A program made the translations under genes and the position numbers. DNA of 64,000 bases from Solibacteraceae bacterium (lineage in GTDB: Bacteria; Acidobacteriota; Terriglobia; Bryobacterales; Bryobacteraceae), in NCBI GenBank assembly GCA_026984795.1, contig JALSRK010000024.1, positions 124,001 to 188,000 of the forward strand, given 5' to 3'. Below, in pieces: positions 1 to 64,000 of this stretch. The notes below the pieces were generated by a model. The model was not told where the DNA came from. It searched no databases and saw only the letters and a list, made by a program, of their open reading frames with translations. Numbering within the stretch: the first letter of the stretch is position 1; each line of letters opens with the position of its first letter.

Positions 1-2
1 GT

Positions 3-1577
3 CCGGGCACAGACCTTCACCTCAAGGGTTCGATGGACGGCGAGATCGGCTTCGTCGGACCCATATTGCAGCCATCGAAGTGGCGCGGGATCGCAAAGGT
101 CACGCGGATGGAGCTGACGCCGGTGGCGCCAAACCGCACCAGCGACCGTGACCTGACTCTGCGCAACGAGGGTCCCCTGATCTTCGCCATCGAGCCGGCG
201 CGCATCGCCATTCAAACGGCGCGCTTGACTTCCCCGGACACCGATCTGCAGCTTTCCGGGACACTCTCGTACTTACGGCGGAATCCGTGGAACTTGCGGC
301 TCCAAGGCTCACTCGATCTCTCCATGCTCACCGCATTCCGGGAAGATCTGATGGCCGAAGGGCGTTCCACGGTGGACGCGTGGGTCCGCGGCTCACTCCT
401 GCAACCTCAGATCAACGGCCGCCTGGAATTCGAGAACGCCGCTTTTCGGCTGCGCGACCTGCCGAACGGCCTGGAACAGGTAAACGGCGCGATCCTTTTC
501 AACCGGACGCGCGCGACTTTTGAAAAGTTCACCTCGAAGACGGGCGGCGGGGAACTGCGGCTGTCGGGATTCATCGGCTTCGGCGGCGAGGAGTGGGTCT
601 ACCGGCTTCACGGGCAGGCCCAACGGGTGCGCATCCGGTACCCCGAAGGCGTGAGCATGATCATCGATGCGGAACTCGACCTTACCGGTTCGGCCACCCG
701 CAGCCTGCTTTCGGGCGACGTGGAAGTGCGCCGGGCGGCGTTCAATCCAGGCTCGGACATCGGGGGCCTCCTGTCGCGTACCGCCGCCCGGGGGGCGCCA
801 GCGGTGATTACGAATCCGTTCCTGCGGGGAATGCAGTTCGATTTGCGGATTCTCACGGCCGCCGACGCCGAGTTCGTCACCTCGTTGACGCGGGACATCG
901 AAGTGGAAGCGGACTTGCGGCTGCGCGGCACGATCGTCCGTCCAGTGCTGCTCGGCCGCATCGGCATCAATCGGGGCGAGATCCAGTTCTTCGGCAACCG
1001 GTACACGATCGTCCGGGGCGAGGTCCAGTTCTTCAATCCCGTGAAGATCGAGCCGGTCATCGCCATGGACCTGGAGACCCGGATCCGGGGGTACACGGTG
1101 ATGATGAACTTCTCCGGCCCGCTGGACAAGCTCAACTTCTCCTACCGCTCCGATCCCCCGTTGCAATCCCAGGAAATCATCGCCTTGCTCACTGTCGGAC
1201 GTACGCCAATGTACACCGGATCCCCCACTGCGTCGGCGCCTTCCGGGACCGGTTACTTCCAGGCCGGCGGCAGCAGCTTTCTGGGTCACGCTCTCACCGC
1301 CCCTGTTTCCAACCGCTTGCAGCGTTTCTTCGGCGTGAGCCGGATCAAGATCGACCCACAACTGACGGGCGTCGAAAACACCCCCGAAACCCACGTGACG
1401 ATCGAGCAGCAGATCTCACGCGAGATCACGCTGACCTATGTGACGAACCTGACCCGAACCCAGCAGCAGATCGTCCGGATCGAATGGAACTTCCATCCGA
1501 ACTGGTCGTTTTTCGCGATACGGGATTCGAACGGCGTCTTCGGCGTAGATTTCGTCTACCGCCGGCGGTTCCGCTGA
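3..1577 (+). CDS. tamB: TamB-like translocation/assembly module protein, C-terminal part (5' end outside window)
   Basis: The reading frame is open from base 3 with no stop before the first internal ATG at 33, so this is the C-terminal 524 residues of a longer protein cut by the window edge. Long stretches of beta-rich AsmA/TamB-type repeats end in the characteristic DUF490 region: a GxIGINRGEIQFFGNRYTI-type segment, then LLTVGRTP, a QLTGVE-type strand and a final aromatic-rich beta strand ending in RRRFR. TamB proteins are anchored in the inner membrane, span the periplasm, and serve outer-membrane protein assembly or phospholipid transport; they usually sit next to a BamA/TamA gene, which would be to the left. 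It is followed after 54 bases by pcm on the same strand. Family assignment is firm; the exact role is inferred. Confidence 0.88.
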   Translation, partial: PGTDLHLKGSMDGEIGFVGPILQPSKWRGIAKVTRMELTPVAPNRTSDRDLTLRNEGPLIFAIEPARIAIQTARLTSPDTDLQLSGTLSYLRRNPWNLRLQGSLDLSMLTAFREDLMAEGRSTVDAWVRGSLLQPQINGRLEFENAAFRLRDLPNGLEQVNGAILFNRTRATFEKFTSKTGGGELRLSGFIGFGGEEWVYRLHGQAQRVRIRYPEGVSMIIDAELDLTGSATRSLLSGDVEVRRAAFNPGSDIGGLLSRTAARGAPAVITNPFLRGMQFDLRILTAADAEFVTSLTRDIEVEADLRLRGTIVRPVLLGRIGINRGEIQFFGNRYTIVRGEVQFFNPVKIEPVIAMDLETRIRGYTVMMNFSGPLDKLNFSYRSDPPLQSQEIIALLTVGRTPMYTGSPTASAPSGTGYFQAGGSSFLGHALTAPVSNRLQRFFGVSRIKIDPQLTGVENTPETHVTIEQQISREITLTYVTNLTRTQQQIVRIEWNFHPNWSFFAIRDSNGVFGVDFVYRRRFR

Positions 1578-1631
1578 GCCCGGAGAGCTTTTGACGCCGG
1601 AACCCGATTCGGCGCAACAATAGGTTCTGAA

Positions 1632-2294
1632 GTGACACGAGCGGCTACGGACTGGGAAGCGCAGCGCCTGCAGATGGTGGAGCAGCAGCTCCGGCGGCGC
1701 GGCATCCGTGACGAGCGCGTCCTCGAGGCGATGTCGAAGATCCCGCGCGAGCAATTCCTGCCCGACAAGGTCCGCCCCTGGGCCTACGCCGACGAGCCGC
1801 TCTCCATTGGATACGGGCAGACGATCTCCCAGCCCTACATGACCGCCCTGATGGCCCAGGCGCTCGAGCTGAAGGGCGCCGAGAAGGTGCTCGAGGTCGG
1901 CACCGGCTGCGGCTACGCGGCGGCCGTGCTGGCCTATTTGGCGGCCAGGGTCATCACCATCGAAATCGTTCGGGAGCTCGCCGATACGGCCAGGCGGAAT
2001 CTGGAAGCTGTGGGGTTGGCCGATAAAGTCATGGTGGTGACCGGCGACGGCTCCCGCGGCTATCCGGACATGGCTCCCTACGACGCCATCTCGGTGGCGG
2101 CGGCGGCGCCGAACATCCCTCCAGCCCTGGTCGAGCAATTGAACGATCCCGGCCGGCTGGTGATTCCGGTAGGCTCACTCTCGGAACAGGAACTGGTCGT
2201 CCTGACGAAGTCCGGCGGAAAAACGAAGAAGCGCGTAGCCGCCTTGTGCCGGTTCGTGCCGCTGCGCGGCGGCGAGGGGTGGAGTCTCCATTGA
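1632..2294 (+). CDS. pcm: Protein-L-isoaspartate O-methyltransferase
   Basis: A 220-residue protein starting with GTG. It carries the PCMT signature: the N-terminal helix pair (RIRDERVLEAM-like, IPREQFLP), the TISQPYMTALM substrate-side segment, and the SAM-binding motif EVGTGCGYAAAVLA near residues 76-90, followed by the acidic IEIV strand. The enzyme uses S-adenosylmethionine to methylate abnormal L-isoaspartyl residues so damaged proteins can be repaired in the cytoplasm. Length and motif order match the family. Its stop overlaps the next gene by four bases (TTGA), suggesting translational coupling. Confidence 0.95.
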   Translation: MTRAATDWEAQRLQMVEQQLRRRGIRDERVLEAMSKIPREQFLPDKVRPWAYADEPLSIGYGQTISQPYMTALMAQALELKGAEKVLEVGTGCGYAAAVLAYLAARVITIEIVRELADTARRNLEAVGLADKVMVVTGDGSRGYPDMAPYDAISVAAAAPNIPPALVEQLNDPGRLVIPVGSLSEQELVVLTKSGGKTKKRVAALCRFVPLRGGEGWSLH

Positions 2295-2593
2295 AACTCA
2301 GGGCCGCCAAAGGCAAGCTGAAGGTGGAGCACCGCATCATCTCGGGTGTCCGTGAGGTATTGGAGCGCCTGGTAGACCAGCGGCCGGAGATCCGGTTAGT
2401 GATCCCGGGAGTTATCCGCAAGGTGCGCGACGCCAGGGGGCCGGTCAAGATCCGCGTCACCGTCCCCACGACGAACGGCTGGAAGGCGATCGCTTTCTCG
2501 GCCGGGGAGCGCCAGGAGCTGTTCGTCAGCACCACGCTGACGAAAGAGGAACTGGAAGCCGCGATCGAGGAGGCTCTCAGCCGGCGGAAGTGA
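2291..2593 (+). CDS. Small conserved protein, DUF2103-like
   Basis: About 100 residues if translation begins at the TTG that overlaps the pcm stop (TTGA). A longer GTG start at 2246 is possible but would lie inside pcm. The sequence has a basic N-terminus, then KVEHRIISGVREVLERL, an RLVIPGVIRKV segment and a KIRVTVPTTNGWKAIA strand, which I recognise as resembling the DUF2103 family of putative nucleic-acid or metal-binding proteins. The function is unknown. The last 17 bases overlap the convergent ubiE gene. The existence of the gene is likely; the family name is less certain. Confidence 0.65.
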   Translation: MKLRAAKGKLKVEHRIISGVREVLERLVDQRPEIRLVIPGVIRKVRDARGPVKIRVTVPTTNGWKAIAFSAGERQELFVSTTLTKEELEAAIEEALSRRK

Positions 2594-3353
2594 CGGTCCG
2601 GGGCGTGCGATCTCCGGACGGCGCCGCTCCCGTGTGCAGGCTGACGATCCCGCCGGTCATGTAGAAGTAGGAGACGTCGCGGAATCCGGCGGCCTTCATC
2701 TCCTCGGCCAGCGCCGGCGCGTCCGGGAACCGGCGGACAGACTCGGGCAGATAAGAGTAGGCTTCGGGATCTCCCGAGATCCAGTTCCCCACCGCCGGCA
2801 GGATGCGGGCCGAATAGAACTCGTAGAGCCGGCGGAAGAGGAGATTCGGCGGCCGGCTGAACTCGAGAATCGCGGCCACGCCGCCCGGCTTCAGCACTCG
2901 CAGCATCTCATCCAGGCCGGCGCGGTAGCTGGCGAGGTTCCGGAACCCGAAGGCCACCGTGAGCACATCCACGGAGCGTGGGGCTAGCGGCAAGCCGAGG
3001 GCGTCGGCCTCGAACAGCCGATTCGCAGCCGGCCGCCCGGCGGCCTTCCGGCGGGCCCGGAGCAGCATCGGGCGCGAGAAGTCGCAGCCGAAGACCCGGG
3101 CCGCGCCGGCGCGCTCGAGGGCCAGCATCAGGTCGCCGCTGCCGCAACACAGGTCGATCACCACCGCCTCGGGACGCTGGAGCCGGGAACGCAAACGCCG
3201 GACGGTGCGCCAGCGCCAGTAGCGGTCCATCTGGAACGACAGCAGGTGGTTCAACAGATCGTAGCGGCGGGCCACGCGCCCGAACATTTCGCGCACCCAG
3301 CGGGCGCTCTGCTGGCTTCCGGCCGCCGGCGGCGGCGAGGCGCCGGCGCTCAT
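2577..3353 (-). CDS. ubiE: Demethylmenaquinone/ubiquinone C-methyltransferase
   Basis: A 258-residue class I SAM methyltransferase with the UbiE/MenG signatures: MFGRVARRYDLLNHLLSF near the N-terminus, the SAM motif VIDLCCGSGDLMLAL, the FGFRNL segment, and LEMLRVLKPGG-like then ILEFSRP. It performs the last methylation of menaquinone (or ubiquinone) biosynthesis at the membrane. A short Pro/Ala/Gly-rich leader precedes the conserved region. Its ATG overlaps the aroB stop in an ATGA, so it is probably co-transcribed with and translationally coupled to aroB, which supplies the chorismate route used for menaquinone. Confidence 0.93.
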   Translation of the reverse strand: MSAGASPPPAAGSQQSARWVREMFGRVARRYDLLNHLLSFQMDRYWRWRTVRRLRSRLQRPEAVVIDLCCGSGDLMLALERAGAARVFGCDFSRPMLLRARRKAAGRPAANRLFEADALGLPLAPRSVDVLTVAFGFRNLASYRAGLDEMLRVLKPGGVAAILEFSRPPNLLFRRLYEFYSARILPAVGNWISGDPEAYSYLPESVRRFPDAPALAEEMKAAGFRDVSYFYMTGGIVSLHTGAAPSGDRTPRTVTSAG

Positions 3354-4435
3354 GGAGTGACTTCTTTCACCGCGCGTTCGGCCGCCTCGAGGATCAGCGC
3401 CTCGTCGATGCCGGCGACCACCTTCACTTCGCCGATCCGCACCGGCAGAACGAAGTGCACCCGGCCCTGAACCGTCTTCTTGTCGCTCTGGAGCCGCCGC
3501 ACCAGGGCGCGGGCCTCGACCCCCTTCAGGGAAGGAATCGGACCATACGAGGCGATCGCTTCGTTGATCCGGCGTCCCTCGGCCTCGTCCAGGTCCCCGT
3601 GGAGACAGCCCAGGTGGACTGCCGCCCGCATGCCGAAGGCCACCGCCTCCCCGTGCAGGAATCGCGAATAGCGCGTTTCGGCCTCCAGGGCATGGCCCAG
3701 CGTGTGCCCGAAGTTCAGAATGCGGCGCAGGCCGCTCTCCCGCTCGTCGGCGCTCACCACCGCCGCTTTGACGGCTACCGAGCGGGCGACCATCTCCTCC
3801 ACCACGCCGTCTTCCCGGGCGAGGATGGCCTGGCGCTGCTTCACCATGAGCTCGAAGAGCTCTGCACTACGGATGACGCCGGTCTTGAGGACCTCGTACA
3901 GGCCCGCGCGGTATTCGCGTTCCGGCAAGGTGCTGAGCACTTCCGGATCGATGAGCACCGCCAGCGGCTGGTGGAAGGCCCCGAACAGGTTCTTGCCGGA
4001 AACCAGGTTCACCCCCGTCTTGCCCCCGACTCCGGCATCTACCTGAGCCAATAGCGTGGTCGGGATCTGAATGACCGGCACGCCCCGCATGAAACAGGCC
4101 GCCAGGAAGCCGCCGACGTCGTTGACGATGCCGCCGCCGAAGGCGACGACCACGCTCGTCCGGTCCCCTCCGGCCGCCACCATCTGCTCGGCGAGCTTCT
4201 CCACCTCCGAAAGGCGCTTGTTCTCCTCTCCACCAGGAAACATGAGGACCTCGTGAGAGATCCCCCAGAGGGCGGCCGTCAAACGGGCGCCGTGAAAATC
4301 CCATACGTCCACGGTAGTGACCACGAAGACTTTCCCGGCGCGCTCCGGAATGTAGTCCCGAAGCTTCGAGGCCGCGTCCCGCTCAACGAGGACCGGATAG
4401 CTGCGCAGCGGCGTGGTGACCGTAAACACGGGCAT
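3350..4435 (-). CDS. aroB: 3-dehydroquinate synthase
   Basis: A 361-residue protein from ATG at 4435 (a second in-frame ATG lies six bases upstream, at 4441). It shows AroB features: a VVTTVDVWD strand, the GGGIVNDVGGFLAACFMRG NAD-binding loop, the PTTLLAQVDAGVGGKTGVN segment, and the metal-binding region around NFGHTLGHALE and LHGEAVAFGM. The enzyme cyclises DAHP to 3-dehydroquinate in the shikimate pathway. It heads a two-gene unit with ubiE. The 5' end overlaps the only canonical start of the divergent nadB gene, an unusual arrangement. Confidence 0.95.
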   Translation of the reverse strand: MPVFTVTTPLRSYPVLVERDAASKLRDYIPERAGKVFVVTTVDVWDFHGARLTAALWGISHEVLMFPGGEENKRLSEVEKLAEQMVAAGGDRTSVVVAFGGGIVNDVGGFLAACFMRGVPVIQIPTTLLAQVDAGVGGKTGVNLVSGKNLFGAFHQPLAVLIDPEVLSTLPEREYRAGLYEVLKTGVIRSAELFELMVKQRQAILAREDGVVEEMVARSVAVKAAVVSADERESGLRRILNFGHTLGHALEAETRYSRFLHGEAVAFGMRAAVHLGCLHGDLDEAEGRRINEAIASYGPIPSLKGVEARALVRRLQSDKKTVQGRVHFVLPVRIGEVKVVAGIDEALILEAAERAVKEVTP

Positions 4436-6014
4436 ACACATCGTTGTATCATGGCAAGTTACGGCGCAAGAAAGAGCCCAGATCGAAACCGATTTCCTCG
4501 TCGTCGGAGCCGGAGTAGCTGGGCTGCGCGCGGCCATCGAACTCGCCCCGGCCGGGCGAGTCCTCGTGGTGGCTAAAGACGCGCTCGAAGAGTCCTCCTC
4601 CCAGTACGCGCAAGGCGGCATCGCGGCGGCGCTCAGCGACGACGACGAGGTCTCGCTCCACGAGCAGGACACCCTGGCCGCCGGCGACGGCCTGTGTAAC
4701 CCCGCGGCGGTCCGCGTCCTGGTCAACGAAGGCCCGGGCGAGATCCTGCGGCTTATCGAGTGGGGAGCCCAGTTCGATCGTGAGGGCAGCAAGCTGGCCT
4801 TCACTCAGGAGGGGGCCCATTCCCGCCGCCGCATTCTCCACGCTCACGGGGATTCCACCGGACGCGAAATCTCCCGGGCGCTCTACTTCAAGGCCGCTTC
4901 GCTCGAAAGCGTTCGCTTCCAGAGCTACTCTGCGGTCACCGACCTGCTCGTCGGCGACGGAGAAGTGGTGGGGGCGCTCGCTTGCGACGAGAAGGCCCGG
5001 CACTCGGTGGCGATCCTGGCGCGGGCGGTGCTGCTGGCCACCGGGGGGCTGGGACAGGTCTTCAAAGAAACGACCAATCCGGCGGTGGCGACCGGCGACG
5101 GCGTGGCGATGGCTTGGAACGCCGGGGCCGAGATCAGCGACATCGAGTTCGTGCAGTTCCACCCGACGGCGCTGCACGTCGAGGGAGCCCCGCGCTTCTT
5201 GCTCTCCGAGGCCCTTCGGGGCGAGGGGGCGCGGTTGCGCAACGCGGCGGGCGAGGCGTTCATGAAGCGTTACCATCCGGCCGCCGAGCTCGCTCCCCGG
5301 GACGTGGTTTCCCGCGCCATGGTGAGTGAAATGGCCCGCGAGGGCTCGCCCCACATGTTCCTGGACCTCACCCACCTGGACCCCGAGTTCGTCAAGAAGC
5401 GCTTCCCACGGATCTACCAGACCTGCCTGGCCTACGGGGTCGATCTGAGCCGGCAGCCGGCGCCGGTGCATCCGGCCGCACACTACGCCATGGGCGGCGT
5501 GCGCACGGACCTGGACGGCCGCACGAATCTGCCGCGCCTGTTCGCCGCCGGCGAGGTGGCGTGCACGGGCGTCCATGGGGCCAACCGCCTGGCGAGCAAT
5601 TCGCTGCTCGAGGGGCTGGTCTACGGAGCACGGGCGGCGCGGGCGATGCTGGAGCTGGCCGGCGCCCCACTGGGCGCTGGAGAGCTGCCAGCGCCACAGC
5701 GCTTCCCCCAATTGGAGACACGACAGGTCCGGAAGACGGCCTGGCGCTACTGCGGCATTATCCGCTCCGGAGAAGGATTGCGCGAGGCCTTGCGACGGCT
5801 GGAGGCCGAGGTCCAGATCGTCGAGGCCGAACCCCGGCGCGGCCTGCACGAGCTACGGAGCATTCACACGGTGGCCACGCTGATCGCTCGTTGCGCCCTG
5901 GCGAGGGAAGAGAGCCGGGGCGGCCATTACCGCGAGGATTTCCCTGAAAAGCGCGAGGAGTTCCGCAAACACTCGGTGATCCGCCGCGGGACGGATGTGC
6001 GGTTTGCGGACTGA
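4413..6014 (+). CDS. nadB: L-aspartate oxidase
   Basis: A 533-residue flavoenzyme of normal family length. The FAD Rossmann motif DFLVVGAGVAGLRAA is followed by SSSQYAQGGIAAAL, the HSRRRILHAHGDSTGREI active-site region, and the C-terminal HPAAHYAMGGV...GANRLASNSLLEGLVYG block typical of NadB within the succinate dehydrogenase/fumarate reductase flavoprotein family. It oxidises L-aspartate to iminoaspartate, the first step of de novo NAD synthesis. The only canonical start upstream of the FAD motif is a GTG pair at 4413/4416, which lies inside the 5' end of divergent aroB. A non-canonical start closer to the FAD motif is possible, so the start is uncertain. nadA and nadC are not visible here. 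Confidence 0.93.
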   Translation: MVTVNTGIHIVVSWQVTAQERAQIETDFLVVGAGVAGLRAAIELAPAGRVLVVAKDALEESSSQYAQGGIAAALSDDDEVSLHEQDTLAAGDGLCNPAAVRVLVNEGPGEILRLIEWGAQFDREGSKLAFTQEGAHSRRRILHAHGDSTGREISRALYFKAASLESVRFQSYSAVTDLLVGDGEVVGALACDEKARHSVAILARAVLLATGGLGQVFKETTNPAVATGDGVAMAWNAGAEISDIEFVQFHPTALHVEGAPRFLLSEALRGEGARLRNAAGEAFMKRYHPAAELAPRDVVSRAMVSEMAREGSPHMFLDLTHLDPEFVKKRFPRIYQTCLAYGVDLSRQPAPVHPAAHYAMGGVRTDLDGRTNLPRLFAAGEVACTGVHGANRLASNSLLEGLVYGARAARAMLELAGAPLGAGELPAPQRFPQLETRQVRKTAWRYCGIIRSGEGLREALRRLEAEVQIVEAEPRRGLHELRSIHTVATLIARCALAREESRGGHYREDFPEKREEFRKHSVIRRGTDVRFAD

Positions 6015-6133
6015 GGCGGTCTGTAGCCGTCCAAAGCCTGCTCGTTGGATTCGGATTCCGGTCCCCACTCTTTGTCGTCCGGCTTCCGCTGCCCGACCGG
6101 ACCGTGACCTTCCGCACCGGGAGATCTTTGAGC

Positions 6134-6888
6134 TCAACCGCCGCTGCGGCCGGCATCGCTTCCCTCAGACATCTCGATCGGGCGGAGGCGGCGGCGCTCG
6201 AGCACGGCGGTCTTGCCGGGGACGACCCATTCTACGGCCAGGCGCACGGCAAAGCCTCGGCCCCGCAGCGAAGGGTCCGGGGGTTCCACATCGAGGGGCA
6301 AGGAGACGGCCGCCGCCGGGGGGAGCTCGAACGCCTCTTCCGGCGGGACTACGGTCACCCGCTGGTTCCCCCCTTCGAGGACCACGATCCGGCGGCCTTC
6401 CGTGACCGGAGCCGGTACAGGAGAGGAAGCCGGCCACGTTTCCGAATCAGCGGCCGGCTCGACGATCTCCAGCTCCACCCGCCTGATCTCGACCGTTCCC
6501 CCCGACGGGTTCCGGAACGTCAAGTCCCCAACGAAGCGGCTCCCCGCCGCCACCGGCGGGGGATTCTGGATTTGCCAGACGATCCTCCCGGCGTTCCCCA
6601 CAGTTGCAAGGAAAATCCGAACACACCGGGGGCAGGCAGGATGAGCGCTGCCGCCGCGGCGGCTCTGAGCCTGGTCCGGCGGCTGCCGAGGGAGGCCATG
6701 GGAACGTTGTGCGCGCCGGGGCAAGCGGGGTATTCCCGCTCGAGCACGTAACGGCGCGTGCCGGCCGGCAGGCGGGACAACTGCCCGACGATCGCCGCCA
6801 ACTTCCGCAGCCGCCAATAGAGATACAGGAAGATGACGACTCCCACCACCGGGGCGGCGACGGTCACGGGCCGGCTCGCCGCCACCAT
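6134..6888 (-). CDS. Membrane-anchored protein of unknown function, apparently interrupted by a frameshift
   Basis: Two leftward reading frames join to make one plausible protein. The N-terminal part (6888 down to about 6610) has a transmembrane helix VTVAAPVVGVVIFLYLYW, a basic stretch and a second hydrophobic segment (AAAAAALILPAPGVFGF). The C-terminal part lies one base out of register (about 6640 down to 6134) and reads as a beta-rich extracytoplasmic domain (VWQIQNPPPVAAGSRFVGDL, then alternating strands to VEWVVPGK). Moving between them needs a -1 shift, or one extra base, near the five C bases or four T bases around 6610-6640. The total length is one base short of a multiple of three. 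It may be a sequencing error, a real pseudogene, or two overlapping genes, the second with a GTG start. It is divergent from the selenoprotein gene. No family was recognised. Confidence 0.5.
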
Positions 6889-7014
6889 CAGCGATGGAAG
6901 GCACAGCGCCACACTGCCAGCCTCGGGAGAAGCCGGTCGTAACACTTACCGCGGGGGCGGGTAACCCCACCGGCCGCGGGCGTCGTCGTGACAATCGGTA
7001 AGGGGGTATTCGAA

Positions 7015-8517
7015 GTGAAGGGGAAGACCATCGCGGCAATCGCCGCCGCAGCTCTCGGGTTGGCGCCACTGACGTGGCCCCAGCCCCCGCGCGCCGGCGG
7101 ACCGGAACAGGCAAGGTTGGAGGCGCGCTTCGAGGCCACCGGCCTGAAGCCGGGCGTTCCGTTTCCGGAGGTCAGTATCTACGACGAGGAGGGCAAGCCG
7201 TTCCACACCCGCAGCCTCAAGGGCAAGTACACGGTGATCGTGAACGGCTGCCTCACTTGACCGCCCTTCCGTAGCAAGGTCCCCAGGTTGGAGACCGTGT
7301 TCGTCGATTACGCTCCGAAGGGCGTGCAGTTCTACTACGTCTACAAAGCGCTGGCGCACCCCGGGCTGCACGGCTACGTCGGCCCGGTGACGCTCGAAGA
7401 GCGGCTGATGCACATCCGCGAGGCGAAACGGACGCTGGGCACGAAGATCCCCTGGCTGTGCGACAACATGAACAACGATCTGAAGCACGCCACCGGGGAT
7501 GCGAACAACTCCGAGTTCGTCCTCGACCCGGACGGCAAGATCGTCGTGATGCGCCTGTGGAGCGATCCGGATGCGCTGCGCAAGGATCTGGAACGGCTGG
7601 TGGGTCCGGTTGAAAAACCGACCACCGTGGCGGACCTCGACCTGAAGGTGGAGCCGCCGCCGAAGACCGCGCCCACCGGCGTCGTCCCCCGCCTGCGGAT
7701 CACCGAGCCGATGCGGCCGCTCAAGGCCGAGCCGCTGCCGAGCAAGCACCCCTTCTACGTGAAGCTCCGGGCCGAGGCGGACCGGGCGCTGCTGGGCAAC
7801 GGCAAGGGCAAGATGTACCTGGGCTTCCACCTGGATCCGCTGTACGGAGTGCACTGGAACAACCGCGTGGCGCCGGTACGCTACGAGTTCTCGTTGCCGG
7901 AAGGCATCCGGATCGAGCCGGCCGAAGGAGAGGGGCCGAAGGTGGAGCAGGAGGCCGACGCGGATCCACGGGAGTTCCTCCTCGACGTCGATCGTGGCGA
8001 TTCCACCGAGCCGGTCACCGTGGCTTTCCACTATTTCGCCTGCGACGAGAAGATGTGCATTCCGGTCTCGCAGAACTACCGGATCCGGTGGGAGGTGGAT
8101 CGCGACGGCGGCCGGGCGCGGCGGGGCCCGCCGAGGCGCGGGCCGGCCCGGATGATCGAACGGATCATGGAGTCCGACGCCGATGGCGACGGCCGGATCA
8201 GCCGCGAAGAGGCTCCCGAGAGGCTGCTGCGCCGCTTCGACCGGATGGACGCCGACGGCGACGGCTACATCACCCGCGAGGAGCTGGAGAAACGAATGCG
8301 CCGGCCCCCGATGGGAGGCCCGCCGCCGGATCTGGTGGAACGAATCATGAGCGCGGACGCCGACGGCGACGGCCGGGTGAGCCGCGAAGAAGCTCCGGAA
8401 ATGATGCTCCGGCGGTTCGACCGGATGGATGCGGACGGGGACGGCTACGTCAGCCGCGAAGAGGCCGAGCAGGCCGCCGAACGCATCCGCCGGCTTGGGC
8501 GGCCGCCGCGGCGATGA
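7015..8517 (+). CDS. Secreted deiodinase/redoxin-like selenoprotein with DsbD-like region and four EF-hand loops (UGA at 7258-7260 read as Sec)
   Basis: The frame is continuous from GTG 7015 (Shine-Dalgarno AAGGGGG at 7000-7006) to TGA 8515-8517 if the in-frame TGA at 7258-7260 encodes selenocysteine, giving about 500 residues with Sec82. Order: signal peptide (residues 2-25); thioredoxin-like redoxin domain with NGCLTUPPF (CxxU, like the SCTUPPF centre of iodothyronine deiodinases), followed by FYYVYKALAHPG, the deiodinase/redoxin strand-helix; a DsbD-alpha-like beta region ending in C343-x4-C348; and four complete EF-hand loops (DADGDGxI/VSREE type) starting near residues 387, 412, 448 and 472. 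A hairpin with loop AGGUU follows the UGA, and selB is encoded 14 kb away. Seen: frame, motifs, hairpin. Inferred: Sec insertion, export and a calcium-linked redox role. The alternative, termination at the UGA, would give an 81-residue fragment lacking the active site. Confidence 0.87.
7278..7296 (+). promoter_or_regulatory. Putative bacterial SECIS hairpin of the redoxin selenoprotein
   Basis: This imperfect hairpin begins 17 bases behind the UGA codon: a GGUC/GACC lower stem, a C-A mismatch, two C-G pairs and an AGGUU apical loop starting 24 bases after the UGA. Distance and a G-containing short loop fit bacterial SECIS elements bound by the SelB C-terminus, and the loop resembles that of E. 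coli fdhF. Folding was done by eye. Confidence 0.65.
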
Positions 8518-8592
8518 AGGGCCTTGCAGGCCCGCCCCCCGGCAGCTTCCGCGAACGAAACCGGACGGCGCCTTCGTGCGAGAATATTAGTA

Positions 8593-8967
8593 GAGCCTGC
8601 CGGACGGGCAGCCGCCCGAAAGGGAGGAAAGTCCGGTCTCCGCAGGGCAGCGTGCCGGCTAACAGCCGGGGAGGCGCTCTCAAAGGGCGTCTCACGGAAA
8701 GTGCCACAGAAAACATACCGCCGAAGGGGCCGCAAGGTCCCAGGCAAGGGTGAAAAGGTGCGGTAAGAGCGCACCGCGGCCGCAGTAATGCGGCCGGCAG
8801 GGCAAACCCCACGCGGAGCAAGACCAAATAGGGGAGGATGGAGTGGCCCGCTCCGCTACGACTCCCGGGTAGGTCGCTAGAGCCGTCCAGCAATGGGCGG
8901 CCCAGATGAATGGCTGCCGCCCCGCCTCGGCGGGGTACAGAAACCGGCTTACAGTCCGGCAGACTCT
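8593..8967 (+). ncRNA. rnpB: RNase P RNA (bacterial class A)
   Basis: This is the catalytic RNA of ribonuclease P, which matures tRNA 5' ends. The 5' strand GAGCCTGCCGGAC (8593-8605) pairs with GTCCGGCAGACTC (8954-8966) to make P1. Between them are the universal GAGGAAAGTCCGG block, the CAAACCCCACGCGGAGCAAGACCAA region and the TACAGAAACCGGCTTACAG-type 3' core. The length of about 375 bases is usual. It lies between the selenoprotein gene and a small reverse-strand gene; no clear terminator follows. Confidence 0.95.
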
Positions 8968-9062
8968 AGGCTTCCCCTTTACCTTCCTTCCGCGATCGCC
9001 CTCCCCTCCGGAACCGCGTAGTGGAAGCGCCGGCGACGATTGCAAGGGCGGGGAGCGCCATC

Positions 9063-9311
9063 CTACCGTTGCGCCGCCGGCTCCTCCACCCGGATCCAGA
9101 CCTGGCCCTGGACGCCAGCTCGCAGTATCCCGGCGCTCGAGGAGATCTCGTAACGGCGATTGTCCCAGACGAAGCTGAGACGGTTCCCGTCCACCAGCCC
9201 GACGTGGCGGTAGGGCGGGCCGGTAGGACGGCCGGCGCTGATGTGGATTCGTTCCCCGTCCGCCAACCGGAAAGCGACCACCGCGCCGGCGGCGCTCAGA
9301 GAGAGCGCCAT
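9063..9311 (-). CDS. Small putative exported protein, unknown
   Basis: An 82-residue frame beginning with a short hydrophobic leader (MALSLSAAGAVVAF), possibly a signal peptide or N-terminal anchor. A compact beta-rich remainder follows (LVDGNRLSFVWDNRRYEISSSAGIL, then QVWIRVEEP). I recognise no family. It is divergent from the S9 peptidase gene with a 53-base gap, and its 3' end faces the RNase P RNA gene. Real but low-information; the composition reads as coding. Confidence 0.5.
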   Translation of the reverse strand: MALSLSAAGAVVAFRLADGERIHISAGRPTGPPYRHVGLVDGNRLSFVWDNRRYEISSSAGILRAGVQGQVWIRVEEPAAQR

Positions 9312-9364
9312 AAAGAGTGCCAGTTGACGCGGGCTTCGCCTGGCGGTCCTATATTGTATAAGCC

Positions 9365-11293
9365 ATGTCCACGAAAAAGGTAGCCCCTTATGGGGAGTGG
9401 GAATCGCCGATCACACCGGAGCTGACGGCGCGCGCGGCGATCCGCTTGAGCGCAGTGACGATCGACGGGGACGACATTTATTGGGTGGAGGGACGGCCCG
9501 CCGAGAAGGGCCGGAACGTTCTGGTGCGGCGAAGTGCCGGCGGAGCCTTAGAGGATGTGACCCCGGCCGGCTTCAGCGTCCGCAGCCGGGCGCACGAGTA
9601 CGGCGGAGGAGCCTATCTCGTCTCGCGGGGGCGCATCTGGTTCGTGAACGACGAGGACCAGCGGATCTACGCCCGGCAGCCCGGCGCTGAGCCGGCGCCG
9701 GTGACCGAGGAAGGGCCGTACCGCTACGCCGACCTGGCACTGGACCGGCCGCGGAACCGTCTGATCTGCGTGCGCGAGGACCACTCCACGGCCATCGAGC
9801 CGGCCAACGAGCTGGTTGCGGTGAGCCTCGACGACGGCTCCGTCTCCCCACTGGCCGTAGGCCACGATTTCTATTCCACGCCGAGCCTGAACCGGGAAGA
9901 GCGCGTGCTCGCCTGGCTGAGCTGGAACCATCCGGCCATGCCCTGGGACGAGACCGAGCTTTGGGTCGCGCGCTTCGAGGAAGACGGAAATCTGGGGACC
10001 CACCGCAAGGTGGCCGGCGGGTACGGCAACTCGATTTTCCAGCCGACCTGGTCTCCTCTCGGCGGGCTCTATTTTGCCGCTGATCCCCGCGGCTGGTGGA
10101 ACCTCTATCGCTGGAACGGCGACCGCGCCTGGTGCGTGCTAAAGAAGGACGCCGAGTTCGCCGTTCCCCAGTGGAACTTCGGCCTGCGCACCTTCGGCTT
10201 CGACGCTGACGGGCGCATCGTGACGGCTTACTGCGACCGGGCCGTGTGGCGGCTCGGTCTCATCGACCCCTCGACAGGCGTGCTGGAGCGGCTTCCGATC
10301 CGACACACGGAAATCCACCACGTGGCGGTTTCCGGCCGCCGGGTCGTCTTCATCGGCAGCTCCCCGGACCGCCCGCCGGAAGTCGTCGCCCTGGATCTCG
10401 ACACTGGCGAGAAGCAGGTACTGCGAAGGTCCTTCGAAGACGCCGGGGACCTTCGGGGCTATCTGTCCGATCCAAGGCCGGTGAGCTTCCCGACTACGGA
10501 GGGCGATACCGCCCACGCTTTCTATTACCCGCCGGTGAACGCCGCCTACGAAGCTCCCGCCGGAGACAAGCCCCCGCTCATCGTCACCAGCCACGGCGGC
10601 CCTACGGCCGCCGCCGGCACCGGCTTCCAGCTCAAGATCCAGTTCTGGACCAGCCGCGGCTTCGCGGTGCTCGACGTGAACTACCGCGGCTCCACCGGAT
10701 ACGGGCGCGCCTACCGGGAGCTGATCTACGGCCGGTGGGGCGTGGTTGACGTGGCTGACTGCGTCCACGGGGCCCGCTTCCTGACGGAGAAGGGCAAGGC
10801 GGATCCCGGGCGGCTCATCGTCCGGGGCTCGAGCGCCGGGGGCTTCACCACCCTGGCCGCTCTCACTTTCCACGACCTGTTCCGCGCCGGGGCCAGCTAC
10901 TACGGCATCGGCGATCTCGAAACCCTGCTCCGCGACACCCACAAGTTCGAATCGAGGTACCTGGAGCGGCTGATCGGCCCCTACCCGGCGAGACGCGATC
11001 TGTACCGCGAGCGCTCTCCCATCCACCACGTCGACCGCCTCTCGTGCCCGGTGATCTTCTTCCAGGGGCTGGAAGACAAGGTCGTCCCGCCGAGCCAGGC
11101 TGAAGCCATGGTGGATGCGCTGCGGAAGAAAGGGATTCCGGTCGCCTATCTGGCCTTCGAAGGCGAGCGCCACGGCTTCCGGAGAGCCGAGACGATCCGC
11201 CGGGCCTTCGAAGCGGAGCTTTGTTTCTACGGGAAAGTATTCGGCTTCGAACCGGCCGGGGAACTGACCCCGGTAGCGATCGAGAACCTCTAA
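9365..11293 (+). CDS. S9 family (prolyl oligopeptidase-type) serine peptidase
   Basis: A 642-residue protein. The N-terminal two thirds is a beta-propeller-like domain (repeated W/Y-rich blades such as DDIYWVEGRP, FQPTWSPLGGLYF). The C-terminal alpha/beta hydrolase has HGGP (oxyanion region), the nucleophile in GSSAGG (Ser490), Asp571 in GLEDKVVPP and His603 in GERHGF, a complete triad in family order. There is no signal peptide, so it is probably a cytoplasmic oligopeptidase or acylaminoacyl peptidase acting on short peptides. A TTGACG at 9324 and TATATT at 9350 upstream form a possible promoter with a long 20-base spacer. Confidence 0.93.
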   Translation: MSTKKVAPYGEWESPITPELTARAAIRLSAVTIDGDDIYWVEGRPAEKGRNVLVRRSAGGALEDVTPAGFSVRSRAHEYGGGAYLVSRGRIWFVNDEDQRIYARQPGAEPAPVTEEGPYRYADLALDRPRNRLICVREDHSTAIEPANELVAVSLDDGSVSPLAVGHDFYSTPSLNREERVLAWLSWNHPAMPWDETELWVARFEEDGNLGTHRKVAGGYGNSIFQPTWSPLGGLYFAADPRGWWNLYRWNGDRAWCVLKKDAEFAVPQWNFGLRTFGFDADGRIVTAYCDRAVWRLGLIDPSTGVLERLPIRHTEIHHVAVSGRRVVFIGSSPDRPPEVVALDLDTGEKQVLRRSFEDAGDLRGYLSDPRPVSFPTTEGDTAHAFYYPPVNAAYEAPAGDKPPLIVTSHGGPTAAAGTGFQLKIQFWTSRGFAVLDVNYRGSTGYGRAYRELIYGRWGVVDVADCVHGARFLTEKGKADPGRLIVRGSSAGGFTTLAALTFHDLFRAGASYYGIGDLETLLRDTHKFESRYLERLIGPYPARRDLYRERSPIHHVDRLSCPVIFFQGLEDKVVPPSQAEAMVDALRKKGIPVAYLAFEGERHGFRRAETIRRAFEAELCFYGKVFGFEPAGELTPVAIENL

Positions 11294-11380
11294 CAGCCGG
11301 CCGATCCGGACCGCCGGGCGCCGCCGGCGTCGTCAGGCATCGAACGTCCGCCTCTTCTCGCCGGGCGGGAACGTTCAGTG

Positions 11381-11386
11381 TATAGT
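11381..11386 (+). promoter_or_regulatory. Possible -10 element (TATAGT) for the TonB receptor gene
   Basis: TATAGT lies 62 bases before the ATG of the receptor gene, in the short non-coding gap after the S9 peptidase gene. No convincing -35 hexamer is visible, so this is tentative. Confidence 0.35.
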
Positions 11387-11448
11387 GGCGGTAGAGAGGG
11401 CGGGACCGCCGGGGAGCCGTCCTCGCGCCTTTCGGGGGAGGAGCCGGG

Positions 11449-13935
11449 ATGAAGCGGTGCTGGACCATCGCGTTCGCCGGGCTGCTCGCAGCCCTCGCCT
11501 GGGCGCAAACGGGGGTGCGCCTCGCCGGCCGCGTTGTAGATGAGAACGGGGCTCCCCTGGCCGGGGCCCGGTTGATTCTGCGCCCCGCCGGCGATGCCGC
11601 CAACGAGGTTCAAGCCTTCACGGATCCGGCGGGCGAATACGATGTGGAGTTGCCCCACCCGGGCCGGTATCTCGTGGATGTCGAGCGGAAGGGTCACTTT
11701 GCATTGCGGGGCCAGCGCCTGACCGTCGTCGCCGGCGCCAACGAGGCTGACTTTACGCTGAACCGCGAGCGCGAGGTTTTCGAATCCATCGACGTCGTGG
11801 CCACGCCGCCGCCGATCAACATGGAAACCACCGAAAACCAAGAGACCGTCACCGGCACCGAGATTGTCAACATCCCCTACCCCAGCACGAACAATCTCCG
11901 CAATGCGCTGCGCGTGGCGCCCGGCATCCTCCAGGGCCCCGGCGGCCGGCTCCACATCAACGGCGGCAAGGAAGAGCAAGCGCTCTACACGTTGAACGGC
12001 TTCAACATCTCCGACCCGCTCACCGGGCGGTTCGAGAGCCGCTTGAGCGTCGAGAGCGTCCAGACGATCGACGTCTCGAGCGGCCTGGTCTCGGCCGAGT
12101 ACGGCAAGGGCTCGGCGGGCGTGCTGGCGATCCACACGCGAACCGGCGACGACAAGTACCGCGCCACGGCGACGAACTTCCTGCCGGGGGTCGAGTACCG
12201 GAAAGGGCTGATCATCGGCAACTGGACGCCCCGCATCAACCTCTCCGGCCCCATCAAGCGCAGCAAGGCCTGGTTCTACAACTCACTGGACACCGTGTAC
12301 ACCAACACGGTCGTCGATGAACTTCCCAAAGGCGCCGACCAGTCCGAAAGCTGGCGTTTCAGCGACCACCTGGGCGTCCAGGTGAACCTCACGCCGTCGA
12401 ACATCCTCTACTCAGGGGCTCTGGCCAATTTCTACACCTCCGCGCGGGAAGGTCTCAGCGCTCTGGACCCTTGGGAAACAACGGTGGACCGGCGGGCTCG
12501 CCAGTGGTTCTTCCATGCCAAGGATCAGGCCTACCTTCCCAACGGGATGCTGGTCGAGTTCGGCTACGCCGCCAATCGCACCTTCAGGCGCCTGATCCCC
12601 CAGGGCCACGAGTTCTACCGGATCACTCCCGAGGGCCGCCGCGGCAACTTCTTCCTCGACGCCACCCGCAAGGCCTCTCGCGACCAGATCCTGGCCGACG
12701 CCTTCTTGCCGGCCTTTCGGCTGCTAGGCGAACATCGGGTGAAGACCGGGGCGGACTTGAACCGCGTCAGCTACTGGCAGGATGCGCGCCGCACCGGCTT
12801 CGAGAACTATGGAGAGGACTTCATCCGGACGCGGCGCACGGTGTTCGCCGGCGACGGGCGGGCGGAGATCGTCAATTACGAGGTCGCGTTCTTCTTCCAG
12901 GACTCCTGGCGGCCCCAGAAAGATCTCCTGGTCGAAATCGGCCTGCGCGGCGACTGGGATCAGATTCTGCACTATTGGAACGCCTCTCCCCGCATCGGAG
13001 CCGCCTGGCGCCCGCCCGGCTTGTCCCGAACCAAAATCTCAGGCGGTTACGGGGTCATCTACGACGCGACGAACCTCCGGGTGTTCACGCGGCCGATGGA
13101 CCAGTACGCCCTCACTACTTATTTCGACGAGAACGGCCACCCGCAGCGGGGACCCGCTCTGACGCTCTTCACGATCGACAACCCGCGGCCCGCCCGCCCC
13201 CGGTACCGCAACTGGGTGGCTGCGGTCGAACACGAGTTCCCGGCGAGTCTGCACGCCCGGGTCGAATGGTTGCGAAAGCGTGGGGGATTGGGCTTCACCT
13301 ACGTGAACAGCATCCTGCCGGGGCAGCCCCCGCCGCTCCAGATTCTGTCCCGCTACGATGTGCCCGCCGTCGATGCCGTTTACCGGCTGACCAACGACCG
13401 CCGCGACAAGTACGACCACCTGCGCGTCACCGTGCGGCAGGTGATCCGCCGGCAGTACGAATGGCTGGTGAGCTACACGCGTTCGCGCGCCCGGTCCAAC
13501 GCCGTCGTGGACGCGAATATCGATGAACCCCTCCTGGTCTATGACAACGACGGCCCGATGCCCTGGGACGCCCCCAACCGCGTGGTAAGCTGGGGCTACC
13601 TGCCGACCCCGTGGAAGAAGTGGGCCGTGGCCTACCTGCTCGAATGGCGGACCGGGTTCCCGTTCTCGATCGTGGACGAAGACGGCCGGGTGCTGGGGAA
13701 GGTCAACGAGCGCCGTTTCCCGGACTTCTTCGAACTCAACCTGCACCTCGAGCGCCGTTTCTCTTTCGCCGGCCACCTCTGGGCCTTCCGTTTCGGTTGC
13801 AACAACTTGACGAATCACAACAACCCCAACACCGTGAACAACAACACCGCTTCCCCTCATTACCTGACCTTCTACGGCGGCGCGCACCGCTCGTTGAATT
13901 TCCGGATCCGGTGGCTGGGCAAGGCGTCGAAATAG
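11449..13935 (+). CDS. TonB-dependent receptor, Oar-like, with carboxypeptidase regulatory-like domain
   Basis: An 828-residue outer-membrane protein with ATG preceded by GGGGAGGAG. It has a signal peptide (about residues 1-19, ending LAWAQ), a CarboxypepD_reg-like Ig fold (RLAGRVVDENGAPLAGARL...DPAGEYDVELP), and then a plug domain (NNLRNALRVAPGILQGPGGRLHINGGKEEQALYTLNGFNI is its core region). A long beta-barrel follows, with many alternating aromatic strands and a C-terminal segment LNFRIRWLGKASK. Such receptors are abundant in Acidobacteriota and are thought to import large substrates with TonB energy. No TonB, ExbB or ExbD gene is nearby and the substrate is unknown. Confidence 0.88.
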   Translation: MKRCWTIAFAGLLAALAWAQTGVRLAGRVVDENGAPLAGARLILRPAGDAANEVQAFTDPAGEYDVELPHPGRYLVDVERKGHFALRGQRLTVVAGANEADFTLNREREVFESIDVVATPPPINMETTENQETVTGTEIVNIPYPSTNNLRNALRVAPGILQGPGGRLHINGGKEEQALYTLNGFNISDPLTGRFESRLSVESVQTIDVSSGLVSAEYGKGSAGVLAIHTRTGDDKYRATATNFLPGVEYRKGLIIGNWTPRINLSGPIKRSKAWFYNSLDTVYTNTVVDELPKGADQSESWRFSDHLGVQVNLTPSNILYSGALANFYTSAREGLSALDPWETTVDRRARQWFFHAKDQAYLPNGMLVEFGYAANRTFRRLIPQGHEFYRITPEGRRGNFFLDATRKASRDQILADAFLPAFRLLGEHRVKTGADLNRVSYWQDARRTGFENYGEDFIRTRRTVFAGDGRAEIVNYEVAFFFQDSWRPQKDLLVEIGLRGDWDQILHYWNASPRIGAAWRPPGLSRTKISGGYGVIYDATNLRVFTRPMDQYALTTYFDENGHPQRGPALTLFTIDNPRPARPRYRNWVAAVEHEFPASLHARVEWLRKRGGLGFTYVNSILPGQPPPLQILSRYDVPAVDAVYRLTNDRRDKYDHLRVTVRQVIRRQYEWLVSYTRSRARSNAVVDANIDEPLLVYDNDGPMPWDAPNRVVSWGYLPTPWKKWAVAYLLEWRTGFPFSIVDEDGRVLGKVNERRFPDFFELNLHLERRFSFAGHLWAFRFGCNNLTNHNNPNTVNNNTASPHYLTFYGGAHRSLNFRIRWLGKASK

Positions 13936-14000
13936 CGGCGGCGCCGGCAGGTTGAGAACCCTCGGAGCGCGGGCGGGCCCAATGGCGTAAAATCTTCGTT

Positions 14001-15011
14001 TTGGACGAGCCTCGAGTCACCGTCGTCGTTCCGACCTTGACCGCAGGATCCAAGCTGGCCGCCTGCATCGAGTCCCTTATCCGGCAGACCCTCCCGGGGA
14101 CGGCCATCGTCATCGTCGACAACAGCGGCTCCGGGAGGGTCAGGAAAGAAGGGGCGTGGCCCGGCGTGGAAGTGATCGAGAACGAACGCAACGTGGGCTT
14201 CGGCGCCGCCGTCAACCAGGGCTTCCGCCGCCGGCCGGCCCGGTTCCTGGCCACCCTCAACGACGACGCCGTGGCCCGTCCCGGCTGGTTGGAGGCCCTG
14301 GTCCGAGTGATGGAAGCGGATCCGCAAGTGGGTATGTGCGCTTCCCGGGTGCTGCTGGCGGGCAGCGGGCGGCTCGATTCGGCCGGAATGCTGCTGTGCC
14401 TGGATGGATCGAGCAAGCAGCGCGGCCACGGGCAGCGGCCGGAAGAGTTCCGCCGGCCGGAGGAAGTCCTCTTCCCCAGCGGGTCGGCGGCGCTGTACCG
14501 GCGGCGGATGTTCGAAGAGGTCGGGGGCTTCGACGAGTCGTTCTTTCTCTATTGCGAGGACACCGACCTTGGGCTGCGGGGGCGCTGGGCCGGCTGGAAG
14601 TGCCTCTACGTCCCCGAGGCGGTGGTCGAGCACCACTACTCGCAGTCGGCCGGCCGCGCCTCGCGGCTGAAGGCTTATCTGGTGGAGCGCAACCGGGTCT
14701 TCCTCGTGCTGAAGAACTTCCCCGCCGGGATGTTCCTGGCCGTGCCCTTCTACGCGATCCAGAGATACTTCTGGCATACCGCATTCCTGCTCCAAGGGCG
14801 GGGGACGGCCTCGGAGTTCCAGGGCGAAGGCAACCATCCGCTCGCCCTCGTATGGTACGTTGTCAAGGCGCATCTGGCGGCGCTGGCGTCGCTCGGGCGG
14901 CTGCTCCGCGCACGGGCTGCGGTGCGCCGCGTCAGCCGCGTGGACGCGCGGGGGTTCCGCGCGCTGATGGCTGCCCACTCGATTCGCCCGCGGCAGGTGG
15001 CAGAGCTGTGA
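14001..15011 (+). CDS. Glycosyltransferase family 2
   Basis: A 336-residue GT-A enzyme starting with TTG at 14001. TVVVPTLTAG opens the nucleotide-binding fold, VDNSGSG and NVGFGAAVNQG follow, and NDDA is the metal-binding acidic motif near residue 93. FPSGSAALYRR and CEDTDLGLR complete the rhamnosyl/galactofuranosyltransferase-like pattern. The C-terminal third is hydrophobic-amphipathic, suggesting membrane association. It is the first gene of a rightward glycosylation cluster and overlaps the next gene by four bases (GTGA). A TAAAAT element seven bases before the TTG suggests a nearly leaderless transcript. The sugar donor cannot be told from sequence. Confidence 0.88.
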   Translation: MDEPRVTVVVPTLTAGSKLAACIESLIRQTLPGTAIVIVDNSGSGRVRKEGAWPGVEVIENERNVGFGAAVNQGFRRRPARFLATLNDDAVARPGWLEALVRVMEADPQVGMCASRVLLAGSGRLDSAGMLLCLDGSSKQRGHGQRPEEFRRPEEVLFPSGSAALYRRRMFEEVGGFDESFFLYCEDTDLGLRGRWAGWKCLYVPEAVVEHHYSQSAGRASRLKAYLVERNRVFLVLKNFPAGMFLAVPFYAIQRYFWHTAFLLQGRGTASEFQGEGNHPLALVWYVVKAHLAALASLGRLLRARAAVRRVSRVDARGFRALMAAHSIRPRQVAEL

Positions 15012-15739
15012 TACGACCTCGAGGCCCCGACTCGCTCCTCATCCTCATCCCGGCGTTCAACGAGCAAGCCGCAGTGGGCTTCGTAGTCGAGGAGATCCAC
15101 CGCGCGGCGCCCGGCGTGCCGGTGCTGGTGGTGGACGATTGCTCCTGGGACGCCACCCGGGATGTGGCCCGGGCCGCCGGCGCCGAAGTTCTCCCCCTCC
15201 CATACCATCTCGGACTGGGCGGATGCGTGCAAGCGGGCTACAAGTTCGCCTATGAGATGGGGTTCGACTACGTCATCCGCGTGGACGGCGACGGCCAGCA
15301 CGATCCCCGGGACATCCCGCGCATCTTCGAAACGTTGAAGAGCTCCGGCTGCGAGATGGTGATCGGCTCCCGCTTCGTGGACGGCGGAGCGGATTATACC
15401 AGCCTACCCCGGCGGCTGGGCATCAAGTTCTTCCGGCTGGTGCTGCGGCCGATCCTGGGCCAGCCGGTCTACGATCCCACCTCCGGCTTCGTTGGCGTGA
15501 ACCGCGCGGCGCTGGCGGTCTTCAGCCGGAGCTTTCCGCTGGAGTATCCCGAGATCGAAACGCTGGTCGTGCTCCAGCGCCGGGCGTTCCGGTTCCGAGA
15601 GGTCCCCTGCCGCTTTCGGCCGCGCAAGGCCGGACGCAGCTCGATTACGGCGCTGAAATCCTTTTATTACATGGTCCACGTCCTCCTCGGCGTGTTTGTG
15701 AATATCCTGAGATATGAAGGAGGGCGCCCGAGGCGCTGA
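15008..15739 (+). CDS. Polyprenyl-phosphate mannose/glucose synthase-like glycosyltransferase (GT2, DPM1-like)
   Basis: A 243-residue GT2 enzyme whose GTG start overlaps the previous stop (GTGA). It has LLILIPAFNEQAAVGFVVEEI, VVDDCSWDAT, the LGLGGCVQAGYKFA segment and the catalytic DGDGQHDP motif, followed by GSRFVDGGA. This is the pattern of dolichol- or undecaprenyl-phosphate hexose synthases, which load a sugar on a lipid carrier at the inner face of the membrane. There is no long C-terminal membrane domain. Its neighbours, DUF2304 and a GT-C/TPR protein, suggest the lipid-linked sugar feeds a membrane glycosyltransferase. Confidence 0.88.
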   Translation: MIRPRGPDSLLILIPAFNEQAAVGFVVEEIHRAAPGVPVLVVDDCSWDATRDVARAAGAEVLPLPYHLGLGGCVQAGYKFAYEMGFDYVIRVDGDGQHDPRDIPRIFETLKSSGCEMVIGSRFVDGGADYTSLPRRLGIKFFRLVLRPILGQPVYDPTSGFVGVNRAALAVFSRSFPLEYPEIETLVVLQRRAFRFREVPCRFRPRKAGRSSITALKSFYYMVHVLLGVFVNILRYEGGRPRR

Positions 15740-15745
15740 TCGCCC

Positions 15746-16114
15746 ATGGATCGTTTTCTCGATGTCGTCGCGGTTTTGAGCGGCGCGCTGATCGTCGTCG
15801 TCCTCGGATCACTGCGCCGTGAACACATCCGGGTCGAGTATTCGGTAAGCTGGCTCGCCGCCGGCGTCACCATGCTGGTGTTGTCCCAGTCGGATACGCT
15901 GCTCGGCGCCGTGGCCGCTTTCGTCGGGGTGGCCGAGCCGGCGCTGGCGCTGCTGTTCACCGGCTTCAGTGTCTTCCTGCTGGTCTTCTACCGGTTCTCG
16001 ATGATCATCTCCACGCTCCGCGATGCCAACATCGCCCTCACTCAGCGGGTCGCCATTCTCGAGTACCAGGTGGAATCGCTCCATGAAGAAAGGGAAACGT
16101 CCCAACCGGGCTAA
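15746..16114 (+). CDS. DUF2304 membrane protein
   Basis: A 122-residue protein with three predicted membrane segments (VVAVLSGALIVVVLGSL; YSVSWLAAGVTMLVLS; EPALALLFTGFSVFLLVFY) followed by a coiled-coil tail (STLRDANIALTQRVAILEYQVESLHEE). This is the layout of the DUF2304 family, which is usually encoded beside DPM1-like glycosyltransferases, as here (6-base gap). The biochemical role is unknown; a partner or membrane anchor for the synthase is an inference. The last 32 bases overlap the next gene. Confidence 0.85.
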   Translation: MDRFLDVVAVLSGALIVVVLGSLRREHIRVEYSVSWLAAGVTMLVLSQSDTLLGAVAAFVGVAEPALALLFTGFSVFLLVFYRFSMIISTLRDANIALTQRVAILEYQVESLHEERETSQPG

Positions 16115-17867
16115 GCGTGGCTCTGCGGGCGCCGCCGTCGCGAACCGCGGGAAGGCCGGGAAACCCGCGGCGGACGTCCGTCGCCCCGTCCGGAAGACCC
16201 AATGGCCGGTGATCGCGGGATTCGCCGTCGCGTTCTTCATCCTCTACGAAATGTATGGGCCCGCGATCAATGGGCCTTTCCTCTTTGACGATAAGTACCT
16301 TCCTTTTACGCGCCCCAACTTCCAGAGGCTGCCCCTTACGGCCTGGCTGGCCGGCGTTCGCCCCACCCTGATGTTCACCTTCTGGGTCAACTATCAGCTT
16401 TCTGCGGACAATCCGTACTCCTACCATCTCATCAACATCGTCTTGCACTTCCTGAATGGAGCCCTGGTCTTCCTCATCGTTCGCCGGCTCCTCGAGCGCG
16501 TGCAGATCGAGCGGTGGCGGCGCGAGACGCTGGCGGCCTTCTCTGGAGCCGTCTTCCTGTTCCATCCGATGCAGACCGAGGCGGTCGCCTATGTGGCCAG
16601 CCGCTCGGAGAACCTGAGCGTCTTCTTCTTCTACGCGGCCTTTGCGTTCTTTCTATACCGGCACAGGGAACCGATCGGGATCGGCGCCGCCGCGGCGATC
16701 TTGCTGCTGTTTGGCGCCGCGGTGACATCGAAGGAACACACGGCCGTACTGCCTGTGCTGCTGCTGCTGACGGACTACTTCTTCAACCCGGGCTTCTCGC
16801 TGGCCGGCATCAAGCGGAACTGGCGGCTCTACGCCGGCATGGGCGTGGCCGGGGCAGCGGGTCTGGCGTTTGTCCTCAAGACGCTGGCCGCATCCGACAC
16901 CGCCGGCTTCCGAGTCGAGGGCCTGCCCTGGTACAACTACTTCGCGACCCAGTGCAAGGTGATCTGGATCTATCTGCGTATGTTCGTGCTGCCGGTCGGG
17001 CAGAACGTGGACCACGATTACCCGATGGTCTCCTCGCCTCTGGATCCGGTGGCGCTGATGGGATTCGCCGCCCTGGCCGTGGCGGTGATCCTCGCCTGGC
17101 TCCGGCGCCGGGAGCGTCCCCTGGTGGTGTACGGGTTCTACGTGTACTTGCTCCTGGCGGCGCCGACCTCGTCGTTCGTACCGATCAAGGACGCCCTGGT
17201 CGAGCGCCGGCTGTATCTGCCGATGATCGGCCTGCTGATCGTGACGGCCGGGCTACTCCGGCGATGGAAGGTTCCACCGAAAACCCTTGGCGCGGCGGTG
17301 GGGGCCGTCCTCGTCGTCATCACCTTCCTGGGTTTCCAGCGGGCGCGGGTGTGGGGGGGCACGATCCCCCTCTGGGAGGACTCGGTCGCCAAGACCCCGA
17401 AGAACTGGCGGGCGAATTTCCAGCTCGCCTACGCCTATTTCGAGCACCAGCGCTGCTCGGATGCCGTTCGGCAGTACGCGAGGGCCGCCAAGCTGCGTCC
17501 CCCGGACTACCGCCTGCTCGTCGATTGGGCCTTGGCCTACGACTGCGCGAATCAGCCGGAAGAAGCGCTGGCCAAGCTTCAGGAGGCCGCTCGGTTGGAG
17601 TCTACGGCCCACGTTTACTCGCTCATCGGGATGATGCAGGCCAAGCTGGGCCGTCACAGACAGGCCCTGGCGGCGCTGCAGAAGGCCGCCGAAATCAATC
17701 CGCGCTTCGCCGTCACGTACTTCTACCGCGGCAACGTCTACACGACGCTGGGCGAGTACGAGCAAGCGGCTAGGGAATACCGCCGGGCGCTCGAACTCAG
17801 ACCGGACCTCGACGCCGCCCGGCGCGCGCTCGCGCGGGTGGAACGCTCGCTTGCCGGCGGAGGGTGA
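16083..17867 (+). CDS. TMTC-like membrane glycosyltransferase (GT-C) with C-terminal TPR repeats
   Basis: A 594-residue protein from ATG 16083. After a basic N-terminus come about ten membrane helices. The first external loop holds NGPFLFDDKY, the acidic pair expected of GT-C enzymes, and FHPMQTEAVAYVASRSENLS resembles the conserved HTEAV segment of TMTC proteins (PF08409 region). From about residue 455 there are at least four TPR units (NFQLAYAYFEH, VDWALAYDCANQPEEAL, HVYSLIGMMQAKLGRHRQAL, TYFYRGNVYTTLGEYEQA). TMTC proteins are protein O-mannosyltransferases in animals, and the bacterial relatives are little studied. Context with a polyprenyl-phosphate hexose synthase supports a lipid-sugar-dependent transferase, by inference. 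Confidence 0.83.
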   Translation: MKKGKRPNRAKRGSAGAAVANRGKAGKPAADVRRPVRKTQWPVIAGFAVAFFILYEMYGPAINGPFLFDDKYLPFTRPNFQRLPLTAWLAGVRPTLMFTFWVNYQLSADNPYSYHLINIVLHFLNGALVFLIVRRLLERVQIERWRRETLAAFSGAVFLFHPMQTEAVAYVASRSENLSVFFFYAAFAFFLYRHREPIGIGAAAAILLLFGAAVTSKEHTAVLPVLLLLTDYFFNPGFSLAGIKRNWRLYAGMGVAGAAGLAFVLKTLAASDTAGFRVEGLPWYNYFATQCKVIWIYLRMFVLPVGQNVDHDYPMVSSPLDPVALMGFAALAVAVILAWLRRRERPLVVYGFYVYLLLAAPTSSFVPIKDALVERRLYLPMIGLLIVTAGLLRRWKVPPKTLGAAVGAVLVVITFLGFQRARVWGGTIPLWEDSVAKTPKNWRANFQLAYAYFEHQRCSDAVRQYARAAKLRPPDYRLLVDWALAYDCANQPEEALAKLQEAARLESTAHVYSLIGMMQAKLGRHRQALAALQKAAEINPRFAVTYFYRGNVYTTLGEYEQAAREYRRALELRPDLDAARRALARVERSLAGGG

Positions 17868-18982
17868 CGCACACCCCCATGCGTATCGGCGTCAATGCCC
17901 TCTACCTGATCCCCGGGGCGGTCGGCGGCACCGAGGTCTATCTCCGGAGCCTGTTGGCCGCCCTGGCCGGCGTGGACCGCAACAACGAATACATCGTGTT
18001 CACCAACCGGGAGACCGGAGCGGACCTGGCGCCCGCGGCTCGGAATTTCCGGACCGTGGAGACCGGCGTGCGCGCGGCGACCCGGCCGGCCCGCCTGCTC
18101 TGGGAGCAGTTGCGGCTGCCCCTGGCCGTCCGGCGGGAGCGGCTCGACGTGCTGTTCAACCCCGGCTTCACCGCGCCAGCCCGCTGCCCGTGCCCTTCGG
18201 TGACCGTCTTCCATGACCTGCAGCACAAACGCCACCCGGAGTACTTCCGCTGGTTCGACCTGCCGTTCTGGAACTGGTTCCTCTGGCAGTCCGCCCGGAC
18301 GTCAAAGGCCCTGATCGCCGTCTCTCAAGCCACCGCCGCCGATCTGGAGCGGTACTATCCCGGGACGGCGCCCCGCACCACCATCGTGCATCACGGCGTT
18401 GATGAAGAACTGCGCCGGGTGGCGCGGCAGCGCGATCCGGAACCCTTCTTGCTCTGCGTTTCCACACTCCACCCTCACAAGAATCTCGAGCGGCTCATCC
18501 GGGCCTTCGCCGGCTTCCACAACAAGTACCCGAGCTTCCGCCTCGTGCTGGCGGGCATGAAGGGGTTCCACACCGCGGCCGTGGAACGAGCCGTCGAAGA
18601 AAGCCGGCTGGGAGAGGCGGTAGAGCTCACCGGGTGGATTCCCCGCGCAGCCGTCCGCGACCTCTACCGCCGCGCCTGGGCTTTCGTGCTGCCCACCACG
18701 TTCGAAGGCTTCGGCATGCCGGCGCTCGAGGCGCTGGCCGCCGGCGTGCCCTGCGCCTGCTCGGACATCCCGCCGCTGCGCGAAGTCACCGGCGATGCAG
18801 CGCTCCGGTTCCCGCCGGAGGATGAAAGGGCGATCGAGGACGCGCTCGGGCGGATTACCACCGACGACGCCCTGCGGCGCCGCCTGGCGGCCGCCGGACA
18901 GGCGCGGGCGGCCCGTTTCTCGTGGGAACGCTGCGCCCGCGGCACCCTCGCGGTGCTGGAGCGGGCGGCGGGTCGCGTATAA
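17864..18982 (+). CDS. Glycosyltransferase family 4 (GT-B)
   Basis: A 372-residue GT-B enzyme. The GTG at 17864 overlaps the previous stop (GTGA), and an in-frame ATG at 17879 is an alternative start. It has the glycine loop GAVGGTEVYLRSLL, FHDLQHKRHPEYF, ALIAVSQATAADL, the C-domain LCVSTLHPHKNLERLIRAF and the nucleotide-sugar-binding PTTFEGFGMPALEALAAGVP (E-x7-E). It closes the 14-19 kb cluster and is typical of exopolysaccharide or glycan assembly mannosyltransferases. Donor and acceptor are unknown. Confidence 0.92.
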   Translation: MTHTPMRIGVNALYLIPGAVGGTEVYLRSLLAALAGVDRNNEYIVFTNRETGADLAPAARNFRTVETGVRAATRPARLLWEQLRLPLAVRRERLDVLFNPGFTAPARCPCPSVTVFHDLQHKRHPEYFRWFDLPFWNWFLWQSARTSKALIAVSQATAADLERYYPGTAPRTTIVHHGVDEELRRVARQRDPEPFLLCVSTLHPHKNLERLIRAFAGFHNKYPSFRLVLAGMKGFHTAAVERAVEESRLGEAVELTGWIPRAAVRDLYRRAWAFVLPTTFEGFGMPALEALAAGVPCACSDIPPLREVTGDAALRFPPEDERAIEDALGRITTDDALRRRLAAAGQARAARFSWERCARGTLAVLERAAGRV

Positions 18983-18983
18983 T
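18978..18983 (+). promoter_or_regulatory. TATAAT -10 element for a probably leaderless receptor mRNA
   Basis: A perfect TATAAT overlaps the stop codon of the upstream glycosyltransferase and ends six bases before the ATG at 18990. With the usual spacing, transcription would begin at or within a base of the ATG, giving an mRNA without a Shine-Dalgarno leader. No strong -35 is visible. Confidence 0.55.
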
Positions 18984-18989
18984 CCCGGT

Positions 18990-21239
18990 ATGAAAGTCTG
19001 GTTGTGGCTGCTGTTCGCAGTGGCAGCCGCCGGACAACAAATGGGGGAGATCCGAGGGGTCGTCCTCGACATGCAGGGCGGCGAGCCTTTGGCGAACGTC
19101 CAGGTGCGGCTCTCCGGGACGGAACACCGCACGGTGACCGGCTCGCAAGGGCGCTTCGCGTTCCCCCAGGTAGCCCCGGGCCGCTACACCCTGCACGTGG
19201 CGACCGTCGGCTACCGGCTGGCCACCCGGGACTTCACTCTGGAGCCCGGAGAAACGGTGGAATTCGAGGTCGTCCTCAGCCCGGACACTTTGCGCCAGAG
19301 CGACTCCGTGGAGGTCCGCGCCGGACCTTTCGAACCGGTGCGCAGCGACAGCCCCTCGGAACTCACCATCCAGGGTAACGAGGTCAAGAACCTGGCCAGC
19401 GTCCTCGCCGACGACCCCCTCCGGGCCGTGCAGAGCATGCCGGGGGTCAGCTCCAACGACGACTTCAACAGCTTCTTCTCAGTGCGGGGCGCCAGCTTCC
19501 GCCGGGTGGGCCTCTACCTCGACGGCGTCCTCCTCCACATGCCGTTCCACACGGTGATGGAGGAGAACCCCACCGGCTCGCTGACGATGTTCAGCGGCGA
19601 CGTAGCCGAGACCGTGTCGCTTCATGCGGGGGCCTTTCCCGCCCGGTATTCGGACCGCACGGGCGCCATCCTCGACGTCCGCACCCGCGAGGGCTCCCGG
19701 CGGGGAATCTTCGTCCGCGGCACGGCCAGCATGTCCAACGCGGGCATTCTGGCCGAAGGGCCCCTGGGCAAGCGGGGCTCCTGGCTGGCGACGGTCCGCA
19801 AGAGCTACCTCCAGTACCTGCTCCGCCGCGTCACCGAAGACAACACGCTGGCCTTCGGCTTCATCGACGGCCAAGGCAAGATCAGCTACGACCTGACGCC
19901 GAAACAAAACGTCACTCTCTCCATCGTGGACGGCTTCTCCGATCTCGACCGCTTCCAGAATTGGCCCGATCTCGGGCTGAACGCCATCATGCTCGCCAAC
20001 TACCACACCACGCTGGCCCGGGTGGGCTGGCGCTACGCCCCGTGGGGCAACTTCCTGCTTTCCTCCCACGGGGCCTTTCTGCGCGAGAAGTTCGACAACC
20101 AGAACCGCCTGCTCGCCGATCTCGCCCGGGGCCGCTACGGCGAATGGGTCTGGGGCGGCGAGGGTTCCTGGCGCTGGGCCGAGAACGCCACCCTGGAGTT
20201 CGGCGGCGGCTTCCGCCGGCTGCGTGACGGCGGCTTCTGGAACCAGTACCAGCTCCAGCCGTTCATCATCAAACAGCTCTACAACTATTCCGGAACCGGC
20301 CTGCGGGGCGGCGGCTACGCCCAGCAGAGCTGGCACGCCTTCAGCGGCCGCCTCTACCTGACGGCGGGCCTACGCTGGGACCATCACGACGTCAACGCCG
20401 TCTCCACCCTGTCGCCGCAAGCCGCCGCGGCCGTCTATCTGCACCCGAAGACGCAACTCCGCCTCGGATGGTCCCAGCCGGCGCAGTATCCGGACCTGCG
20501 CTTCTTCCTCATGCGCATCGGGCGCCGGTCGCTGGCCCCCGAGCGGGCCAACCATCTCATCGCGTCTCTCGAGCAGCGCCTCACCGAGCGTATGAGGCTT
20601 CGCGTGGAGTTCTACAACCGCGACGACCGGGACCTGCTCTTCCGCTCGCTGGCCGATCCCCGCATCGTGGACGGCGAGGTCTTCATCCCGCCCGAGGACG
20701 CCCCCATGGGCAACGTCGTACGCGGCTACGCCCGGGGCTTCGAAATCTTCCTGCAGCGGCGCAGCGCCAACCGCCTCAGCGGCTGGATCTCCTACGGTTA
20801 CGGAAAGACGAACTACCGCGACGGCGTCACCGGGGCCCGTTTCCCCTCCGACAACGACCAGACCCACACCATCAACATCTTCGGCTCCTACCGGATCCGC
20901 CCGACGATCAACCTCAGCCTCCGGTGGCTCTACGGCAGCGGCTTCCCGATCCCTGGCTACTTCCGGAAAGAAGGCGACCGTTATTACCTCGCCGAAACCC
21001 GCAACACGCTGAGGCTGCCCGTCTACCACCGTCTCGACGTACGGGTGAACAAGGCCTTCGTCTATCCGGGTTGGAAGATGACCCTCTACGCTGAGGTCAT
21101 CAATGTCTACGACCGCCGCAACGAGCGCTTCGACGAGCTGCGCTGGTATCGCCCGCGCGACGGCCGCGCCTGGCTGGGCTTCTTCCGGATGTTCCCCATC
21201 CTGCCCTCGGCGGGCGTGGTGCTCGAATTCGGCCGCTGA
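18990..21239 (+). CDS. TonB-dependent receptor with carboxypeptidase regulatory-like domain
   Basis: A 749-residue outer-membrane receptor. It has a signal peptide (MKVWLWLLFAVAAAGQQ) and an N-terminal CarboxypepD_reg-like domain (GEIRGVVLDMQGGEPLANVQV...GSQGRFAFPQVAPGRYTL). The plug follows (DDPLRAVQSMPGVSSNDDFNS region, then SVRGASFRRVGLYLDGV), and a 22-strand-type barrel ends in GVVLEFGR. It is a shorter and more canonical receptor than the 11.4 kb gene and belongs to the group with PF13715-like extensions. It comes just after the glycosylation cluster but has its own -10 element. The ligand is unknown. Confidence 0.9.
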   Translation: MKVWLWLLFAVAAAGQQMGEIRGVVLDMQGGEPLANVQVRLSGTEHRTVTGSQGRFAFPQVAPGRYTLHVATVGYRLATRDFTLEPGETVEFEVVLSPDTLRQSDSVEVRAGPFEPVRSDSPSELTIQGNEVKNLASVLADDPLRAVQSMPGVSSNDDFNSFFSVRGASFRRVGLYLDGVLLHMPFHTVMEENPTGSLTMFSGDVAETVSLHAGAFPARYSDRTGAILDVRTREGSRRGIFVRGTASMSNAGILAEGPLGKRGSWLATVRKSYLQYLLRRVTEDNTLAFGFIDGQGKISYDLTPKQNVTLSIVDGFSDLDRFQNWPDLGLNAIMLANYHTTLARVGWRYAPWGNFLLSSHGAFLREKFDNQNRLLADLARGRYGEWVWGGEGSWRWAENATLEFGGGFRRLRDGGFWNQYQLQPFIIKQLYNYSGTGLRGGGYAQQSWHAFSGRLYLTAGLRWDHHDVNAVSTLSPQAAAAVYLHPKTQLRLGWSQPAQYPDLRFFLMRIGRRSLAPERANHLIASLEQRLTERMRLRVEFYNRDDRDLLFRSLADPRIVDGEVFIPPEDAPMGNVVRGYARGFEIFLQRRSANRLSGWISYGYGKTNYRDGVTGARFPSDNDQTHTINIFGSYRIRPTINLSLRWLYGSGFPIPGYFRKEGDRYYLAETRNTLRLPVYHRLDVRVNKAFVYPGWKMTLYAEVINVYDRRNERFDELRWYRPRDGRAWLGFFRMFPILPSAGVVLEFGR

Positions 21240-21279
21240 GGCGGGCGCCCGGACCGGCAACCCGCTTGGAATGAAGCCG

Positions 21280-21307
21280 TTGGCGGCCTCCGCCGCCCGG
21301 GTATAAT
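21280..21307 (+). promoter_or_regulatory. Sigma-70-type promoter of the Gfo/Idh/MocA gene
   Basis: TTGGCG (21280-21285) and a perfect TATAAT (21302-21307) are separated by 16 bases. The expected start near 21314 leaves a leader of about 50 bases containing AGAAGGAG before the ATG at 21363. Confidence 0.7.
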
Positions 21308-21362
21308 AGGGACTCGTTCCCGTACCTTCCTGAAACCCAGACCAGAAGGAGCGCTATCCGGA

Positions 21363-22529
21363 ATGACGCCAGAGACGACATCCAAACTCCGCATCGGCAT
21401 CGCCGGAGCCGGTTTCGCCGCCAGCTTCCATTTGGAAAACATGCCGCCGGAAGCCCAGGTGATCGGCGTCACCTCGGCCCGGCGCGAGAGCCGCGAGGCC
21501 TTCGCCGCCAGCCACGGCATCAAGGCCTACGACTCGGTAGCCGCGATGCTCGACGACATCGACGTGCTGGACATCTGCACGCCGCCGTCCTCGCACAGCG
21601 AGTACATCCTGGCGGCCGCCAAGGCCGGCAAGCACGTGATCGTCGAAAAGCCGCTCACCGGCTTCTTCGGCTCGCCGACAGAGTTCACCAAGGGGCAGAT
21701 GCTTCAGTCGGTCGCCGACGAGGTCCGGCGGCTGCGGGAGGAAGTGGGCGCCGCCGGCGTCACGCTGGGCTACGCGGAGAATTTCGTCTACGCCCCCTCG
21801 ATCCAGAAGGAGCGGGAGATCGTCGAGAAGACGAAGGCCCAGTTGCTGCGGCTGCAAGGCGAGGAGTCCCACAACGGCTCCCACTCCCCGGTCTACGGCG
21901 TCTGGAGCGTCCAGGGAGGCGGCGCGCTCATCGCCAAGGGCTGCCACCCGCTGGGGGCGATCCTCTACCTCAAGCGTAAGGAAGGCCTGGCCCGCACCGG
22001 CCAGCCGATCCGGCCCGTGGCGGTCTCGGCGCGGGCACACTCCATCACCGCCAAGCCCGCTTTCGAGGACAAAGGCTTCATCCGCACCGGCTACCAGGAT
22101 CCCATCGAGGACTACTGCGTGATGCACATCGTCTTCGACGACGGCATGGTGGCCGACATCACCGCCTCCGACATCGTCCTCGGCGGCATCTACGACTACG
22201 TCGAAGTCTTCGCCAACAACCACCGCACCCGCTGCCGGATGAGCCCCATCAACGTCGTCGATGTCTACAACCCGAAGCACGAACAGTTCCAAGACCTCTA
22301 TCTGGTGGAGAAGATCAGCTCGAACGAGGGCTGGATCCCCGCCTCGCCCGACGAAGGCTGGAGCCTCGGCTACCGGAAAGAGCTGGAAGACTTCCTGGCC
22401 GCGCTGCGCGAAGGCCGGCCCCCGGAAAGCGACCTGGAGCTGGCCATCGACATCACCCTGACGATCTACGCCGGCTACGTCTCGGCCGACGACCTGGGAC
22501 GGGAAACGCCCGTGCCCCGGCTCGATTGA
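21363..22529 (+). CDS. Gfo/Idh/MocA family NAD(P)-dependent oxidoreductase
   Basis: A 388-residue protein with ATG 11 bases behind AGAAGGAG. The dinucleotide fold starts LRIGIAGAGFAASFH; the family motif HVIVEKPL (Lys of the EKP motif) is followed by an unusual insertion (GFFGSPTEFTKGQMLQSV, about residues 98-130), then GYAENFVYAPSI and GGGALIAKGCHPLGAILYL with the catalytic-site His. Members oxidise or reduce sugars, inositols and related alcohols; the substrate here is unknown. Single gene with its own promoter, convergent with selB (9-base gap). Confidence 0.92.
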   Translation: MTPETTSKLRIGIAGAGFAASFHLENMPPEAQVIGVTSARRESREAFAASHGIKAYDSVAAMLDDIDVLDICTPPSSHSEYILAAAKAGKHVIVEKPLTGFFGSPTEFTKGQMLQSVADEVRRLREEVGAAGVTLGYAENFVYAPSIQKEREIVEKTKAQLLRLQGEESHNGSHSPVYGVWSVQGGGALIAKGCHPLGAILYLKRKEGLARTGQPIRPVAVSARAHSITAKPAFEDKGFIRTGYQDPIEDYCVMHIVFDDGMVADITASDIVLGGIYDYVEVFANNHRTRCRMSPINVVDVYNPKHEQFQDLYLVEKISSNEGWIPASPDEGWSLGYRKELEDFLAALREGRPPESDLELAIDITLTIYAGYVSADDLGRETPVPRLD

Positions 22530-22538
22530 CGCCGCCCC

Positions 22539-24410
22539 TTAGAGAACCACTCGCGCGTCGCCCTCCCGGCGGGTGACGCGCCGCCGGTCCAAGTACTCGA
22601 GCAGTGGGATGGCGTACTTGCGGGAGACGCCCGTCCATTCCTTGAACTCCGGCACCTTGAAGCGCTCCCCCTTGTGCCGCCCCATCAGATCCAGCAGGCC
22701 GCGGATGGCGCTCTCGTGGAAGACCAGCTCGTCGCCTACCTTCACGAGCTTTCCTTCGCGAAGCAGGACCTGCAGCAGGTTGCGGGCCCGCGCGGCATCG
22801 AGGCCGGAACGAGCCAGAACCTCCTTGACAGCCGGCGCCGCCAGGCCGGCCCGCCGGAACGCCGCTTCGATCTTGCGCAGCGCCTCTTCTTCCTCGCCGC
22901 GCAGGCGGATCTGGTGCGAGGCGAGCCGCACGATGTCGCCTTCGGCCACGAGGTCACGCTCCCGGGCCAGAATCGCATCCAGGTAGAAGGCAGGCGCCCC
23001 GGGCAGCTCCCGCGAGCGGAGCTCTTCTTTGAGCATGCCGGGGGTGAGCGGATGGACCCGGTGGTGCTCGCCCAGAGCGGCGCGGACTTTGGCGGCGTGG
23101 GCGGCATAACGCTCGCGGTCCACCAGCCACGCCGACGGCCCCTCGAACAGTAGGAGCCGTTCGTCGCCCGCCGCCGCTTCGCGAATCTCCCCGGCCAGCA
23201 GCCCGGTGCGGGCCACCAGGGAATCGGCTCCCAGACCGTACTCGGCTTCGGCCACGAGCAGAGCGACCCGGTCCGCCCGGGAGCCGGATTCGAGAGCGCG
23301 CAGGCGGCGGACAGCCTCGGCGCGGCGGATTCGCGGCGGCGGGGCGATCTCGAGCACTTCTCCGCCGCCGATCGTCACCACCGGGGAGAACATGCGTACG
23401 ATGAAGCGGTCGCCCGGCAGCAGCAGCACCGGCTCCCGCAGGAGAAACCGGACCAGCGCCGTTCCGCCTGATCCCACGAGGTCGCCTTCCAGCAGGCGCG
23501 CTTCGGCGATCACCTCGGCCGTGCCGGCGTGGAAGTGCACCGGCGCGCGGTGCTTCAGCGGCCGCGCCCCGGCCAGCAGGTGGAAGCGCGCTTCGACGCC
23601 TTGGGTGGGCTGGAACAGCCCGGGCCGGGTGAGCGTCATGCCGCGCGCCACCCGGTCCGCCGCCGGTCCGGCGAGGTTCAAGGCGGTGCGCTGGCCGGCC
23701 ACCGCCCGTTTCGCCGCCTCGCCATGCACCTGGATGCCCCGGACGCGGACCGTCTCCCCCAAAGGCTGAATCTCGACCTCATCTTCGACGTGGACCGCAC
23801 CGGCGATGAGGGTGCCGGTAACCACCCGCCCGAAGCCTTTCATTACGAACGAGCGGTCCACCGGCAGACGGAAGGGCCGGGAAACGTCCTTTTGCGCTAC
23901 CCGGGAAGCGGCCTCCGCCAGACGCCGCTTGAGCTCGTCGATCCCTTCCCCGGTCCGGGCGCTCACCGCTACCACGGGCGCCGCTTCGAGAAACGATCCG
24001 CGCACGAACTCCCGCACCTCGAGACGCACCAGCTCGAGCAGCTCCGGATCTACGAGATCGACTTTGGTGAGAGCGATCAGGCCGCTCGAGACGCCTAGCA
24101 GGCGGCAAATGTCGAAGTGCTCCCGGGTTTGTGGTTTGATGGACTCATCGGCGGCGACCACCAGCAGGACGATATCGACCCCGGCCGCCCCGGCGAGCAT
24201 CGTCCGGACGAAGCGCTCGTGGCCGGGCACATCGACGAAGCCTAGGCGCAGATCCGGGCCGAGATCGAGGTGAGCGAAACCGAGTTCGATCGAGATGCCC
24301 CGGCGCTTCTCCTCGCTCAGCCGGTCCGTGTCGATGCCGGTCAGGGCACGCACCAGGGCCGTCTTGCCGTGGTCGATATGGCCCGCAGTTCCGACGATGA
24401 TGTTGCGCAT
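22539..24410 (-). CDS. selB: Selenocysteine-specific elongation factor SelB
   Basis: A 623-residue translational GTPase. It begins [20 protein letters not shown] (G1), then [23 protein letters not shown] (G3) and TKVDLVD (G4), followed by EF-Tu-like domains 2 and 3 ([20 protein letters not shown]). The C-terminal half from about residue 370 is a chain of winged helices ending in [27 protein letters not shown], the SelB-specific RNA-binding module that grips the SECIS hairpin. It delivers Sec-tRNA to UGA codons. An in-frame ATG at 24425 is an alternative start. Its start overlaps that of the divergent VWFA gene. Two UGA-containing redox genes lie in the window, but selA, selD and selC were not found. 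Confidence 0.96.
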
Positions 24411-25320
24411 GCGGACGCTTTTCATCGTACTATCGGCGGCCGTGGCGGCGTTCTCCCAGCCCCAGGCGCCGCCCGTGTTCCGCGCCGACGTGCTGCTGGT
24501 GAAAGTGGACGCCCAAGTGGTGGCCGGAGGCCGGCCCGTAGAAGACCTGAGGCGGGAGGATTTCATCGTCAAGGACATGGGCGTCCCCCAGAAGATCGTC
24601 TACTTCGGCCGCGACACCGAGCCGCTGTGGGTGTTGCTGCTGCTCGACGTGAGCGGCAGCATGAACCGCCACCTCAAACAAATGGCCGCTGCAGCCCGGG
24701 AGGCGCTGGCGGCGATGAGGCCCGCCGATCATGTCGGCGTCATGCTCTTCAGCCGCCACACGCGCGTGCATCAGGAGTTCACCAGCGATTTCCGCTCCGT
24801 CGCCCAAAGCCTCCGCGCCGCCGTCGAGGAACGCGGTCTGGGAAGCGGCACCCGCATCAACGCGGCGGTGATCGACGCGGCGCACCATCTCCGCGACTAC
24901 GCCGGAGCAAGCGGCCGCCGGGCGATCATCATTTTGACCGATAACTTGGGGTTGAACTACCGGGTGCCCAACGAAGAAGTCCTCCGGGCGCTCCACGAAG
25001 CCGACGCCGTTCTCAACGTGATCGCCACGCGGAACGCTCGCGCCCCCCGGCCCCTCGGCGCCGGCGCGAATCCCGACTTCACGCCTTCCGACGTCTTCCT
25101 GCTGGCGCGGGAGACCGGCGGCGAAACCATTCGCGCCCGGCAGGCAGGGGACGCCCTGAAACGTCTCCTGGAAGGCCTCCGCACCCGCTACTCGCTGCAC
25201 TACCGGGCCCCGAAAGGGCAATCAGGACAGTTTCGCACCATCGAAGTGGATGTGACCCCGGACGTCCGGGAGCGGTATGGCCACCTCACGATCCGGGCGC
25301 GGCGCGGCTACTACCGCTGA
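24409..25320 (+). CDS. Secreted VWFA-domain protein
   Basis: A 303-residue protein starting at ATG 24409 with a signal peptide ([19 protein letters not shown]). An N-terminal strand region ([19 protein letters not shown]...[12 protein letters not shown]) typical of the acidobacterial VWFA-related family precedes a von Willebrand A domain with an intact MIDAS start ([10 protein letters not shown]), the IILTDN strand, and a C-terminal [11 protein letters not shown]-like segment ending in RRGYYR. The family is common in Acidobacteriota and probably mediates metal-dependent protein contacts outside the cytoplasm; function is not established. The first codon overlaps the selB start codon on the other strand (within GCATGC). 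Confidence 0.88.
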
Positions 25321-25342
25321 GGCCGCCCCCGGTCCGGCGCCC

Positions 25343-25819
25343 TCAGCCCTCGGGCTCGAACTCCAGGCTCGTCGTGATCCGGATCGCCGCCTTCAACGAC
25401 CGGTATACCGGGCACTTCTCAGCGAAGAAGCCATGCACCCGTTCGGCGGTCTCCCGGGCCGCCTCCGGAGCCTTCAACCGCAGCGTGACGTGGATCCGTT
25501 TCAGAACCAGCACCCCGTCGCTCTCCTTCTCGACCTCTCCCGTCGCCTCGGCAGTGAGCTTTCCCTCGCTCGCGGGGATCTGACGCGCCTCCAGCGCGCC
25601 TCCATAAGTTCCCATGAGTCAACCGGCGGCCGCGGCGATGACGTAGTCGATCGTCGTCGCGTGGGGAGGAAACTCTTCCGGGGAGACGCCGTAGTGCTCA
25701 GCAATGGCCCCGTGAACGCCGAACGTCACCGGCTCGGCTTCCCCCGGGAGCCAGGCGCGGCGGACGGGACCACGGACCCGTTCGATGCGGATCTCGCCTC
25801 GGTAAGCGACTTCACTCAT
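25343..25819 (-). CDS. OsmC-family peroxiredoxin-like selenoprotein (UGA at 25621-25619 read as Sec)
   Basis: Reading leftward from ATG 25819 (strong AGGAGG Shine-Dalgarno), the frame meets TGA at 25621-25619 and continues in phase to TGA at 25343, giving 158 residues with Sec67. The halves make one OsmC fold: HATTIDYVIAAAAG-U-LMGTYGGALEA, where the UGA sits exactly at the catalytic cysteine, and the second conserved cysteine C136 in AEKCPVYRSL. OsmC/Ohr proteins reduce organic hydroperoxides using these two residues. A 7-bp hairpin follows the UGA and selB is 1 kb away. Seen: frame, motifs, hairpin. Inferred: Sec decoding and peroxidase activity. It is the last gene of the leftward mla-chbG run, overlapping chbG by 8 bases. 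Confidence 0.88.
25582..25600 (-). promoter_or_regulatory. Putative bacterial SECIS hairpin of the osmC selenoprotein
   Basis: Beginning 19 bases after the UGA on the reverse strand, GGCGCGC pairs with GCGCGUC (seven pairs, one G-U) around a UGGAG loop. A stem of this size with a G in a short apical loop 26-30 bases past UGA fits the bacterial SECIS model. The stem is encoded within codons for GGALEAR, so it could also be a chance result of high GC. Confidence 0.62.
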
Positions 25820-26699
25820 TCGATCCTCCTAATCGCCGGTAGTTGACCAGCTCGACGCCGGCAGCCTGCACGGCCGCCTTCACCTCGGGAGCCAGCAGCG
25901 CTTCGAGCTCCCTTTCGCGGCTCTGTTTCAGGCGCGTGCGGGCTCGGAGAAGCTCGCCCGTACAATAACCCGGGTGACACATCAATTCGACGGAACCCGC
26001 GGGCAGGTTACGGATGAGCCGCAGCAGGACAGGAACGTCGAGGCGCCCGGTGAGCCGGAACCCAATGAAGTAGCCGGTAGTACGCCGCCCGTGCCGCGAA
26101 AGCACCCGGTCGAAGACCGGCCGCAACCACCGCGCCCCCCGGGCAACCGCCCGCAGCCGCAGCGGGCTTCCGTCGGCCGGCGCCGGCGCCTCGAGCGGCA
26201 CGCGGACCCAAGGAATATCGAACTCCCGCGCCACCCGGGCCACCGCCTTCAAGACCGCCGGCAGGAGGTGCGTGTGCTTGTGCGTGTCGATATGAGTGGG
26301 CCGGATGCCCGCTCCGGCGAGCTTGCGCACCTGCGCCCGGATTTCTTCCTCTACGGGGAACCGCCCCAGAGCCAGCGCCGCCGCCAGAGCCGCCGGGTTG
26401 TCCGGCAGCCGCCGGTCCGGGTCGAGCAGCGACCATCCCCCGACCAGCGTGACGTGGCAGCCGACGTCGAGCGTCGGCGTGCGGCGGGCCAGATCCACGG
26501 CGTGATCGAACGCCGGTCCCGTAGCCATCAGCGTGGCAGCGGTCAAGATACCGGACACGTGCGCTTCGACGATCCCTTCGTTGACTCCGCGGGTGAACCC
26601 AAAATCGTCGGCGTTCACCACCAGGCGCGTTCGCCCCGCGCCGTCGCTCACCCGAGGATCGGAACCCATGAACTCGCCAGCCGCGGCCGGGCGCGTCAA
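25812..26699 (-). CDS. ChbG/HpnK-family carbohydrate deacetylase (YdjC-like)
   Basis: A 295-residue protein. The TTG at 26699 overlaps the mlaD stop (TTGA); an ATG at 26669 is the alternative start. The metal-binding motif VNADDFGFTRGVNEGI, the GCHVTL strand, THIDTHKHTHLLP and the ELMCHPGYC segment define the YdjC/ChbG family, which removes N-acetyl groups from chitooligosaccharides, or in HpnK is linked to hopanoid modification. The substrate here is uncertain. The Mla-type lipid transport genes upstream make a lipid or envelope substrate as plausible as chitin. The end of the gene contains the Shine-Dalgarno of the osmC selenoprotein. Confidence 0.88.
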   Translation of the reverse strand: MTRPAAAGEFMGSDPRVSDGAGRTRLVVNADDFGFTRGVNEGIVEAHVSGILTAATLMATGPAFDHAVDLARRTPTLDVGCHVTLVGGWSLLDPDRRLPDNPAALAAALALGRFPVEEEIRAQVRKLAGAGIRPTHIDTHKHTHLLPAVLKAVARVAREFDIPWVRVPLEAPAPADGSPLRLRAVARGARWLRPVFDRVLSRHGRRTTGYFIGFRLTGRLDVPVLLRLIRNLPAGSVELMCHPGYCTGELLRARTRLKQSRERELEALLAPEVKAAVQAAGVELVNYRRLGGSNE

Positions 26700-27769
26700 A
26701 AGATCGAGGCCTTGATGCGCAGATACTTCTTGGGGTTCTTCCGGAACTCCTTCAGGAACTCGTTCAGCTCGTAACTGGCCCCGTTGAGCGACTCGTAGAG
26801 CTGCGGGTTCACCAGGAGCTGGCCGAGCGTGCCCTCGCCAGAGTTCACCTTCTCCAGCGTGGTGTCCAGGCGCTCGACCACGCTGGCCACCCGGTTGTGG
26901 AGTTGTTCGTCTTTGAGCAGCTTGCCCACCGTGCCCTTGCCGGCGTTCACATCGGCCATGATCTGGTGCAGCTCCTGGGCGGTGGCCCGGATATCGGCAT
27001 AGAGCGCTTCGTCCTTCAACAGTTTCCCGGCCGTTCCCTCTCCCTTCTCCACCCCGGCGATGATGGCATCGATCCTGGTGATCGCGTCGCGCAGCTCGTC
27101 ATAGAGGGCCGGATCGTTGATCAGCTTGCCCACCGTTCCCTCGGTCCGATTGAGCGCCGCGGTCAATTTGTGCGCCTCGGCGACCGTTCCGGTGAGCTGC
27201 TCGTAGAGCGCATCGTCGGTGAGCAGCTTCCCAACGCTGCCGCGGCCCACTTCTACTTCGGAAATGATGGCGTCCACACGGCGCAGAATGCTGCGCAACG
27301 AGTCGAGTGTGGCGTACCCCTCAGCCACCAGATCCTCGAACGCGCGGACATCCCGGGCCGCGATCTCACCGCCCGGCTCGATCGGCGTCTTGCCGCGGCC
27401 TTTCTTGATATTGATGAACTTGGTGCCGAGCACGTTCTCGGAAGCCACCAGCGCTTCGGAATCCGACGGGATCTGGGAGATGAACTCCTTGTCGATGCTC
27501 AGTGTGACCCGGATGGCCCGGTTCGGCCGCGTCTCGCCGGAAAGTTCCACCTCCTTGACGCTTCCGATCAGCACCCCATTCAGCCGGACCGGAGACCCCG
27601 GGTTGATGCCGACGGCGTCGTCCAGGTAGGTGTAAGCGATCACGCTCTCGCCGAACAGCTTCCGCTCGCCGGTCATCAGGAAGATGAGCACGGCGATGAG
27701 CGCGAGCGCGAAGATCGCCATCAGCCCGACTTTGAGCTGCGCCCACCGAACTTTCTCTTTCGAAGGCAT
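26696..27769 (-). CDS. mlaD: MlaD-type MCE domain protein (lipid transport substrate-binding subunit)
   Basis: A 357-residue protein with one N-terminal membrane anchor (LKVGLMAIFALALIAVLIFLM), an MCE domain (AYTYLDDAVGINPGSPVRLNGVLIGSVKEVEL), and then a long C-terminal region made of four or five repeats of a motif like GKGTVGKLLKDEALY spaced about 38-46 residues apart. MCE subunits form a hexameric channel that carries phospholipid between the membranes with MlaE/MlaF. The repeat tail is much longer than in E. coli MlaD and may extend a periplasmic tunnel. It follows mlaF by 18 bases. Confidence 0.92.
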   Translation of the reverse strand: MPSKEKVRWAQLKVGLMAIFALALIAVLIFLMTGERKLFGESVIAYTYLDDAVGINPGSPVRLNGVLIGSVKEVELSGETRPNRAIRVTLSIDKEFISQIPSDSEALVASENVLGTKFINIKKGRGKTPIEPGGEIAARDVRAFEDLVAEGYATLDSLRSILRRVDAIISEVEVGRGSVGKLLTDDALYEQLTGTVAEAHKLTAALNRTEGTVGKLINDPALYDELRDAITRIDAIIAGVEKGEGTAGKLLKDEALYADIRATAQELHQIMADVNAGKGTVGKLLKDEQLHNRVASVVERLDTTLEKVNSGEGTLGQLLVNPQLYESLNGASYELNEFLKEFRKNPKKYLRIKASIF

Positions 27770-27787
27770 TCTGTTACCTGCCGTTCT

Positions 27788-28624
27788 CTATCCGCCGACG
27801 CTCCGCAAGAACTTCCGGACATAGGAGTCGGCGGATGCTTCCAACTCCTGTTGCGTTCCCTCGAAGACGAGTTTTCCCTGGCGCAGAACCATGAACCGCG
27901 TCGGGGGCCCGGCGGCGCCGGCTCCGGAGGTCGCGCGCTCCAGCCGTCCCGTTACCTGATTGTATCGATATTTGGCCAGTAGATTGCCATCCTGATACCG
28001 GTGGGTCACCATCACCGTAGTCGTGTTCTTGGTATCGCGTTCCTTGATGATGAAGCCCATGATCGTGTGGGCGGTGATCGGGTCCAGCCCGGCCGTCGGC
28101 GAATCGTACAACACCAGGGGCGGCTCGGTTACGTTGGCGCGGGCGATCCCTACGCGCCGGCGCATGCCGCCGGAAAGCTCGCTCGGGAACTTGTCCAAAG
28201 TGCGTTCCAATTCGACGAGGCGCAATGCTTCCACCACCCGCCGGTGCACCTCTTCGGGCGGGTAGTGAGCCCCGGGCTGGTTCACCAGCGGGTAGGCGAC
28301 GTTCTCCTCGATGGTCAACGAATCGAACAAGCCACCTTCCTGAAACAGGATCCCCACCTTGGCCCGGAGATGGAACAGTTCTTTCTCGGTCATGCCGGTG
28401 ATCTCCTCCCCGAACAGGTGCACCCGGCCCGCGTCAGGCTTCAGCAACCCGACCGCCGTTTTCAGCAGGACCGTCTTCCCACTACCGGCGGCGCCCATGA
28501 TGACGCAGGAGTGTCCCGCCGACAAAGCGAACGAGATTCCATCGAGCGCCGGCCGGTCGCCTTCGGGAAACTGCAGAAGCACGTCTTCGAACTCCAGGAC
28601 GGTTTCCGCGTGAGTCTCCGGCAT
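27788..28624 (-). CDS. mlaF: MlaF-type ABC transporter ATPase
   Basis: A 278-residue ATPase from ATG 28624 (a TTG at 28645 is the alternative start). Walker A is GAAGSGKT, the Q-loop is in LFQEGGLFDSLTI, the signature is LSGGMRRR, and the Walker B/D-loop region reads LVLYDSPTAGLDP, followed by the switch His in VTHRY. It powers the Mla/MCE lipid transporter with the adjacent permease and MCE subunit. The residue after the Walker B aspartate is serine instead of the usual catalytic glutamate, which deserves comparison with close homologues. It is preceded by mlaE with a 7-base gap. Confidence 0.92.
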   Translation of the reverse strand: MPETHAETVLEFEDVLLQFPEGDRPALDGISFALSAGHSCVIMGAAGSGKTVLLKTAVGLLKPDAGRVHLFGEEITGMTEKELFHLRAKVGILFQEGGLFDSLTIEENVAYPLVNQPGAHYPPEEVHRRVVEALRLVELERTLDKFPSELSGGMRRRVGIARANVTEPPLVLYDSPTAGLDPITAHTIMGFIIKERDTKNTTTVMVTHRYQDGNLLAKYRYNQVTGRLERATSGAGAAGPPTRFMVLRQGKLVFEGTQQELEASADSYVRKFLRSVGG

Positions 28625-28631
28625 TTGCGGG

Positions 28632-29390
28632 CTACAGGCTGACAAACAGTTTTCCGATGAAGAAGGTCAAGACGAAGATCCACACCGACGAGACCACCAC
28701 CGCCCGCGTGGTGGCCAGGCCCACGCCCTGGGTGCCGCCGGTCGTGCGGATCCCGTAGAAACAGCCCACCAGCGAGATCACGACGGCGAAGACGAAAGGT
28801 TTCAACAACCCCTGGGCGATATCGTTGTACTCGAGGGCGCGCCAGGCGCTGCTCCAGTACTGGGTGGCCGTCGTCAGCTTCAGCAGCGGGCAGGCAACCA
28901 GGTACCCGCCGATCATACCGATGAAGTCGGCGATCACCACCAGCAGCGGGAGCACGATGCACATGGCGATGAGGCGGGGGGTGACGAGCTTCTGGATGGG
29001 ATCGGTGCCGAGGGCTCGCATGGCGTCGATCTGCTCGGTCACCTTCATGGAGCCCAATTCGCTGGCGATGCCGCTGGCGTTGCGCCCGGCCACCAGGAGC
29101 GCCGAAAGCACGGGTCCCATTTCGCGGACCAAAGAAATCGATACGATCTGGCCCACCGTACTCGCCGCCCCATACTGGTTCAGCGCCCGGGACATCTGCA
29201 GCGCCATGATCGCGCCGGTGAAAAACCCCGTCAGGGCCACGATCGGCAGGCTACCCACGCCGATCAGGTCCATCTGCAGCGAGATGTCATCGAAATAGTG
29301 CGGCTTGCGGAAGATGTTTCGGAACGCCCGTCCAGCAAGGAGGAAAAACTCTTGAAAGGCGAGGACTGGTGGCTTGAGGAAATCGAGCAA
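28632..29390 (-). CDS. mlaE: MlaE-type ABC transporter permease
   Basis: A 252-residue membrane protein starting with TTG. It has the MlaE/DUF140 signature: an N-terminal amphipathic helix, VGSLPIVALTGFFTGAIMALQ, the conserved REMGPVLSALLVAGRNASGIASELGSM block (interaction with the ATPase), EQIDAMRALGTDP and five or so membrane helices ending in VWIFVLTFFIGKLF. It forms the inner-membrane core of the Mla/MCE lipid transporter. First gene of the leftward mlaE-mlaF-mlaD-chbG-osmC run; 63 bases separate it from the divergent P1 peptidase. Confidence 0.93.
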   Translation of the reverse strand: MLDFLKPPVLAFQEFFLLAGRAFRNIFRKPHYFDDISLQMDLIGVGSLPIVALTGFFTGAIMALQMSRALNQYGAASTVGQIVSISLVREMGPVLSALLVAGRNASGIASELGSMKVTEQIDAMRALGTDPIQKLVTPRLIAMCIVLPLLVVIADFIGMIGGYLVACPLLKLTTATQYWSSAWRALEYNDIAQGLLKPFVFAVVISLVGCFYGIRTTGGTQGVGLATTRAVVVSSVWIFVLTFFIGKLFVSL

Positions 29391-29453
29391 TCCGGTCTTC
29401 CCTCGTCACCCAAGATGCTACCATAGTGCCGCATCGGGGCGGACCGAGACACG

Positions 29454-30413
29454 ATGAAAGGGCTCACCGACATTCCCGGAATCCTCGTGGGCCACGCCTC
29501 GGATCTCGAAGGCCTCACCGGATGCACGGCGATCCTGTGCCCCGAAGGCGCAACCGCCGGTTGCGACGTGCGCGGAGCCGCGGTGGGGACGGAAGAGTTC
29601 GGCCTGCTCTCGCCGCTTCACCTGACGGAGCGCATCCACGGAGTCTGCCTCGCCGGAGGAAGCGCCTTTGGTCTCGAGGCCGTCTCCGGCGTCCGCCGCT
29701 TCCTGGAAAAGAAAGGCATCGGTTATCCGACCGGAGCCGCCCGGGTGCCGCTGGTCGCCGGGGCGATCCTCTACGATCTCGCGATCGGCCGAGCTGAAGC
29801 GCGGCCGACCCGGGAAATGGGTGAGCGGGCCGCCGCCGCCGCATCCGACGAGGCTGTCGAGGAGGGGGCCGTGGGGGCAGGGACCGGCGCCACGGTCGGG
29901 AAACTCTTCGGCATGGCGCAGGCGATGAAGTCGGGCGTCGGCTCGGCGTCGGTGAAGCTGGAAGGCCCCCTCGCCCCCGGCCGGGTGGCGGCGCTGGCGG
30001 TCGTCAACGCCTTCGGCGACGTCCGCGATCCAGCAACCGGCAAACTCGTGGCCGGAGCGCGCAAGGCCCCGGACAGCATCGAACTCGCTGACACCGCCGG
30101 GCAGATGCTCACGGGTGCGGGCGCCCACCCGTTCGGCCGGAACACGACGCTCGCCGTGGTGGCGACCAACGTGCGGTTGAGCAAGCCCGAAGCCGCCCAA
30201 TTGGCGCGCCTGGCTTCGGCCGGCATGGCGAGGGCGCTATCGCCGGCCTGGACCACCCTGGACGGTGACGTGGTCATCGCGCTTTCCTCCGGCACTGAGA
30301 AAGCACCGCTCGACTCCCTCGGCGCGGCCGCGGCTGAGGCCCTCGTCCGCGCGATCGTACGCGCGGTCCGCCACGCCCCGACGCTCGGCGGTCTGCCCGG
30401 GCTGGCTCGCTGA
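29454..30413 (+). CDS. P1 family (DmpA-like) N-terminal nucleophile aminopeptidase
   Basis: A 319-residue protein with the DmpA/BapA layout: LTDIPGILVGHASDLEGLTGCTAIL at the start, GVCLAGGSAFGLEAVSGVRRFLE, VPLVAGAILYDLAIG, GAVGAGTGATVGKLFG and the autoproteolysis region GRNTTLAVVATN, where the Thr after Asn (in place of the Ser used by DmpA) is probably the N-terminal nucleophile generated by self-cleavage. Members remove N-terminal residues from small peptides, including D- or beta-amino acid substrates. No signal peptide, so cytoplasmic. A hairpin-terminator follows the gene. Confidence 0.92.
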   Translation: MKGLTDIPGILVGHASDLEGLTGCTAILCPEGATAGCDVRGAAVGTEEFGLLSPLHLTERIHGVCLAGGSAFGLEAVSGVRRFLEKKGIGYPTGAARVPLVAGAILYDLAIGRAEARPTREMGERAAAAASDEAVEEGAVGAGTGATVGKLFGMAQAMKSGVGSASVKLEGPLAPGRVAALAVVNAFGDVRDPATGKLVAGARKAPDSIELADTAGQMLTGAGAHPFGRNTTLAVVATNVRLSKPEAAQLARLASAGMARALSPAWTTLDGDVVIALSSGTEKAPLDSLGAAAAEALVRAIVRAVRHAPTLGGLPGLAR

Positions 30414-30501
30414 AGCCCTGTCCCCAACGCTTCTGCGCCGAGGGCCGCCTCCCTAATCCCCTCCAAGGTGCGCCAAACCGGCCCCGCAGCGACCATAGGG
30501 C

Positions 30502-30545
30502 CTCCGGAACCGCAAAAAAAGCGGCTTCGGAGCACTTTTCTCTTT
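30502..30545 (+). terminator. Rho-independent terminator after the P1 peptidase gene
   Basis: A 12-pair stem (30502-30513 with 30521-30532; one G-U and one A-C) closes an A7 loop and is followed by a T-rich tract (CACTTTTCTCTTT). It lies 90 bases after the peptidase stop and directly before the HU promoter. Confidence 0.6.
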
Positions 30546-30572
30546 ACAGGCGCGGCGCGGATCTTTTATCAT
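30543..30572 (+). promoter_or_regulatory. Sigma-70-type promoter of the HU gene
   Basis: TTTACA (30543-30548) and TATCAT (30567-30572) with an 18-base spacer. Transcription from about 30579 would leave a leader of roughly 145 bases before the HU ATG; nothing else recognisable lies in that leader. Confidence 0.6.
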
Positions 30573-30725
30573 TAATCAGCCGCATACCCGGAGCGAGGGT
30601 GTTCCGGGGCTGACGAGCGTTGGAACGGCCGACGGATGCCGAGGGCCGCCTCCAGCGCGGCGATGCGGATCAGTGCCCGCCCCGACGAGGGGAGGGCGAG
30701 ATTTCATTGGGAGACAGATCGAACT

Positions 30726-31037
30726 ATGGCAACGACCAAGAAGAAAATGACGCAGACGGAGTTCGTGAAGAAGATCGCCGAGGTCGGCGGTGTCACGAAC
30801 AAGGTGGCGAAAGAGATCATTCAGGCTTACGCGGACGTCGCAATCGCCGAAACCAAAAGGCATGGAGTCTTCGTTCTGCCCGGGATCGGCCGCCTGAAGA
30901 AGGTGGAGCGGAAAGCCCGTATCGGCCGCAATCCGCAAACGGGCGAGAAGATCCGGATCCCGGCCAAGAAGGTCGTGAAATTCACGGTCTCGAAGGCTTG
31001 CAAGGAGGCCATCGTGCCGCCGCGGAAGAGGAAATAG
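30726..31037 (+). CDS. HU family DNA-binding protein
   Basis: A 103-residue histone-like protein from ATG 30726 (GGGAG about 10 bases upstream). MTQTEFVKKIAEVGGVTNKVAKEIIQAYADVAIAETKRHG forms the dimerisation helices, VFVLPGIGRLKKVERKARIGRNPQTGEKIRIPAKKVVKF is the beta-arm with the RNPQTG tip that intercalates DNA, and a short basic tail RKRK ends it. It bends and compacts DNA in the nucleoid. It has its own promoter and a good terminator, as expected for an abundant protein. Confidence 0.95.
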   Translation: MATTKKKMTQTEFVKKIAEVGGVTNKVAKEIIQAYADVAIAETKRHGVFVLPGIGRLKKVERKARIGRNPQTGEKIRIPAKKVVKFTVSKACKEAIVPPRKRK

Positions 31038-31071
31038 CGGCGGCCGGCCAGGACGAAGACGGAAATAGAAA

Positions 31072-31100
31072 CCCCGCGAGACTCGCTCGCGGGGTTTCTT
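31072..31100 (+). terminator. Rho-independent terminator of the HU gene
   Basis: A perfect nine-pair stem CCCCGCGAG/CTCGCGGGG with an ACTCG loop and a TTTCTT tail, 34 bases after the HU stop. Confidence 0.88.
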
Positions 31101-31147
31101 CGTTTCGGGATACGGCGCCCGCTCGAATCAGCGACGCGGCTGAAGCC

Positions 31148-31321
31148 TCAGGCCTGCTTCTTCTCGGCCTCGTCCGGCTTCTCGTCACCTTTGAGAGCGG
31201 TCTTGAAATTGCGGATTCCTTCTCCCAGCCCTTTGGCCACCTCGGGGATCTTGCGCCCGCCGAACAGTAGGACGGCGATTCCCAAGATGACGAGGAGTTC
31301 CGGCAAGCCAATCGATCTCAT
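31148..31321 (-). CDS. tatA: Twin-arginine translocase subunit TatA/TatE
   Basis: A short 57-residue gene preceded by AAGGAGG. The protein begins with one membrane helix ([17 protein letters not shown]), then the TatA hinge and amphipathic helix [21 protein letters not shown] and a charged tail ([14 protein letters not shown]). TatA oligomers form the protein-conducting pore for folded proteins bearing twin-arginine signals. tatB and tatC are not nearby. The gene is convergent with HU across the HU terminator. Confidence 0.93.
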
Positions 31322-31441
31322 GCGGCCTCCTTGAAGACACCTTCATTGTAGGGATCCACTCGGAGCGGCGTCAAGCGCCGCGGCAGCCGCCCGTAGGCCC
31401 GCCAACCTTCCCGCCTACCCGGGCCGGCTCCTCTCAAATGC

Positions 31442-31447
31442 TATGCT
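31442..31447 (+). promoter_or_regulatory. -10 element (TATGCT) for a probably leaderless DUF2007 mRNA
   Basis: TATGCT ends six bases before the ATG at 31454, the same spacing as the TATAAT before the receptor gene at 18990. No Shine-Dalgarno sequence fits between them. Confidence 0.4.
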
Positions 31448-31453
31448 CGGTGT

Positions 31454-31957
31454 ATGAGCAGCGGGGAGGAACTCGTCACCGTCTACCGTTCGGCCGATCC
31501 CTCGGCTGCCGAGGAGGCGCAGGAGGTCCGGGAGATGCTCGAGGAAGCCGGCTTGTCGCCGGTCATTGTCAACGACTCGGCCCCCGGCGTCCCCCTGGGA
31601 GCCGTTGAAGTCCGGGTACCCTCCGGGCAGGCCGCCAAGGCCGAAGAGATCATCCGCACGGCTGAGGAAACGCTTCCCGAGAAAGGCGAAGAAGGCGACG
31701 CCTCCCACGATCTGGATCCGGTGCCGATCTTCAGCGCGCTCGGCGCCACCGCCGAGGTCGAAGCGCTGGGCGTCCGCAGCGTGCTCGAGGCCAATGGGAT
31801 CCCCACCGTCTTCGTGAGTCCGCCACAGTATCCGAACCTTCGCTTCGTCGTCAAAGTGCCGCGGAAATACGCCGATCTCGCCCGCAAGATTCTTGCCGAG
31901 GCCGAAGCCGCCGGCCCGCAAGCAGCCGAGGAAGCCGAGCGCGCCGGCGAAGAGTGA
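31454..31957 (+). CDS. Putative signal-transducing protein with two DUF2007-like repeats
   Basis: A 167-residue acidic cytoplasmic protein. Two similar halves are visible: LVTVYRSADPSAAEEAQEVREMLEEAGLSPVIVND...VEVRVPSGQAAKAEEIIRTAEE and VPIFSALGATAEVEALGVRSVLEANGIPTVFVS...FVVKVPRKYADLARKILAEAEA. This is the beta-alpha-beta fold of DUF2007, distantly like PII and ACT folds. The tail is Glu/Ala-rich. No ligand or partner is suggested by the neighbours. Its stop is 7 bases from the end of convergent comEC. Confidence 0.78.
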   Translation: MSSGEELVTVYRSADPSAAEEAQEVREMLEEAGLSPVIVNDSAPGVPLGAVEVRVPSGQAAKAEEIIRTAEETLPEKGEEGDASHDLDPVPIFSALGATAEVEALGVRSVLEANGIPTVFVSPPQYPNLRFVVKVPRKYADLARKILAEAEAAGPQAAEEAERAGEE

Positions 31958-31964
31958 TTCGGAC

Positions 31965-34496
31965 TCAGCGCCGCGGGCGGCTCCTGCGGATTCGGGCGGC
32001 GCCAAGGGGAGGCCACCGGACCGGCTCCGCCCAGACCCTCCAGCCGTCGGTACGGAACGTCACCAGCCCGTTCCAGCCCGTGCTGAACGTCATCACTCTC
32101 GCCTCGGCCAGCCTCTCCACGACGGCGGCGGCGGGGAATCCGTAGGGATTGGCGTAGCCGGCTGAAACGGCGGCCATGGCCGGGCGCACGGCCCGGAGCA
32201 GGCCGGCGCGTGTCGAAGTGTCGCTGCCGTGATGAGGCACTTTGAGCACCGCCGCCCGGGGCGCCCCGGCCGAGACGATCTCCCTCTCGGCGGCCTCGAT
32301 GTCGCCCGTCAGGAGGAATCCGCGCCGCCCGAAACGGATGTGCAGCACCAGCGAGTCGTCATTGTCCGCTTCCGGGCCGCCGGCACGACCGGGAACCGGG
32401 GCCAGCACCTGCACCTCGGAGCCCCCGTAGCGAAACCGGTCACCGGCTCGCCGCCGGAACACGTTCACCCCGAGACTCCTGGCTTGGGCTTCCAGGGAAG
32501 CGGTGGCCGGATCGCGAGCGGCCGCACTCAGCCAAAGCTCCCTCGGGCGGAACAGCCGCATCAATGCCGGCAGACCCCCGATGTGATCCCGGTGGCCGTG
32601 AGTAGAAACGATCACGTCCAGCCGCCGGATCGACCGCGACCACAGGTACGGCGCCACCACATCGGCTCCAGCATCGAACACCGGCCCTCCGCCGGCCGAA
32701 AGGCGCAGCGCCCCCCCGTCGACCACGGCTGTCCGTCCATCGGGAAACACCACGAGGAGACTCTCGGCTTGCCCGACGTCGATCATCGTGAGCTCCAGCG
32801 TCCCGGTTTCTACCTGGGGCGGAAACGGATGAACCAACAGCAAACCAAGCAAGGGCCCCGGGACCACGCAGCCCACCCACCACCGGCGGCCCCCGTGGCG
32901 GATCGATACCGCCGCCGCCGCCAAGGCGATCAGGAACCCGGCCGACAACCACAGCGGCGGGGGAGGAACCCTCCAAGAGGATCCCCACCGGGCGAGCGTG
33001 TCCACGGCCCACAAGGCGATTCCGGCGGCCCTCGCAGCCACCGATGCCACCGCCGCCGAACCCGTGACGACGGCCGCCAGGCCGGCCTGCAGAGCGGCCG
33101 ACATGGCCAGAACGACGATAGGGTTGGCGGCTATGCCGCTCCAGGAGAAGCGCTGGAAGTAGGCGACCATCGCCCAGGCGAGGGCGGCCTGGATCACCGC
33201 TGAAATCAACGTCAACTCGAAGACGTGCACCACCGCGCGCAACAGAACCCCGAGGACCACACCCCAAAGCCGCCGCCTGCCGCCCAGCCAGAGCGCCGCC
33301 GTCTCCGCCACCAGCCGGAATTCTACGCGCCGGCGCTGGATCTCCGGGGGCAGGCCCGGATCCCGCTCCTCGTCGGAGAGTCCCCGCAGAGCTGCCACGA
33401 CCGGGCGGGTGGTCCGTTCCAACAGCGGCAGCCCCCAAGCGCCGATCACCCCCACCGCCAGGAAGGAAAGGTGGAAGCTGGCGTCGAAAAGCTGTTCCGG
33501 GTCCGCCAGGAGAAACACAAGAGCGACTACCGCGAGCAGGTTCAACAGCCGCGGCCGGCGGAAAAACCACGAGCCGATCAAGAACAGCGTCAACCCGCCC
33601 GCGGCCCGCACGACAGGCAGCCGGCCGCCCGTCAAGAGTGCATACCCCCATGCCGCACCAGAGGCCGCCAAGGCCTTCCAGCCTCTCGAGACCCCGAGAA
33701 CGCGCAGCAGGAAGTGAACCAGCCCGGCGAGGATGGTCAGGTGCAAGCCGGAAACCACCAGGGTGTGATAGGTCCCCGTCTCCCGGAAGCGCTCCCGCCA
33801 CGCCCCGTCCAAGGCAGCCGAGTCGCCGAGAAGCGCGGTCGCCAGCAGTTTGGCCGCTTCCGGGTGATCCCGGAATACCTGCCGGAGCCGCCGCAAAGCC
33901 GCTCTCCGGGCCCCGTGTACAAGCCCCCGGAACGGCGAACCACAGTGTCCGGCGAGCAACTTCACGTCGGAAGACCGGCTGACGCTGATCGTCCAATAGA
34001 TTTTGCGGCGCTCCAGATACCGCTGATAGTCGAAGGCGCCGGGATTCAGGAACCCGCGGGGACGCCGGACCCTACCGGTGATATCCACGCGCTGCCCGTA
34101 ACGAAGCTCCGGCCCGGGCCCGGGATTCGTCTGGAAGACGCGCACCAGGGCCCGGGCGCCGGGCGCGAGCTCGGCGATGAATTCATACCGGCCGGCGGCG
34201 GCCTGTGCCGGCTCCACGACGCATCCCTCGATGACGACCCTCTCACGCGGCCCCGCGTCGATGGCGGGGACCGGACGCCGGCTTTCGACAAACGTCCGGC
34301 CGGCCCCCGCCGCCACGATCAGCAGCAACACGCACAGGCGCTGCAACCACGGCCGAGCCGCCCGGCGGCTCACCACGGCTAGAACTCCGAACCCGCAAGC
34401 GGCGCTGAGCACCTCGCCCGGGCGCACCAGCCCGGCGTGGGCAAGAAGGATGCCGGCGGCCAATGCGCCGGCCGGCCAGAGCATCGGCTCCCGCAC
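31965..34496 (-). CDS. comEC: ComEC/Rec2 competence channel protein
   Basis: An 843-residue inner-membrane protein with the full ComEC layout: N-terminal membrane helices, a soluble DUF4131/OB-like region (RVDITGRVRRPRGFLNPGAFDYQRYLERR), the Competence domain (AKLLATALLGDSAALDGAWRERFRETGTYHTLVVSGLHLTI), several more helices, and a C-terminal metallo-beta-lactamase domain with STHGHRDHIGG and VPHHGSDTS. It passes transforming single-stranded DNA across the inner membrane, and the MBL domain may degrade the second strand. No other competence genes are nearby, so natural transformation is possible but not shown. Confidence 0.95.
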   Translation of the reverse strand: MREPMLWPAGALAAGILLAHAGLVRPGEVLSAACGFGVLAVVSRRAARPWLQRLCVLLLIVAAGAGRTFVESRRPVPAIDAGPRERVVIEGCVVEPAQAAAGRYEFIAELAPGARALVRVFQTNPGPGPELRYGQRVDITGRVRRPRGFLNPGAFDYQRYLERRKIYWTISVSRSSDVKLLAGHCGSPFRGLVHGARRAALRRLRQVFRDHPEAAKLLATALLGDSAALDGAWRERFRETGTYHTLVVSGLHLTILAGLVHFLLRVLGVSRGWKALAASGAAWGYALLTGGRLPVVRAAGGLTLFLIGSWFFRRPRLLNLLAVVALVFLLADPEQLFDASFHLSFLAVGVIGAWGLPLLERTTRPVVAALRGLSDEERDPGLPPEIQRRRVEFRLVAETAALWLGGRRRLWGVVLGVLLRAVVHVFELTLISAVIQAALAWAMVAYFQRFSWSGIAANPIVVLAMSAALQAGLAAVVTGSAAVASVAARAAGIALWAVDTLARWGSSWRVPPPPLWLSAGFLIALAAAAVSIRHGGRRWWVGCVVPGPLLGLLLVHPFPPQVETGTLELTMIDVGQAESLLVVFPDGRTAVVDGGALRLSAGGGPVFDAGADVVAPYLWSRSIRRLDVIVSTHGHRDHIGGLPALMRLFRPRELWLSAAARDPATASLEAQARSLGVNVFRRRAGDRFRYGGSEVQVLAPVPGRAGGPEADNDDSLVLHIRFGRRGFLLTGDIEAAEREIVSAGAPRAAVLKVPHHGSDTSTRAGLLRAVRPAMAAVSAGYANPYGFPAAAVVERLAEARVMTFSTGWNGLVTFRTDGWRVWAEPVRWPPLGAARIRRSRPRR

Positions 34497-34563
34497 TCGA
34501 GCCTCCCTCTTATGAAAGTGGCGGGGCCGGAGCGGAATTCTCCCTCGGACGCGGCGCCCGGCC

Positions 34564-34592
34564 TTCGAACCACCGGGAGCTCCTTTTATACT
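34564..34592 (+). promoter_or_regulatory. Possible promoter of the TPR lipoprotein-like gene
   Basis: TTCGAA (34564-34569) and TATACT (34587-34592) with a 17-base spacer. The -10 element ends eight bases before the GTG start, so the transcript would be nearly leaderless. Confidence 0.45.
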
Positions 34593-34600
34593 GGTCGGTT

Positions 34601-36937
34601 GTGAAGCCGAGAACGCTCATCGCCGGGGCCTGCGCGCTTGGGCTGGCCGCGCTGCTCCTGGCCGGCTCTGGCTGCCGAGCAAACCCGGAACAACAAAAGC
34701 AGCGGCTGCTGGAGCGCGGCAATCAATACTTCGAAAGACAGCAGTTCGAGGAGGCCTCGCTTCTTTACCGGAAAGCCATACAAGTGGACCGGCGCTTCGC
34801 CGAGGCTTATTATCGCCTCGGATTGACATTCCTGCAGATGCGCCGCTGGAACGCCGCCGCGGGAGCGTTGCGGCGCGCCTTCGAGTTGGACCCCTCGAAC
34901 ATGGACGCTTTCCGGAAGCTCGCCGAGCTGCACGTGCTCGCCCTCGGCCAGGGGGCAGGAGCGGATCGGGAGGCGACGCTGCGCTCACTCATGGAACTCG
35001 AGCGGCAGGCCGAGGAGCGGAACCCGGGCGCCATGGAGGTAACTCTGATCAAGGGCCAGATTCTCGCCTACCAGGGAGAGGACAAAGAGGCCCTGGCGTT
35101 GTTCCACCGGGCCCACCAGGCCGCCCCGGAAGATCCATCGGTGACGCTCGCTTTGGCCGCCGCCACCCTGCGCACCGGCGACGCCAAGCAGGCTGAAAAG
35201 ATCGCCCGGGACTACCTGGCCGCACACCCGCAGGCGGGCCGGTTCTACGACTTCCTCTATCTGCTCTACGCCGGACAAGGCGACCGGCAGGCAGGTGAAA
35301 AGATCCTCAAGAAGAAATGCCGGGCGATTCCAGGCAACGCCAGGAACTGGCTGGCGCTGGCGGCGCATTACCACGCGGTCGGCAAGTTGACGGAGTACAA
35401 CGAAATCCTCGAGAAGTTGGCCGGCGATCCGGAAACTTTCCCCGGCGCCAAGCAGTCCGTGGGGGACCTCTGCTTGCTGAACGGGGAGCCGGAGCGGGCG
35501 GTCCGGTACTACCGGGCGGGCCTGGCCGAGGAAAAAGACGATGCCATACGCCGGCGTTACCGCTACCGCGTCATCCAAGCGCTGCTGGTCGCCGACGACG
35601 CCGAAAGCGCACTCAAAGAGGCCGAGACGCTGCTTGCCGAGAATCCTGACGATGGTGTGGCCCTCGGCCTCCGGGGACTGGCCAAGCTTCGCCTCGGCAA
35701 GCCGGCAGACCGTGAAGCCGCCTTGGCCGACTTGAGGACGGCCCTCGCCGCCGCCCCGGAAGATTACATGCTGCGTTTTCATTACGGGAAGGCCTTGCTG
35801 GCCGGCGGTGACCGGGTCAATGCCGAGGCTCAATTCCGCGAAGCGCTGAAAGTGAATCCGCAGTACCTTCCGGCCCGCTACGCGCTCATCGACCTGCACC
35901 TGCAAAACCGTGAGTTCTCGCTGGCCGAGATCGCTTGCCGCGAGATCCTGCGCAGCCAGCCCTTCAACCCGGAAGCCCGGGTGCGACTGGTTCTGGCACA
36001 CATCGGCCGGCGGGAGTACGCCAAAGCCCGCAAGGAACTAGCCCGTCTGACCGGCGTGCCGAGTATGCGCCTGCGCACCACGGCACTGGGCGCCCAGGTG
36101 GACCTGCTCGAGGGCAAATGGGCCTCCGCCGAACGCGGTTTCCGAGCCGTGCTGGCTGCCGACCCAGGCAACACCCAGGCGCTCGACGGGATGATCCAGT
36201 TACTGGCGCGCCGGGGCCGCCTTCCCGAAGCCCGTCCCCTCATCGACGAAGCCTTGCAGAAACAGCCCGGGAACACGGCGCTGATCCTGGCCGGAGCGCG
36301 CCTGGCGATGCGACTTGGAGACACGGCGCAGGCCGAAGGTTACCTCAAGAAGCTCCTCGAACAGGAACCCCACAACGGCGAGGCTCATATATTGCTGGCG
36401 CGGATCGCCGCCCAACGAGGGGATCGAAAGGCCGTCCGGCGGCAGTTGCTCAGCGCTTTGAAAGCTGTCCCGCCGGTGGCCAAGGCCTTCTCCATGTACG
36501 GCTCCTTGCTCGCTGAGGAAACACACTACGAAGAGGCCCGGCCGTACCTGGAGCGCAGCCTCGAGCTGGATCCCGAGAACCCGGTCGCACGGAACAACCT
36601 GGCCTTTGTGCTCGCCGAACTCGGAACGGATCTGGACCGGGCGATGACGCTCGCCCAGAAGGCGATGGCCGCCTCGCCGGACAACCCGGACTTCTCCGAC
36701 ACCCTGGCGCTCGTCTACATTCGCCGGCGCCTCAACGACAATGCGATCACCCTGCTGCGGGAGTTGACGGCGAAATACCCGGATCGGGCCGCTTATCGGT
36801 ACCATCTGGCTCTGGCGTACCACCAGAACGGAGATCTCGAACAGGCCCGCCGCGAGGTCAAGGCCGCGCTCAGCGCCGGCCTCGACGAACGGGCTGCCGT
36901 TCATGCCCGCAAGCTCCTCGCCGAGCTGGGTGGGTGA
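34601..36937 (+). CDS. Large TPR-repeat protein, probably membrane-anchored or secreted
   Basis: A 778-residue protein from GTG 34601. The N-terminus is a signal or anchor (TLIAGACALGLAALLLAGSGC); the Cys could be a lipobox residue although the preceding residues are not canonical. The rest is about 18-20 TPR units, for example QYFERQQFEEASLLYRKAIQ, FHYGKALLAGGDRVNAEAQF and RNNLAFVLAELGTDLDRAM. It resembles PEP-CTERM/XrtA-system TPR proteins and PilW/BcsC-like scaffolds, but no exosortase gene is nearby. A role as a periplasmic protein-interaction scaffold is inferred. Followed by an unrelated small gene after 158 non-coding bases. Confidence 0.85.
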   Translation: MKPRTLIAGACALGLAALLLAGSGCRANPEQQKQRLLERGNQYFERQQFEEASLLYRKAIQVDRRFAEAYYRLGLTFLQMRRWNAAAGALRRAFELDPSNMDAFRKLAELHVLALGQGAGADREATLRSLMELERQAEERNPGAMEVTLIKGQILAYQGEDKEALALFHRAHQAAPEDPSVTLALAAATLRTGDAKQAEKIARDYLAAHPQAGRFYDFLYLLYAGQGDRQAGEKILKKKCRAIPGNARNWLALAAHYHAVGKLTEYNEILEKLAGDPETFPGAKQSVGDLCLLNGEPERAVRYYRAGLAEEKDDAIRRRYRYRVIQALLVADDAESALKEAETLLAENPDDGVALGLRGLAKLRLGKPADREAALADLRTALAAAPEDYMLRFHYGKALLAGGDRVNAEAQFREALKVNPQYLPARYALIDLHLQNREFSLAEIACREILRSQPFNPEARVRLVLAHIGRREYAKARKELARLTGVPSMRLRTTALGAQVDLLEGKWASAERGFRAVLAADPGNTQALDGMIQLLARRGRLPEARPLIDEALQKQPGNTALILAGARLAMRLGDTAQAEGYLKKLLEQEPHNGEAHILLARIAAQRGDRKAVRRQLLSALKAVPPVAKAFSMYGSLLAEETHYEEARPYLERSLELDPENPVARNNLAFVLAELGTDLDRAMTLAQKAMAASPDNPDFSDTLALVYIRRRLNDNAITLLRELTAKYPDRAAYRYHLALAYHQNGDLEQARREVKAALSAGLDERAAVHARKLLAELGG

Positions 36938-37095
36938 AGCGCAAGCCGGCTTCGTCCGATGAGACAGGCAGGGGCGTCGCTGAAACCCGCACCCGGCGAA
37001 CGCTGCCTCCCGGCGACACGGGACGGGCTCGAAACCGGGTCCACAGCGCCGGGTCGCGGTGTTATCCTGGAAGTGGCTCACGGAAGGGGGCTGAG

Positions 37096-37407
37096 GTGGA
37101 CGAGCGATTGAGAGAACTGATGGAGGAACTCGGCAACGCGATCAACGAGTCCTTGTCGGATTCGGAACGGATCGCGAGTGCCATCGGCGAGATCAAGCGC
37201 GCCGGTTACGATGTCTTCCTCGTCCTGGAAGCCACCATCGGCTTCAACAAGCGAACCCCCGACGAAGACCTCGACACCGAGGAGTCCGGAGTCGAGACCG
37301 GCGACGCGAGTTGTCCGCCGCCTTCGTCGTCGCCCCGTCGGATCCGGTGGACCTCCCAGGATGAGAAGTTTCTGCGCGCTCTCAAGATAGCGATCGAAGA
37401 CGACTAA
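37096..37407 (+). CDS. Small conserved-looking protein, unknown
   Basis: A 103-residue protein from GTG 37096, well placed behind GGAAGGGGG. The N-terminal half is helical (ERLRELMEELGNAINESL), followed by RIASAIGEIKRAGYDVFLVLEATIGFNK. A proline/serine-rich acidic linker (DEDLDTEESGVETGDASCPPPSSSPRR) leads to a helical end TSQDEKFLRALKIAIEDD. I do not recognise a family. It overlaps the convergent glycosyltransferase by four bases. The ribosome-binding site and composition support a real gene. Confidence 0.65.
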   Translation: MDERLRELMEELGNAINESLSDSERIASAIGEIKRAGYDVFLVLEATIGFNKRTPDEDLDTEESGVETGDASCPPPSSSPRRIRWTSQDEKFLRALKIAIEDD

Positions 37408-38471
37408 CCGGCCGCCTCCCGGTAGACAGCGGCCACGGCGCGCGCCGAGTCTTCCCATCGGAATTGCGCCGCGCGTTCCCGTCCCCGGCGCGAGAGCCTC
37501 TCCCGCAGGCCGGGGTCGCCAGCCAATCGGCTGAGCCCGTCAGCCAACTCATCCTCGTCGAGTGGATCTACGTACCAGACCGCCTCCCCGCCGACCTCCG
37601 GCAACGCGGAGCGGTTCGAGGTGAGCACGGGCAATCCCCAGGCCATGGCCTCCAACACGGGGATCCCGAAGCCCTCGTCCAGCGAGGGGAACGCCAACAA
37701 CCCGGCCGTCGCATACAACTGCTCAAGCCTCGCCCGGCTTACATACCCGGGCGTGTCGATGCGATCCCGCGCCGGACTCGAGGCGATGGTCTCGAAGACC
37801 CTCTCGGCTCCATACCCCCGCCCGCCGGCCAGCACCAGCCGCCATTCAGGGGGTAGAACCTGGAAGGCCCGAACCAGACGGACCAGGTTCTTGCGCGCCT
37901 GGATCGCTCCCACATGCAGCACCATCGGCCGCCGCCGCCGCGGGACCCGTTCCGGCAAACGCACCCCGTGGGGCACCACTCGGATTCGCGACTCCTCCAC
38001 CCCGAGCAAGTCCCGCACCTGCCGTGCCGTGAACCGGGAGACCGCGATGATCCGGTCCGAGCGCCCGGCCGCATCCCGGGCCTGCCGGGCGAAACGGGCG
38101 CGGAATTCCGGCGTCGAATACTCGCCGGTGAGAACGAACAGGTCATGGAAGGTACTTACCGTGCAGCGGTAGCGGGCCGACGGCAGCCTCTGGTTCAATC
38201 CATGGAAGACCTCGGCGCCTCCTACACGGACATTCTCGAACAGCAACCGGCGCCGGCTGTTCGGCGGCGTGCGCCAGGTAAACGAGCGCAAGAAACGGTG
38301 GGGGCGAAAGGCCAACAGGAGAATATCGTCCGGGAAGGCTTCGGCCAGCGCCTCGATCAGGGCGCGTGAGAAGACGCCGATGCCGCTCAGTTCACCGCCT
38401 ACGGCGTAAGTCGCATCCAGAGCAATGCGCAACTCGATTTCAGGCTCCCCGCCGGGCCGGAACCGGCCCAC
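37404..38471 (-). CDS. Glycosyltransferase family 4 (GT-B)
   Basis: About 355 residues from GTG 38471; the conserved fold starts at LRIALDATYAVGGELSGIGVFSRALIEAL, so a TTG at 38432 is a possible shorter start. Other marks: VSTFHDLFVLTGEYSTPEFRARFA, DRIIAVSRFTARQVRDLLG, VLHVGAIQARKNLVRLVRAF and LAFPSLDEGFGIPVLEAMAWGLPV with the E-x7-E nucleotide-sugar motif. Likely a mannosyl- or glucosyltransferase in polysaccharide synthesis. It lies 3 bases behind the response-regulator-like gene on the same strand and away from both glycosyltransferase clusters. Confidence 0.9.
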   Translation of the reverse strand: MGRFRPGGEPEIELRIALDATYAVGGELSGIGVFSRALIEALAEAFPDDILLLAFRPHRFLRSFTWRTPPNSRRRLLFENVRVGGAEVFHGLNQRLPSARYRCTVSTFHDLFVLTGEYSTPEFRARFARQARDAAGRSDRIIAVSRFTARQVRDLLGVEESRIRVVPHGVRLPERVPRRRRPMVLHVGAIQARKNLVRLVRAFQVLPPEWRLVLAGGRGYGAERVFETIASSPARDRIDTPGYVSRARLEQLYATAGLLAFPSLDEGFGIPVLEAMAWGLPVLTSNRSALPEVGGEAVWYVDPLDEDELADGLSRLAGDPGLRERLSRRGRERAAQFRWEDSARAVAAVYREAAG

Positions 38472-38474
38472 CGG

Positions 38475-39404
38475 TCAGCGGAATGTGACCGGCCTCGCCC
38501 GCCCATTCTCGCACAGGGCGGACCGGGCGGCCGAGAGCAGCTCGGCCGGCGAACCGCCCGGACGCGCCGGCACTGCGGAAGCGGAGACGCTGAAGCCTCC
38601 GGCGGCGGACGCCCCGTCGGGTCCGCCGGCTCCCCCATCCGAGCCCCCGGTGATCTCTCTGGTGATCTCGTCGGCGGACCACCTCGTGCCGGACGGAATA
38701 CAGAGCGTCGCGATTTCCAGGTGGGAGACCCGGCCAGCGACCTCCATACTGGAAAGGCGCGCCTTCAGCGCCTCAGACAGCGCGATGAGAGCCAGGTCGG
38801 CGTCGGGTGTCCAGCCGACCGTCGCCGCCTCCGCCTGGTCCCGTGGCTGCAACGCAAAGAGCCGGAGTTCCGCCGGCTCTCCGGCCCGCTCGGCCAACCA
38901 CAAGCACTTTGCAGCCAGGTCGAAGAAGGCCCGGTCGGTGTACAAGCCCGTCAGCTCATCCAGCAGGCGGGCGCTCCGCAAGGCCGCCCGAATGCGGGCG
39001 CGCTCCACGGCGAATCGCAAGGCCCGCGCCAGCGGCACACAATCGAGCTCCGATTTCGGCAAGCAGTCCTGTGCCCCCTGGCGCACCAGCGACAGCCCTT
39101 CGGGCTCCTCGCCGTCGGCCGCCAGGAACAACACCGGCAGCTCGGGGTGGCTTTCGTGCACCCGGCGCAGCAGGCCGCTGCCGCCACCATTCAAGGTTCC
39201 CAGGTCAGCCAGGAGCGCCTCGTAGCTGCCGCCGGCCAGCATCCTCAGCGCTTCGTCGGCCGACTCGGCCAGGCCGAACTCGGCCGGCGCCAGGTACGGG
39301 CGTGTGAACTGCAATTCCCGCAGCTCACGAAAGGCTTCTTCGAGAAGCTGGACTTCATCCGGGTCCTCGGCGAGCACCAACACCCGCAGCGGCCGTCGGC
39401 TCAT
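38475..39404 (-). CDS. Response-regulator-like protein with degenerate GGDEF domain
   Basis: A 309-residue cytoplasmic protein. The N-terminal receiver-like domain (LRVLVLAEDPDEVQLLEEAF...YEALLADLG...LPVLFLAADGE...GAQDCLPKSE) keeps an acidic pair, an Asp in LLADLG at the phosphorylation position and a Lys before Ser. After a helical linker (RARIRAALRSARLLDELTGLYTDRAFFDLAAK), which matches the DxLTGLxNRRxF entry of diguanylate cyclase domains, the rest lacks any GG[D/E]EF active-site motif (VSHLEIATLCIPSG at that place). It may sense or bind rather than make cyclic di-GMP. Next upstream on this strand is a sigma-54 activator (92-base gap). Confidence 0.72.
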   Translation of the reverse strand: MSRRPLRVLVLAEDPDEVQLLEEAFRELRELQFTRPYLAPAEFGLAESADEALRMLAGGSYEALLADLGTLNGGGSGLLRRVHESHPELPVLFLAADGEEPEGLSLVRQGAQDCLPKSELDCVPLARALRFAVERARIRAALRSARLLDELTGLYTDRAFFDLAAKCLWLAERAGEPAELRLFALQPRDQAEAATVGWTPDADLALIALSEALKARLSSMEVAGRVSHLEIATLCIPSGTRWSADEITREITGGSDGGAGGPDGASAAGGFSVSASAVPARPGGSPAELLSAARSALCENGRARPVTFR

Positions 39405-39496
39405 GACGTGTTCCTCCCTGTTGCCGGCGGAGCCGTTCCTCCACCCTAGGAGATTAGTGTCCCCGCAGCGCGATGAATCTCACCGGATCGCCGCCC

Positions 39497-40531
39497 TCAA
39501 CTGGCCAGGCAATATTCTTTCAGCTTCCGGTACAGGGTCGTCCTCCCAATGCCCAGCAGACTGGCCGCCACTGCGCGGTCTCCGTTCGTGTACTGCAACG
39601 CTTGTAGTATGGCCCGCCGCTCGACCTCCTCCAGCGGCAACACCGGAGGGTCCCCGGCAACCGGCCTGTGCGGTGGGAACGGCTCTGCCCGAGCCGCCGC
39701 CCGCACACTGCCCCGATACCCCGCCGCCGCCGCCGAAGCCACCGGTTTCCGGCGAGCGACGAGGAAGTTCCGCACCGGCGACGGCAGATCGTGAACGTGA
39801 AGCAGCGGGCCGGTGTTGATGGCCACCATCTGCTGGATGCAGTTCTCCAGCTCACGGACGTTGCCGGGCCAGTCATACTCCATCAGGGCGTCCATCGCCT
39901 CTTTCGTGAGCCGGTGGCCGGCACCGTACCGCTGGAGAAAGTGTTCCACCAGCGGGCCGATATCGTCCTTACGCTCGCGCAGTGGCGCCAGCTTCAAACA
40001 GACCACGTTCAAGCGGTAGTAGAGATCGCGCCGGAAGTTCCCTCGCTCCACCTCTCTCGCGAGATCGCGGTTCGTGGCGGCGATGACCCGGAAGTCGGAA
40101 CGCCGGGCCGCCACGGAGCCGACGGGCCGGAACTCCTTCTCCTGCAGCACCCGCAACAGCTTCGCCTGCAGGTCCAGAGAGAGCTCGCCAATCTCGTCGA
40201 AGAACGCCGTGCCCCCGTTGGCTCGCTCGATCAGGCCGGTCTTGGCCCCTACCGCCCCGGTGAAGGCCCCGCGTACATGCCCGAACAGCTCGCTTTCCAT
40301 GAGGGGGCCGACCAGCGCCGAGCAGTCGATCGTCACGAAAGGCCCTCGCGACTGCACATCGTGGACCGCACGCGCCACCAGTTCCTTGCCGGTGCCCGTC
40401 TCGCCGAGCACCAGGACCGGCCAAGGCCCCCGGCCGACCTTCCGGATCAGCCGTATCGTCTTCTGGATCGCTTCAGAAACTCCAACGATTCTCCGCGCCG
40501 CACCGCGGATCTCAACGTTTACCGCCATCAT
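39497..40531 (-). CDS. Sigma-54-dependent transcriptional activator (AAA+ with Fis-type HTH)
   Basis: A 344-residue protein from tandem ATG codons at 40531/40528, behind a purine-rich GGCGGGAGTGGA. The AAA+ domain has [11 protein letters not shown] (Walker A), the sigma-54 contact loop [20 protein letters not shown] (Walker B), the RLNV...LRERKDDI sensor region and the [10 protein letters not shown] motif. The C-terminus is a Fis-type helix-turn-helix ([36 protein letters not shown]). There is no N-terminal receiver or PAS domain, only about 18 residues, so control must come from another protein, as in PspF-like activators. Targets are unknown. Confidence 0.92.
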
Positions 40532-40917
40532 TCCACTCCCGCCTTCGCACTCGAGGCCAGGTCGGTTTGCTCCCATTCCCCCGGCGCCGGCCCTGGCCGC
40601 ACCCGCAGGCTGCGGCCCTTCGGAAATGATTCCGCCTCCGTTGCCGTCCCGGTGGCTCCGAGCCTGATAAAGAACATAGTCAAATCGTCTAAGAAGGAAT
40701 CTACAGGAAGATGTGCTCTAAGGGAAACACCGCAAGCTAAGCGTCTTGGGGATCTTTGATGTGGTGTTCCCGATGCCCCAGATGTGGGATCGGTCCTAGA
40801 TCGGCCTACCGCATCCGGGGGTGACGCCTTCCAGTAAATGCCTTAGAACTACCGCCGGGGAGGTTCCAGGGTCGCCCGACCCTCCCCTACGAAAAGCCAA
40901 CGCTCCACACTGCCTTC
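40532..40917. other. Non-coding interval of 386 bases between sigma-54 activator and rlpA
   Basis: No credible gene. The stretch 40670-40770 is noticeably less GC-rich than the neighbourhood. It holds a TGG-N12-GC pair at 40762-40776 (TGGTGT/ATGC; weak sigma-54 -24/-12 match, rightward), a hairpin CCGAT...ATCGG around 40770-40793, and a GGGTC/GACCC inverted repeat with a C-rich tail near 40870-40890. It could hold regulatory sites for the leftward activator or a small RNA. Confidence 0.4.
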
Positions 40918-41640
40918 TCAACTCTTCGGTCGTGGTTCCGGATCCAGACGGACCACGAACGCCGGGCCTCCGGCGCCTTTCACCCGCGGGATCGCCTCCC
41001 GCGCCTGATGCTCAGCCGGCCAACTGCCGACCACGACACGCCACAACGGGGGATCGCCGTCCCTGTACCGGACTTCGACCTTCCGCCACCGCCGTTTCAT
41101 CTTTCGCGCCAGCCGCTCGGCATTCTTCCGGCGCCGGAACGCCCCGACCTGGATGCCGTAGCGTGCTTGGCCCGCCGCCGCCGCACCCGCGGCCTCCGCC
41201 GCGCCGCCTGGCGCGGGGATCGTCTGCAATCGCACCCAGGCGGTCCCGGCGCCGATCATGTCGATGGCGCGGGCCGCCGCCCGCGACAAGTCGATGATCC
41301 TGCCGTCCACGAATGGACCGCGGTCGTTGATGCGCACATCCACCCACTTGCCGTTCTCGAGATTGTAGACACGCACCCAGGAACCCAACGGCCGTGTTCG
41401 ATGCGCCGCGGTGAAGTCGTCCATGTCGTACACTTCGCCGCTGGCCGTCCGGCGCCCATGATAGGGATGCCCATACCAGCTCGCGATACCGACCTCCTCG
41501 CCGGGCTGGGCCACCGCCGGCGGAACCGATACGCGCGGCTGCCGCTTGCGGCAGCTCGTCCCGGCGCCGACCAGAACAAGGCAAACGATCGGCACAGTCC
41601 ACCTGGCGGCTCGCACCCGCCCACCGGTTCCTGCAACCAT
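40918..41640 (-). CDS. rlpA: RlpA-like septal ring lipoprotein with SPOR domain
   Basis: A 240-residue protein with a lipoprotein signal (WTVPIVCLVLVGAGTSC). The double-psi beta-barrel RlpA domain carries GIASWYGHPYHGRRTASGEVYDM, the catalytic Asp in RINDRGPFVDGRIIDLSRAAA and the conserved His in FTAAHRT. A C-terminal SPOR domain follows (YGIQVGAFRRRKNAERLARKM...WRVVVGSW). RlpA is a lytic transglycosylase for denuded glycan strands, and SPOR domains bring it to the division septum. It is divergent from the H1-like gene across about 200 bases. Confidence 0.93.
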   Translation of the reverse strand: MVAGTGGRVRAARWTVPIVCLVLVGAGTSCRKRQPRVSVPPAVAQPGEEVGIASWYGHPYHGRRTASGEVYDMDDFTAAHRTRPLGSWVRVYNLENGKWVDVRINDRGPFVDGRIIDLSRAAARAIDMIGAGTAWVRLQTIPAPGGAAEAAGAAAAGQARYGIQVGAFRRRKNAERLARKMKRRWRKVEVRYRDGDPPLWRVVVGSWPAEHQAREAIPRVKGAGGPAFVVRLDPEPRPKS

Positions 41641-41668
41641 CGGCTACTCCATGAACCACAAGAAATGT

Positions 41669-41685
41669 TCTACAACAATTGTAGA
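41669..41685. promoter_or_regulatory. Inverted repeat TCTACAA-N3-TTGTAGA, possible operator
   Basis: A perfect seven-base inverted repeat with a 3-base centre, 29 bases upstream of the rlpA start and about 70 bases upstream of the H1-like promoter. Its symmetry and place between divergent genes suggest a protein-binding site, but no regulator is known. Confidence 0.35.
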
Positions 41686-41752
41686 CGCAAACGTTTCAGG
41701 CGGCCTTGCGGGCGCTCACCATGCCGCTTGCGGACTGTCACGCATTTTTTCC

Positions 41753-41781
41753 TTGACATTCCTTTCAAACAACCTTATATA
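41753..41781 (+). promoter_or_regulatory. Strong sigma-70-type promoter of the H1-like gene
   Basis: Consensus TTGACA (41753-41758), a 17-base spacer and TATATA (41776-41781) in an AT-rich stretch (TTTTTT just upstream). Transcription from about 41788 leaves a leader of roughly 50 bases with AGGGAGA before the ATG at 41840. Confidence 0.8.
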
Positions 41782-41839
41782 TGAATCACACTGCGGTCAT
41801 CTTGAGGCCGCAAATCTGATGTCTAGGGAGAATCGATCG

Positions 41840-42070
41840 ATGAAGTACGCAACCAAGAAGGCTGCGAAGAAGGCCACCAAGAAGGCCGCTGCGAAGAAGG
41901 CCACCAAGAAGGCCGCTGTGAAGAAGACCGCCAAGAAGGCTGCTGCGAAGAAGACCGCCAAGAAGGCGACGAAGAAGAAAGCAACAGCGAAGAAGGCTGT
42001 GAAGAAGGCCGCTAAGAAGACTGTCAAGAAGGCGACGAAGAAGAAAGCCGTGGCGAAGAAGAAGAAGTAG
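41840..42070 (+). CDS. Lysine/alanine-rich histone H1-like protein
   Basis: A 76-residue protein from ATG 41840 (AGGGAGA nine bases upstream; an ATG at 41819 is possible). After MKYATK it is almost entirely repeats of AKKA, TKKA and VKKT: about half lysine and a third alanine, in a 4-8 residue periodicity mirrored in the DNA as GAAGAAGGC/AAGAAGGC repeats. It resembles the C-terminal tails of eukaryotic H1 and bacterial Hc1/HupB-tail proteins, which bind and condense DNA or RNA without sequence preference. The consensus promoter and strong terminator suggest high expression. Confidence 0.85.
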   Translation: MKYATKKAAKKATKKAAAKKATKKAAVKKTAKKAAAKKTAKKATKKKATAKKAVKKAAKKTVKKATKKKAVAKKKK

Positions 42071-42096
42071 CTTTCTCGCAGTCCCACTACAAGAGT

Positions 42097-43095
42097 TCAC
42101 GGATGCGGCCCCGGTTCCCCGGGGCCGTTTTTATGTGCGGCGCCGAGCAGAAGCGTCTGGAACGTCTCCCCCATCCCGACGACAAGCGTCTTGATCTGGA
42201 GCAGCCGCCGGCGGCGTTCTTCCTCCCCCACGCCTTCCAGAACCTCTCGGAACTGGTCCCCCTCGCCGGCGCGAAGCAGCGTGGCGCTCATCCCTTCTCG
42301 CCACACCTTCCGTAACCCGCATTCGCGCGCCTTCGCTTCGAGAGCCCCCCAGCAGACGTGCGCGGTGATGTCCTGCTCGCCCGGGTCTGTGAGTACATCC
42401 TCGATGGCTTGGTGCCGCCGGTAGCTCATCAACGTGCCTTCCGGAAACCGGATGCGCTCGGCGACGTCATAGCCGTAGTCGAAGATGAGAACGTAGCCGG
42501 CCTCGAGCCGGCGGGCGATCCGTTCGATCCACCGCTGCGCCTCGAGCGCGATCTCTACCACGGCACCTTGCGGCGTGGCAGGGGCGAACCGTTCGAGATA
42601 GGCGAGCGACTCAGCGTTCAGATCGTCGCATTCCACCCAGACGAAGCGTCCGTTCCGCCAGCCCACCTTGCGCTGCCGGAATCCCGCCCCGCGGCGGACC
42701 GCCACATCCACCGGCAACGCGTCGAAAAACTCGTTGGCGAGCACCACTCCCGACACCGCGTCCGGAAACGGTTCGCCCGCCTCGACCTTCACATAGCCGA
42801 AGCGGCCCAGGAATTCGCCCATCTCGCCCCTTCCGCCCCCGAGGTCCACGACTCGCCAGACCGGCGGAGAGCCGGCTTCGCGCCGCAAGGCTTCGACGAT
42901 CCGCGCCACGAGTAGACCGAAAACCGGCTCGATCTGGGCTGCCGTGTAGTAATCACCGCCCCTGCCGAACGGGTCGCGGGAGCCACGGTAGTAGCCGTAC
43001 TCGGGGTGGTATAGAGCCACTTCCATGAACCGGCTGAAGGCCACCGGCCCACTCTTGCGAATCTCCTCGCGCAGCAGCTCGGCAGCCGGGCTCAT
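42097..43095 (-). CDS. MidA/NDUFAF7-family SAM-dependent methyltransferase (COG1565)
   Basis: A 332-residue protein. The N-terminus IRKSGPVAFSRFMEVALYHPEYGYYR and the FGRGGDYYTAAQIEPVFG segment are hallmarks of the DUF185/MidA family; the SAM site is VDLGGGRGEMGEFL, followed by VVLANEFFDALPVD. The mitochondrial homologue methylates an arginine of a complex I subunit; in bacteria the protein substrate is uncertain. The last 13 residues (HKNGPGEPGPHP region) overlap the terminator of the convergent H1-like gene. Its ATG overlaps the upstream gene by four bases. Confidence 0.93.
   Translation of the reverse strand: MSPAAELLREEIRKSGPVAFSRFMEVALYHPEYGYYRGSRDPFGRGGDYYTAAQIEPVFGLLVARIVEALRREAGSPPVWRVVDLGGGRGEMGEFLGRFGYVKVEAGEPFPDAVSGVVLANEFFDALPVDVAVRRGAGFRQRKVGWRNGRFVWVECDDLNAESLAYLERFAPATPQGAVVEIALEAQRWIERIARRLEAGYVLIFDYGYDVAERIRFPEGTLMSYRRHQAIEDVLTDPGEQDITAHVCWGALEAKARECGLRKVWREGMSATLLRAGEGDQFREVLEGVGEEERRRRLLQIKTLVVGMGETFQTLLLGAAHKNGPGEPGPHP
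42106..42132 (+). terminator. Rho-independent terminator of the H1-like gene
   Basis: A perfect nine-pair stem CGGCCCCGG/CCGGGGCCG with a TTCC loop and five T bases, 35 bases after the stop. It lies wholly within the 3' end of the convergent midA-like gene. Confidence 0.88.
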
Positions 43096-43424
43096 GAGGG
43101 TTCGGTGTCGTCCTCCTCGGTTCTGCTTTGCGGCGTGGTGATGAAGAGCTCCACCAGGTAGTCATGCATGCAGTCGTACAAATAGCGTTGCAGGTTCCAG
43201 GCGAACTGGCTCGATTCGACGTCCCGCGGATGAAGCGGCGCCCGGTAGACGTGAGCGCCCGGCGGGGGGTTCCGGAAGCGGATCACCAGCTCCACCCCGC
43301 CGCCGGCAGATCTTTCGGCGTCGAAACTGAGCGCCAGGTGCCGGTAGCGGCGCAGTTCGCGCCGGACTTTCTCAAGGAGCGCCTGGTCGGCGTGTTCGCT
43401 TTCGCTCCCGCCCATCGTCTTCAT
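43092..43424 (-). CDS. Conserved-looking small protein, unknown
   Basis: A 110-residue soluble protein (ATG at 43424; second in-frame ATG at 43415). It runs from a helix (ALLEKVRRELRRYRHLALSF) through a strand GGGVELVIRFRNPPPGAHVYRAPLHPRDV to a helical segment QFAWNLQRYLYDCMHDYLVELFITTPQ. I recognise no family. The stop overlaps the methyltransferase start (ATGA), so the two are probably co-translated and may be functionally linked. Confidence 0.68.
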   Translation of the reverse strand: MKTMGGSESEHADQALLEKVRRELRRYRHLALSFDAERSAGGGVELVIRFRNPPPGAHVYRAPLHPRDVESSQFAWNLQRYLYDCMHDYLVELFITTPQSRTEEDDTEPS

Positions 43425-43566
43425 CCTTACCCTGGATTGCCCCCGAAGTCTCCCGGGACCATGCTACACGGGCCGCCCGCTCAGCGGTCGCCTTTCCGTC
43501 CGGCACTCGCCGCACCGCGGCGCCTCGGCTATCATGAACGGGAGGAGCCCGCACGGCCGCCACGCC

Positions 43567-44169
43567 ATGGCACTGCCCAGCGCCATTCGCGTCAAACTAC
43601 TGCCGGACGAAGCGGGGGCGATCAGCCTGAGCCCCGTCGTAGTCCGGGAGATGCCGCTCCACGAACTCATGGACGCGATTGTCGCACAGGTCGGCAAAGA
43701 CAGCGCCCGGGTGCGGCGACTGCTCGAAGGGGGGACTCTGGTGAGCGGGGCGTCCCGGTACCGCTGGGAGGGCTGTTCTCCGGGGGAGTCTGAACTCGAA
43801 GCCCTCCTGCGGCGCTACCCGGACCCAGACCCTGGGCGGGCTTTCGCCCCCGAGCTCTGCCGGCTCGTCGTCCTTCACTTCGCCCACGGCGGCCTGCTGG
43901 AACTCCGGCAGGACGCTTTAGTCAAGCGATCCTGGTTCCGCCGGAAGTCATTCTGGGATGTGCTGCTCGAACTGGTCCGCTTCGGCGAACTCCGTTACCG
44001 GGACTACTGCTATTCGTATCAGGCGGACCGCTACCGGCTTACGCTAACGCCGCAGGCGGCGCAGACTCTCTCCGAAGCCCGCTGTTTGCTCGCCTACAGC
44101 GGCGTCGTACGCCGCCTCCAGACCAGCCCGGTGGTCCAGGTCGATTTCCTCGTCACCCGACCCGGTTGA
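43567..44169 (+). CDS. Conserved-looking protein, unknown
   Basis: About 200 residues from ATG 43567 (an ATG at 43534 would add 11 residues). A soluble alpha/beta protein: IRVKLLPDEAGAISLSPVVVREMPLHELMDAIVAQVG, then RRLLEGGTLVSGASRYRW, a RAFAPELCRLVVLHFAHGG segment and ELRQDALVKRSWFRRKSFWDVLLEL, ending in strands VVRRLQTSPVVQVDFLV. No family recognised. It is divergent from the 43092-43424 gene. TATCAT (43530-43535) and GGGAGGAG (43540-43547) may be its promoter and binding site, although the latter sits unusually far from the ATG. Confidence 0.62.
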   Translation: MALPSAIRVKLLPDEAGAISLSPVVVREMPLHELMDAIVAQVGKDSARVRRLLEGGTLVSGASRYRWEGCSPGESELEALLRRYPDPDPGRAFAPELCRLVVLHFAHGGLLELRQDALVKRSWFRRKSFWDVLLELVRFGELRYRDYCYSYQADRYRLTLTPQAAQTLSEARCLLAYSGVVRRLQTSPVVQVDFLVTRPG

Positions 44170-44267
44170 GGTGGCCGCGCCGGTGCGACGCCGGTTCCGC
44201 TCTCGCCCGCAAGACAGTCCCCTCCCGAAGCCATACACCCTGGAGTATCATTCAAGTGGGAGGCGGG

Positions 44268-44810
44268 ATGATCCAAGTCACTTCCGAACTCAAGCTCGAG
44301 GAGGTCCAGGGGGCTCTCTCGCGCGCGGCGCCGCAGCACGGCATTCATATCCTCGCGATTACCCCGTTCGACACCCTGCTGGGCGAGAAGGCCCGGGGGG
44401 CAGCCCAGGCGGCGATTTCGTTCACCATTTGCCATACCGAACTCTACAGTGCGCTCCTCGCCGCCGACATCCGCTTTGCGGCATTCCTGCCTTGCCGCAT
44501 CGCCGCGATTCAGGACGAGCGCGGCGTCGTGCTCGAATCGATGTCTCCCCGCCATTTCTGCACCTCGCTGAACCGGCCGGACCTGGACCGGCTCGTCACC
44601 CCCTTGGAGACTTTGTTGCTCGATTTCATGCAGGAGGCAGCCCGTCTCGAAGCCAAAGCGGCCCCTCGTCAGCCAAGTCCGGTCCATGATCCAGGCGCCC
44701 GGGAGCATCAAGTCTCGATGCGGCGGTCTATTCCCCAGCGGATCGATTGCCACGGCACGAAGATCGAAGACCTGGCGGGCACGGGTGAAACCGATTCTCC
44801 CGGCGGCTGA
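44268..44810 (+). CDS. DUF302-like protein
   Basis: A 180-residue protein whose ATG follows GGGAGGCGGG. The first 130 residues look like the DUF302 fold: LEEVQGALSRAAPQHGIHILAITPFDTLLGEKA, ISFTICHTELYSALLAADIRFAAFLPCRIAAI and a C-terminal helix after PLETLLLDFMQEAARLE. The last 50 residues (Pro/Arg-rich) look unstructured and could reflect a late stop. DUF302 proteins are small cytoplasmic or periplasmic proteins of unknown function, sometimes tied to sulfur or redox metabolism. It is read rightward behind the 43.5 kb gene with a 98-base gap. Confidence 0.68.
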   Translation: MIQVTSELKLEEVQGALSRAAPQHGIHILAITPFDTLLGEKARGAAQAAISFTICHTELYSALLAADIRFAAFLPCRIAAIQDERGVVLESMSPRHFCTSLNRPDLDRLVTPLETLLLDFMQEAARLEAKAAPRQPSPVHDPGAREHQVSMRRSIPQRIDCHGTKIEDLAGTGETDSPGG

Positions 44811-44880
44811 CCCCAGGCGGCGGTGAAATCCGATTCGCCGGGGTGTTCACCGGCGGGCTGAAGGCGGAACTCCGACCCCG

Positions 44881-46245
44881 ATGCGCGCGTATCTGACGAA
44901 GACACGGCCCAATCCCCCGACCAACCGCACCCCGTGGCACCTCCAGGCCCTGCCCTGCCTCGCCGCCCTCTTCCTGTGCGTGGTCTACTACCAGGAGCTG
45001 GCTGCGGGTTCGATCGATCGGGCTCCGTTCGGCACGGTTTTTCTCGGGTTGGCCACCGGCGCTCTGGCCAGCCACTTCCTGCTTTTCCTGATACCCGGCG
45101 CCCTAGGCATGCAGACCGGCTACCCGGCCGGCGTGCTTGGCAGCTCTACGTTCGGCAGCCGAGGCGGACTGATCGTACCTGGGCCGGTCATCGCGCTGGT
45201 TCTCTCCGCCTGGCTTGGGGTGGCCGCCTACTACGGCGCTGAAGCCGCGCTCATGGCTGCCGGCGCCCGGCACGCGGCGGGAACCCGGCTGCATGTTCTT
45301 GTCGTGATCGTGTGGGTGGCGGTCTTCGCGGCGGCCGGCCACAGCGGTCTCCGGAGGGTAGCCATCGCGTCCCTTGTTCTCGGCGGCTCTTCGATACTTG
45401 CTTTGGGCATCGGGCTGATCGCCGCCGGGCCAGGGATCAGCGAATGGGAAATGGAGGTACCCGAGCCGCTGTTCGCCTATGCTCGCAGCGCTCACCTGGC
45501 CGCTGCTTTCGCGGCGCCCTTCGCCGTTGCATTCCCGGCGGTGGCGCGGTATCTGCCGTCCAAGCGGGATCTGCGGCGGGCCGGTCTGCTGGGGATCGCC
45601 GCTCCGGCCGCAGGGGCCGGCCTGCTGGCCGTGCTCACCGTCGGGGGCGCCAAGGCTCTGAACCCTGATATCCCCGGCTTCGGGTTCCTGGAGTCAGCCG
45701 CCGGTCTAGGGGGAGGCGCAGCCGCCCTCATCCCCCTGTTGCTGGCCGCCGGAGCCCTGCCGGCCTGCTGGTTCATCGCGTGGCTCGCCATCGACAGCGC
45801 AGCGGTGATGCTCCCGGACCTTCCCCGCCCCGCCCTCAGTCTGGCGGTCGCGCTCGTGGCTTCCCTCACCGTTCTCAGCGGCCTCCCTGGCAGCCTCTCG
45901 CGTTTCATCACCGTCAGCGGGGCGCTGTGTGCTCCCCTGTGCGGCATCATGGCCGCCGACTACTGGCAACATGACCGGCGCTGGCCTCACGCGCGGCCGG
46001 GTGTAAACTACGCCGGCTTCGGGGCGTGGATCCTCGGCATCCTCGCTGGAACCTTTCACCTGATGCCGGTGCCGGAACATTTCCAGCACCTGGCTCAGCC
46101 AGCCGCCTTGCTCGCCTGGGCCGCGGGTTTCGCCGGTTACATCGTGCTGGGGAATCTGGGGCTGAAGCCCTACCGCAAGCACCGCCGCCGGCGCACCCGC
46201 TCCGACGCGTGGGAGGAACCCGGTCCCGAAGCGGGCCTCCGGTAG
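44881..46245 (+). CDS. NCS1/CodB-like nucleobase-type permease
   Basis: A 454-residue polytopic membrane protein with about 12 helices. Features that suggest the cytosine/purine/allantoin (NCS1) permease family are LGMQTGYPAGVLGSSTFGSRG in the first third, the AFPAVARYLPSKRDLRRAG loop after helix 6, and ALCAPLCGIMAADYWQHDRR near the C-terminus, matching the APxxGVxxADYW motif. A basic tail ends it. Substrate unknown; identity is moderate and some short helices are divergent. It starts 70 bases after the DUF302-like gene. Confidence 0.7.
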   Translation: MRAYLTKTRPNPPTNRTPWHLQALPCLAALFLCVVYYQELAAGSIDRAPFGTVFLGLATGALASHFLLFLIPGALGMQTGYPAGVLGSSTFGSRGGLIVPGPVIALVLSAWLGVAAYYGAEAALMAAGARHAAGTRLHVLVVIVWVAVFAAAGHSGLRRVAIASLVLGGSSILALGIGLIAAGPGISEWEMEVPEPLFAYARSAHLAAAFAAPFAVAFPAVARYLPSKRDLRRAGLLGIAAPAAGAGLLAVLTVGGAKALNPDIPGFGFLESAAGLGGGAAALIPLLLAAGALPACWFIAWLAIDSAAVMLPDLPRPALSLAVALVASLTVLSGLPGSLSRFITVSGALCAPLCGIMAADYWQHDRRWPHARPGVNYAGFGAWILGILAGTFHLMPVPEHFQHLAQPAALLAWAAGFAGYIVLGNLGLKPYRKHRRRRTRSDAWEEPGPEAGLR

Positions 46246-46276
46246 GCCGGCGGGGTCCGGCGAACGCGGCCCGCCC

Positions 46277-47641
46277 CTACCTGCGGCGCCCCGCCTTCGG
46301 GCGGCGTTCCCGTTTGCGTCCGGCGCCCGGGAATTCGCGCTTTGGCCTGGTGCGCTCCTTGATCACGATCGGCGTGCCGGGAAACCCGAACTCCTCGCGG
46401 ATCCGGTTGGCGAGATAGCGCTGCGTAGAGAAATGTAGCTCACGCGCCTGGTCAGTGAACACTACGAACGTCGGCGGCCGCACGCCCACCTGGGTGATGT
46501 ACTTCACGTGGAGGTCCTTGTCGAACTCCAGCGAGCCAAGAAACCGGTTCAGCTCTCCGGTGGGGATCCGCTTCGAGGCCGCCTCGTAGCCCCGGCGAAT
46601 GAGCGGAAACAACTGGCTCACACCCGCTCCCGTCTTCGCCGAGAGGAAGGCGATGGGAGCGTAGTCGAGAAACTTCAACTGCCAGCGGAGCTGCTCGACG
46701 AAGGCCGCCTTGTCCTTGCTGGGCGCGGCGTCCCACTTGTTCACACACAGGATGACGGACCGCCCGCTCTCGTGCGCGTATCCGCCGATCGTCGCGTCCA
46801 GGTTCACAACCCCGGTAGTGGCGTCCAGCACCACCAGTACCACTTGAGCCATCCGCAGGTGGCGCTGAGCCATCACCACACTCAGCTTTTCGGCCATCAG
46901 CCGGGTCTTGCCCTTCCTCCGGATGCCCGCCGTGTCTACGAACACGTACTCGACCCCGTCCCGCAGCACCGACTCGTCCACCGCATCCCGCGTCGTTCCC
47001 GGGGCCGAAGAAACAATTGCCCGGTCCGCTCCCGTCAGCGCATTCAGCAAGGTGGACTTGCCCACGTTCGGCCGGCCGACGATAGCCACCTTGATCTGCA
47101 GCGGCGCCGCTTCCCGGGCCGTGGCCTCTCCGGCGGGGAACTCCTGCGTGACGCGCTCCAGCAGTTCTTCGATCCCCAGTCCGTGCTCGGCCGAGACGGG
47201 AAACACGTGCTCGAAACCGAGGCGGAAGAATTCGTGGGCCAACGCTTCGCGGGAGGGAACGTCGATCTTGTTTACCGCCACCGTGACCGGCTTGCCGAGC
47301 TTCTGGAGCATCTGAGCGAGCTCCGTGTCGGTACCCGTAATCTCAGTGCGTCCATCGAGCAGGAAGATGATCCGGTCGGCTTCCTCGATCGCTCTGCGGG
47401 CCTGCCGGAAGATCTCCGCAGGGATCGCCTCCGTCTCCCGCACCAGCAGCCCCCCCGTATCGATGAGGCGGAACCGCTTCCCGTGGAATTCGGCCTCGCC
47501 GACGATGCGGTCCCGGGTGATGCCGGGTTCGTCGCCCACAATCGCCCGCCGATTGCCGAGGATGCGGTTGAAGAGAGTGGATTTGCCGACATTGGGACGC
47601 CCCAGGATGACGACCGTGGGGAGCCCCTCACGCCGCTCCAT
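46277..47641 (-). CDS. der: Ribosome-associated GTPase Der (EngA)
   Basis: A 454-residue protein with two consecutive GTPase domains: GRPNVGKSTLFNRI, DEPGITRDR, DTGGL and NKID in the first, then GRPNVGKSTLLNALTG, APGTTRDAVDE, DTAGIRRK and NKWD in the second. A C-terminal KH-like domain follows (TQVGVRPPTFVVFTDQARELHFSTQRYLANRIREEFGFPGTPI) and a basic tail. Der is essential for 50S ribosomal subunit maturation. Length and domain order are standard. Confidence 0.97.
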   Translation of the reverse strand: MERREGLPTVVILGRPNVGKSTLFNRILGNRRAIVGDEPGITRDRIVGEAEFHGKRFRLIDTGGLLVRETEAIPAEIFRQARRAIEEADRIIFLLDGRTEITGTDTELAQMLQKLGKPVTVAVNKIDVPSREALAHEFFRLGFEHVFPVSAEHGLGIEELLERVTQEFPAGEATAREAAPLQIKVAIVGRPNVGKSTLLNALTGADRAIVSSAPGTTRDAVDESVLRDGVEYVFVDTAGIRRKGKTRLMAEKLSVVMAQRHLRMAQVVLVVLDATTGVVNLDATIGGYAHESGRSVILCVNKWDAAPSKDKAAFVEQLRWQLKFLDYAPIAFLSAKTGAGVSQLFPLIRRGYEAASKRIPTGELNRFLGSLEFDKDLHVKYITQVGVRPPTFVVFTDQARELHFSTQRYLANRIREEFGFPGTPIVIKERTRPKREFPGAGRKRERRPKAGRRR

Positions 47642-47677
47642 GCACGCATCATCATAACATTCCCGGCGGCCCCGCCT

Positions 47678-50194
<2,517 letters not shown>

Positions 50195-50581
50195 GGTCCC
50201 TCCGCAGAGAGTGGCGTTGCCCAGCCGGTCCGGAACTCGTTGCCTTCGCAGGGCGCCCGTCCCCATCCCCCAGAAACCTTGTCGGCGGGTTCGCCACAGT
50301 CATGGCGGGATTCATTCTCCCCGCTTCCCCAATCGCGCTCCTGCACAAGCCCTCCGTAGCCGCTGCTCCCCAGTATGGCCCAAACGTGCGACCGCTGGTG
50401 GGGAATTCTCCGGCGCCCTGAGCGTCCCCCCGGGGCTCAAGGTCTCCGCCTCCCGTCCGATGAACTCTCACGGAAGCGACGCCGCGGGCGCGGTGGCCGA
50501 ACTCCAGACCCCTCCCGGAGCATCCCGGGGTGTGGAAAGCGCCGGCTTCGCAGCGTCAAGGCAGGGTGGCGGCGTAGACCC
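50195..50581. other. Gap of 387 bases between gyrB and the histidine kinase
   Basis: I see no credible gene, terminator hairpin with a T-run, or repeat here. Short open frames exist on both strands but they look like non-coding GC-rich sequence. Confidence 0.4.
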
Positions 50582-54209
<3,628 letters not shown>

Positions 54210-54395
54210 GATCTTCGGTCTCCTGCCTTTCTCTGTGTACCTGCACTCCTAAATGAGATGTCGGAGTATACCGGAGTCACCGGGCCTGTCGAAATGTTGA
54301 TATCCTTCCTAAATTATACCAAATCAAGGGCTTGTCTGTTTCTGAAGCATCTGGAAAACGGTCCGTCTGCTGTGCGTCCCGCAGCCTCGGCGGCG

Positions 54396-54404
54396 TTATC
54401 CACA
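54396..54404 (+). promoter_or_regulatory. Perfect DnaA box (TTATCCACA)
   Basis: The consensus box lies in the 243-base dnaA-dnaN gap, close to an AT-rich tract (CCTAAATTATACC at 54308-54320). It may be part of the origin or of dnaN/dnaA autoregulation. Confidence 0.7.
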
Positions 54405-54452
54405 GAACCGCTTCGCTTGTCCGGAGGCCGTGTTGTTGAGCTTTCCTCAACG

Positions 54453-55766
54453 CTAGCTGAGCGAGTCGATTAGGCTGTTGAGCGTTCTGTTCAAATCCGG
54501 GTCTTTCTGCCGTAGCCGGTCGATCTTCTGAACCGAGTGCAGCACCGTCGTGTGGTGCTTGCCGCCGAAAGCGCGCCCGATCTCCGGCAGGGAGGCAGGG
54601 GTGAGTTCCTTGGCCAGATACATGGCGATCTGCCGGGGATATGCGATCTTGCGGGCGTTCGTCCGCTGTTTGATTTGGGAGGGCTGCAAGTTGAAGCGCT
54701 CCGCCACCTCGCGGATGATTGAATCGATCGTGATCCGGTGCCGCTGCCCGGCCTCGAAGTGCTTCAGCACCTGGCGGGCCATGGTCAAACTGACCTTTTC
54801 GCCGGTCACCGATGAATATGCGATCAGCTTGATGAGGGCCCCTTCCAGCTCGCGGACGTTCGACTTTGCCTTGGTGGCGATGAAGATACGAACATCCTCA
54901 GGGAGCTCCACCCCCTCCATTTCCGCCTTCCGATCCAGGATCGCCATTTTGGTCTCCAGGTCCGGCGGCTGCACATCCACGAGCAGGCCCCACTCGAACC
55001 GGGAGCGCAGGCGATCGACGAGACCTGGGACGTCGCCCGGCGGTGAGTCACTGGAGAGCACGATCTGCTTCTGGTGGTCGTAGAGCTCGTTGAAGGTATG
55101 GAAGAACTCTTCCTGTGTGCGCTCCTTGTTTGCAAGCACGTGGATGTCGTCTACGAGCAGGACGTCGGCCCGGCGGTAATGCCGGTGGAACAGCCCCATT
55201 TGATCCGTTCGGATGCAACGGATCAGCTCGTTCATGAAACGCTCTCCGGTGGTGTAGACCACTCGAACACGCTGGCTCGTCTCCAGAAGCGAATGCCCTA
55301 TGGCGTGCATGAGGTGCGTCTTACCCATGCCCGTGCCGCCGTAGATGAAGAGCGGATTGTAGCTGCGGGCCGGCATCTCCGCGACAGCGCGAGCCGCCGC
55401 ATGGGCGAACTGGTTGCACGGGCCGACTACGAAGTTCCCGAATGTAAACCGTGGATTCAGGTGCGGGGAGCCCAGAGGCAGGGGACCTTCGTGCTCGGGG
55501 TTGGCGCCTGCCTCCCCCGGGGCGTCACCGTTCGTATGGACCTGGTAGACCACCGCCCGGTAAGGCAGACCCAGCGCACGGATGGCCGACAGGATGCGCC
55601 CGCCATACTCCTGCTCGATCCATTCGCGGCTGGCCGCGTCAGGAACGCTCACATACAGTAGCTCGCCGGTAGCGTTCTCCAGGGTGGTCTTTTCCAGCCA
55701 ATTCCGGTAACTCTGGACGCTGAGCTGCGTTGCAAGATGCTGCTTGATCCGTTCCCAAACATCCAT
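54453..55766 (-). CDS. dnaA: Chromosomal replication initiator DnaA
   Basis: A 437-residue protein from ATG 55766. Domain I: MDVWERIKQHLATQLSVQSYRNWL. After a Pro/Glu-rich linker, the AAA+ domain III carries NPLFIYGGTGMGKTHLMHAIGH (Walker A), VLLVDDIHVLANKERTQEEFFHTFN (Walker B) and the sensor regions. Domain IV has the box-recognition helix-turn-helix ending in IGRAFGGKHHTTVLHSVQKI. It unwinds oriC and loads the replisome. Its own 5' region carries two boxes at 55798 and 55821, so autoregulation is likely. Confidence 0.97.
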   Translation of the reverse strand: MDVWERIKQHLATQLSVQSYRNWLEKTTLENATGELLYVSVPDAASREWIEQEYGGRILSAIRALGLPYRAVVYQVHTNGDAPGEAGANPEHEGPLPLGSPHLNPRFTFGNFVVGPCNQFAHAAARAVAEMPARSYNPLFIYGGTGMGKTHLMHAIGHSLLETSQRVRVVYTTGERFMNELIRCIRTDQMGLFHRHYRRADVLLVDDIHVLANKERTQEEFFHTFNELYDHQKQIVLSSDSPPGDVPGLVDRLRSRFEWGLLVDVQPPDLETKMAILDRKAEMEGVELPEDVRIFIATKAKSNVRELEGALIKLIAYSSVTGEKVSLTMARQVLKHFEAGQRHRITIDSIIREVAERFNLQPSQIKQRTNARKIAYPRQIAMYLAKELTPASLPEIGRAFGGKHHTTVLHSVQKIDRLRQKDPDLNRTLNSLIDSLS

Positions 55767-56093
55767 ATCGCCAGACTCTCGTGCCTTGCGGCACAGAATA
55801 TCCACACGTCTTCCACAGACTGTGGATAAGCTCGAACAACTCCGTCTCCGTTTCGGCTGGAACCGACGGCGAGATGCAGCCTGCACCGGCGTGTGCGTCA
55901 CCGCACCTATCGGCTGCGGAACATCAGTCTACCACAGTTGGCGGCACTCGGCACAAGGAATTACGGAAATTGTTATCCCTTTAATTCCAATAGGTTGTAA
56001 GGGTGGATTGAACTACTACTGCTATAGTAACCAAGCTCCGCCGCCAGCTAAAACATCGGCCGAAACTTCTGTTCTCGCTCCCATCCGGGTGTG
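55767..56093. other. Probable chromosomal origin region (oriC) between dnaA and alr
   Basis: A 327-base non-coding interval upstream of dnaA. TGTGGATAA (55821-55829) is a perfect reverse DnaA box, and ATATCCACA (55798-55806) and TCTTCCACA (55809-55817) are near matches. An AT-rich tract at 55957-56040 with the inverted repeat GGAATTA (55957-55963)/TAATTCC (55982-55988) could be the unwinding element. Box number is low, so function as origin is inferred from gene context and these motifs. Confidence 0.6.
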
Positions 56094-57224
56094 CTAGACG
56101 TAGATGCGGCGGACACGGACGCTGATGCCGCACAGGACCGCGTAGGAGATCGTCCCGGCGGTCCTGGCGATCTGCTGCGCGTCGATTTTTTCGCCGCATT
56201 CCTCTCCGATGAGCGTTACCGGGTCGCCCGGCCGCAGCTCCGGACAGTCGGTGGCGTCGATACTCGTCAGGTCCATCGAGATAGCCCCGAGGATCGGCGC
56301 CTTACGCCCGGCGGCGATCACATGGCCGCGGTTCGAGAGCCGGTGCGGCAGCCCGTCCGCGTAACCTACGGCGAGAACGGCCATCCGTGTGGGCCGCCTG
56401 GTTCGGAACATGGCTCCGTAGCCCACCGGAGTACCGGCAGGGAGGTCTTTGACCTCCAGCACGGTCGCCTTCCAAGTCAGGACGGGCTTGACATTGAGTT
56501 GCCGCGGGGGCGCCGGGCCGCGCACCGGGGACACATAGCCGTAGATAGCATGGCCCGGTCTCACCATGTTGCCCCAGGATTCGCGGCGGCCGTAAGCGAT
56601 CGGGATTGTCGCCGCCAGATGCCGGTAGTGGGGCGCCAGACCCGCCCGCGAGAGACTGTGGTGAATCTTTTCGAAGTTTGCGATCTGCTCGGCGGTCTGC
56701 TCGGTGTCGTAGAACGCCGCTGAGGCGAAGTGCGTCATCAGCCCTTCCAACTCGGCGTTGCGCGCGGCCCCCACGGCCTCGACGATATGAGAAGCCAGCG
56801 CCCGGGCGCCGAGGCGCCCCAGCCCGGTGTCGATCTTCAGGTGGTATGGTAGGCGGGTATTGCGGGAGGCGCCCAGCCGGTCCAGTGCTGCCACTTCATC
56901 CAAGGAGTGAAGCGCCGGCGTCAGTGCGAACTCCAACAGGGCCTCCCGCTCGCTAGGCAGCAAACCCGCCATTACGAGGATCCGTGCCTGGATACCCGCC
57001 TGGCGCAGCGCCACTCCCTCCTCCACGCTGCTGACGGCCAGCCACCGGGCGCCTTCGGCCTCTAAGACCCGCGAGACCTCGACGGCTCCATGGCGGTAGG
57101 CGTCGGCCTTCACGACCGGCATCACCTCGACCGCCGGGCCGACGAGTTCGCGCACGGCCCGGAAGTTGGCCGCCAACCGGCTCCGGGAGACCTCCACCCA
57201 CGAGCGCAACCCCCGTTCAGCCAT
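56094..57224 (-). CDS. alr: Alanine racemase
   Basis: A 376-residue PLP enzyme. The PLP lysine is K39 in VMPVVKADAYRHGAVEV; HLKIDTGLGRLG, the GNMVRPGHAIYGYVSP region and the catalytic Tyr in VGYGAMFRT follow, with SMDLTSIDATD and VTLIGEE in the C-terminal beta domain. It makes D-alanine for peptidoglycan. The start overlaps the 3' end of the upstream glycosyltransferase by 8 bases, so it may be the last gene of the leftward glycosyltransferase run, just before the origin region. Confidence 0.96.
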   Translation of the reverse strand: MAERGLRSWVEVSRSRLAANFRAVRELVGPAVEVMPVVKADAYRHGAVEVSRVLEAEGARWLAVSSVEEGVALRQAGIQARILVMAGLLPSEREALLEFALTPALHSLDEVAALDRLGASRNTRLPYHLKIDTGLGRLGARALASHIVEAVGAARNAELEGLMTHFASAAFYDTEQTAEQIANFEKIHHSLSRAGLAPHYRHLAATIPIAYGRRESWGNMVRPGHAIYGYVSPVRGPAPPRQLNVKPVLTWKATVLEVKDLPAGTPVGYGAMFRTRRPTRMAVLAVGYADGLPHRLSNRGHVIAAGRKAPILGAISMDLTSIDATDCPELRPGDPVTLIGEECGEKIDAQQIARTAGTISYAVLCGISVRVRRIYV

Positions 57225-58323
57225 CCTCCCGGCGCCCCTTTCTCCCCTGCGCCAGCCCCTCTAGCAGGCGCTGGTAGGCATCCGTCACCGCCTCCCAGCT
57301 ATAGCGCTGCTTGACGCGTTCAACCGCCCGGCGCCGCCACTGCCGGCGCTGCTCTTCGTCCATCGCCAGAACCTCGCGGATACGCTCAGCCAAGGCGTCG
57401 CGCTGAAACGGCAGCGCCGCCCCGGAGGCAACCTCAGCGTTCTCTTCCGTGTCGAGATAGAGCACGAGCGCCTCTCGCCCCATGGCTTCGATGAGCGCCG
57501 GGTGGGTGCCGCCCACTTCGGTGGCGTGGATGTAGGCGAAGCAGTGCGAGAGCAGCTCATGGTAGCCGGTTCCGTAGATGGCGCCGGGGAACAAGATCCG
57601 TGGATCCTGCGTGTCGCGCACTTGCTGGATATAGGACGCTGCGTACGGGGCATCGCCCACGATGGCCAGCTTCATCTCCGTCTCTACACGCTCGAAGGCC
57701 TGACGTACGAGCAGCGCGTTGTTTTCCGGCTCCAGGCGGCTGACGTACAGAAAATAGCGGCCCGGCTGGAGCCCCAGCCGGTGGAGCGTCTTCATCGTGC
57801 CGACTTTGCCCGTCTCGGCCCCGTAAGGGATGAAAGAGGTTTCCTTGCCGTAGCGGCGGCGGTAGTACCGCTGGATCTGTTCTGCGTCCGAGACGACGGC
57901 CGTCGGCGAGAACGTCGAGAGCCGCTCCGAGATCCGATACCAGGCCCGGCCGATGCGGTTCCACTTCTTCCGCTTGCGCTCGAGGCCATCGACGTTGAGC
58001 GCCACCGGGATTCCCGTCAGGCGCGGCAGCAGCGTGAAAACAGCATTCGCGGCATTGCAGTACAGCGCCACATCGGCCCGGCGGAAGAGCAGGTCGAAAG
58101 TGGCGAGGAGGGTATGAACGATCGTGTCGAAGTACTTATGGCGGATCGTCGGCAGGTAGATGCGGCGGACGCCCCGGTAGATGGTTTCCGGGTAGCGCTG
58201 GCGGCAATAGACGAAGACCCGGTGTCCCCGCGCCGCCAGACGGGCCGACAGTTGCTCGGCGAACGTCTCGAATCCCCCGTAACGGGCGGGAACGCCCCGG
58301 GTTCCGACGATCGCCACTCTCAT
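57217..58323 (-). CDS. Glycosyltransferase family 4 (DUF1972/rhamnosyltransferase type)
   Basis: A 368-residue GT-B enzyme. It begins MRVAIVGTRGVPARYGGFETFAEQLSARL, the diagnostic start of the DUF1972 group, then HTLLATFDLLFRRADVALYCNAANAVF, VALNVDGLERKRKKWN and PTAVVSDAEQIQRYYRRRYG. The nucleotide-binding half has FLYVSRLEPENNALLVRQAF and FAYIHATEVGGTHPALIEAMG. Likely a rhamnosyl- or glucosyltransferase in cell-surface polysaccharide synthesis. Its ATG overlaps the stop of the upstream GT2 (TGATG). Confidence 0.9.
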   Translation of the reverse strand: MRVAIVGTRGVPARYGGFETFAEQLSARLAARGHRVFVYCRQRYPETIYRGVRRIYLPTIRHKYFDTIVHTLLATFDLLFRRADVALYCNAANAVFTLLPRLTGIPVALNVDGLERKRKKWNRIGRAWYRISERLSTFSPTAVVSDAEQIQRYYRRRYGKETSFIPYGAETGKVGTMKTLHRLGLQPGRYFLYVSRLEPENNALLVRQAFERVETEMKLAIVGDAPYAASYIQQVRDTQDPRILFPGAIYGTGYHELLSHCFAYIHATEVGGTHPALIEAMGREALVLYLDTEENAEVASGAALPFQRDALAERIREVLAMDEEQRRQWRRRAVERVKQRYSWEAVTDAYQRLLEGLAQGRKGRREDG

Positions 58324-59372
58324 CAGCCGCGGGCGGCGCGCACCCGCGCATAGAGGCGCGCCGAGGGTTTCGGAGCCGGCCGGCTGGCCGGCCGGTAGGA
58401 GAACCAGGTGGCCAGGTAAGCGTCGCTCGCCCGGCGGCGCCGCATGATTTCCCGGCGTTTCGCGTAGAAGCGGCGCCAATTCTTCGCCAGATACCAGAAG
58501 GCGCGCAACGAGCTGTGCTCCCGCAACAGACACCAACCGACCACCATCAGGTCCCGTGTGGTGATCGACAGCCAGTTGCGCCGGTACAAGTCCCCGGTCA
58601 TGTTCTTGATCCGCATCAGGAACCGGTTCTTCACCGAGTGCATGTTGATTTCCGCCGGCAGCGCCTGGCGGTTCCCCGGCAGCACCTTGCGCACGTGATA
58701 GCCGCGAGCCCGGGGCGTATAGATGCAGCGCCACCCCATCAATTGCGCCCGCCAAGCCACGTCGGCGTCCTCGCGGTAGACGAAGAAGTCTGGGTCGAAG
58801 AAGTCCCCGCCGATCGAGACGTCCTCGATCATCTTGCGGCGGTAGAGCGCGGCCGCGGCGGTGGCGCCGAAGACGTACTCGAAGTTCATGTAGTGGCCGT
58901 TGTCCACTTCCTGGCTGCCGCGGTCGAGGTGCCGCAGCATCGGGTTGAAGTAGATCCCCGTCGAGTCCACCCGTGGTCTGTCCGGAATGTGGAAGTCGGG
59001 CGTCAGCGTCAGCAGTTTGCCGCAAACCGTTCCCACCCGGCGGTCGATATAAGCGGCCTCGAGCAGGGCCGGCACGAAAGTTGGCAGCAATAGAACGTCC
59101 GGGTTCAGGGTCAGCACCCAGTCTCCCCGGGAAAGGCGGATCGCCTGATTCTGTGCCGCGGCGAAACCGATGTTGGCGTCGTTGTAGACGATGTGGCAGC
59201 GGTCTTCGAACTGTTCCAGAATGTCTACGGTGCCATCTGTCGAAGCGTTATCGACGACGATGACCTCGACATAGGGGTATTTCTGTTCCAGGACGGAGTC
59301 CAAGCACCGTTTGATGAATCGCCCGCTGTTGTAGGTCACGATGGTTACCGAAACCAGATCGTCGTAGCACAT
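58323..59372 (-). CDS. Glycosyltransferase family 2
   Basis: A 349-residue GT-A enzyme from ATG 59372. Fold marks: LVSVTIVTYNSGRFIKRCLDSVL, VIVVDNASTDGTVDIL, NIGFAAAQNQAIRLSRGDWVLTLNPDVLLLP (DxD-like NPD motif), FGATAAAALYRRK and REDADVAWRAQLMGW. The C-terminal part is amphipathic and basic with RYHVRK-like and RNWLSITTRDLMVVG segments. It resembles rhamnosyl/galactofuranosyl transferases (RfbF/GlfT-like). Upstream neighbour ends 23 bases before its start. Confidence 0.9.
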   Translation of the reverse strand: MCYDDLVSVTIVTYNSGRFIKRCLDSVLEQKYPYVEVIVVDNASTDGTVDILEQFEDRCHIVYNDANIGFAAAQNQAIRLSRGDWVLTLNPDVLLLPTFVPALLEAAYIDRRVGTVCGKLLTLTPDFHIPDRPRVDSTGIYFNPMLRHLDRGSQEVDNGHYMNFEYVFGATAAAALYRRKMIEDVSIGGDFFDPDFFVYREDADVAWRAQLMGWRCIYTPRARGYHVRKVLPGNRQALPAEINMHSVKNRFLMRIKNMTGDLYRRNWLSITTRDLMVVGWCLLREHSSLRAFWYLAKNWRRFYAKRREIMRRRRASDAYLATWFSYRPASRPAPKPSARLYARVRAARG

Positions 59373-59395
59373 GAACTCTACCGGGCCTTCATCCT

Positions 59396-60358
59396 CTACA
59401 CCATGGAACAGGTTGTGGTCCTCGAGGCCGCCCGCGCCTCCTGGTTCCGAGGGCCCCTCACCAGGTAGGAAAGGGCCCGCTGCATCAACGGCCGGTAAAC
59501 CGCCGGCGGCTGTACGCTGCGGCCCTGCGTCGCGCTCCAAGGCGCCCGCAGCGCGGCCCCGAGCAAAACGGCAAGGGCTACCACCGCCCGTCCGCGGGGC
59601 GAATAGTGCTTCGCCGCATACTCTAGCAGGCTACCATACCAGTAAACGCGCCGGCGCTCCGGCGCCAGCTTCTTGACCGAGTGGGCGCCCTGGTGAACGG
59701 CCCAGGTATCCGGTACGTAGCGGACGCGGTAGCCGGCCAGATGGAGTCGCCTCAGGAAATCGACGTCTTCGAACCACAGCGGGTGGAACCGCTCGTCGAA
59801 GCCGCCTACTCGCACCCAAGCCTCGCGGCGGAACATCAGCAGCGCCCCGGCCGGCTGCTCGACGTCGGCCGGGGCGTCCAAATCGAGATCGAAACAACGG
59901 TAGCGGCGGTTCACCGGATTGCCCGGCCAGAAACGGTTGAGGCCGAGGGTTTCGAAAACGAGCGCCGCCGGTGTGGGGAACCGCCGCACGGCGAAGCCTT
60001 TCTGTGGCCGCCCGCCGGCGTCCGCCAGCTTGCCCGCCGCCGCCCCGACGCCCGGCTCGAACAGCGCTTCGGTCAGCGGCTCGAGACCCGTCTGCAGGAC
60101 CGCGTCGGGGTTCAGCAGCAGCAACGCCTCGTTGTTCAGGGCGCGCACGCCCTGATTCACCGCGGCCGCGAAGCCGGCGTTCTCCGCATTGACGATCAGC
60201 CGGGCTCTCCCGCGCCGCTTGACTTCCTCTGCGGTCCCGTCACTGGAGCCGTTGTCTACGACGAGGAGATCAGCCCCTGTTCGCAGCGCTGCGTCGAGGC
60301 ACTCTCCGATCACGTCGCCCGAGTTGTGGGTCACGACGATGACTCCCGGCCTCTTCAC
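59396..60358 (-). CDS. Glycosyltransferase family 2
   Basis: A 320-residue GT-A enzyme. I chose GTG 60358 because it overlaps the previous stop (GTGA) and sits directly before the conserved VIVVTHNSGDVIGECLDAAL; longer starts exist at 60376 and 60388. Other marks: LLVVDNGSSDGTAEEV, NAGFAAAVNQGVRALNNEALLLLNPDAVL, GALLMFRREAWVRVGGFDERFHPLWFEDVDFLRRL. Probably a rhamnosyltransferase of polysaccharide assembly. Donor unknown. Confidence 0.9.
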   Translation of the reverse strand: MKRPGVIVVTHNSGDVIGECLDAALRTGADLLVVDNGSSDGTAEEVKRRGRARLIVNAENAGFAAAVNQGVRALNNEALLLLNPDAVLQTGLEPLTEALFEPGVGAAAGKLADAGGRPQKGFAVRRFPTPAALVFETLGLNRFWPGNPVNRRYRCFDLDLDAPADVEQPAGALLMFRREAWVRVGGFDERFHPLWFEDVDFLRRLHLAGYRVRYVPDTWAVHQGAHSVKKLAPERRRVYWYGSLLEYAAKHYSPRGRAVVALAVLLGAALRAPWSATQGRSVQPPAVYRPLMQRALSYLVRGPRNQEARAASRTTTCSMV

Positions 60359-61326
60359 GTCAAAGCGAAGTAGCATTTCCAGTACCAATCGAACCCGGTC
60401 GCGCGCTGCAGGTCCCGGATGAGGCGTTCCCCGTTCTCAAAGAGCCCCTGCGATACGGGTTCCATGGTCCGGCGCATGCGCCGCCAGCCCCACAGCCCTT
60501 CCAATTTCCCCCGGCAGTAGGCCAGCCCGGCTCCGTGTCGAAGCGCCACACCGCCCCATAGCAGTTGCCCCACCAGCGCCGGCCATGCGAGCCGCCACCA
60601 GCGGGGCGGGAAATGCTTGGCCGCGATCCAGACCTGGTTCCTGGCGATCCGCCGCACCTTCTCCCGCCCCCAGGCGCCGAATGTCGCGCTGCCGCGGTGC
60701 CAGGCGACGGCCTCGGGGACGTAGCGGCCCTTCAGACCCGCGGCGGCGCAGCGGATGCCGAAGTCCACATCTTCCAGGTAGGACTCGAAGCGCTCATCGA
60801 GCAACCCCACCCGGTCGAACAGCTCCCGCCGGAACAAAGCTGCGGTCAAGGGCGCTGCGGCGATCTCCCGCGGCTCGTTCCACACCGGACCGTCGGACCT
60901 GCCTTCGCCGCACCGCCAGGCGCAGCCCGACCGCGAGACGGCATCGAAGGTGCCATCGATGACGTCCCGCGCGCCGTGCCGCAACAACTTGCCGACGGCG
61001 AACCAGCCGCCCTCCCGGACCAGCTCTTCGAGCGCCCTTTCCAACCATTCCGGCTCCAGCTCGACGTCGTTGTTGAGCACCGCGACGTATTCCGTATCGG
61101 CTGCCTCGATGCCCCGGTTCACGGCGGCGGCGAAGCCGGCATTGCGTCCCAGCTCGAGCACCTGGGCCCCGCGCTCGCGGGCGCTCTGAGCCGAGCCGTC
61201 GGTCGATCCGTTGTCCACTACGATGATCCGGTCGAAAGGACGGGTCTGCCGCCCGAGGCTCTCCATCAGCCGCTCGAGCAGATCCCACCGCTCGTAAGTC
61301 GGGATCACCGCGGAAACCGCATTCAT
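60355..61326 (-). CDS. Glycosyltransferase family 2
   Basis: A 323-residue GT-A enzyme from ATG 61326. A GTG at 61365 that overlaps the previous stop (GTGA) would add 13 residues and cannot be excluded. VSAVIPTYERWDLLERLMESL, IIVVDNGSTDGSA, NAGFAAAVNRGIEAADTEYVAVLNNDVELEPEWLE, PLTAALFRRELFDRVGLLDERFESYLEDVDFGIRCA are all GT2 landmarks. Paralogous in layout to its downstream neighbour; the pair may add successive residues. Confidence 0.9.
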   Translation of the reverse strand: MNAVSAVIPTYERWDLLERLMESLGRQTRPFDRIIVVDNGSTDGSAQSARERGAQVLELGRNAGFAAAVNRGIEAADTEYVAVLNNDVELEPEWLERALEELVREGGWFAVGKLLRHGARDVIDGTFDAVSRSGCAWRCGEGRSDGPVWNEPREIAAAPLTAALFRRELFDRVGLLDERFESYLEDVDFGIRCAAAGLKGRYVPEAVAWHRGSATFGAWGREKVRRIARNQVWIAAKHFPPRWWRLAWPALVGQLLWGGVALRHGAGLAYCRGKLEGLWGWRRMRRTMEPVSQGLFENGERLIRDLQRATGFDWYWKCYFALT

Positions 61327-61361
61327 AGGGAGGGAACGCAGGCGGGCAGCACCCGAATCTA

Positions 61362-62078
61362 TCACAGCTTCGTCGCTTCAGCCAAGGCCCGAGCGGCTCG
61401 GCGACGCCGCCGGAACCGTTTCCGGACCAGGAACCAAAGGTTATAGAATCCGTCCTTCCACGGATTCAGCTTGATTTCCCCCAGCCGGCTCGAATACTGG
61501 ATCGAGATCTCCGTGAAGCGCACCTTCGGGTGCCGGATCGCCTCGATCTTGATCTCTTCGCTGAACGCCATGCCGTCCGACGTCAGTTCCAACTCCGGAA
61601 GGATCTCTCGCCGGAGCACCCACATCCCGGACTGTGAATCTCGGACCCAGGTCAGATACAGCAGCGACATCACCAGCGACAGCGCCAGGTTGCCCAGCTT
61701 GTGCTTCAGGCTCATCGCTTTGGGATCGCGCACCGGGAAGCGCGAGGCGTTCAGGAAATCGACCTCCAGGTGCCGGAAGGCCTCGAGCAGATACGAGATG
61801 GCATCCGGCGGGTAGGAGTGGTCGCCGTCGAGCGTCACGATGATGTCGCCGGTCGCTCGGGCAAAGCCCCGCTTGTAGGCCCGACCATAACCCCGAACCT
61901 CTTCCCGGATCACCTTCGCCCCGAACCGCGCCGCCACCTCCGAGGTGCGGTCCGTCGAGCCGTTGTCCACTACAATCACCTCATCGACGAACCCCGGCAT
62001 GCGCCGGAGCACCTGCTCGATGCCCTGCTCTTCGTTCAAGCAGGGGATGATCACGGTGATGCGCTGGTCACGGTACAA
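61362..62078 (-). CDS. Glycosyltransferase family 2 (polyprenyl-phosphate hexose synthase-like)
   Basis: A 238-residue GT2 beginning with TTG 62078. ITVIIPCLNEEQGIEQVL, VIVVDNGSTDRTSEVAARFGAKVI, YGRAYKRGFARATGDIIVTLDGDHSYPP (DGD catalytic motif) and FLNASRFPV mark a DPM/DPG synthase-like enzyme. No clear C-terminal membrane anchor, but the basic tail (RKRFRRRRRAARAL) may bind lipid. It is the first gene of the leftward cluster of five glycosyltransferases. A TACAAT about 10 bases upstream could be its -10 element. Confidence 0.9.
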   Translation of the reverse strand: MYRDQRITVIIPCLNEEQGIEQVLRRMPGFVDEVIVVDNGSTDRTSEVAARFGAKVIREEVRGYGRAYKRGFARATGDIIVTLDGDHSYPPDAISYLLEAFRHLEVDFLNASRFPVRDPKAMSLKHKLGNLALSLVMSLLYLTWVRDSQSGMWVLRREILPELELTSDGMAFSEEIKIEAIRHPKVRFTEISIQYSSRLGEIKLNPWKDGFYNLWFLVRKRFRRRRRAARALAEATKL

Positions 62079-62166
62079 GTCGATGATTATTGTACGCCGA
62101 CTTTTTGCGCCCTTTCGGAGTCTTCCCTATTGAGGCCAGGAGCCGCCTGCGCCCGCCAGGAGTACC

Positions 62167-62730
62167 ATGATTAACATGAAAGCTGCGCCGGCACTCGTCG
62201 CCGCCCTTTGGCTGTGGAGCGCCCCGGTCATGGGCCAGGGTGAGCTGGCCGCCATCCGCAAGGTCTATCTGCTGCCCATGGCCAGCGGGTTCGACCAGTA
62301 CCTCGCCAACCAGCTTACCGTGAAAGGCGTTTTTCGTGTGGTCACCGATCCGCGAAAAGCCGACGCTGTGTTCACTGACCAGATCGGGCCTGCGTTCGAG
62401 CTGCAGCTCCAAGAGCTATACCCGCCCGAACCCGAAGAGCAGGAGCCGGCGAAAGCCGCCGGGGAATCGGCTGAAGCGCCCGCGGAAACCCAGGCAAGCG
62501 CCGAGGCTACAGCGGCGGCCGCCGAAGCAAAGAAAACGCGCGAAGAAAAGCGCCCGATCATCTCTTCGTTCCGGCGCGGTAAAGGGAATGTCTTCCTGGT
62601 GGACCTGAAGAGCCGGCAGGTCGTCTGGTCCGCCTACTTGCCCCCGAAGAACTACTCGAGCAAACAGCTCAACAAGGCAGCCGGGAAGATCGTGACAGCG
62701 TTGCAGCGCACCATCTCCGACACGCGCTAA
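62167..62730 (+). CDS. Secreted protein, unknown
   Basis: A 187-residue protein with ATG 62167 (or 62176) and a signal peptide (MKAAPALVAALWLWSAPVMGQ). The mature part has IRKVYLLPMASGFDQYLANQL and FRVVTDPRKADAVFTDQIG, then an Ala/Glu-rich low-complexity linker (residues about 95-130) and a conserved-looking end KGNVFLVDLKSRQVVWSAYLPPKNYSSKQLNKAAGKIVTALQ. The ends resemble periplasmic or lipoprotein-like domains common in Acidobacteriota, but I cannot name a family. It is convergent with the bactofilin gene. Confidence 0.68.
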   Translation: MINMKAAPALVAALWLWSAPVMGQGELAAIRKVYLLPMASGFDQYLANQLTVKGVFRVVTDPRKADAVFTDQIGPAFELQLQELYPPEPEEQEPAKAAGESAEAPAETQASAEATAAAAEAKKTREEKRPIISSFRRGKGNVFLVDLKSRQVVWSAYLPPKNYSSKQLNKAAGKIVTALQRTISDTR

Positions 62731-62744
62731 GCGCTGCTCCCCGC

Positions 62745-63302
62745 TCAGGACTTTCCGGTGGCCCGGGCGGCTGGCGGCCCGCCGGCGGCCTTTGCCGAGG
62801 GGGTGGTTTCCGCCGGAGGCCGCGTGGCCGGTTTGGTCGGGGCCGGCTTGGCCGGCGCGGCCCGCACGATATCGATGCTGCCTTTGAAATAGGCGCCGTC
62901 CTCGATGGAGATCGTAGCGCTTTTCAGGTTGCCCACCAAGTTGGCTGCACTGCGGATCGTGATCTTTGCACTGGCTTCGATGTCGCCGTTTACCGTGCCG
63001 TGGACGTCCACCTCCCGCGCCTTGATCGTCGCCTGCACCTTGCCGCTCTTGCCGATCGTCAGCCGGTTCTTGGGCAGATCCAGGGTTCCCTCGATCTGTC
63101 CGTCGAGGTAGAGGTCTTCCTCGGCATACAAATTGCCCTTGATCCGCACGCTCTTGCCGATTGTCGCCTCAGTACGCGTCACCCGGGGGGCCGGCGTGGC
63201 TGGCGCCGGCGCCGGCTGGGGCGGTTCGAACATTCCGCCCGGGCGCGCCGCCGCTTCCCTGGGCCTTTCCGTCGCTGTCTCTTCTTTGCGTCGCTTCCAC
63301 AT
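62745..63302 (-). CDS. Bactofilin (polymer-forming cytoskeletal protein)
   Basis: A 185-residue protein with a proline-rich N-terminal tail, a compact right-handed beta-helix core (IGKSVRIKGNLYAEEDLYLDGQIEGTLDLPKNRLTIGKSGKVQATIKAREVDVHGTVNGDIEASAKITIRSAANLVGNLKSATISIEDGAYFKGSIDI region) and a Pro/Ala/Thr-rich tail. Bactofilins polymerise without nucleotides and organise envelope or polysaccharide machinery at the cell pole or membrane. Its neighbours include a large glycosyltransferase cluster. Confidence 0.93.
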   Translation of the reverse strand: MWKRRKEETATERPREAAARPGGMFEPPQPAPAPATPAPRVTRTEATIGKSVRIKGNLYAEEDLYLDGQIEGTLDLPKNRLTIGKSGKVQATIKAREVDVHGTVNGDIEASAKITIRSAANLVGNLKSATISIEDGAYFKGSIDIVRAAPAKPAPTKPATRPPAETTPSAKAAGGPPAARATGKS

Positions 63303-63497
63303 AAAGCCGCTTCACCTGCAATATTTACACTACCTTGCAACAAGTACACTCCGCCGCTGCCTCTCGGTGCAGCGATTCCGTACTTCCCGCTCGCTATCGC
63401 TTTCAGACTAGCAAACCGCGGGCCAGTGCGCCCCCTTACCGTGCGCCACTTCGGATCGCCGCTCGTGGGGGCAGTGGTAGAATCCTCGCTAGCCCTC

Positions 63498-64000
63498 ATG
63501 ATTCGATTCACCGTGCTCCGGGTGCTTCTGCTCTGTGCTCTGGCCTTTCCGGCTTTCCCCGCCCAGTTCGAAACGGTCCGGCAGAACCTCCTCCGCTGGC
63601 GCGACTCTACCAACGTCTACGTCCTCCGGCGGGACGAGGCCGCCGTCTTGATCGGTCTGGGCAGTGGCACGGTTCTCGACGCGTTGCCGGGCATCGGCAT
63701 CACGAATGTCGAAGCGGTCTACCTCACCCACCGGGATCGTGACCAGTGGTTCGGGTTCCGCGAAGCGGAAGACCGGGGCGTTCCCGTTCACGCGCCCGCC
63801 GCCGACCCCCAGACCGGCGGCTACAGTGCGGCCTCTATCCGCCGTTACTGGCGGCGATGGTTCCCCATACCCAACAGCCGCTTTCCCTATTCGATCATCA
63901 CCCAACCCACCGACTACCCCCTCGTCGATGTACGCCCGGCGTCGGACATCGAGACGTCCGCGGGCCGCCTCCGCGTCCTCTCCATCCCAGGCCACACCAC
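63498..64000 (+). CDS. Metallo-beta-lactamase-fold protein, N-terminal part (cut by window end)
   Basis: The frame is open from ATG 63498 to the window edge (167 residues visible). It has a signal peptide (MIRFTVLRVLLLCALAFPAFPA), then TNVYVLRRDEAAVLIGLGSGTVLDALPGIGITNVEAVYLTHRDRDQ and finally VLSIPGHTT. This is the first half of an MBL-type hydrolase: the HxHxDH element appears as THRDRDQ, which is not canonical, so metal binding may differ. TAGAAT at 63478-63483 is a possible -10. Convergence and function cannot be judged without the rest. Confidence 0.6.
   Translation, partial: MIRFTVLRVLLLCALAFPAFPAQFETVRQNLLRWRDSTNVYVLRRDEAAVLIGLGSGTVLDALPGIGITNVEAVYLTHRDRDQWFGFREAEDRGVPVHAPAADPQTGGYSAASIRRYWRRWFPIPNSRFPYSIITQPTDYPLVDVRPASDIETSAGRLRVLSIPGHT

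Follow-up and report, generated by a model that had tools for sequence, protein, structure and literature searches.

A predicted CxxU selenoprotein of deiodinase-like descent, with a cysteine-pair domain and EF-hands, in a Solibacteraceae genome

Deiodinase-like selenoproteins of bacteria were described in 2005 from the Sargasso Sea (PMC1088965) and figure in a 2026 inventory with the motif UxxC (PMC13188914, Table 1), so that the earlier note on the present DNA was right to call such proteins already known. A fusion of a deiodinase-like selenoprotein to an EF-hand pair (PF13499) appeared in 2021 (PMC9402790, Fig. 2B), and the same work contains a Prx-like U/CxxC selenoprotein fused with the DsbD_N-type domain PF11412 (PMC9402790, Fig. 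2D). EF-hands and a deiodinase domain are also combined in the protein family model NF038285, termed “deiodinase family protein”. Here we analyse a gene of a Solibacteraceae bacterium (Acidobacteriota) that lies in a stretch of 64,000 nucleotides of contig JALSRK010000024.1, referred to as the window, and compare it with these systems.

Like the Sargasso Sea/GOS proteins, the window gene combines a bacterial UGA in a deiodinase-related thioredoxin fold with a bacterial SECIS element, Sec and Cys homologues and a probable redox role; unlike those proteins with their UxxC, its family carries CxxU followed by UPPF and a conserved Ig-like Cys-pair domain, a separation made by description. The earlier note had taken fusion to extra domains as the distinguishing mark. 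Both an Ig-like Cys-pair middle domain and four EF-hands are indeed present, and the middle domain keeps that role, whereas a fusion with EF-hands was already on record (PMC9402790). As far as descriptions can be compared, the 2021 EF-hand protein, described without reference to a middle domain, may be an incomplete view of the same family; full-length members of the window family have a middle domain, and their EF-hands are C-terminal, N-terminal or missing. The second 2021 protein likewise joins a Sec redoxin to a DsbD_N-type domain, but it has UxxC with no EF-hands mentioned, whereas the window protein has CxxU and EF-hands. Both parts of NF038285 are matched by the window protein, but with 66 bits against a cut-off of 250 and with the order of modules swapped. 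A true NF038285 member (527 bits, Cys form FTCGPF), which ends in a C-terminal peroxidase-related/CMD-like part, is encoded at L072 6772-9000 (plus strand) in genome G771, near the Cys homologue L062 discussed below. In the literature searched we found no description of a three-module CxxU family consisting of redoxin, Cys-pair domain and EF-hands; it thus appears to be new, or, if the 2021 sequences belong to it, to have gained a new member only.

The elements concerned with decoding of the gene are as follows (positions are those of the window).

7000..7006, plus strand: Shine-Dalgarno-like AAGGGGG, presumed from the sequence, 8 nt 5′ of the GTG start
7015..8517, plus strand: selenoprotein gene, 500 codons including the Sec-UGA, then a TGA stop (reading frame and full-length homologues)
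7249..7251, plus strand: Cys79, presumed resolving partner of Sec in CxxU (nearly invariant in the family alignment)
7258..7260, plus strand: predicted Sec82 codon UGA (reading frame, and TGA kept in relatives)
7278..7296, plus strand: bacterial-type SECIS hairpin GGUC-C-CC(AGGUU)GG-A-GACC (fold, synonymous constraint, pair counts)
22548..24401, minus strand: selB, Sec-specific elongation factor (373 bits against a cut-off of 242)

The TGA at 7258-7260 is the single in-frame internal stop of 7015-8517, and only when it is read does the coding frame (7015-8514, closed by TGA 8515-8517) form one gene, as the earlier note had proposed. Without readthrough the same DNA yields two open reading frames, of 90 amino acids (6988-7260) and 409 amino acids (7288-8517). 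The UGA stands in the active-site motif NGCLT-U-PPF, where Cys79 precedes Sec82 by three residues and gives the CxxU pair that had been anticipated. A bacterial class A RNase P RNA (284 bits) is located directly 3′ of the gene, at 8596-8967 on the plus strand.

A standard gene caller formally sees just these two open reading frames, which would fit a true stop, the gene then being either a pseudogene or two coding units, a truncated protein of 81 residues and a separate frame behind it. Against this stand the relatives. Among 396 genomes searched from the same phylum, ten besides the host's have Sec genes of full or nearly full length, 12 in all. A genome scan, which returned close relatives only, and a search of Planctomycetota added the Sec relatives L009, L010, L011, L060 and L061. 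In total, 17 other relatives from the host's phylum and Planctomycetota, 47-60% identical, carry TGA at the aligned codon, far beyond chance, within GCLT-U-PPF or near variants of it (PAF, PPY). Homologues that consistently stop here had been named in the earlier note as fatal to its claim, and the relatives do not do so. Both Sec and Cys homologues had been expected, and one Cys form was found, L062 of genome G771, which has TGC in GCLT-C-PP. In a tree where many deeper forks are unresolved, L062 falls within the Sec forms, with L060 as its neighbour at support 90/89.

Matches confined to EF-hands were left out of the relatives (e.g., L043, L048, L049, L051 and L053-L058), and L012, with ACG at the site, was rejected as a chance pattern match and no homologue. 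More distant deiodinase-like genes of the same phylum (L044, L045, L046 and L050) bear TGA in FGSIT-U-P or FGAIT-U-PPY and make up a separate group of predicted selenoproteins. Another distant relative, L042 of genome G351, is 29-33% identical, reads GGCT-U-PPW and apparently holds repeated copies of a DsbD-alpha-like domain.

A bacterial SECIS element is recognized as a hairpin with a G in its small apical loop (PMC1088965), and such a hairpin, made by codons +7 to +11, occurs just downstream of the UGA. Its AGGUU loop, already pointed out in the earlier note, occupies 7285-7289, 24 nt 3′ of the UGA. Stability alone is moderate, with z of -2.1 for a 27-nt fold and -1.0 for a 48-nt fold, the latter not unusual for the composition. 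When 16 sequences were compared, codons +7 (GTC), +8 (CCC or TCC) and +11 (GAG) never differed synonymously, while synonymous differences averaged 0.58 per codon over 244 codons. For the whole gene, synonymous variation is lowest in windows starting at +5 to +8, with the 7-codon window from +6 lowest of all. Pairing holds in 88.9% of cells for the seven base pairs, versus 33-52% when the pattern is slid, and the outermost stem pair is seen as CG, GC, AU and UA across relatives. In the Cys form L062 the corresponding codons read ATC GCC GGC CTC GAA and the same fold is no longer formed. The comparative evidence for a SECIS element is therefore strong and the single-sequence fold modest, both being judged from sequence. 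Within the loop, codons +9/+10 of 18 sequences combine in a restricted way, GGT always being followed by CTG, and AGT, AGG or CGG by another codon; the sequences are scattered over the tree, and a coupling inside the loop is possible.

The selenium machinery was looked for in the host genome and in those of the relatives. The earlier note had placed selB in the window, where it lies on the minus strand (see above), and had regarded a lack of selA, selC or selD as decisive against Sec decoding; with these three present, the host genome holds all of selA, selB, selC and selD. Its tRNA-Sec scores 79 bits with anticodon TCA and its SelA 420 bits, and its SelD (L024, G000:C52:108696-109616, minus strand; 372 bits) carries UGA in frame at the UxxK position where it is usually found and is itself a predicted selenoprotein. 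Relatives' genomes were scored on SelA as the machinery gene. Among the 15 further genomes that have the Sec gene, 12 contain SelA; it was not found in G266, G140 and G080, which are fragmented and 72, 91 and 75% complete, respectively. Neither of two genomes of the same family that have no Sec gene contains SelA, nor was a SelA match found in G771, the source of the Cys form, which is a single contig of 7,276,092 bases. A replacement of Sec by Cys together with machinery loss would give the pattern of L062, since this form nests among Sec forms and SelA is missing from its genome. As comparison across the family shows, Sec is the residue selected for, with Cys as its substitute.

In genome G676 (L070) the Sec gene adjoins selA, followed by a selB-like open reading frame, and in G351 (L071) a distant relative adjoins selA and a selD-like one, the selB and selD assignments being made by eye. 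These neighbourhoods suggest co-transfer of the selenoprotein with its machinery. Next to the Sec gene of G676 there is also an uncharacterised open reading frame (L070 1962-2672, minus strand), without any Pfam match, in which a DsbD-alpha-like domain and then the start of a redoxin can be seen by eye.

Given the same TGA in 17 relatives, the Cys form, the conserved SECIS and the complete machinery, it is near certain that SelB and tRNA-Sec, together with the hairpin that follows, would insert selenocysteine at UGA 7258-7260, as the earlier note had claimed. On the same evidence a true stop at this codon is very improbable. Reading of the UGA as another amino acid such as Trp, or its suppression as a nonsense codon, would also account for the open frame, and for that frame only; the gene's own terminator is TGA, the relatives show no substitute other than Cys, and SECIS and Sec machinery are present, which makes this reading negligible. 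We thus rejected both the stop and the Trp assignment on the conserved TGA, the Cys substitute, the TGA terminator, the SECIS and the Sec machinery.

The protein would comprise the following parts.

7015..7083, plus strand: probable signal peptide (MKGKTIAAIAAAALGLAPLTWPQ), recognized by eye; similar N-termini in L009, L010 and L030; low model confidence over residues 1-25
7147..7605, plus strand: thioredoxin-fold redoxin/deiodinase-like domain, residues 45-197 (Pfam, PDB profile, Foldseek)
7678..8127, plus strand: Ig-like beta-sandwich middle domain, tentatively DsbD-alpha-like (AF2 pLDDT 88.7; Pfam DsbD_N in relatives)
8041..8043, plus strand: Cys343, first of the middle-domain Cys pair (invariant, 13/13)
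8056..8058, plus strand: Cys348, second of the middle-domain Cys pair (invariant, 13/13)
8176..8211, plus strand: EF-hand loop 1, DADGDGRISREE (sequence, Pfam)
8248..8283, plus strand: EF-hand loop 2, DADGDGYITREE (sequence, Pfam)
8356..8391, plus strand: EF-hand loop 3, DADGDGRVSREE (sequence, Pfam)
8428..8463, plus strand: EF-hand loop 4, DADGDGYVSREE (sequence, Pfam)

The N-terminus resembles a signal peptide by eye, in line with the secretion suggested earlier, and the protein is probably exported and extracytoplasmic. The domain behind it spans Sec82, so that the sequence downstream of the UGA carries on the same fold, again as the earlier note had it. On residues 45-181 Pfam finds AhpC-TSA, Redoxin and, weakly, T4_deiodinase (PF00837), the last with 14.5 bits and below the gathering cut-off of 27. 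Across the family 20 of 20 members match T4_deiodinase (best E 3.1e-6), and 18 of 20 match AhpC-TSA and Redoxin. The deiodinase link rests on the family profile, which finds deiodinase 3 first in the PDB (E 3e-8), then ResA-type proteins. The AlphaFold model (pLDDT 86.4) matches the folds of DipZ, ResA and TlpA in Foldseek, and PHROGs gave no match. The redoxin/deiodinase relationship proposed in the earlier note is thus borne out, and a deiodinase-like ancestry is very likely.

Resemblance to deiodinase 3 (PDB 4tr3/4tr4) extends to the thioredoxin fold, the T-U-PPF centre and the conserved AHP, the profile alignment covering both U-PPF of the active site and AHP, and His115 is invariant in the family alignment. 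These points would favour a true reductive dehalogenase acting on aromatic iodine or bromine, as the animal deiodinases do. However, deiodinase 3 is an animal membrane enzyme with no EF-hands, whose Cys stands at -2 and whose EEAH holds the Glu of the EAH motif, whereas in the window protein the Cys is at -3 and that Glu is replaced (KALAHP), a replacement found across the close family; bacterial relatives have also been argued to serve another function (PMC1088965). A dehalogenase is accordingly improbable. Of the match to the deiodinase centre SCT-U-PPF asserted in the earlier note, T-U-PPF in a thioredoxin fold stands, and the position of the Cys (CLT-U rather than SCT-U) and the EAH Glu do not. 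“Deiodinase-like” would then refer to descent and fold and not to activity: iodothyronine deiodination is unsupported, with the EAH Glu missing and the Cys at -3 instead of -2, and a deiodinase of the thyroid-hormone type is unlikely.

The closest predicted fold is that of the ResA/TlpA thiol:disulfide oxidoreductases (TM about 0.8 on target), which are likewise extracytoplasmic but have CxxC in place of CxxU with a deiodinase-type UPPF and fused modules. Where redoxins use Sec for catalysis, it is often the peroxidatic residue. This, together with the AhpC-TSA and Redoxin matches of the family, speaks for a periplasmic seleno-peroxidase in which Cys79 is the resolving residue of the CxxU redoxin and the middle domain is structural. 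Against it, the peroxiredoxin signature PxxxTxxU (PMC13188914) is not in the gene, which has GCLTU with Thr at -1; ResA and TlpA come first among the fold neighbours and 1-Cys peroxiredoxins later; and the invariant Cys pair of the middle domain is left without explanation. We regard the peroxidase as unlikely, yet well ahead of a dehalogenase, and peroxide as the main alternative substrate.

Both Cys343 and Cys348 are kept by each of the 13 aligned members, among them the Cys form, and in the AF2 model they face each other on paired strands of a hairpin. C103 and C109 of nDsbD are placed likewise on paired hairpin strands (PMC7347389). The one DsbD of the host genome has an alpha-domain motif C-x4-C with the same spacing as Cys343/Cys348, and Pfam DsbD_N (PF11412) is matched by 9 of 13 members (best 2.8e-6), the window protein itself having no match. 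A profile of the middle domain gave chance matches only in the PDB, Foldseek returned Ig-like folds without clear relation, none at E<0.001 and no DsbD among the top ones, and hhalign against two DsbD alpha domains aligned only the Cys hairpin, at a probability of 7%. In view of these three comparisons we keep the DsbD-alpha-like assignment as weak and tentative.

The EF-hands are four canonical 12-residue DxDxDGxIxxxE loops (PF13202, E 2.9e-19), found by Pfam from residue 402 on. They follow the redoxin domain in the window protein, L009 and L030, precede it in L031, L032 and L034, and are missing in several relatives (L036, L037, L039); since their position shifts from C- to N-terminus or they are absent, we consider them accessory.

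Taken as a whole, the best explanation, and a probable one, is an exported Sec protein, a CxxU reductase that may be recharged via its Cys-pair domain by DsbD. Sec82 and Cys79 would make up the CxxU redox pair of a thioredoxin domain of ResA/deiodinase type, the homology of the domain being observed and its chemistry presumed, and most likely reduce an oxidised substrate outside the cytoplasm, such as a disulfide, a peroxide or another two-electron acceptor. Sec would attack the substrate and Cys79 resolve the selenium-substrate adduct in a selenenylsulfide cycle, while the Cys343/Cys348 pair may hand electrons from membrane DsbD to the selenenylsulfide. This electron route, from DsbD through the Cys-pair domain to a periplasmic Sec/thiol reductase, is plausible but somewhat short of probable. 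The EF-hands would bind calcium, with a role in stability or in extracytoplasmic attachment and not in catalysis. More speculative still would be a self-contained extracytoplasmic selenium relay, in which an undescribed family joins a CxxU deiodinase-type domain to its own DsbD-alpha-like reductant domain, is tied to calcium by EF-hands and turns from Sec to Cys where the machinery is lost.

The family is probably under-annotated, since the gene comes out of standard gene callers as two. It provides a clean example of a SECIS element that is detected by synonymous constraint and lost along with the Sec machinery, and it extends the bacterial relatives of the thyroid-hormone deiodinases by a well-supported family. 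Since its Cys-pair domain seems to be a dedicated one and a Cys form occurs naturally, the family would be a tractable one in which to study the function of such proteins and the reasons for retaining selenium.
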